The notes under the pieces: model-generated
Database searches by the model: none
Told to the model about the DNA's origin: nothing
Seen by the model: the letters and a program-made list of their open reading frames with translations, nothing else
Translations under genes and position numbers: made by a program
Source of the DNA: a virus
IMG/VR virus record: IMGVR_UViG_3300030380_000373
Coordinates: 1-20,673 of that record
Length of the DNA: 20,673 bases
Direction: 5' to 3' (one strand)
Part shown: positions 1 to 20,673 of the stretch, piece by piece
How positions within the stretch are numbered: the stretch's first letter is position 1
Layout: each line of letters starts with the position of its first letter

Positions 1-1119
1 TACGCACCACCCTCTGGCTATCTTGCACTATGTACTCAAAACCTAGCAACTGAATTATCCCCTACGATTGATGATGGAAGTGAATATTTCCATACACAAC
101 TTTACACAGGTAATAGAAGTAGTACACAAACAATAACTAATGATGCTAACGCAGGTGATTTTCAACCTGATTGGGTATGGATTAAACAAAGAAATGATAC
201 AGTAGCACACTCACATAATTTGATAGATAGTTCAAGAGGTGCTACTAAACACTTATACTCTAATACAACTGATTCTGAAGGAACTATATCTGGTGGACTA
301 ACATCATTTAACACAGATGGTTTTTCAATTGGTAATAATCCAGCAGTAAATCAACCTGATAGAGATGTTAATTATGTCGCTTGGCAGTGGAAAGCCAATG
401 GGGGTACTACATCAAATACTAATGGCTCAATCACATCTACAGTATCAGCTAACACAACCGCAGGGTTTAGTATTGTGACTTATACAGGTACAGGTAGCGT
501 TGCTACGATAGGGCATGGTTTAGGTAAAGTTCCTGCCATGATGATAGTAAAGAAAAGAAGTGGTACAGATGATTGGGCAGTATATCATGATGGAGTTTTA
601 ACACCTTCAAATGCAAGATATCACTATATGCAATTAAACACCACCAATGCTTACGCAGGTGATGGAACTTATTGGAATGATACTGCACCAACCACATCTG
701 TATTTACAGTTGGCACTAATTCAGATGTTAATAGTTCAAGTGCAACCTATGTCGCCTACTGTTTCGCAGGAATAGAAGGATACTCTAAGTTCGGAAGCTA
801 CGCAGGGAATGGAAATGCTAACGGAACATTTGTCTATACAGGTTTTAAACCTGCTTTTGTTATGATGAAAAGTTTATCAGCTTTAAATGGTTGGAATATA
901 TTTGATAGTACAAGAGGACAATTTAATCCTACCAATGAACAATTACAAGCTAACTCAAGTGGCGCAGGCTCTTCTGTGAGTTTTGATATTTTATCTAATG
1001 GTTTTAAACCAAGAACTACATCTACGAATTGGAATGGTGGTAGTGATACTTATATGTATTGGTCATTCGCATCAAACCCATTTGTCAGTTCATCTGGAGT
1101 TCCTAATACTGCGAGATAA
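1..1119 (+). CDS. Fibre-like structural protein (DUF7483-type), 5' truncated
   Basis: The frame is open from base 1 with no start codon that must be used, so the N-terminus lies outside the window; 372 residues are visible. The stretch reading YAPPSGYLALCTQNL, the phrases FQPDWVWIKQRN and VAWQWKANGGTTSNTNGSI, and the later VAYCFAGIEGYSKFGSY are hallmarks of the SPRY/DUF7483-like domains of marine phage fibre or adsorption proteins (family knowledge). The protein is rich in Thr, Ser, Asn and Gly and predicted to be beta-rich. It ends in TAA, overlapping the next ATG by one base. Its likely role is as a virion surface protein, possibly contacting the host, but the receptor-binding part is inferred. 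No reverse transcriptase or template repeat is visible that would suggest a diversity-generating element. Confidence 0.8.
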   Translation, partial: YAPPSGYLALCTQNLATELSPTIDDGSEYFHTQLYTGNRSSTQTITNDANAGDFQPDWVWIKQRNDTVAHSHNLIDSSRGATKHLYSNTTDSEGTISGGLTSFNTDGFSIGNNPAVNQPDRDVNYVAWQWKANGGTTSNTNGSITSTVSANTTAGFSIVTYTGTGSVATIGHGLGKVPAMMIVKKRSGTDDWAVYHDGVLTPSNARYHYMQLNTTNAYAGDGTYWNDTAPTTSVFTVGTNSDVNSSSATYVAYCFAGIEGYSKFGSYAGNGNANGTFVYTGFKPAFVMMKSLSALNGWNIFDSTRGQFNPTNEQLQANSSGAGSSVSFDILSNGFKPRTTSTNWNGGSDTYMYWSFASNPFVSSSGVPNTAR

Positions 1120-1652
1120 TGAAACTATTAATATCAATTTTGTTTCTATTTACTCTTGTAGCAACATTCACAGATATTAAAGCTGAAACGAATACAGTTA
1201 GTTCTACTGTAGTTAATAATACACCCCCTACTGCTAACTCCCCTGCAATCAATATAGTCAATAGTGATATTTGTAAATCTGGTGTATCTGGTGCAATTCA
1301 ATCAAATGTTATTGGATTTAGTACAGGTGTCACCATTACAGATATGAACTGCGAAAGAATTAAACTAGCACGAAGTCTTTACTCAATGGGAATGAAGGTA
1401 GCAGGTGTTTCTATTCTATGCCAAGACGCAAGAGTTTTTGATGCTATGATTATGTCTGGAACACCTTGTCCATACATGTCTGATATAGGTGAAGATGCCT
1501 TAAAACAATGGGAACAAAATCCAGATAAAGTTCCGCAAGGTAGCACTGCTTTAATTAAACCAAAACCAATTAAACAAGAAACGCAAGAAGGAGATATAGA
1601 TGGTCTTAAAAATTTTGGTCTTATGGCTCTTGGTTTGCTTCTCATATTCTAA
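1119..1652 (+). CDS. Exported protein with C-terminal hydrophobic tail, unknown function
   Basis: A 177-residue protein. Residues 1-22 form a Sec-type signal peptide (MKLLISILFLFTLVATFTDIKA), followed by a Thr/Asn-rich stretch. A conserved-looking core then carries Cys residues (SDICKSG, TDMNCERIKLARSLYSMGM, SILCQDARVFDAM, TPCPYM). The last residues (NFGLMALGLLLIF) are hydrophobic and could anchor the protein in a membrane. Similar Cys-containing exported proteins occur next to fibre genes in marine phages (recollection of the family, not a search). The start ATG overlaps the upstream stop, and the last 53 bases overlap the next gene. Function is unknown; a periplasmic or virion-associated role is possible. 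Confidence 0.72.
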   Translation: MKLLISILFLFTLVATFTDIKAETNTVSSTVVNNTPPTANSPAINIVNSDICKSGVSGAIQSNVIGFSTGVTITDMNCERIKLARSLYSMGMKVAGVSILCQDARVFDAMIMSGTPCPYMSDIGEDALKQWEQNPDKVPQGSTALIKPKPIKQETQEGDIDGLKNFGLMALGLLLIF

Positions 1653-2997
1653 AGCTGAAGATTGCTCTACTGACACTATAGGTTTATGTACTCCCTTAGT
1701 GACAGATATAATTACTGAAGAAAAAGTCATTGAAGAAGAAACTGATAGTACAGGTATTTATACAACCGAAACTACTACAACCACCACAACAACAACCACA
1801 GTCACGAATGAAGATAGCGGAGATATATTAGATGGCAGTAATGGATTTGTTCCTACATCTAAAGAGGGTGATATGGATATTGATTGGGGTGGACAGGGTA
1901 GTGCCTCAATGCCTAGTGGTTCTTCATGCTATGGATTAGGTACTGATAAATGTGCCCTGATTACAGGAGGTGGAAATAACACTTCTACTATGGATGTTGC
2001 AGGTATGGGTACAACTTTTATTCAAACCATAGATATTTCAGAATTAGATATTAATTATGGTGGCACGACTGAATACACCATCAAAGTAGATAAGCAAGAT
2101 AAAGAAGATAGAATTTATATGCACATCACAGGTAGAAACGGAAATACCAATGTCTTTAATGGTACTAATATATTATCAGAAACAGGCATAGCGAGTGGAT
2201 ATCAGCAATATTCTGGTAATTTTGATTTTTCTGGTAAATTAACAACCCTTATTGTTGAGGTGGGTGGTAGAGATATCAACTTAGCAGTCGGTCCTGTCTT
2301 TGATGATGTGACTATTAATGTTTTATATAATGTTATTGAAACAATCATTAGCCAAGAGATAACTCAAATAGAAACTTTTATTGCTTTAAACCTAGACCAA
2401 CCAGAATTAATTGATGTAGCTGAAGATGTATTTAAATTTAATGATGTATCTAAACAAGATGATTTTATTATGTTTGAACCGATAGAGCCAGAGCCAATGG
2501 AAATATCTTATGAAACTGTTGAAGCAGAATTAGAAGCACCTGTTATTGAAGAAATAAAAATAGAAGAAGCACCTATGGAAGAAATCATAGAAGTTGAAAT
2601 GGAAGAAGTCGTAGAAGAAATTGTAGAAGAACCTGTAGAGGAAATAGAAGTCGCTAGTGTTGATGAACCTGTAGATGAGCCTGTTGAAGAAACAAAAGAA
2701 GAACCCAAAGAAGAAGTAAAAGAAACAAAACAAGAAAAAGCTAACAAGATAGTCAAGAAAATGGGTGATAAAGGTAAATATGATGCCAACAATCAAACAA
2801 AGACCTTAGTTGTGATGCAGGTATTAGCTGATAGTAAGAGTTTCTTTAAACAACCTCAACTACCACAGATACAAGGATTTTTTGATAATAGAACTTTGCC
2901 AGATGGTGAAATTATTGATAATAATATTTTGATGTATAATTTGTTTATGAATAATGATTTAGGACACAATGAACTAGTGGATTTACAATGGAAGTAG
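1600..2997 (+). CDS. Exported protein with acidic Glu/Val/Pro tract, unknown function
   Basis: A 465-residue protein. The start ATG has a strong AAGGAG (1588-1593) 6 bases upstream. Residues 1-20 resemble a signal peptide (MVLKILVLWLLVCFSYSKAE). A Thr-rich linker with a run of ten Thr residues follows. Residues about 75-250 look like a beta-sandwich (many Gly/Asn/Asp, alternating hydrophobics). Residues about 287-387 are an acidic low-complexity tract built from EEPVEE-like units, then turn Lys-rich. The final 75 residues look globular again. I do not recognise a named family. Position beside the fibre gene and the exported 1119-1652 product suggests a joint role at the cell envelope or virion, which is inference. 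Confidence 0.72.
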   Translation: MVLKILVLWLLVCFSYSKAEDCSTDTIGLCTPLVTDIITEEKVIEEETDSTGIYTTETTTTTTTTTTVTNEDSGDILDGSNGFVPTSKEGDMDIDWGGQGSASMPSGSSCYGLGTDKCALITGGGNNTSTMDVAGMGTTFIQTIDISELDINYGGTTEYTIKVDKQDKEDRIYMHITGRNGNTNVFNGTNILSETGIASGYQQYSGNFDFSGKLTTLIVEVGGRDINLAVGPVFDDVTINVLYNVIETIISQEITQIETFIALNLDQPELIDVAEDVFKFNDVSKQDDFIMFEPIEPEPMEISYETVEAELEAPVIEEIKIEEAPMEEIIEVEMEEVVEEIVEEPVEEIEVASVDEPVDEPVEETKEEPKEEVKETKQEKANKIVKKMGDKGKYDANNQTKTLVVMQVLADSKSFFKQPQLPQIQGFFDNRTLPDGEIIDNNILMYNLFMNNDLGHNELVDLQWK

Positions 2998-3434
2998 AAT
3001 ATCAAGGAATGAAGTTTAAAGGTGGTAAGTTCTTTATCATCTTATCATTAATTGGTGCAATTATTGGTGGTGGTTGGACAGGATATAAATTCTATGATGA
3101 CTATCTTGATATGAAAGCCAAGATAGAAGGATATACTGCACCAGATTTAAGCCATATTGATGAGCAGATTGCAGTTCTTAAATCAGAAGTTTCAATGGTA
3201 TTAGAGGAAGTTAGTTTGGTTAATGATGTAGCCACTTCATTAAAGAATGATTTACGAGATGATATTAAGACTATGAAAACCGATATAAGAGCCATAGATA
3301 AAGTAGTTAATGATATTGAAGATAGAGTTAAGGCGAATGAAAGAGAAATATCTACTGATTTTAAGATTTTAGAAAAAGAAATAGATGATAAGATAAGAAA
3401 AGCATTAAACAACCCATTATCAGGAGTAAAATAA
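2988..3434 (+). CDS. Membrane-anchored coiled-coil protein, unknown function
   Basis: A 148-residue protein with one N-terminal membrane segment (about residues 14-34, IILSLIGAIIGGGWTGYKF, Gly-rich). A long charged helix predicted as coiled coil runs from about residue 50 to the end, with heptad-like Leu/Ile/Val spacing. The start overlaps the previous gene by 10 bases. The gene directly after it, 3435-3746, is also coiled coil, and 3746-3937 repeats the membrane-plus-coil plan. A scaffold, spanin-like or envelope role is possible. No family is recognised. Confidence 0.7.
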   Translation: MEVEYQGMKFKGGKFFIILSLIGAIIGGGWTGYKFYDDYLDMKAKIEGYTAPDLSHIDEQIAVLKSEVSMVLEEVSLVNDVATSLKNDLRDDIKTMKTDIRAIDKVVNDIEDRVKANEREISTDFKILEKEIDDKIRKALNNPLSGVK

Positions 3435-3746
3435 ATGGCAACACAAGAAGAACTACAAGAACAACTAAAGAAAGCTAAAAAAGAATTAAGAGAAGCAAAA
3501 GATGAAGTCAAAGAAGCTAAAATTAGAGAACAACTCTATCTTGAAAGATTAGATAATTGGGCAGAAAAAAATCAAGCTTTACACAGAGAAATATCAGGTA
3601 TGACTATGGATGATGTTGCAAAAAAACAAAGAGCAAAAGCTGAATATAAAGAAAAATATGCAAAAGATATTGAGATTGCAGAAACATTTGACAAACAGTC
3701 ACAAGTTAAGCTAAATACTACTGGAATAACAGAAAACCCAATGTAA
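3435..3746 (+). CDS. Soluble coiled-coil protein, unknown function
   Basis: A 103-residue protein starting one base after the previous stop, with AGGAG (3421-3425) upstream. Residues 1-60 are Lys/Glu/Ala-rich and strongly helical (MATQEELQEQLKKAKKELRE), typical of a coiled coil; the C-terminal 40 residues are also charged. It contains no membrane segment and no cysteine. It lies between two membrane-anchored coiled-coil genes and may pair with them. No family is recognised. Confidence 0.68.
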   Translation: MATQEELQEQLKKAKKELREAKDEVKEAKIREQLYLERLDNWAEKNQALHREISGMTMDDVAKKQRAKAEYKEKYAKDIEIAETFDKQSQVKLNTTGITENPM

Positions 3747-3937
3747 TGAAAATAGAACTAAAAACCATATTACCATATTTAGTTATTATTGTTTCTTTGG
3801 CAATGACTTGGGGTATGTGGTCTAGCCGTTTAGAGGCTGTAGAAAAAAAAGCAGATAATATAACAACTATGCAACAAGATATTGCTGTTATTAAAGAAAA
3901 AATTATCTGGATAGAAAAATATCTGAATGGTAATTAA
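3746..3937 (+). CDS. Small membrane protein with coiled-coil tail
   Basis: A 63-residue protein whose ATG overlaps the previous TAA by one base. Residues 8-27 (ILPYLVIIVSLAMTWGMWSS) form a membrane segment. The remainder (residues 28-60) is an amphipathic charged helix with AVEKKADNI and QQDIAVIKEKI heptads. The size and plan resemble phage holin-partner, inner-spanin or haemolysin-XhlA-like proteins, and the lysis genes follow within 750 bases. The lysis assignment is inferred from shape and position only. Confidence 0.62.
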   Translation: MKIELKTILPYLVIIVSLAMTWGMWSSRLEAVEKKADNITTMQQDIAVIKEKIIWIEKYLNGN

Positions 3938-3946
3938 TATAGTTTA

Positions 3947-4132
3947 ATGTCTAAAATAATATTCCTGTTAGGGTGGTTTTGCCTTAATGGTGAATGTGTC
4001 AGTGTAAACGAACAACACAAATCCGTACAGGATTGCAAAAATCAAGGAATGCAATTAAAGTCTATGTTAGATGAACAAAATATTCGTAAATATTTTTTAT
4101 CCTGTATTGATATCAATCCCAACACTTACTAG
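3947..4132 (+). CDS. Small Cys-containing protein with hydrophobic N-terminus
   Basis: A 61-residue protein with a short hydrophobic start (MSKIIFLLGWFCL) and cysteines at positions 12, 17, 30 and 53. It contains NGECVSV, and a near-copy of NGECV recurs in the 12-residue minicistron at 19523-19561. No Shine-Dalgarno sequence is visible before the ATG, so expression may depend on coupling to the upstream gene, which ends 9 bases before. The hydrophobic start could be a weak signal or a membrane tether with disulfide-linked periplasmic residues. Function unknown. Confidence 0.55.
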   Translation: MSKIIFLLGWFCLNGECVSVNEQHKSVQDCKNQGMQLKSMLDEQNIRKYFLSCIDINPNTY

Positions 4133-4147
4133 AAAGCTATCTTTCTA
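4130..4147 (+). other. Small hairpin between stop and next start
   Basis: TAGAAAG (4130-4136) pairs perfectly with CTTTCTA (4141-4147) across a CTAT loop. The left arm contains the stop codon of the upstream gene, and the right arm ends 2 bases before the ATG at 4150. There is no T-run, so it is not a typical terminator. It could modulate translation of the nuclease gene, or be chance in AT-rich DNA. Confidence 0.35.
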
Positions 4148-4149
4148 AG

Positions 4150-4491
4150 ATGGATGATAAACAGCAAAAAGGAGTATCATCAGAACTTATTGCTGAATAT
4201 TACTTAACCAAAGCAGGATATTTTGTTTATACCAAAAAATCAGTTCAATCCGCAGTAGACTTAGTAGCTATTAAACCAGATACAGGCGAGGTTCTTTTAA
4301 TAGACGTTAAAACCGCTAGTATTAGAATGAGTGGTGAAAAGAAAGGTTCAACTATTCGCAGAGTATTATCAGAAGAACAAAAAAAACTAGGTGTCAATTT
4401 CTTATATGTTTATGAAAATAAAATGTGCGAATTGATAGCTTATAAAGATAATGTAATACAAACAAAAATTCTCAATGAAGTATTAGATTAA
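4150..4491 (+). CDS. Small PD-(D/E)XK nuclease, Holliday-junction-resolvase-like
   Basis: A 113-residue protein. The fold signature is visible: a helix with Glu (SELIAEYYLTKAGY, E12/E16), then Asp37 in AVDLVAI, then D52-V-K54 in LLIDVKTA, the spacing of a PD-(D/E)XK active site with Asp in place of the more common Glu. The C-terminal part adds LSEEQKKLGVNFLYVY, typical of compact resolvase-like nucleases (family knowledge). It would cut branched or double-stranded DNA. No good Shine-Dalgarno precedes the ATG; a small hairpin does. It is separated from the other recombination nucleases and sits at the head of the lysis block. Confidence 0.7.
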   Translation: MDDKQQKGVSSELIAEYYLTKAGYFVYTKKSVQSAVDLVAIKPDTGEVLLIDVKTASIRMSGEKKGSTIRRVLSEEQKKLGVNFLYVYENKMCELIAYKDNVIQTKILNEVLD

Positions 4492-4500
4492 GGAGGCAGA

Positions 4501-4680
4501 ATGAGAATAATTAAAGTAGGAAAAGAAATACGATTAACAATGACGAATGAAGAAAAAGAAGAAATAACAGAAAGAAATAGCTTAGATATGCACATAGGCT
4601 ACTTAAATGTCTTACAACAAGACATCAGTAAGATTTTGACAGAATTACTCCCAAAGGTTAAAAAGAAGAATGGATATTGA
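4501..4680 (+). CDS. Small charged protein before the lysozyme
   Basis: A 59-residue protein translated directly from the sequence (begins MRIIKVGKEIRLTMTNEEKE). It has an excellent ribosome site: AGGAGG (4491-4496) overlapping the previous stop, 4 bases before the ATG. It ends inside the lysozyme gene with an 11-base overlap, which suggests translational coupling. Predicted beta then helical (DMHIGYLNVLQQDISKILTE), with no membrane segment. Function unknown. Confidence 0.66.
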   Translation: MRIIKVGKEIRLTMTNEEKEEITERNSLDMHIGYLNVLQQDISKILTELLPKVKKKNGY

Positions 4681-5134
4681 TAAATTGTGTGCTTCAATTT
4701 TAAAGCACGAAGGTAGCAACAAAGATAAAGATGGGATGCATGTGCCTTATAAAGACACCGCAGGATTGTGGACTATCGGATATGGACATATGGTGACCAA
4801 AGATGAAATGGCTAATTTTAGTCCTGACAACAGATATAGCGAAGAAGAAGCTATAGAGATTTTTAAAAGAGATGTGAATGTTTCTATTGATGGTGCAAAA
4901 GTTTTTATTGACCCCAATTCAATTCCTGAAGATAAATTTTTAATTATTGTAGAATTATGTTTTTGGATGGGATTGCCAAGATTGCTTGGTTTCAAAATGG
5001 CTAGAAAAGCATTGCAAGAAAAAAACTGGGATGAATGTGCTGACCAATTACTAGATTCTAAATTAGGAAGAAGTCCAGTAAGAGGTATTGTTAAAAGAAT
5101 AACAGAACTTAGTAATAAAATAAGGAAACAATAA
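4670..5134 (+). CDS. Endolysin: T4-type lysozyme (GH24 muramidase)
   Basis: A 154-residue protein, close to the usual 150-165 for the family. It hydrolyses the N-acetylmuramic acid to N-acetylglucosamine bond of peptidoglycan. The catalytic residues correspond to Glu14 (LKHEGS), Asp29 (YKDTAG) and Thr35 (LWTIGYGH), matching the E-D-T triad of T4 lysozyme. The Glu-to-Asp distance is 15 residues against 9 in T4, so about six extra residues (KDKDGM region) lie between them; Asp-to-Thr spacing is unchanged. There is no N-terminal signal or SAR segment, so it should need the holin at 5134-5547 to reach the wall. Start chosen at the first ATG, coupled to the upstream gene; the stop overlaps the holin ATG by one base. 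Confidence 0.93.
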   Translation: MDIDKLCASILKHEGSNKDKDGMHVPYKDTAGLWTIGYGHMVTKDEMANFSPDNRYSEEEAIEIFKRDVNVSIDGAKVFIDPNSIPEDKFLIIVELCFWMGLPRLLGFKMARKALQEKNWDECADQLLDSKLGRSPVRGIVKRITELSNKIRKQ

Positions 5135-5547
5135 TGTTAAATAAATTATTAGGTGGAGGTTTAGTAGATAGTGTTGGAAAGATAGTTGATGAACTTCACA
5201 CTTCAGAAGAAGAAAAAGCACAAGCAAAAATAAAACTTAAAGAATTAGATAATCAATTAAACAAAGCACAGACAGATATAAATTTAGCTGATGCTAAATC
5301 TACTGCTACAGGACTAGGTGGACTACTCCAAAGAATTTGGCGACCCTTGATTGGTTTCAGTTGTGCCTTAGCAATCTTTTGGGAATTTGTTTTAAAACAA
5401 TTTATTATGTTTTTTCTTGCAGTATTTGAAGTTGAAACTTTACCATTGCCAACTTTAGATATGGGTGTTTTAATGCCATTGGTCATGAGCCTTTTAGGCA
5501 TGGCTACACTCAGAACGTATGAGAAACAGAAAGGTATAAGCAAATGA
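5134..5547 (+). CDS. Holin, GTA-type 3-TM holin family
   Basis: A 137-residue protein. Residues 1-60 are soluble and charged, with a coiled-coil-like stretch (SEEEKAQAKIKLKELDNQL). The sequence LLQRIWRPLIGFSCALAIFW (64-83) is the characteristic entry to the membrane part, followed by hydrophobic segments at about 72-98 and 110-126. This plan matches the holin-of-3TMs family first described in gene transfer agents. It would form lesions in the inner membrane that release the lysozyme encoded just upstream, with which it overlaps by one base. It ends overlapping the next ATG by 4 bases. Confidence 0.85.
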   Translation: MLNKLLGGGLVDSVGKIVDELHTSEEEKAQAKIKLKELDNQLNKAQTDINLADAKSTATGLGGLLQRIWRPLIGFSCALAIFWEFVLKQFIMFFLAVFEVETLPLPTLDMGVLMPLVMSLLGMATLRTYEKQKGISK

Positions 5548-5675
5548 AAAAACTTATTTGGAAACCTATAGAAGCAATCCTTGATTGGGCAGACCCTTAT
5601 TGGGCTTGGTCTAATCTATGGAAGTTAATTGTTGTGTTAGTAGTTGTCTATTTTGGACATAACTTAATGCACTAA
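5544..5675 (+). CDS. 43-residue membrane protein of the lysis block
   Basis: Translated directly from the sequence: MKKLIWKPIEAILDWADPYW begins the protein, and a membrane segment follows at about residues 24-38 (NLWKLIVVLVVVYFG). It is Trp-rich at the membrane edge (six Trp in 43 residues). The ATGA overlap with the holin stop indicates coupled translation. It may be an accessory to lysis such as an antiholin or small spanin-like protein, inferred from place and topology only. Confidence 0.6.
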   Translation: MKKLIWKPIEAILDWADPYWAWSNLWKLIVVLVVVYFGHNLMH

Positions 5676-5821
5676 TGATTACCACCACCGCCACCCTATC
5701 AGTTTTAATCAAACCTAGAATAATCGGTAGTAAAGGTAGAACATTTAAAAAATTAACTTTTGGAAAAATCCCCATCAAGAAACCCAAGCTAAGAATAGGT
5801 AAATTAAAAAAGGCAAGATGA
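5675..5821 (+). CDS. Small very basic protein at the end of the lysis block
   Basis: A 48-residue reading frame whose ATG overlaps the previous TAA by one base. It starts MITTTATLSVLIKPRI and becomes Lys/Pro-rich (KKLTFGKIPIKKPKLRIGKL), with no acidic residue at all. The stop lies inside the hairpin at 5809-5837. Small basic proteins of this kind recur near structural genes of the phage. It could be a nucleic-acid- or membrane-binding peptide. Low confidence that it is functional. Confidence 0.45.
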   Translation: MITTTATLSVLIKPRIIGSKGRTFKKLTFGKIPIKKPKLRIGKLKKAR

Positions 5822-5837
5822 TTAACACCTTGCCTTT
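5809..5837. terminator. Hairpin at end of lysis block, possible terminator
   Basis: AAAGGCAAG (5809-5817) pairs perfectly with CTTGCCTTT (5829-5837) over an 11-base loop. On the + strand only TTT follows before AAATATATA, which is weak for intrinsic termination. On the minus strand the stem is followed by six T (complement of the A-run 5806-5811). It marks the transcriptional boundary after the lysis genes and may act in both directions. Confidence 0.5.
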
Positions 5838-5882
5838 AAATATATACACAAACTTTTCCTTTCGTTTGTTAGGACTATTATA

Positions 5883-6179
5883 GTGAAAAAAAAAACTGAA
5901 ACAATACTGTACTTAGAATTTTACGACCATTCATCATCCACTAACTCTTGGCAAGAATACAAAGAAATTTTAGCTGACCTAAACCCTGAAAATAACATTA
6001 TGAAAGTAGTAGGAAAACTATTAGAAGAAACGGATACGGCGTATCTTCTCACAACCATGTGGGGGGAAGAATGTGCAGGTTCTGGGCATTCTATCATTAA
6101 GTCCACTATTGAACGAGAACTAAGGTGGGAAGTACCCATAATTATACCCAAAAAACCCTTTTTAAGGCACTTACAGTAG
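5883..6179 (+). CDS. Conserved-looking hypothetical protein
   Basis: A 98-residue protein read from GTG; AGGA (5871-5874) lies 8 bases upstream and no ATG is available before residue 40. The start is followed immediately by ten A (5886-5895). The sequence has a beta-strand opening (TILYLEFYDHSS), a central helix (VVGKLLEETDTAYLLTTMWG) and a C-terminal strand (RWEVPIIIPKK). It is not part of the tightly overlapping arrays on either side. No family is recognised. Confidence 0.6.
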   Translation: MKKKTETILYLEFYDHSSSTNSWQEYKEILADLNPENNIMKVVGKLLEETDTAYLLTTMWGEECAGSGHSIIKSTIERELRWEVPIIIPKKPFLRHLQ

Positions 6180-6205
6180 GCTTTTAATCTTTTTGTGAGG
6201 TTATA

Positions 6206-6232
6206 GTGGGGTGACTGTTAAAATCACCCCAC
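6206..6232 (+). promoter_or_regulatory. Strong hairpin upstream of a ribosome site
   Basis: GTGGGGTGA (6206-6214) and TCACCCCAC (6224-6232) form a perfect 9-bp stem over a 9-base loop; it is one of the most GC-rich elements in the intergenic DNA. No T-run follows; AGGAGG (6235-6240) follows three bases later. It could be a terminator or attenuator for the 5883-6179 gene, or a transcript-stabilising or translation-controlling leader. Confidence 0.55.
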
Positions 6233-6244
6233 ACAGGAGGAATA

Positions 6245-6271
6245 GTGTTAAAAGAAAATGTTTTAAACTAA
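6245..6271 (+). CDS. Eight-codon minicistron (possible leader peptide)
   Basis: GTG at 6245 is preceded by AGGAGG (6235-6240) at a 4-base spacing and opens an 8-residue frame, MLKENVLN, closed by TAA at 6269. The ribosome site is as strong as those of the real early genes, which makes chance less likely, but nothing shows translation. It lies directly after the 9-bp hairpin and about 75 bases before the early promoter's -35 box. Confidence 0.3.
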   Translation: MLKENVLN

Positions 6272-6347
6272 AAACACTAGATAAAATCTAGCAATTTATA
6301 GAGATAATTCAATTCCCAAATAATTATAAAAAAAGTTATAAAAAGAT

Positions 6348-6376
6348 TTGACAAATAGTTATAATTAAATTATAAA
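6348..6376 (+). promoter_or_regulatory. sigma70-type early promoter
   Basis: TTGACA (6348-6353, consensus -35) is followed after exactly 17 bases by TATAAA (6371-6376, 5 of 6 matches to the -10 box). Transcription would start near 6383 and read into the small early genes. The surrounding 6320-6378 contains four TTATAA copies, two of them in AGTTATAA, which may be AT-rich background or protein-binding half sites. The 6180-6409 gap otherwise holds only the hairpin, the minicistron and a CTAGAT-AAA-ATCTAG palindrome (6277-6291). Confidence 0.75.
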
Positions 6377-6409
6377 ATAGATATGAACAAAAACACAGGA
6401 GAAACAAAA

Positions 6410-6613
6410 ATGAAAAACAACAACGAAGACTTAGCCTATAAGGTTCGCAAAAAAGCCATGTTATCAAATGATACAACTTATCTTCATGCAGTTTGGTTTG
6501 AATATTATGCCAAAGAGATTTCTAAAAAATCTCTTTTAGAAATGTTAGATGAAGTTGATAATCATTTAACTGATGAGCAAAAAACTGAATGGAAAAAGCA
6601 GGAGGTAAAATAA
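6410..6613 (+). CDS. Small early protein, unknown function
   Basis: A 67-residue protein. An in-frame ATG at 6383 exists but coincides with the predicted transcription start and lacks a ribosome site. The ATG at 6410 has AGGAG (6397-6401) at an 8-base spacing, so it was chosen. The product is helical and charged (EDLAYKVRKKAMLSND, SLLEMLDEVDNHLTDEQKTE). It is the first gene behind the early promoter, a position often used by host-takeover proteins; that role is not shown by the sequence. Confidence 0.7.
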   Translation: MKNNNEDLAYKVRKKAMLSNDTTYLHAVWFEYYAKEISKKSLLEMLDEVDNHLTDEQKTEWKKQEVK

Positions 6614-6816
6614 TGAATACTAAACAAAAACTATCCGACCAAGTTTCAGAACTTGCAGTAAAAGATATTGGTGGTGATGGTGAGTTGTATGACATGACAC
6701 TTGAGATGCACGACATATATCTTTGGGCTTTACGAAATGCACCTATCCGTCAATTAAGAGAATGGAAAAAAGAATTTAAACAAAGGCATAAAGAACAGGA
6801 GGTTCAAAATGTTTAA
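6613..6816 (+). CDS. Small early protein, unknown function
   Basis: A 67-residue protein. AGGAGG (6600-6605) lies 7 bases before the ATG at 6613, which also overlaps the upstream TAA by one base. An earlier in-frame ATG (6589) is inside the previous gene and has no ribosome site. Predicted mostly helical (KLSDQVSELAVKD, MHDIYLWALRNAP, QLREWKKEFKQRHKEQ). The last 8 bases overlap the next gene. No family is recognised. Confidence 0.7.
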   Translation: MNTKQKLSDQVSELAVKDIGGDGELYDMTLEMHDIYLWALRNAPIRQLREWKKEFKQRHKEQEVQNV

Positions 6817-6910
6817 TTTAATAATTACTACATTCGCACACATAGGAATGATTGCAGGGTTCTTATGGTTAATACACGAGTTTTATTTAATATGGGAAAG
6901 GAGGAAATAA
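6809..6910 (+). CDS. 33-residue membrane peptide
   Basis: An ATG at 6809 with AGGAGG (6797-6802) 6 bases upstream opens a 33-residue frame, MFNLIITTFAHIGMIAGFLW followed by LIHEFYLIWERRK: a single membrane helix with a positively charged C-terminus. Its stop overlaps the methyltransferase ATG by one base. The strong ribosome site supports translation. It may be a small inner-membrane effector; function unknown. Confidence 0.62.
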   Translation: MFNLIITTFAHIGMIAGFLWLIHEFYLIWERRK

Positions 6911-7509
6911 TGAAAGTTTTAATTGCTTGTGAATATTCAGGTATTGTTAGAGATGCCTTTACAAGACTAGGACATGATGCTTGGAGTTGCGATATTCTAC
7001 CAACTGAAAGCGAAGGCAATCATTATCAAGATGATGTTTTAAATCATTTAGATGAAGGTTGGGATATGATGATAGCACATCCACCTTGTACTCATTTATC
7101 AGTTAGTGGTGCTAGATGGTTTACTCAAGGCAGAAAACCAATGCATTTAAGAATTGATGCTTTAAATTTTGTAAAAAAATTAATGGATGCACCTATAACA
7201 AAAATAGCAATAGAAAATCCTATTTCAGTTATTGCATCCTACATTAGAAAATCTGACCAATTAATTCATCCTTATCAATTTGGTGAACCTGTTTCCAAAG
7301 CAACTTGTTTGTGGCTAAAAAACTTACCCAAGTTAAAACATACTAAAGTTGTAGAACCTAAGTATGTAAACAGTGGCACTGGAAGAAGATGGTCAAAATG
7401 GTTTTGGGAAACTTCTTGTTTACCTGTTAAAGAAAGAGGAAAAGCAAGAAGTAAATTTTGGAGAGGTATTGCCAATGCTATGGCAGAACAATGGGGAAAG
7501 GAGGTATAA
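6910..7509 (+). CDS. DNA cytosine methyltransferase-like protein
   Basis: A 199-residue protein. Start ATG 6910 has AAGGAGG (6898-6904) at 5 bases; longer in-frame starts overlap the membrane peptide gene and lack a site. Residues 3-30 form an AdoMet-binding-like N-terminus (IACEYSGIVRDAF, GHDAWSCDILP). HPPCTHLSVSGARW (57-70) carries the Pro-Cys catalytic motif with Cys60, and IENP (101-104) matches the Glu motif of C5-type enzymes. YQFGEPVSKATCLWLKNLP (122-140) is a further family signature. It is much shorter than classical C5 methyltransferases, with little room for a target-recognition domain. No partner restriction enzyme is seen, so a protective or regulatory solitary enzyme is likely. 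Confidence 0.82.
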   Translation: MKVLIACEYSGIVRDAFTRLGHDAWSCDILPTESEGNHYQDDVLNHLDEGWDMMIAHPPCTHLSVSGARWFTQGRKPMHLRIDALNFVKKLMDAPITKIAIENPISVIASYIRKSDQLIHPYQFGEPVSKATCLWLKNLPKLKHTKVVEPKYVNSGTGRRWSKWFWETSCLPVKERGKARSKFWRGIANAMAEQWGKEV

Positions 7510-7698
7510 ATGACTGACATCAAAGCTAGAATACTAAAGTTTGGTGGTAAACAAACAACTACAGAAATGTTTACGACCATTAAAGTAAGAAAAAAAGATG
7601 TTGTTAAGATTAGAGAAACTTTAAAGCAAATGGGTTTGTCTATGACATTAACAGATGCTTTTACGTTTGCAGTAAACAATACATTTGGAGGTAAATAA
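7510..7698 (+). CDS. Small protein, possible ribbon-helix-helix DNA-binding fold
   Basis: A 62-residue protein with AAGGAGG (7498-7504) before its ATG. Residues 20-58 read as a strand (MFTTIKVRKKD) followed by two helices (VVKIRETLKQMG and TLTDAFTFAVNNTF) split by a Gly-Leu-Ser turn, as in ribbon-helix-helix regulators. The N-terminal 19 residues are basic. It could be a transcription or replication regulator. The fold call is from pattern only. Confidence 0.55.
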   Translation: MTDIKARILKFGGKQTTTEMFTTIKVRKKDVVKIRETLKQMGLSMTLTDAFTFAVNNTFGGK

Positions 7699-7859
7699 TG
7701 AAAGAAGATGTATGCAAAATATGTTTAGGAAATGATTATTACATTGTAGATGAAAATGTAATTCAATGTCCTGAATGTGTAATTCAAGGATATGTAGATG
7801 AACAGGAGGATATACCCAATGAAACCAGAACTAAAACCCTTTATCGCATTAATAGCTAA
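7698..7859 (+). CDS. Small zinc-ribbon-like protein
   Basis: A 53-residue protein, too short for common length cut-offs. The ATG overlaps the previous TAA by one base. Two CxxC knuckles are visible: Cys6/Cys9 (VCKICLG) and Cys24/Cys27 (IQCPECVI), with 14 residues between, as in a zinc ribbon. The tail is polar. It overlaps the next gene by 41 bases; the ribosome site of that gene is inside this one. Partner unknown. Confidence 0.6.
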   Translation: MKEDVCKICLGNDYYIVDENVIQCPECVIQGYVDEQEDIPNETRTKTLYRINS

Positions 7860-7983
7860 GTTGTATATTAATTATGGATATAAGCATTATCCCTTATGCA
7901 GATTTAAACAGGAGGAAATAGATGTTAAAGTTATTAGTGAGTATGTTGCTAATAGTATCTTGCACTTACACTCCGATAAATGA
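7819..7983 (+). CDS. Small early protein, unknown function
   Basis: A 54-residue protein beginning MKPELKPFIALIAKLYINYG. AGGAGG (7804-7809) 9 bases upstream selects ATG 7819 over the in-frame ATG at 7798, which would precede the site. It has a helical first half and a polar second half (RFKQEEIDVKVISEYV). The 3' end overlaps the lipoprotein gene by 62 bases. Function unknown. Confidence 0.55.
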   Translation: MKPELKPFIALIAKLYINYGYKHYPLCRFKQEEIDVKVISEYVANSILHLHSDK

Positions 7984-8218
7984 TACCAGGGGTAATCAAG
8001 GTGAGAAAGTTGCTTATCGCTTTAATGATGATTTGCAAACTTGCCGAGCAATCGCTAAAGAAAACACATCAAATGTTATTGAGGCTAGTAAAGCTGTCTA
8101 TAACTGGTATGTGCGACCCTCACTTCTTTGGTTTCCAGATAAGTGGGAATACGACTATAAACGAATGGTAAATAAATGCATGACTAATAGGGGTCATAGT
8201 ATATTATCAAATGACTAA
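7922..8218 (+). CDS. Small lipoprotein
   Basis: A 98-residue protein. MLKLLVSMLLIVSCTYTP is a short lipoprotein signal with lipobox I-V-S-C, predicting cleavage before Cys14 and lipid attachment. The mature part has two more Cys (QTCRAIAKE, VNKCMTNRG) and an aromatic stretch (YNWYVRPSLLWFPDKWEYDY). AGGAGG (7910-7915) lies 6 bases before the ATG. In an early operon, a phage lipoprotein may act in superinfection exclusion or envelope modification; that role is inferred from other phages, not from this sequence. Confidence 0.7.
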   Translation: MLKLLVSMLLIVSCTYTPINDTRGNQGEKVAYRFNDDLQTCRAIAKENTSNVIEASKAVYNWYVRPSLLWFPDKWEYDYKRMVNKCMTNRGHSILSND

Positions 8219-8233
8219 GACAGGAGATAAAAT

Positions 8234-8704
8234 ATGTTAAATCATCATCAACATGTTGATTACGATATGAAACTTGAAGAAGTGCGTAATCAAATTGCCA
8301 ACTCTAAAGAAGGCAAAGTAAATATAAAAGGTAAAATATATTCCACAGTGGGATTACGCCTTTTCAAACTTAGAGAGATATTCGGTACTCGAATAACTAT
8401 CAAAACTTCAGTATTAGAAAACAATGATGAAAAAATTTTTGTGAAAGCAGAAGTTTATCTAAATCATGAACGCGGTGAATTATTATTAGCTGATGGATAT
8501 GCAGAAAAAAAACGTCAACTAAATATGATTACTAAAAATAGTGGAGTAGAATTTTGTCAAACAACTGCAATCGGCAGATGCTTGGCAATGCTTGGACTAT
8601 CTGGCTCAAATGAAATATCTTCTGCTGAGGAAATTTATGCCGCAGAAGAACAGATAGTAGAAAAAGAAATAGAACCAACAACAACAACCAAAGGAGGTTT
8701 ATAA
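8234..8704 (+). CDS. Single-strand annealing protein-like (ERF/Sak-type) recombination protein
   Basis: A 156-residue protein with AGGAG (8222-8226) before the ATG. The strongest signature is at residues 108-134: CQTTAIGRCLAMLGLSGSNE followed by ISSAEEI, the ETSAIGRALA-type motif shared by ERF-like phage annealing proteins. Before it, KLREIFGTRITIKTSVL and FVKAEVYLNHERGELLLADG look like the beta-rich core. The C-terminus is acidic with a Thr run. It would anneal complementary single strands during recombination-dependent replication. The following ssDNA-binding-like gene and the exonuclease at 9241 fit a recombination cassette. Assignment rests on motif memory. Confidence 0.62.
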   Translation: MLNHHQHVDYDMKLEEVRNQIANSKEGKVNIKGKIYSTVGLRLFKLREIFGTRITIKTSVLENNDEKIFVKAEVYLNHERGELLLADGYAEKKRQLNMITKNSGVEFCQTTAIGRCLAMLGLSGSNEISSAEEIYAAEEQIVEKEIEPTTTTKGGL

Positions 8705-8965
8705 ATGGCAAACTGGTTAAATTTATTTAAGAACGATAGAAAGACAGAAGGTGATAATCAACCACTATATAAAAATGCAAAAGTTGTATTTGATAGTGAT
8801 GTCACTTTAACAGCAGGTATTCCATATGAAGTAGCTTTATGGAAGAAAGACCAAACTAATAATGGGAAGCCTACAGATATGGTTTCAATTAAAATTGAAG
8901 CTAATACATTCTTAATTAATGAAGGTGAAGTAAAGGTAGAAAAAACTGACAAACCGCCATTCTAA
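8705..8965 (+). CDS. Small ssDNA-binding-like protein
   Basis: An 86-residue protein with AAGGAGG (8691-8697) 7 bases before the ATG. Alternating strands (NAKVVFDSDVTLTAG, PYEVALWKKD, MVSIKIEANTF) suggest an OB-fold or DUF736-like barrel. The end EKTDKPPF resembles the acidic-Pro-Phe tips of ssDNA-binding proteins that recruit partners. It sits directly between the annealing-like protein and the nucleases. A role in coating single-stranded phage DNA is likely but not proven. Confidence 0.5.
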   Translation: MANWLNLFKNDRKTEGDNQPLYKNAKVVFDSDVTLTAGIPYEVALWKKDQTNNGKPTDMVSIKIEANTFLINEGEVKVEKTDKPPF

Positions 8966-8990
8966 AATAATTAAGGATAAGAAATTTCTG

Positions 8991-9260
8991 ATGTGGGTAT
9001 GCGAACTACCTTGCTACCCATGTCAGATAGAATACGCTAATCTAAATTATCACATGATAGTTGCACATCATTTACAAGGTGCTTATAGATTAGGAATGGG
9101 TTTAAGACATGACCCTAACTCAATTCCAATTTGCGACCATCATCACAGAGTTATTCACGAAAAGATGGGTGAAAGAAACTTCTGGTCAAAATTAGGTGTT
9201 GACCCTATAAATTATGCTAACGAACTCTGGGAGGAGTACAATGAAACTAGAAAACTTTAA
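8991..9260 (+). CDS. HNH-like nuclease (DUF968/Ref-type)
   Basis: An 89-residue protein. Zinc ligands are visible: Cys4, Cys8 and Cys11 (VCELPCYPC), then HHLQGAYRLG (His26, His27) and SIPICDHHHRVIHE (Cys48, His50-52, His56), which is the HNH-type core of recombination-associated DUF968/Ref-like proteins. The tail KLGVDPINYANELWEEY is typical of the family. It probably nicks or cuts DNA during recombination. The nearest upstream AAGGAT (8973-8978) is rather far from the ATG; the 3' end overlaps the next gene by 20 bases. Confidence 0.72.
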   Translation: MWVCELPCYPCQIEYANLNYHMIVAHHLQGAYRLGMGLRHDPNSIPICDHHHRVIHEKMGERNFWSKLGVDPINYANELWEEYNETRKL

Positions 9261-10002
9261 GAAATGGGATTTACTCCCTATGTCACCAAGCAAGTTAAAC
9301 GGATATAGAAACTATACTTGTCAATTTATTATAGAAAAAATCTATAAAAGATTAGGTACATCATCACCACCTGCTATGGCAGGTAATACTGTTGAGCCTA
9401 TGTTAATGGACTATCTAAATGGTAAGGAAGTTAATCAAGCTGAATACTTAACTAAATTTAAAAAAGAAACTTTAGATTATCCTAATAGAGATGATGTAGA
9501 AAAATATCTTGATTTAATACCTAAGATGTTTGAACAAACTAAAGCATTTAAAGAAATAGTAGCTGATAAAGAACTTCATTCTTATCAAGAAGAACTATTT
9601 ACAGAAGTTCTTGGAATACCCTTTAGAGGATTTAGTGATTTTGTTTACAAGAAAGATGACAAACTTTTTATGTATGACCTAAAGACTAAAGGCAGAATGA
9701 GCATCAACCATTATGATAAATTACAACAATGGTTTTATAGAAAGGCATTATTTGAGACTTACCAAATGGAAGTTGAATGTTATTTATTTATCGTCACTCC
9801 TGCTAAAGCACATCTTGAACCTATAGAATTTACTGAAGAATTTGAGATTGAGATTAACAATGGATTAAAAAGCATGAACAAAGTTTTAGAGTTATGTAAT
9901 ACACCCAAAGACTTTGCTTATATCTACCAACCTAAAATGGATGACTTTATTTGGCGTAGTAAGCATTTATATCAAGCAAGAAAAGATATTTGGGGGATTT
10001 AA
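9241..10002 (+). CDS. PD-(D/E)XK exonuclease, Cas4/RecB-like
   Basis: A 253-residue protein. ATG 9241 is preceded by GGGAGGAG; an earlier in-frame ATG at 9214 has no ribosome site. N-terminal MSPSKLNGYRNYTCQFI (14-30) is the SxSxLxxY-type entry of RecB/Cas4 nucleases. The active site is Asp133 (RGFSDFVY), Asp146-Leu-Lys148 (YDLKTK) and the Gln pair in KLQQWFYRKALFE (162-163). Asp replaces the more common Glu in the (D/E)xK motif. It likely resects DNA ends to feed the annealing-like protein at 8234, giving an exonuclease/annealase pair. No iron-sulfur Cys cluster is visible. Confidence 0.83.
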   Translation: MKLENFKKWDLLPMSPSKLNGYRNYTCQFIIEKIYKRLGTSSPPAMAGNTVEPMLMDYLNGKEVNQAEYLTKFKKETLDYPNRDDVEKYLDLIPKMFEQTKAFKEIVADKELHSYQEELFTEVLGIPFRGFSDFVYKKDDKLFMYDLKTKGRMSINHYDKLQQWFYRKALFETYQMEVECYLFIVTPAKAHLEPIEFTEEFEIEINNGLKSMNKVLELCNTPKDFAYIYQPKMDDFIWRSKHLYQARKDIWGI

Positions 10003-10003
10003 T

Positions 10004-10363
10004 ATGTACGAACAAAATAATACTTTCACACACGATTTAAAATTTGGTCAAATGAAAGAAGAAGAATTAGCTAATATTTTAGTTAATCAACCCATTGAAG
10101 TCAAAACTGATTGTAAATGGAAAAAAACAGGTAATTTGGCTATTGAATTTAAATCTAGGGGTAAACCATCAGGCATAGCCACAACTAAATCTGAATACTG
10201 GGCATTTATTTTAGATGCCAATGGATTTACTGAAGGAATATTAATTGTTCCTATCGCTAAATTATTAGTTGTTGCGAAATATCACTATCAACAAGGCAAT
10301 ATAGTCAATGGTGGTGAAAATTCCGATATGGTTTTAGTTCCTATAGCTGATTTAGTAAAATAG
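10004..10363 (+). CDS. Endonuclease of PD-(D/E)XK type
   Basis: A 119-residue protein. ATG 10004 is chosen because the longer in-frame start lies deep inside the exonuclease gene. Residues 12-34 hold LKFGQMKEEELANIL and IEVKTD, an E-x-K active site (Glu32, Lys34) with a preceding Glu-rich helix. The run LAIEFKSRGKPSGIATTKS, with EYWAF after it, is a strong signature of small phage endonucleases of this group. The C-terminal third is alternating hydrophobic. It probably cuts branched replication intermediates or host DNA. Confidence 0.75.
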   Translation: MYEQNNTFTHDLKFGQMKEEELANILVNQPIEVKTDCKWKKTGNLAIEFKSRGKPSGIATTKSEYWAFILDANGFTEGILIVPIAKLLVVAKYHYQQGNIVNGGENSDMVLVPIADLVK

Positions 10364-10575
10364 TGACTAAAATTACAAAAAGCCAAAAAGAATCTGTGAA
10401 GTGTATAGACTGTAGCCGTAAATATACTAAATTTATGTCTATTAAAATTTCACAGTACACAAATGAGCATAAATGTATTAGATGTTATAACGGAGGTAAT
10501 TATGACAAAGAAAATGATATTCGTGCAATATTGTCCAAACGACATGTGGACAGGTTGTTCTACACTTACAGGTAA
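10363..10575 (+). CDS. Small zinc-finger-like protein
   Basis: A 70-residue protein starting at GTG, which overlaps the endonuclease TAG by one base. Cys14/Cys17 (VKCIDCSRK) and Cys38/Cys41 (HKCIRCYNGG) form a four-Cys zinc-binding pair. The last 74 bases overlap the replication gene in another frame, so the C-terminal 24 residues may not be under strong selection. It may be a DNA- or RNA-binding accessory protein. Function unknown. Confidence 0.58.
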   Translation: MTKITKSQKESVKCIDCSRKYTKFMSIKISQYTNEHKCIRCYNGGNYDKENDIRAILSKRHVDRLFYTYR

Positions 10576-11299
10576 AGCTGAACTAGCCTATCGCAGAATT
10601 TGCGATTTAATTTACGTTCAGGATAATAAGTTATTTGATGATGAAGTGACTTGGGAACAAGTGGCTAGACCCTTTTATGAAGATATAGCAAAAATCAAAA
10701 CTGAACTTATTAACAAAGACAAAATCTATATTGATGAAGGTAAAATTCGCAACAAGAGATGTGACTTAGAGATAGAAAAAGCGAAAGAAAAACATCAAAA
10801 AGCAGTTAAGTCAGCAGAGGCTAGATGGGGTGATGCAAACGCAATGCGAACGCATAACGAACGCATATCCGAACGCAATGCTAACACACTAACACACGAA
10901 CACACTAACACACCAACCATTAATCATAAATCAAATATATATACGCAGGAGTTTGATACTTTCTGGCGAAAGTATGTTTTAGATTATAAAGATACTAGGT
11001 CAGTAAAGTGGGATAGTTTTCAACAATGGAAAAAACTAGATGATACACAAAAACAATCAGTAGGGGATAAGTACGTCACCTATAGAAACCAAAAAGGTGA
11101 CTATTACAAGGCACTAGAGCGGTTCTTGAGGAAAAAGATATATCTTGAAGTGACACCTGTTAAAGAAAAATCAGATGAGGAAATGCGAGAATGGAAGTTA
11201 AAAGGTGATATAGATATGCGTAAAAAAGGCATTAAGCTTTTATCTTGGTCAGTTAGTTATATTGAAGAACTAGATAAAGCTATTGCTGACGGCTCATAA
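10502..11299 (+). CDS. DUF1376-type replication protein
   Basis: A 265-residue protein. GGAGG (10492-10496) precedes ATG 10502, which was preferred to the upstream in-frame ATG at 10463. The N-terminal 100 residues (TGKAELAYRRICDLIYVQDN, TWEQVARPFYEDIAKIKTEL) match the DUF1376 winged-helix-like domain of phage replication initiators. Residues about 110-150 form an Asn/Thr/His-rich linker (HTNTPT-like repeats). The C-terminal part (FDTFWRKYVLDYK, ALERFLRKKIYLE) resembles helicase-loader C-terminal domains. It probably recruits host replication proteins to the phage origin. No DNA polymerase or helicase gene is in the window. Confidence 0.72.
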   Translation: MTKKMIFVQYCPNDMWTGCSTLTGKAELAYRRICDLIYVQDNKLFDDEVTWEQVARPFYEDIAKIKTELINKDKIYIDEGKIRNKRCDLEIEKAKEKHQKAVKSAEARWGDANAMRTHNERISERNANTLTHEHTNTPTINHKSNIYTQEFDTFWRKYVLDYKDTRSVKWDSFQQWKKLDDTQKQSVGDKYVTYRNQKGDYYKALERFLRKKIYLEVTPVKEKSDEEMREWKLKGDIDMRKKGIKLLSWSVSYIEELDKAIADGS

Positions 11300-11438
11300 A
11301 ATGGAGTTTCGCCCACTCCCTATCTTGCTTTTTAAATTCTACTTCTACAAATTGGTCAATGCCTTTAGGAGCAGTATCAAACTTGAAAAAGTTAAGAAAA
11401 AAACGGATAGATTTGTTAGTAATATGATAAACATTCAT
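11280..11438 (-). CDS. Possible minus-strand small gene
   Basis: On the minus strand, ATG (complement of 11436-11438) opens a 52-residue frame ending in TAG (complement of 11280-11282). Its second half reads like a natural soluble protein: FKFDTAPKGIDQFVEVEF, then KKQDREWAKLHFMSRQQ, with many G-starting codons. The + strand frames here look like antisense shadow (long Phe/Tyr/Leu/Lys runs). It ends tail-to-tail with the replication gene, overlapping it by 20 bases. A -35-like TTAACA and -10-like TATTCT with a 17-base gap lie upstream on the minus strand, but no clear ribosome site is visible. It fills most of the 180-base gap in the + strand operon. Confidence 0.42.
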   Translation of the reverse strand: MNVYHITNKSIRFFLNFFKFDTAPKGIDQFVEVEFKKQDREWAKLHFMSRQQ

Positions 11439-11479
11439 GGTTGGAATATAAGAATAAATTGTTATCTTTGAATTGTTAA

Positions 11480-11659
11480 ATGAGTAAATCAGCTATGCAA
11501 AATCCTCAGAATTATATTATTGTAGATAATAAAGATGGTACATTTTCAGCCTTTGTTAATTATGGTGTCTTTGAAAGCAAAGAAGATGCAGAACAAAGTT
11601 TACAATATGTCATGGACATGATGGGTTTTAAATTACAACCAGAAGTCACTTATCATTAA
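11480..11659 (+). CDS. Small protein, unknown function
   Basis: A 59-residue protein read directly from the sequence: MSKSAMQNPQNYIIVDNKDG, then TFSAFVNYGVFESKEDAEQS. It looks like a compact alpha/beta domain (two strands, then the helix AEQSLQYVMDMMGF). The stop overlaps the ParB-like gene ATG by one base, supporting coupled translation. No good ribosome site is seen in front of the ATG. No family is recognised. Confidence 0.55.
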   Translation: MSKSAMQNPQNYIIVDNKDGTFSAFVNYGVFESKEDAEQSLQYVMDMMGFKLQPEVTYH

Positions 11660-12117
11660 TGATAGTACAACTGAAGGCTATCACTGATGTTAAGCCTTAT
11701 GCTAGAAACCCAAGAAAGAAAACTAATCTTGATAAGGTTGTAGAAAGCATAAGAAATTATGGGTGGCAACAACCTATCGTAGTTGATAGAGCAGGAGTAA
11801 TTATTGCAGGACATTCTAGATATGAAGCGGCTAAGATATTAGAATGCAAAGAGATACCAGTATTAATTGCTGACTTATCCCCTGAAAAAGCAAAAGCATA
11901 CAGAATAGCTGATAACAAAACAAATGAGTACAGTGAATGGGATTTTTCTTTATTGAATAAAGAATTTACTGATTTATTAGATATTAACTTTGATTTAGAA
12001 GGTACTGGTTTTGACACCAAAGAACTTGAAGATTTCTTCACATTTGATAAAGAAGAAGAAGGTATCAAGATTAAGACGGAAAAAACCTGTCCTAATTGCG
12101 GTACAAAATTAAAATAA
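11659..12117 (+). CDS. ParB/Srx-like N-terminal domain protein
   Basis: A 152-residue protein. Residues 8-75 match the ParB/sulfiredoxin-like domain: VKPYARNPRKKTNLDKVVES, GWQQPIVVDRAGVIIAGHSR and IPVLIADL, with the GHSR nucleotide-binding motif at 51-54. In many phages this domain is fused to a DNA methyltransferase; here it ends instead in an acidic stretch and one Cys pair (Cys144, Cys147 in CPNCGTKLK), half of a zinc ribbon. It lies just before the terminase genes. A role in DNA binding or nucleotide hydrolysis near packaging is inferred. Confidence 0.75.
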   Translation: MIVQLKAITDVKPYARNPRKKTNLDKVVESIRNYGWQQPIVVDRAGVIIAGHSRYEAAKILECKEIPVLIADLSPEKAKAYRIADNKTNEYSEWDFSLLNKEFTDLLDINFDLEGTGFDTKELEDFFTFDKEEEGIKIKTEKTCPNCGTKLK

Positions 12118-12148
12118 GGTACACTCTACCAATGAAAGAGGAAAAGAA

Positions 12149-12454
12149 ATGGCAAGACCAAAGAAGTATGAAATATCAGGAGAAGTGGTAAGAAAGTTGG
12201 CACAGTTAGGCTCAAATAATGTAGAGATAGCTGATTACTTTGGTTGTGATGAAAGTTTACTCAGAAAAAGTTATTCCGAATATCTCAAGCTAGGCAGAGC
12301 AGAGCAAAAGATGCGTTTGAGAGAATTACAATGGCAATCAGCACAAAAAGGTTCTGTTCCTATGCAAATCTGGTTGGGTCGTAATATGTTAGACCAATCT
12401 GAAAATGGCAATGCTACAGATAATGACCAACCCCTTGCATGGTCAGTTGAGTAG
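12149..12454 (+). CDS. terS: Terminase small subunit
   Basis: A 101-residue protein with AGAGGA (12137-12142) before its ATG. Residues about 9-45 form a helix-turn-helix (EVVRKLAQLGSNNVEIADYF, then GCDESLLRKSYSEYL). RLRELQWQSAQKGSVPMQIW and LGRNMLDQ are typical of small terminase subunits. It would recognise the packaging site and recruit the large subunit, whose GTG start overlaps this stop by one base. Confidence 0.85.
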   Translation: MARPKKYEISGEVVRKLAQLGSNNVEIADYFGCDESLLRKSYSEYLKLGRAEQKMRLRELQWQSAQKGSVPMQIWLGRNMLDQSENGNATDNDQPLAWSVE

Positions 12455-13671
12455 TGCCTTTAAGTAAGCCTCAAAAAAAAATCTTAGAATGTTCTAATAG
12501 ATTTAGAGTATTAATCACTGGTAGACGTTTTGGTAAGACGTTTTTATGTATTCAAGAGATGGCTAAGTTTGCCAGATATAATAACAAAAAGGTTTGGTAT
12601 ATTGCTCCAACTTACAGAATGGCTAAAGACATTGTTTGGAATGATTTAGTTGACCGCATGACTAAGCATAAATGGATTAAGAAACTTAACCATAGTGATT
12701 TAAAATTAACATTAAGAAATGGCAGTGAGATATCCCTAAGAGGTGCAGATAATGAGAATAGCCTCAGAGGGGTAGGACTAGACTTTCTTGTTATGGATGA
12801 ATTTGCTGATGTAAAAGAACATGCTTGGTATGAAGTTTTAAGACCTACATTATCTGATAAGAATGGCAGTGCTTTATTCTGTGGAACTCCTAGAGGATAT
12901 GGAAACTGGTCATATAATCTTTTCACTAAAGAAAATGAAGATGAACAATGGAAATCATTTCAGTTCACTACACTAGAAGGCGGTCAAGTATCAGCTAATG
13001 AAATAGAACAAGCCAAACAAGACCTAGATGAAAGAACATTTAATCAAGAATATATGGCATCATTTGTTAATTATGCAGGACAGATTTATTACAACTTTGA
13101 TAGAAAAGAAAATGTCATGGACAATTATGTACCTGATACTAATGAAATACACATTGGCATGGACTTCAATATAGACCCAATGTCAGCGGTGATATGCGAG
13201 TTAAAAGGTAATAATATTTATCTCTATGAAGAAATTGTTATCTATAGTTCTAATACTGACGAAATGGTACAAGAAATCAAAAATAGATTTAAGGATAAGC
13301 ATATATTTGTTTATCCTGACCCTGCGTCAAAGCAAAGAAAAACATCAGCAGGTGGTGTGACTGATTTAGCTATTTTAAAAAATGCAGGATTTCATTTACG
13401 AGTAAGAAACAATCATCCACTTATTAGAGATAGAATAAATGCAGTGAATACTAAATTGAAGAACGGAGTTGGTGACAGAACATTATTTATTGCAAATAAA
13501 TGCAAAACTATGCTAAAAAGCATTGAAAGACAAATTTATAAAGAAGGAACAACTGTGCCTGATAAGGACAACAATTACGACCATATGAATGATGCATTAG
13601 GATATTTAGTGGAATATTTATACCCAGTAAAAAGACAGTTTACACCAAGCAAACCCAAGAGGTGGAGTTAA
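12454..13671 (+). CDS. terL: Terminase large subunit (packaging ATPase/nuclease)
   Basis: A 405-residue protein from a GTG start. Walker A is TGRRFGKT (22-29), Walker B LDFLVMDEFAD (109-119, with Asp115-Glu116), and the coupling motif is FCGTPRG (142-148). The nuclease domain shows the RNase H-like acidic triad: Asp237 (IGMDFNID), Asp289 (VYPDPAS) and Asp380 (YDHMNDALGY). All expected catalytic residues are present and the length is normal. It cuts concatemeric DNA and pumps it through the portal encoded next; its TAA overlaps the portal ATG by one base. Confidence 0.95.
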   Translation: MPLSKPQKKILECSNRFRVLITGRRFGKTFLCIQEMAKFARYNNKKVWYIAPTYRMAKDIVWNDLVDRMTKHKWIKKLNHSDLKLTLRNGSEISLRGADNENSLRGVGLDFLVMDEFADVKEHAWYEVLRPTLSDKNGSALFCGTPRGYGNWSYNLFTKENEDEQWKSFQFTTLEGGQVSANEIEQAKQDLDERTFNQEYMASFVNYAGQIYYNFDRKENVMDNYVPDTNEIHIGMDFNIDPMSAVICELKGNNIYLYEEIVIYSSNTDEMVQEIKNRFKDKHIFVYPDPASKQRKTSAGGVTDLAILKNAGFHLRVRNNHPLIRDRINAVNTKLKNGVGDRTLFIANKCKTMLKSIERQIYKEGTTVPDKDNNYDHMNDALGYLVEYLYPVKRQFTPSKPKRWS

Positions 13672-15089
13672 TGGCATACAGTAGAGATTTTTTAACATCA
13701 AGGCACAAACACTACGAAGAAAAGTTTAAAGATTGGCATTTTCATTTAATGTCATATTTGGGTGGACAGGATTATCAAGATGGCTATCAGCTAAACAGAT
13801 ATATTCTAGAAACTGATGAAGAATATATCAAAAGAGCAGAAAATACTCCTATTGATAATCATTGTAAGAATGTGGTGCAAATCTATTCGTCTTTCCTATT
13901 CCGAGTACCACCAACAAGAAACTATGGTTCATTAACTGGTGATGAACAATTAAACTCATTCCTTGATGATGCTGATTTAGACGGAAGGTCTTTCAATAAC
14001 GTCATTAGAGAAATGCAAGTCAATGCATCTATCTATGGTACTTGTTGGGCAATCATGGATAAACCTGCGGTGCAGACACAAACCAGAGCAGAAGAATTAC
14101 AATTAGATATTAGACCCTACATAAGTTTATATACTCCTGAGAATGTTTTAAATTGGGAATTTCAGCGTTCTATTAATGGAAGATACGTTCTAACTTCATT
14201 AACTCTACTAGAAGATTTGTTTGAAGATGTAGCCACAATAAGAGTTTGGAACATGGAAGATATTTCAACTTACCAAATAAAAGATTTTAACAAAGGATAT
14301 TCTAATTCTAAACCTATGCTTATAGATGAGATGCCAAACCAATTAGGAAAAGTTCCTGCGGTTATTCTTTATAATCAAAAATCACAAAGACGAGGTATTG
14401 GTATATCTGACCTTAATGATGTAGCTGAATTACAAAAAGCTATCTATAATGATTACTCCGAGATTGAACAATTAGTAAGATTATCTAACCACCCAAGTTT
14501 AGTTAAGACACCTAATGTAGAGGCTAGTGCAGGTGCAGGTTCTATTATTGAAATGCCAGAAGATTTAGAGCCTAATTTAAAACCATATCTTATCCAACCT
14601 AGTTCCCAGTCATTAGATGGCATTATGAACAACATCAATATGAAGGTTGAAGCTATTAATAGAATTACTCATATGGGAGCAGTAAGAGCCACTCAGGATA
14701 GAGTACAATCTGGAATAGCATTACAAACAGAGTTTCAATTATTAAACGCTAGATTATCTGAGAAAGCTGACTATTTACAAAATGCTGAAGAACAGATTTG
14801 GAACTTATTTGCACAATGGCAAGGCAGAGATTTTGATGGTGAAATTATTTATCCTGATAGTTTCAACCTTAGAGATTATGCTAGTGATTTACAGTTCTTA
14901 CAAATGGCAAAAGCTAGTGGCGTTCAATCCGATAGTTTCTTAAAAGAAGTAGATAAACAGATTACTAGAGCAGTCGTAGATGATGATGAAAAGATTAACA
15001 CTATAGATAGTGAGATAGACGCAAAGGCAGTCACTATCGGACAGTTTTCAACACCAACAATAGAGGGTGAAGAAGTTGCCGAAACGTAG
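13671..15089 (+). CDS. Portal protein
   Basis: A 472-residue protein. ATG 13671 is preceded by a purine-rich AGAGGTGG; a GTG three codons earlier is less likely. Signatures include the N-terminal wing (YEEKFKDWHFHLMSYLGGQD), ENTPIDNHCKNVVQIYSSFL, SLYTPENVLNWEF, the central GIGISDLNDVAELQKAIYND, and the long C-terminal helix region (QSGIALQTEFQLLNARLSEK). This order is typical of siphovirus portal proteins. It forms the dodecameric DNA channel at the head vertex and the dock for the terminase. The 3' end overlaps the first of the small basic genes by 23 bases. Confidence 0.92.
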   Translation: MAYSRDFLTSRHKHYEEKFKDWHFHLMSYLGGQDYQDGYQLNRYILETDEEYIKRAENTPIDNHCKNVVQIYSSFLFRVPPTRNYGSLTGDEQLNSFLDDADLDGRSFNNVIREMQVNASIYGTCWAIMDKPAVQTQTRAEELQLDIRPYISLYTPENVLNWEFQRSINGRYVLTSLTLLEDLFEDVATIRVWNMEDISTYQIKDFNKGYSNSKPMLIDEMPNQLGKVPAVILYNQKSQRRGIGISDLNDVAELQKAIYNDYSEIEQLVRLSNHPSLVKTPNVEASAGAGSIIEMPEDLEPNLKPYLIQPSSQSLDGIMNNINMKVEAINRITHMGAVRATQDRVQSGIALQTEFQLLNARLSEKADYLQNAEEQIWNLFAQWQGRDFDGEIIYPDSFNLRDYASDLQFLQMAKASGVQSDSFLKEVDKQITRAVVDDDEKINTIDSEIDAKAVTIGQFSTPTIEGEEVAET

Positions 15090-15252
15090 AGTTCCTAAAG
15101 ATAAAAAAACCAAAGTACCAAAGAAATATCTATCAGGACTAAAGGGTGCAAAGAGAACAAGACGAGCATCCTTAATCAAAAGAGTATCAGCATTATATAA
15201 AGCAGGTAAACGCATCCCAATGTCATTATTGCGTTCAAGGACTAAAGCATAA
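15067..15252 (+). CDS. Small basic protein between portal and MuF genes
   Basis: A 61-residue protein from GTG 15067. It is extremely Lys/Arg-rich (KRRVPKDKKTKVPKKYLSGL, KGAKRTRRASLIKRVSALYK) with almost no acidic residues. Helical, probably nucleic-acid binding. Similar short KKYLxGLKG proteins occur near portal genes of marine phages (recollection). It overlaps the portal gene and shares one base with the next gene. The function is unknown; candidates are a packaged DNA-binding peptide or a head accessory protein. Confidence 0.65.
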   Translation: MKKLPKRRVPKDKKTKVPKKYLSGLKGAKRTRRASLIKRVSALYKAGKRIPMSLLRSRTKA

Positions 15253-15491
15253 TGGTAGTTAGAAGAAAACCTTTATCAGCAACAGTACAAGCAACACTAA
15301 AAAGAAAAGCTAAAGCATCTAAAAGATATACTTACGGAACACTAGCTAAAGTATATCGTAGAGGACAGGGTGCATTTCTATCAGCAGGTAGTCGCAGAGT
15401 TCCTATGGCGGCTTGGTCTATGGGTAGAGTTAATAGCTTTCTTAGGGGTAGTCGGAAACACGACTTAGACTTACGCAAAAAGAAAAAGTAA
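15252..15491 (+). CDS. DUF5824-like small basic protein
   Basis: A 79-residue protein whose ATG overlaps the previous TAA by one base. RYTYGTLAKVYRRGQGAFLS and VPMAAWSMGRVNSFLRG match the pattern of DUF5824 (aromatic-Gly-Thr-Leu...RG...A...W...RVNSF). It ends in DLDLRKKKK, where the codons AAA AAG AAA AAG lead into the stop. A -1 shift in that lysine run would join it to the Cys-rich open frame described at 15482-15796. Function unknown; the family is found next to head genes. Confidence 0.7.
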   Translation: MVVRRKPLSATVQATLKRKAKASKRYTYGTLAKVYRRGQGAFLSAGSRRVPMAAWSMGRVNSFLRGSRKHDLDLRKKKK

Positions 15492-15796
15492 AAGGCAAGA
15501 CTGTTTCAGTTAATGATTTCTATAACTGGACACATCAACAACATGGACAAAAGAAATGCTTTTGTGGTAAGTTTGCATGTATCGGTTTTAATTATAGATA
15601 TGGTATGTTAGAACTATTATGCTTTCAGCATTATCAAGAAAGGATAAGCAATGGCACTAACCAAGAAACAAAAGAAACTACCAATGGCTTTACAAAAAGC
15701 TATTCTCAAGAAACAAAAGAAAAAGAAAGGAAAATAAAATGCCTTATGGAAAAGGGTCTTATGGCTCAAAAACAGGACGACCACCAAAAAAAATGA
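15482..15796 (+). CDS. Cys-rich open frame with no start; possible -1 frameshift extension
   Basis: This frame is open from 15452 (after a TAG) to the TGA at 15794-15796. It contains no ATG, GTG, TTG or CTG before 15605, yet the part before 15605 looks coding: KVKGKTVSVNDFYNWTHQQH, then CFCGKFACIGFNYRYG, then MLELLCFQHYQ. Cys codons at 15557, 15563, 15578 and 15620 plus His at 15629 form a zinc-binding-like set. It is reached from the DUF5824-like gene by a -1 shift in CAAAAAGAAAAAG (15476-15488). The last part overlaps two tiny genes in other frames and may not be meaningful. Alternatives are a sequencing indel in the A-runs, a decayed gene, or a non-canonical start. Confidence 0.45.
   Translation, partial: EKVKGKTVSVNDFYNWTHQQHGQKKCFCGKFACIGFNYRYGMLELLCFQHYQERISNGTNQETKETTNGFTKSYSQETKEKERKIKCLMEKGLMAQKQDDHQKK
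15651..15737 (+). CDS. 28-residue basic protein
   Basis: ATG 15651 with AAAGGA (15639-15644) upstream opens MALTKKQKKLPMALQKAILK followed by KQKKKKGK. It is entirely free of acidic residues. The KKQKKLPxALQKAILKK pattern is one I recall from tiny proteins encoded next to head genes of marine phages. Its location within the basic-protein cluster supports it as real despite its length. It probably binds nucleic acid or another head protein. Confidence 0.6.
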   Translation: MALTKKQKKLPMALQKAILKKQKKKKGK

Positions 15797-15822
15797 AAAA
15801 GAGAAAGAAGAAGAAAAAATAA
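15739..15822 (+). CDS. 27-residue basic protein (MPYGKGSYG type)
   Basis: ATG 15739, one base after the previous stop, with AAAGGA (15726-15731) upstream, opens MPYGKGSYGSKTGRPPKKMK followed by a Lys/Arg tail. The opening GKGSYGSKxGRPPKK is a recognisable pattern of tiny phage proteins (recollection), and GRPPKK resembles AT-hook-type minor-groove binders. The stop overlaps the next ATG by one base. A DNA-binding role is inferred. Confidence 0.62.
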   Translation: MPYGKGSYGSKTGRPPKKMKKRKKKKK

Positions 15823-16004
15823 TGGTTAAAGTTGCATCTATCAAAAATATAATTCAAGATTTAAAGCCAAGACAACAAAAAACTATGCGTAGTCATTCAA
15901 GGCATCATACATTGAAGCATATGAAAGCTATGGCACGATATATTAAAAATGGTGCAACTTTTTCATCAGCACATAATAAAGCTATGAGAAATGTTGGAAA
16001 ATAA
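15822..16004 (+). CDS. Small basic helical protein
   Basis: A 60-residue protein with one-base overlaps at both ends. RSHSRHHTLKHMKAMARYIK and GATFSSAHNKAMRNVGK are His/Lys-rich and helical; HHTxKHMK...FSxAHxxAM is a pattern I associate with small phage proteins found by head genes. Basic overall, with no membrane segment. Function unknown. Confidence 0.64.
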   Translation: MVKVASIKNIIQDLKPRQQKTMRSHSRHHTLKHMKAMARYIKNGATFSSAHNKAMRNVGK

Positions 16005-16282
16005 TGGCTAAATATAGAGGCAAAGAAGTTAAACTAAATAAACCATTCAGAACACCTAGCAAATCAAAGAAGTTTGGTGTTTATGTGAAGAATAAAACAA
16101 CTGGCAATGTTAAAGTTGTTAGATTTGGCGACCCTAACCTATCTATAAAGAAAAATATCCCTGCAAGACAAAGAAGTTTTATGGCTAGATTTAGACCCAT
16201 ACTAGCAAAAGTAAAAGGTCAAAAGAACCTATCACCTGCTTATTGGGCAGTGCAATCATGGAAAAAAGGTTTTAAAATTTAA
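16004..16282 (+). CDS. Basic head-region protein with FGDP motif
   Basis: A 92-residue protein; its ATG overlaps the previous TAA. KKFGVYVKNKTTGNVKVVRF, GDPNLSIKK and ARQRSFMARF, then LSPAYWAVQSWKKG, match a recurrent phage domain (K-x-V-x-FGDP...RRxSFxARH...YWxxxxW) sometimes fused to head proteins. Here it is free-standing and ends 3 bases before the MuF-like gene. The usual Cys residues of the domain are absent. It probably interacts with head or packaging proteins. Confidence 0.66.
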   Translation: MAKYRGKEVKLNKPFRTPSKSKKFGVYVKNKTTGNVKVVRFGDPNLSIKKNIPARQRSFMARFRPILAKVKGQKNLSPAYWAVQSWKKGFKI

Positions 16283-16285
16283 TGC

Positions 16286-17215
16286 ATGGCAAAACAAGAA
16301 ATACTAAACAAATTAATTGATAGTCACGAAGAAAGAGTTATTGGTGTACTTAAAAAACTTGAAGATGACATTATTGCTGACTTAACGAAGTCAACCGCAG
16401 GTGGGGAAAAGCTAACCACCCAACTAGCCATTCAACTTAGACCCAACCTTAAAAGATTAATTGAAGAAAACTATTTATCAGAAGTAGATGATATTATTCG
16501 TAGTGACTATGATGAGATTGTAAAAGAATACCAGAAGTTCATTAGACCGCTACCTATTCCTGCAAGGTTTAAGTCATTAACGAAACCTAATCTAGAAGTA
16601 ATTAACCAACTAAAGTTTTTATCTTTTAGTGGGTTTGAAGATATTGCAAACACTTACCTAGACACATTAGCTAACGAGGTTTATCAATCAGCTATTGTAG
16701 GCAAAGACTTTAGAGATATGGTGAAAAATATTAGAGCAAAGATAAATGGCGTTTACCAGAGAAGTGATGAAACAGAAATAAACAACCTAGTAGATTTTAT
16801 AGATAAGAATAGATACTCCAACAATCCTAGTATTAAAGCACAAGTGACTACTGCTAAAGAAACACTACAATCTAAATATGCTTCTGATATTTATGGAAAC
16901 AATATGCGTAGATACGCAAGTCAAATGGCACATGATAGTTTAATGCAGTTTGACGGACAGTTTACTAAGTACAAAGCTGCAGAGGCAGGGATAACTAATT
17001 ATAAATATACAGGAACAAATATTGTGACTACACGACCCTTTTGTAGAAATAACCTCAATAAAGTCTTTACAGAACAAGAAGCCATAAATACTTGGGGTTC
17101 TACTAGATGGGCAGGAAAGTCAGGAACAGACCCATTTATCAATAGAGGCGGATATAGATGCCGCCATTCCTTTATCCCATACGACCCTGAATGGGAAAAT
17201 TTGATTGAAGAATAG
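16286..17215 (+). CDS. MuF-like minor head protein
   Basis: A 309-residue protein starting 3 bases after the previous stop. The N-terminal 220 residues are helical (IDSHEERVIGVLKKLEDDII, SEVDDIIRSDYDEIVKEYQK). The C-terminal part carries the MuF-type signature: TRPFCRNNLNKVFTEQEAIN, WAGKSGTDPFINRGGYRCRH and SFIPYDP, with Cys residues flanking the fold. MuF proteins lie next to portals and are packed in the head, where they help stabilise DNA or the connector. No toxin domain is fused to it. Confidence 0.83.
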   Translation: MAKQEILNKLIDSHEERVIGVLKKLEDDIIADLTKSTAGGEKLTTQLAIQLRPNLKRLIEENYLSEVDDIIRSDYDEIVKEYQKFIRPLPIPARFKSLTKPNLEVINQLKFLSFSGFEDIANTYLDTLANEVYQSAIVGKDFRDMVKNIRAKINGVYQRSDETEINNLVDFIDKNRYSNNPSIKAQVTTAKETLQSKYASDIYGNNMRRYASQMAHDSLMQFDGQFTKYKAAEAGITNYKYTGTNIVTTRPFCRNNLNKVFTEQEAINTWGSTRWAGKSGTDPFINRGGYRCRHSFIPYDPEWENLIEE

Positions 17216-17265
17216 TATTTTTTTATATATCTCTTAAATAAATAACTAATAAAGGAGTTATAATC

Positions 17266-17979
17266 ATGTCTGACGAGAATAAAACGGAACAGGTAGAAGC
17301 AACAACAACAGAAAATGTAGAAGTTAAACAAGAACAACCAGTAGAACAACCTCAATCAAAACAAGTTGATATTGACAAGGTAGTCAAAGACAGACTTTAT
17401 CGTCAAGAACAGAAAATCCTTAATGAACTAGGAGTAGGCTCATTAGATGATGTAAAATCAGCTATTGATGAAAGAAGAAAAGCTGAAGAAGAAAAACAAC
17501 TTGAACGCGGTAAGTTTGATGAAGTTATCAAAAAGAAAACTCAAGAATATAATGATAAACTTACAAAGCTAGAAGCAGAACTCAGAGATGAAAGAGTTGA
17601 TAAGCAATTAATCAATGCCGCTTCAAAGCATAAAGCCATCAATCCAGAACAAATCAAATCTCTACTAAAGAATAATGTTCATCTTAATAAAGATGGCAAA
17701 GTAGAAGTTGTTGATAATTCTGGAACTCCAAGATATAACAAGGATGGTGACTTATTGACAGTTGATGAGGCTGTACAAGAGTTTTTAACGCAGAACGCAC
17801 ACTTTCAAAGCGCAACTCCGTCAGGAAGTGGAAGTGTAGCCAATGTGGGTCAGTCAAATACGAATAAGACTATAAACCTTTCGGAACTAGACATGAATAA
17901 TCCTGCTGACAGGAAACTCTATGCAGAACATAGAAAGCAAAGAGATAGTGTAAGCACGATTATTAATTTAAATAAATAA
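17266..17979 (+). CDS. Capsid assembly scaffolding protein
   Basis: A 237-residue protein with AAAGGAG (17251-17257) 8 bases before the ATG, after a 50-base gap with no other feature than AT-rich DNA. It has an acidic Gln/Glu/Val-rich N-terminus, a long coiled coil (DERRKAEEEKQLERGKFDEV, KKKTQEYNDKLTKLEAEL), and a disordered Gly/Ser/Asn tail ending in NPADRKLYAEHRKQ. This is the plan of phage scaffolds, and the major capsid gene follows directly. Confidence 0.82.
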   Translation: MSDENKTEQVEATTTENVEVKQEQPVEQPQSKQVDIDKVVKDRLYRQEQKILNELGVGSLDDVKSAIDERRKAEEEKQLERGKFDEVIKKKTQEYNDKLTKLEAELRDERVDKQLINAASKHKAINPEQIKSLLKNNVHLNKDGKVEVVDNSGTPRYNKDGDLLTVDEAVQEFLTQNAHFQSATPSGSGSVANVGQSNTNKTINLSELDMNNPADRKLYAEHRKQRDSVSTIINLNK

Positions 17980-18000
17980 TATCTATGAAAGGATATAACA

Positions 18001-18843
18001 ATGGCAGATGAAACAACCTCCAGTACGGTTTCCGAACTGTACACTGAAATCGTAGCTGAAGCACAATTCGTTATTCAAGAGAAATCTATAATGAAAAACC
18101 TTGTGAAGAACTACGCAATCGCAGGTGGTGGTAAGTCAGTTGAAGTTCCTATTTACGCCGCAGTTAGTGCCGCGGCAGTAGCGGAAGCAACAGATTTAGC
18201 CAACACAGCAATCAATCCAAGTTCTGTGACTATTACAGCCTCAGAAGTTGGTGTAATGACAACATTAACAGACCTAGCAAGAAACTCAGCACCAAGAAAT
18301 GTAGCCGCAGACATTGGTAGACTTTTTGGTGAAGCAATCGCTAAGAAAATGGACCAAGACTTAATTGCTCTATTTGATGGCTTTAGTACCGCCGCAGGTA
18401 CAGACAGTGCAGTACTTTCCCCTGCAACTGTATTTAATGCCGCTTCAACACTGAGAGCCGCAGGTTTACCTGTTAATGAAACATATCTTGTTGTACACCC
18501 AAAGGTAGCGTATGACCTCAAATCTGGTCTTACAAATACTTTTGCAGGTTTAGATACAGAATTGTCAAATGAAGCATTAAGAAATGGCTTTATTGGTCAA
18601 ATCGCAGGTATCAAAATCTTTGAAACAGGTAATATGGCAAACACAGGCACAGCAGGTGATTACAAAGGTGGAATGTTCCACAAAGATGCACTTGCTTTAG
18701 CTATGATGCAGGACATTAAGATTGAAACACAAAGAGATGCTTCTTTAAGAGCAGATGAGATTGTAGCAACCGCAGTTTATGGTGTTGGTGAATTACATGA
18801 TTCATATGGTATTGAAGTTATCGCTGATTCTTCAATCCAATAA
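18001..18843 (+). CDS. Major capsid protein (HK97-fold)
   Basis: A 280-residue protein with AAAGGA (17988-17993) 7 bases before the ATG. The N-terminal helix (AEAQFVIQEKSIMKNLVKNY), the strand pair with SVEVPIYAAVSAAAVAEATD, PSSVTITASEVGVMTTLTDL and the end HKDALALAMMQDIKIETQRD, then TAVYGVGELHDSYGIEVI, match compact HK97-like major capsid proteins. Richer in Ala/Gly, with more GCC/GCA codons, than the neighbours, consistent with high expression. Followed by a stable hairpin. Confidence 0.93.
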   Translation: MADETTSSTVSELYTEIVAEAQFVIQEKSIMKNLVKNYAIAGGGKSVEVPIYAAVSAAAVAEATDLANTAINPSSVTITASEVGVMTTLTDLARNSAPRNVAADIGRLFGEAIAKKMDQDLIALFDGFSTAAGTDSAVLSPATVFNAASTLRAAGLPVNETYLVVHPKVAYDLKSGLTNTFAGLDTELSNEALRNGFIGQIAGIKIFETGNMANTGTAGDYKGGMFHKDALALAMMQDIKIETQRDASLRADEIVATAVYGVGELHDSYGIEVIADSSIQ

Positions 18844-18856
18844 TAATACTTTTATG

Positions 18857-18876
18857 GGTGGGGTTAACTCCCCACC
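18857..18876 (+). terminator. GC-rich hairpin after the capsid gene
   Basis: GGTGGGG (18857-18863) pairs with CCCCACC (18870-18876) around TTAACT, in an otherwise AT-rich region. No T-run follows, so it is not a complete intrinsic terminator. It may stabilise the capsid transcript against 3' exonucleases or partly attenuate downstream transcription, a common device after capsid genes. Confidence 0.6.
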
Positions 18877-18894
18877 TGTTCAGAAAGGAATATT

Positions 18895-19047
18895 ATGAAA
18901 TTAACTAATGGAAAAAAATTTATTGAAAGACCACTTACAGATTATGAAAAGAATAAAAATATTTGGGAATTAAGAGGGTGGAAACCTGTTGAAGATAAAC
19001 CCAAAGTTGATAAGGTAGAAAAACCAAAGAAAAAGAAAGATAAATAA
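18895..19047 (+). CDS. Small basic protein after capsid gene
   Basis: A 50-residue protein with AAAGGA (18884-18889) 5 bases before its ATG; not long enough for usual cut-offs. KKFIERPLTDYEKNKNIWEL, then RGWKP and a Lys/Asp/Pro-rich tail. It resembles in plan the 20465-20653 product (hydrophobic-acidic opening, Trp/Gly-aromatic-Lys, KKK tail). Its stop overlaps the adaptor ATG by one base. Possibly a head decoration or connector accessory protein. Confidence 0.62.
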   Translation: MKLTNGKKFIERPLTDYEKNKNIWELRGWKPVEDKPKVDKVEKPKKKKDK

Positions 19048-19523
19048 TGGCAACATCAGAATTTTCAGTAGCACTATCAGATATTCAAGTCTATCAACCT
19101 GATATAGCAGAATATGGCATCACAGACTTTGATAATCAATTACAACAAGCTGAGAATGATGTTATTAGACAAATTAGAGAAGAATGGTGGGAAAGATACC
19201 GCCATACAGTTAGATACAAAGATATTACTAAAGTCACTACACTAGAGTTAGATAGTTCCAAATTAACAAACGCACAATGGACTAGAAGTGTGGCTTATAA
19301 AGCAATGGCAGATTATATTTTTCCAATATTAACCAAATGGAAAGACCCACAAGGGGGAGATGGACAAGATGCTTTCCAAGTACAGATAGAATTTTACAGA
19401 GCAAAATATGCAGAAGAATTTAATGCAATATTGCGTGATGGTGTTGAATATGATGAAGATGGAGATTCATCCATATCAGCTAGTGAAAAAGAACCCATAC
19501 ATACATTAAGGTTGGTGAGATAA
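19047..19523 (+). CDS. Head-tail connector/adaptor protein
   Basis: A 158-residue protein, mainly helical. TDFDNQLQQAENDVIRQIRE, EEWWERYRH and NAQWTRSVAYKAMADYIFPI, then QVQIEFYRAKYAEEFNAILR match gp6/gp15-type head-tail connectors in size and position, directly after the capsid gene. It would sit below the portal ring. Both ends overlap neighbours by one base. Confidence 0.75.
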   Translation: MATSEFSVALSDIQVYQPDIAEYGITDFDNQLQQAENDVIRQIREEWWERYRHTVRYKDITKVTTLELDSSKLTNAQWTRSVAYKAMADYIFPILTKWKDPQGGDGQDAFQVQIEFYRAKYAEEFNAILRDGVEYDEDGDSSISASEKEPIHTLRLVR

Positions 19524-19561
19524 TGTGCGAATTTTGTAATGGTGAATGTGTCTGTAGATAA
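19523..19561 (+). CDS. 12-residue four-cysteine minicistron
   Basis: ATG 19523 overlaps the adaptor TAA by one base, and its own TAA (19559-19561) overlaps the next gene's ATG by one base. It encodes MCEFCNGECVCR with Cys at 2, 5, 9 and 11. The exact fit between two TAATG junctions keeps a coupled ribosome moving through the three genes. The peptide could bind a metal, or the frame may exist only to couple translation. No ribosome site of its own. Confidence 0.5.
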   Translation: MCEFCNGECVCR

Positions 19562-20025
19562 TGGTAGCGAATGTTCGCATCAAGGACAATTCTGTTCAAG
19601 TAAGTAAATCAGTTAAAAAAGTTTCTAAACAAGTACAAAGAGCGATTAAAAGAGCCTTAGCTAATGCAACTGCTTTTGAGATTTCTTCTATTAAAGACCG
19701 TACCCAAAGTAAAGGCGTAGACTTTAGAGGTAGAGCGTTTAAGCCGTATTCACCTAAATATAAAAGAAGATTAGTTAAAGAATCTGGTGTTGTTGATTTA
19801 ACTGACACTGGTCAAATGTTTAGTTCATTAACAAGTAAAGTCACCCCAAGTAAAGGTCAATTATTTTTTAGACAAGCATCAGCTAATAAAAAAGCATTTT
19901 TTCATGATGTTGCAGGTGTTGGTAAAAGTAAAGTTATCCGACCCTTTTTTAGTATAAGCAAAAAAGAAGAAACAAATATTGAAAAGATATTCTTTAATGT
20001 GTTAGAAAGAGAACTGAGATTATGA
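19561..20025 (+). CDS. Tail completion / virion morphogenesis protein (gpG/HK97 gp10-like)
   Basis: A 154-residue basic protein. SVKKVSKQVQRAIKRALANA is the N-terminal helix; RGRAFKPYSPKYKRR and LTDTGQMFSSLTSKV are signatures of the phage virion morphogenesis family. It lies between the connector and the terminator as usual. It helps join heads and tails. The stop overlaps the next gene by 4 bases. Confidence 0.82.
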   Translation: MVANVRIKDNSVQVSKSVKKVSKQVQRAIKRALANATAFEISSIKDRTQSKGVDFRGRAFKPYSPKYKRRLVKESGVVDLTDTGQMFSSLTSKVTPSKGQLFFRQASANKKAFFHDVAGVGKSKVIRPFFSISKKEETNIEKIFFNVLERELRL

Positions 20026-20465
20026 GTATTAGAGAAGATATAGCGGCAAATATTATTACTGTATTAGATGCAGTAAGCTCCCCTATTGAATTAAAAAAAA
20101 TAACTAGAGAACCTTTTGAACCTGAACAATTAGCTGACCCTCAATTTCCTGCTATTTATATTTCTACAGGTGACGAGGTACGAGAGGATTATACTCTTGG
20201 TAATACTGCGGCAGGAAAAAGAAGTGGTACAATAGATTATGTTTTAGTGGGTTATGTCAAAGGCACAGACACTAACCTAGATACTAAACGCAATCAGCTT
20301 ATAGAGGTTATAGAAGAAACACTTGATGTAGATAGAACTAGAGGTGGTAATTCTCTTAATAGCCAAATAGTAGAAGTTAGTTCTGATGAAGGCACATTAT
20401 ATCCTTTGGGTGGGATAAGAATTGTGGTAAGAGTATTTTATGAATTTGTACGAGGTACAGCATAA
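20022..20465 (+). CDS. Tail terminator protein
   Basis: A 147-residue protein with an ATGA overlap to the previous gene. IREDIAANIITVLDAV opens it; FPAIYISTGDEVRE, YVLVGYVKGTDTNLDTKRNQ and GIRIVVRVFYEF match the alpha/beta fold of gpU-type terminators. It would cap the tail tube at the head-proximal end. Position just before the tail tube gene supports the call. Confidence 0.77.
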   Translation: MSIREDIAANIITVLDAVSSPIELKKITREPFEPEQLADPQFPAIYISTGDEVREDYTLGNTAAGKRSGTIDYVLVGYVKGTDTNLDTKRNQLIEVIEETLDVDRTRGGNSLNSQIVEVSSDEGTLYPLGGIRIVVRVFYEFVRGTA

Positions 20466-20653
20466 TGGCTAAAAGAGTAAAGCTATACAAAGATGATAAT
20501 TTCATAGAAGTATGGGATAATAATATAGACAAGTTTCTTGCTAATGGGTATAAACTAGAAGCAGAAAAAAAACCTACCAAATCTAAAAAAAAGGTAGAAA
20601 CAAATAACGAAGGAGATAACGAATGGCAACACACGTCGGAACAGCAGGAGTAG
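20465..20653 (+). CDS. Small charged protein before the tail tube gene
   Basis: A 62-residue protein whose ATG overlaps the previous TAA. VKLYKDDNFIEVWDNNIDKF, then LANGYKLEAEKKPTKSKKK. Plan and composition resemble the 18895-19047 product. The C-terminus overlaps the tail tube start by 31 bases in another frame. Possibly a tail accessory. No named family is recognised. Confidence 0.62.
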   Translation: MAKRVKLYKDDNFIEVWDNNIDKFLANGYKLEAEKKPTKSKKKVETNNEGDNEWQHTSEQQE

Positions 20654-20673
20654 TCAAAGTTGCATCAGCAACT
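20623..20673 (+). CDS. Major tail tube protein, 3' truncated
   Basis: Only the first 17 codons are in the window: MATHVGTAGVVKVASAT. AAGGAG (20610-20615) lies 7 bases before the ATG. The MATHVGTxGVVKV opening is one I recall from marine siphovirus-like tail tube proteins, and the position after the terminator fits. Confidence 0.72.
   Translation, partial: MATHVGTAGVVKVASAT

Follow-up and report, generated by a model that had tools for sequence, protein, structure and literature searches.

A lone antisense gene for a conserved small protein, with a predicted leaderless promoter, in uncultivated phage genomes

Introduction

Phage morons are lone accessory genes that carry their own promoter and terminator. 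The mini-gene described here, from the window (the whole 20,673-base stretch analysed, a record of an uncultivated virus of bacteria), resembles them in being single and small, in having promoter signals of its own and in lying opposite to its neighbors, with a strong hairpin after it in some relatives. It is also present in some and absent from other genomes with near-identical capsids. Unlike a typical moron, it occupies a fixed place in the 12 close relatives found through the small terminase (TerS), there is no evidence of a prophage state, and the copy in the window lacks a terminator. A promoter of its own, as morons have, is suggested for the mini-gene by the conserved position of the -10 box.

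A second comparison is offered by the leaderless mRNAs of alphaproteobacteria, of which Caulobacter crescentus has 375 (PMC4117421). As in such mRNAs, the -10 box of the mini-gene lies 6 nt before the ATG with no Shine-Dalgarno (SD) motif. However, the mini-gene is a phage gene whose leaderless start is predicted from sequence.

Two sets of phages are relevant by gene content. The family has a group 1, the window's kind, and a group 2, most loci of which have a primase like that of locus L223. The L223 primase, the only group-2 primase searched, matches that of HTVC033P at 38% and those of HMO-2011 and CRP phages at 29-33%, which links it to the HMO-2011-type phages (PMC9038755); yet a profile search found no mini-gene in the stretches searched of HTVC033P, HMO-2011 and CRP-345. 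Similarly, the window's large terminase is 54-56% identical to those of the Pelagibacter phages HTVC111P, HTVC112P, HTVC202P and HTVC026P and of phage DSL-LC06, but no family member was found in 11-13 kb of each of the four Pelagibacter phages. In HTVC111P (L064, 7691-8149) and HTVC202P (L066, 7718-7930), a hypothetical gene annotated on the minus strand stands alone directly behind the portal gene; the family profile matched neither of the two.

Results

A minus-strand gene at the junction of two operons

The preliminary description had drawn attention to a coding-looking minus-strand frame in the 180-nt gap between the replication gene and position 11480, tail-to-tail with the former. The frame, its ATG start, the gap and the convergent arrangement were all found in the ORF map (Table 1). 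The divergent partner gene starts 41 nt upstream of the mini-gene ATG.

Table 1. Features at the mini-gene locus of the window
Feature	Position	Strand	Basis or remark
Convergent replication-type gene	10463..11299	+	phrog_9327 primosomal protein, E 3.1e-10; DUF1376 below Pfam cut-off
Small protein gene P0001, 52 aa	11280..11438	-	ATG at 11438, stop ends 11280; conservation and codon tests
3'-end overlap of mini-gene and replication-type gene, 20 nt	11280..11299		ORF map
Non-genic frame, taken as a shadow of the mini-gene	11301..11471	+	pN/pS 0.75-0.76, stops in relatives
Weak terminator-like hairpin within 3' end of minus ORF	11303..11319	-	Predicted folds differ between relatives
Candidate -35 TTGGAA, divergent packaging-side operon	11441..11446	+	By eye; overlaps minus -10
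-10 box TATATT, ending 6 nt before ATG	11445..11450	-	Predicted leaderless transcript start at ATG; TAnnnT conserved, scan match
Candidate -10 TATCTT, divergent operon	11463..11468	+	By eye; overlaps minus -35
Candidate -35 TTCAAA, 16-nt spacer	11467..11472	-	Promoter scan; weak on its own
Divergent partner gene, 59 aa	11480..11659	+	PHROGs matches at E >= 0.095 only; nothing in Pfam, NCBIfam or PADLOC

The minus frame is under purifying selection

An IMG/VR scan with the P0001 translation matched 61 contigs, with identities of 73-100%. They all share the ATG, and the mini-gene is full-length in every one except L061, where it is cut off. The window and 60 of the loci supplied 45 distinct 147-nt sequences, in which the minus frame showed a pN/pS of 0.30 and no stops, while the + strand frame of 11301 showed a pN/pS of 0.75 and stops in 11 sequences.

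Because these loci had been picked by the minus peptide, the codon test was repeated on a set retrieved with the partner gene as query. This search gave 42 loci, of which L077, L102, L106 and L109 were too short to judge and 38 had at least 300 nt upstream. The mini-gene ORF was present in 37 of the 38; L108 is the sole partner-gene locus with sufficient upstream sequence that lacks it. In 36 of the 37 the start lies at the usual distance of 41 nt, and these yielded 26 distinct sequences. In these, the minus frame had a pN/pS of 0.383 and no stops, against a column-shuffle null of 0.846 +- 0.169 in which none of 300 shuffles fell as low, whereas the + frame had a pN/pS of 0.764 and stops in two sequences. 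Purifying selection on the minus frame is thus found in loci that were not picked by that frame.

The alternative assignment would make a gene of the + strand frame 11301-11471 and a shadow of the minus-strand ORF. It has in its favor that the + frame is open in the window; it is refuted by both codon tests and by the stops in relatives, and we give it practically no probability. The earlier suggestion that the minus frame is the real protein gene and the + frame its shadow was therefore borne out, by homologs of the 52-residue translation as well as by codon conservation, and ORF 11280-11438 is almost certainly a gene.

A control shows how such frames can mislead. The minus-strand ORF 5611-5787, in another gap of the window, also returned 46 apparent relatives when searched in the same way, but internal stops interrupt it in 19 of 30 sequences (the window and 29 of the 46 loci, 17 having been dropped), identifying it as a shadow of small + strand ORFs. 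Relatives alone are therefore insufficient, and a codon test is needed. The gap in question looks empty on the + strand in a list of ORFs of at least 50 aa; it holds two small + strand ORFs at 5544-5675 (43 aa, hydrophobic) and 5675-5821 (48 aa, very basic), with which the conservation pattern of the 30 aligned sequences looks compatible. The mini-gene had also been proposed as the only minus-strand gene of the window, and this holds with respect to 5611-5787, the sole other minus ORF tested; the remaining minus ORFs of at least 50 aa lie mostly over + strand ORFs.

A protein family absent from the searched libraries

In an alignment of 59 members, E32, E34 and D39 are invariant, and the columns conserved at 90% include K9, S10, F13, F14, W42 and A43. 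P0001 matched no family in Pfam, PHROGs, NCBIfam or PADLOC. Across the 59 members, the best matches were to Pfam Peptidase_M4 (E 0.00048, four members) and in PHROGs (E 0.006, two members); both were inconsistent across members and were judged noise for a protein of 50 aa. The PDB gave no credible match by sequence (best E 0.1), and the best Foldseek E values were 6.4 against PDB and 4.9 against BFVD. Two AlphaFold runs had pLDDT of 59 and 65, and with such models and no credible Foldseek match, assignment to a helix-turn-helix (HTH) or other known fold was rejected. Rfam returned no match in seven sources, and no paper recognized as describing the family came up in a literature search.

Relatives were also sought in bacterial genomes and in phage records. 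A search of bacterial genomes, made with the group-1 profile A2 only, gave 88 pattern matches and no relatives. tblastn of phage records found none for P0001 or for the L165 and L169 members; the L206 member gave four weak matches (E 2) at the start of an RNR beta gene, judged to be chance. The partner gene gave only 20-residue matches (E 6) in phage records, and the profile search of stretches from nine named phage records reached a best E of 0.096, also judged noise.

Distribution among phage lineages

Profile scans brought the family to 112 sequences (the window and 111 contigs) with 79 distinct proteins, and L375 and L378 are two further carrier contigs. At least three types of neighborhood are represented: besides groups 1 and 2, L237 and L242/L248 have further neighborhoods. 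In most group-1 loci a partner-type ORF of 54-59 aa lies divergently beside the mini-gene.

To judge presence and absence, the TerS search gave 74 loci, 72 of which were tabulated after the short matches L337 and L338 were dropped, and 55 had at least 1.3 kb upstream. The mini-gene is present, and antisense, in all 12 TerS relatives with at least 80% identity, several of which are contigs from the earlier scans. It was found in none of the 43 more distant relatives with at least 1.3 kb upstream, although a few of these absences are unsure since six of the 43 loci have less than 2 kb upstream and the gene of some carriers lies 1.5-1.8 kb from TerS. The major capsid search kept 80 of 399 relatives, nine of them with at least 7 kb upstream; three of the nine (L366, L375 and L378) have a family member and six do not. 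Together, the TerS and capsid counts indicate that the mini-gene moves together with the packaging-side module and is not a constant of the lineage as a whole. L342 and L346, two of the six, have capsids 98-99% identical to that of the window and 10 kb upstream, in which the profile search found no family member; the pair offers a natural comparison for what the gene does.

This distribution bears on the reading of the gene as a moron-like accessory module for anti-defense or superinfection functions, passed between phage lineages, which would be a special case of a protein acting in trans. In its favor, the same small lone unit sits in genomes of different type, was not found in the distant TerS relatives or in most of the capsid relatives, and had no relative in phage records by tblastn, which gave weak matches only. 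Its presence in every close TerS relative and the deep divergence between the groups, which looks unlike recent exchange, argue the other way, as does, within the limits of a library of defense and not anti-defense proteins, the lack of a PADLOC match for the four proteins tried. We regard this reading as tentative, with a probability clearly short of even.

Orientation, overlap and hairpins

Orientation was counted with a simple ORF caller over 111 entries, with a 90-aa minimum for the flanking ORFs. Both flanks are opposite to the mini-gene in 87 entries and the single measurable flank is opposite in 13. The other 11 have a same-strand ORF at one side, which looks real in L237 and may be a shadow in the rest. 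In group 2 the mini-gene is again mostly the lone antisense gene.

A convergent ORF lies within 400 nt in 91 entries, and the 3' ends overlap by 14-26 nt in 53 of these; in the remaining 38 the two ends share no more than 4 nt, abut or are separated by a gap, the larger gaps being mostly in group 2. The convergent neighbor is a primosomal/DUF1376-like gene in most group-1 loci. Elsewhere it is a 166-aa ORF (L136), a different 215-aa ORF (L016) or an ORF of 71-73 aa (L375/L378). The one in L136 appears methyltransferase-like from a motif.

A strong hairpin follows the mini-gene stop in five group-1 relatives (four were folded, z -2.9 to -4.5), and in most group-2 loci a hairpin starts about 25-45 nt after the stop (z -3.7 in L209 and -2.7 in L238). 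Candidates for a moron-like terminator are the hairpins in these five relatives and in 20 aligned group-2 loci; none was seen after the stop in the window (folding z -0.25) or in L223, L242 and L248. The 20 loci were aligned from 34, the 14 dropped being near-duplicates, a single locus that is cut off and the three that lack a hairpin, and 0 of 13 pairs showed compensatory changes. The weak hairpin within the window's ORF was discarded as a feature, its predicted folds differing between relatives. HTVC033P (L263), in which no family member was found, has at about 4230-4255 a GGGG/CCCC hairpin that resembles the group-2 hairpin by eye.

These maps also address the suggestion that the mini-gene regulates the replication gene as an antisense element in cis. 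Such a role would suit the shared 3' ends of the window and of many relatives, and the window's missing terminator. Additionally, synonymous divergence is lower in the mini-gene than in the partner gene (0.387 against 0.525), so that some constraint beyond the protein is possible. On the other hand, the conservation is explained by selection on the protein, and in the five group-1 relatives with a hairpin between the two genes antisense read-through could be halted there. No conserved complementarity to one target gene was found: because the convergent neighbor and the overlap both vary among relatives, antisense regulation of the replication gene is left unsupported, and we consider it very improbable and reject it as the main reading.

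Start signals and the divergent promoter

Among 43 distinct 45-nt upstream sequences without an SD, which are related to one another, all 43 carry a TAnnnT hexamer whose end lies at the same point, 6 nt before the ATG, and every other offset stays below half. A -10 box 6-7 nt before the ATG with no SD is what is expected of a leaderless mRNA whose RNA starts at the ATG, and on this sequence pattern the mini-gene very probably has its own leaderless promoter. In L375 and L378, whose upstream sequences are identical, the hexamer at this position reads TATAAC and so departs from TAnnnT. In group 2, an SD-like motif was present in 34 of 34 loci. Promoter-like scan matches in the stretch are not above shuffles (8 found, 12.0 expected). 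TAnnnT at 6 nt occurs at two of the 40 + strand ORF starts of the window that were checked, near chance by our own estimate; these two, the + genes at 3947 and 4150, have no SD by the script motif and are possible leaderless genes at that near-chance rate.

The candidate promoters of the mini-gene and of the packaging-side operon interlock within 41 nt, each -10 lying over the other's -35, so that firing one would block the other. This arrangement raises the possibility of a regulatory switch, with the divergent packaging operon under the control of the minus protein or of its promoter alone. Many group-1 loci retain the 41-nt spacing and the minus -10, the latter is also retained in a second subfamily whose + gene starts 15 nt further on, the partner gene co-occurs with the mini-gene, and a divergent partner-like ORF stands beside the L375 and L378 copies as well. 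However, the + promoter is a by-eye candidate with 8 of 12 matches over -35 and -10 together, under the scan threshold. Group-2 maps show no partner-like ORF by eye, no HTH family was matched in the library searches, and the all-helical model is of low confidence (pLDDT 65). Such a switch is unlikely on balance, albeit worth keeping in view. A more specific form, in which the family would be a timing switch at the early/late junction, first made by host polymerase from a leaderless antisense unit whose promoter interlocks with that of the late operon and then shut off as the late promoter takes the same DNA, appears improbable.

Discussion

The mini-gene is a coding, conserved gene in lone antisense placement with a -10 box at a constant position. 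By comparison of the sequences, what is conserved is the protein, its ATG and the position of its predicted promoter, and not a fixed antisense overlap. Since a protein with its own start signals is kept rather than the overlap, the most likely product is a small protein that acts in trans and is timed independently. The working promoter, leaderless transcript, timing and function are what we infer from these features.

We propose that the mini-gene is a stand-alone gene for a conserved phage protein of about 50 aa. It would be transcribed from its own sigma70-type promoter, with the RNA starting at the ATG and hence leaderless, toward the end of the replication operon and diverging from the start of the packaging operon. 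The protein would act in trans, its production uncoupled in time from both operons. As a whole, this account of a lone leaderless gene timed separately from the flanking operons is the best explanation and probably correct. Expression would probably be early, from host RNA polymerase; a search for the phage single-subunit RNA polymerase family PF00940 matched none of 13 records, a result made uninformative by control genomes that were equally empty. The protein may serve in host takeover, in anti-defense or in regulation. An early trans-acting takeover or anti-defense role is plausible, at somewhat less than even confidence.

The mini-gene family represents a conserved family of proteins of about 50 residues that is new to the searched libraries and so far seen only in sequences of uncultivated phages, and some genes of its carriers have matches in phages that infect Pelagibacter and other bacteria of the ocean. 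Antisense mini-genes in phage operons that otherwise run all on one strand can be separated from shadows by a codon test if the loci are collected by way of a neighboring gene. Finally, TAnnnT-N6-ATG provides a sharp promoter rule for finding leaderless phage genes.

Follow-up and report, generated by a model that had tools for sequence, protein, structure and literature searches.

Can an open reading frame of 39 bp, enclosed between two larger phage genes, be a gene in its own right, and what might a product of 12 residues do? The question is raised by the microgene MCEFCNGECVCR (positions 19523..19561, plus strand), whose cysteines follow the spacing C-x2-C-x3-C-x-C (type A). It lies in a viral record of 20,673 bases and 33.6% G+C, the whole of which was analysed and is referred to here as the window. 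Terminase, portal, scaffold, major capsid and tail-terminator genes are present in the window. The upstream neighbour of the microgene (19047..19523, plus strand) is a putative head-tail adaptor, named from gene order only. The downstream neighbour (19561..20025, plus strand) is a putative tail-completion or virion-morphogenesis protein, named from gene order and from its homologue in phage HTVC111P, which is annotated 'virion morphogenesis family like protein'; the tail-terminator gene (phrog_3907) comes next. Neither neighbour matched a Pfam or PHROG family, and adaptor homologues in Pelagibacter phages are annotated as hypothetical. The nearest cultured relatives of both flanking proteins are mostly Pelagibacter phages (31-41% identity), together with the lake phage DSL-LC06.

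The microgene and its junctions

The microgene is joined to both neighbours by a one-base TAATG overlap, as the original prediction had stated: the adaptor stop TAA occupies 19521-19523 and the ATG of the next gene begins at 19561. Each junction lies in a copy of the direct repeat AGATAATG. The first copy (19518..19525, plus strand) comprises the last codon and stop of the adaptor gene and the overlapping microgene start, and the second, 38 nt downstream (19556..19563, plus strand), the last codon and stop of the microgene and the overlapping start of the next gene. TAATG junctions alone are not special, since one-base overlaps also occur in 10 other adjacent gene pairs among those checked in the window. 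The density of cysteines, described at the outset as unusual (four in 12 residues), is so by calculation: at the Cys frequency of the window (0.8%), an ORF would hold four or more Cys among 11 residues with a probability of about 1e-6, and the microgene was the sole match when tiny Cys-rich ORFs were sought throughout the window. Because about 0.5 such ORFs, at any position, are expected per window under a Markov model, the sequence on its own, with conservation set aside, is suggestive evidence for a gene. Tiny coupled ORFs encoding almost only Lys (MKKRKKKKK) were also observed, at 15793-15822 in the window and in similar places in loci L004, L092, L202 and L272; they sit where neighbouring small genes end.

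An RNA element at this site was considered and rejected: the window has no Rfam match, and no unusual RNA fold was found at the microgene (z 0.45 and 1.71). A strong hairpin (GGGTGGGGTTAACTCCCCACC; -22.1 kcal/mol, z -3.9) is present at 18840-18900, just after the major capsid gene. A short ORF is kept across it in several relatives, and it is possibly an RNA-processing, attenuation or mRNA-stability element.

The NGECV core of the peptide had been noted to occur also in the small gene at 3947-4132. The motif is literally there, and 16 identical bases (TAATGGTGAATGTGTC) are common to the two genes, but relatives of gene 3947-4132 read AGECI or NGECV within a different, 61-residue protein. Homology on the basis of this motif was therefore rejected, and the 16-base match is probably a coincidence of codons.

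Presence and absence in relatives

Relatives were fetched by the flanking genes alone, giving 85 rows with distinct adaptor genes. The check suggested with the original prediction, a search of related genomes for a small Cys-rich frame between the two genes, found a Cys minicistron there in 30 of the 85 rows; in eight more (MCECNGNCICGK, MCDCNGQCICGK) it lies immediately upstream of the adaptor gene. It is absent from 47 rows, in most of which the adaptor and the next gene abut by TAATG. No minicistron lacking Cys was found at the adaptor/tail-completion junction among the 85 rows. On these comparative grounds we take conservation as decisive for the reality of the microgene, every minicistron at this junction in relatives being a Cys minicistron. 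Direct abutment of the two genes and loss of the Cys codons had both been named beforehand as evidence against it. The former was found, as described, and the latter was never seen where the gene is present; the abutting genes in relatives show that the gene is optional and movable. This accessory phage gene of 39 bp is genuine; its product has 12 residues, and it is too short for the usual gene finders. Neither of the closest cultured phages, HTVC111P and HTVC202P, carries it, it is absent from the stretches examined of HTVC026P, HTVC112P and DSL-LC06, and a short DNA search of the phage collection returned nothing credible.

The state of the microgene changes at least eight times on a quick adaptor tree. 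In the window two copies of AGATAATG frame it as a unit of exactly 38 bp, and empty relatives have one copy, carrying a single AGATAATGG. We infer that gain and loss occur by recombination between AGATAATG-type repeats, with both neighbours left intact. Since the microgene starts with ATG and ends in TAATG, it could enter or leave any one-base stop/start junction through short-homology recombination without harm to its neighbours, and such recombination would account for its wandering, as a single copy, among late-gene junctions.

The precise TAATG junctions at both ends would also suit a spacer or a translation-coupling device whose peptide serves no use; translation coupling was the second role that had been offered for the microgene. 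A cis-acting coupling device is unlikely because the genes of the empty relatives couple directly by TAATG without it. The microgene also occupies many unrelated junctions, its upstream spacing varies freely among relatives and an SD-like site of its own is often present; the peptide itself is under selection, including its non-Cys residues, as described below. We consider the coupling explanation very improbable.

Selection on the peptide

The type A consensus is MC[ED][FYL]C[NGS]GEC[VIL]C[RK], and further forms are MCxCxGxCxC[RK] and MCxCNGxCICGK. The Cys spacing of the window peptide compares with C-x-C-x3-C-x-C in 11-residue relatives, and Cys makes up 33-36% of the 11-12-mers. Among 25 distinct flank-ascertained 12-mers, pN/pS was 0.154 (pS 0.675, pN 0.104), with a bootstrap range of 0.122-0.183 that understates the uncertainty because the rows are related. 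All 11 third codon positions vary, against only four first and three second positions. The Cys codons had a pN of 0, with TGT/TGC swaps only (the 12-mer class is defined partly by the Cys pattern, and Cys invariance is better judged from the site counts given above). For the non-Cys codons pN/pS was 0.23, and Gly7 and Glu8 were invariant. Inclusion of loci found by pattern gave a pN/pS of 0.147 for 45 distinct 12-mers; permutation of the columns of this set yielded a median ratio of 0.66 and a minimum of 0.158 (65 usable draws). Selection acting on the peptide is well supported by these substitution patterns.

Genomic contexts and phage lineages

A motif scan of viral contigs returned at least 119 matching stretches. 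Among the matches listed, 115 of 117 inspected loci were true short ORFs, with over a dozen neighbour-gene combinations and eight unrelated downstream gene clusters behind the microgene. Upstream neighbours include an XkdW-domain protein, a Phage_tail_APC protein, a DUF6321 protein, a phage lysozyme and tail-fibre-like proteins; downstream neighbours include a membrane-protein family (phrog_20984), a signal-peptide protein like that encoded at 1119-1652 in the window (phrog_20531) and an FmdB-like protein. Two of these sites were checked by flank-only searches: the microgene was found before the unrelated membrane-protein gene in 21 of 80 loci (one of the 21 being cut by the locus end) and before the FmdB-like gene in all 17 loci. 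FmdB proteins usually carry zinc-ribbon cysteines in the N-terminal region; that of the FmdB-like protein MPLYQYENKKTGEEF, directly after the four-Cys microgene (L171, L164, L423-L439), is without Cys.

Terminase identity between carriers and the window runs from 63-73% down to 21-34% or no detectable similarity, and most carriers have no capsid protein detectably similar to that of the window. Judged by these two proteins, the microgene family is one that crosses phage lineages. One microgene site per contig was found, with 29 carriers among 49 contigs searched whole or in part, a count made with a pattern that divergent copies may escape and on contigs of which many are fragments. That the frame arose by chance from the junction sequence could be argued from its length of only 39 bp and from random Cys-rich tiny ORFs being not very rare per window. 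This is refuted by conservation across divergent contigs and contexts, and the reversed control pattern gave no match in any record searched; the frame is almost certainly not a chance product. The motif followed by a stop codon had one match in contigs of 84,980 bacterial and archaeal species, a chance match that is not a Cys ORF, and origin as a host gene or from a prophage was rejected. No description of a family of 12-residue Cys microgenes was found in open-licence papers.

A paralogue, MCECCEDYDCICK (consensus MC[EK]C[CN]E.Y[DN]C[IV]CK), is found either by itself or immediately upstream of type A, and further variant peptides were detected (MCNCGGDCVCGGR, MCKCNGKCICGK, MCDCKTDEDCVCRLR). 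In several contigs type A and the paralogue form a single in-frame ORF of 28 residues, for example MCECCEDYDCICKGVIMCEYCNGECVCR, with eight to nine Cys (loci L157, L295, L299, L303). The fused 28-mers had no match in Pfam, PHROGs or NCBIfam at E values up to 10, in searches that have little power with such short queries, and the scorpion peptide returned from the PDB at an E value of 5.9 is a chance entry. These natural fusions would lend themselves well to expression and metal-binding studies.

A Shine-Dalgarno-like (SD-like) motif lies upstream of the microgene in 81 of 145 distinct contexts, which speaks indirectly for translation. The microgene overlaps the downstream start in 123 of the 145, by TAATG in 95 and by ATGA or TGATG in 28. 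So common an overlap could point to a cis-acting, Cys-responsive leader, in which scarce Cys-tRNA would slow ribosomes at the four Cys codons and so tune the downstream gene, although this type of junction is the default of the genome. Regulatory poly-Cys short ORFs do exist, and in mycobacteria they lie upstream of the genes that they regulate in response to cysteine (Canestrari et al. 2020, as cited in PMC9094748). As described there, they resemble the microgene in being very short, Cys-rich and next to a larger gene, but the microgene has a conserved peptide sequence and differing neighbours. It precedes many unrelated genes, with no fixed downstream partner among the eight clusters, its constraint extends beyond the Cys codons to the residues between them, and it is fused in frame with a second Cys peptide. 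It also lies in mid-operon rather than in a leader position, and the site gives no RNA fold signal. We consider a Cys-responsive leader improbable.

Proposed function

Peptide-level selection, frequent SD-like sites of its own, in-frame fusions and indifference to the neighbouring gene argue for a peptide that acts in trans. We infer that the microgene is translated in vivo, and its translation would take place together with that of the late structural operon, through termination-reinitiation at TAATG; in many relatives the microgene's own SD-like site would be used instead. The original prediction had suggested a metal-binding microprotein. The microprotein is strongly supported, and metal binding is plausible from the Cys spacing. 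A trans-acting Cys-thiolate metal-binding peptide is the function that we consider somewhat probable; metal binding is favoured because the thiol spacing fits metal-thiolate modules and phytochelatins of similar size bind Zn(II). The four invariant thiols would most likely wrap one soft metal ion, either Zn(II), Cu(I) or possibly Fe, in the manner of phytochelatins and metallothionein modules, and the conserved acidic/aromatic, Gly-Glu and C-terminal Arg/Lys positions may tune metal binding or dock the metal-peptide to a partner.

The main rival is likewise a translated, trans-acting peptide, but one for which a metal is not the main means of action, namely a short docking or redox/disulfide peptide with a host or virion protein as its binding partner. 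The conserved non-Cys positions of type A (acidic-aromatic, Gly-Glu and a basic end) are consistent with docking, the junctions lie mostly beside late virion or lysis genes, and the thiols of so short a peptide, at 12 residues, could serve redox, docking or disulfide roles. However, Cys is the most constant feature across type A, type B and the 11-residue forms, whereas other residues vary, and the Cys spacing is that of metal-thiolate modules. We regard a docking or redox peptide as rather unlikely, and the metal-binding peptide remains our preferred reading.

A broader proposal is that these peptides form a previously unrecognised family of ribosomal, phytochelatin-sized metal-thiolate peptides, encoded by a nomadic phage gene of 36-45 bp that hops between late-operon TAATG junctions in several unrelated lineages. 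We judge the chances of this proposal to be about even; if it is true, few known protein-coding genes that move horizontally would be as small. Even at 12 codons a gene can be conserved, undergo duplication and fusion and occupy different places in unrelated phages, and since gene finders work only above such lengths, many comparable genes may be missed. Should the product bind metal, it would represent a natural metal-thiolate peptide of minimal size, and it may be asked why marine-type phages would manage metals or thiols late in infection.

Comparison with known systems

Short phage genes have been predicted in bulk (Fremin et al. 2022, as cited in PMC11323111) and, as characterized there, they resemble the microgene in being small and missed by standard gene calling. 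The microgene peptides share the metallothionein trait of high Cys content in CxC and CxxC motifs with no hydrophobic core. No homology to a known metallothionein family was detected in Pfam, PHROG or NCBIfam, where queries this short are weak, and the peptides are not filed as members of such a family. The Cu-thionein of Neurospora crassa has 26 residues and seven Cys, and the C-x-C-x3-C-x-C module, whose spacing is that of the 11-residue microgene members, is found within fungal metallothionein patterns (PMC4755600). Fungal Cu-thionein is further alike in its Cys-rich composition without a hydrophobic core, in its CxC and CxxC motifs and in the Gly and Lys/Arg between its Cys. In contrast, the microgene peptide is less than half as long, has four Cys, is a putative metal binder with a conserved aromatic residue in type A, and is phage-encoded within operons, with no detectable homology to the fungal protein. 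Phytochelatins differ in being enzymatically made gamma-Glu-Cys repeats rather than ribosomal products and in their Cys spacing, but they are similar in size and Cys number and have acidic residues beside Cys. For PC2-PC5 among the phytochelatins, affinities for Zn(II) are micro- to picomolar (PMC11191002), and this class of compounds shows that peptides as short as the microgene product bind Zn(II) and Cd(II).
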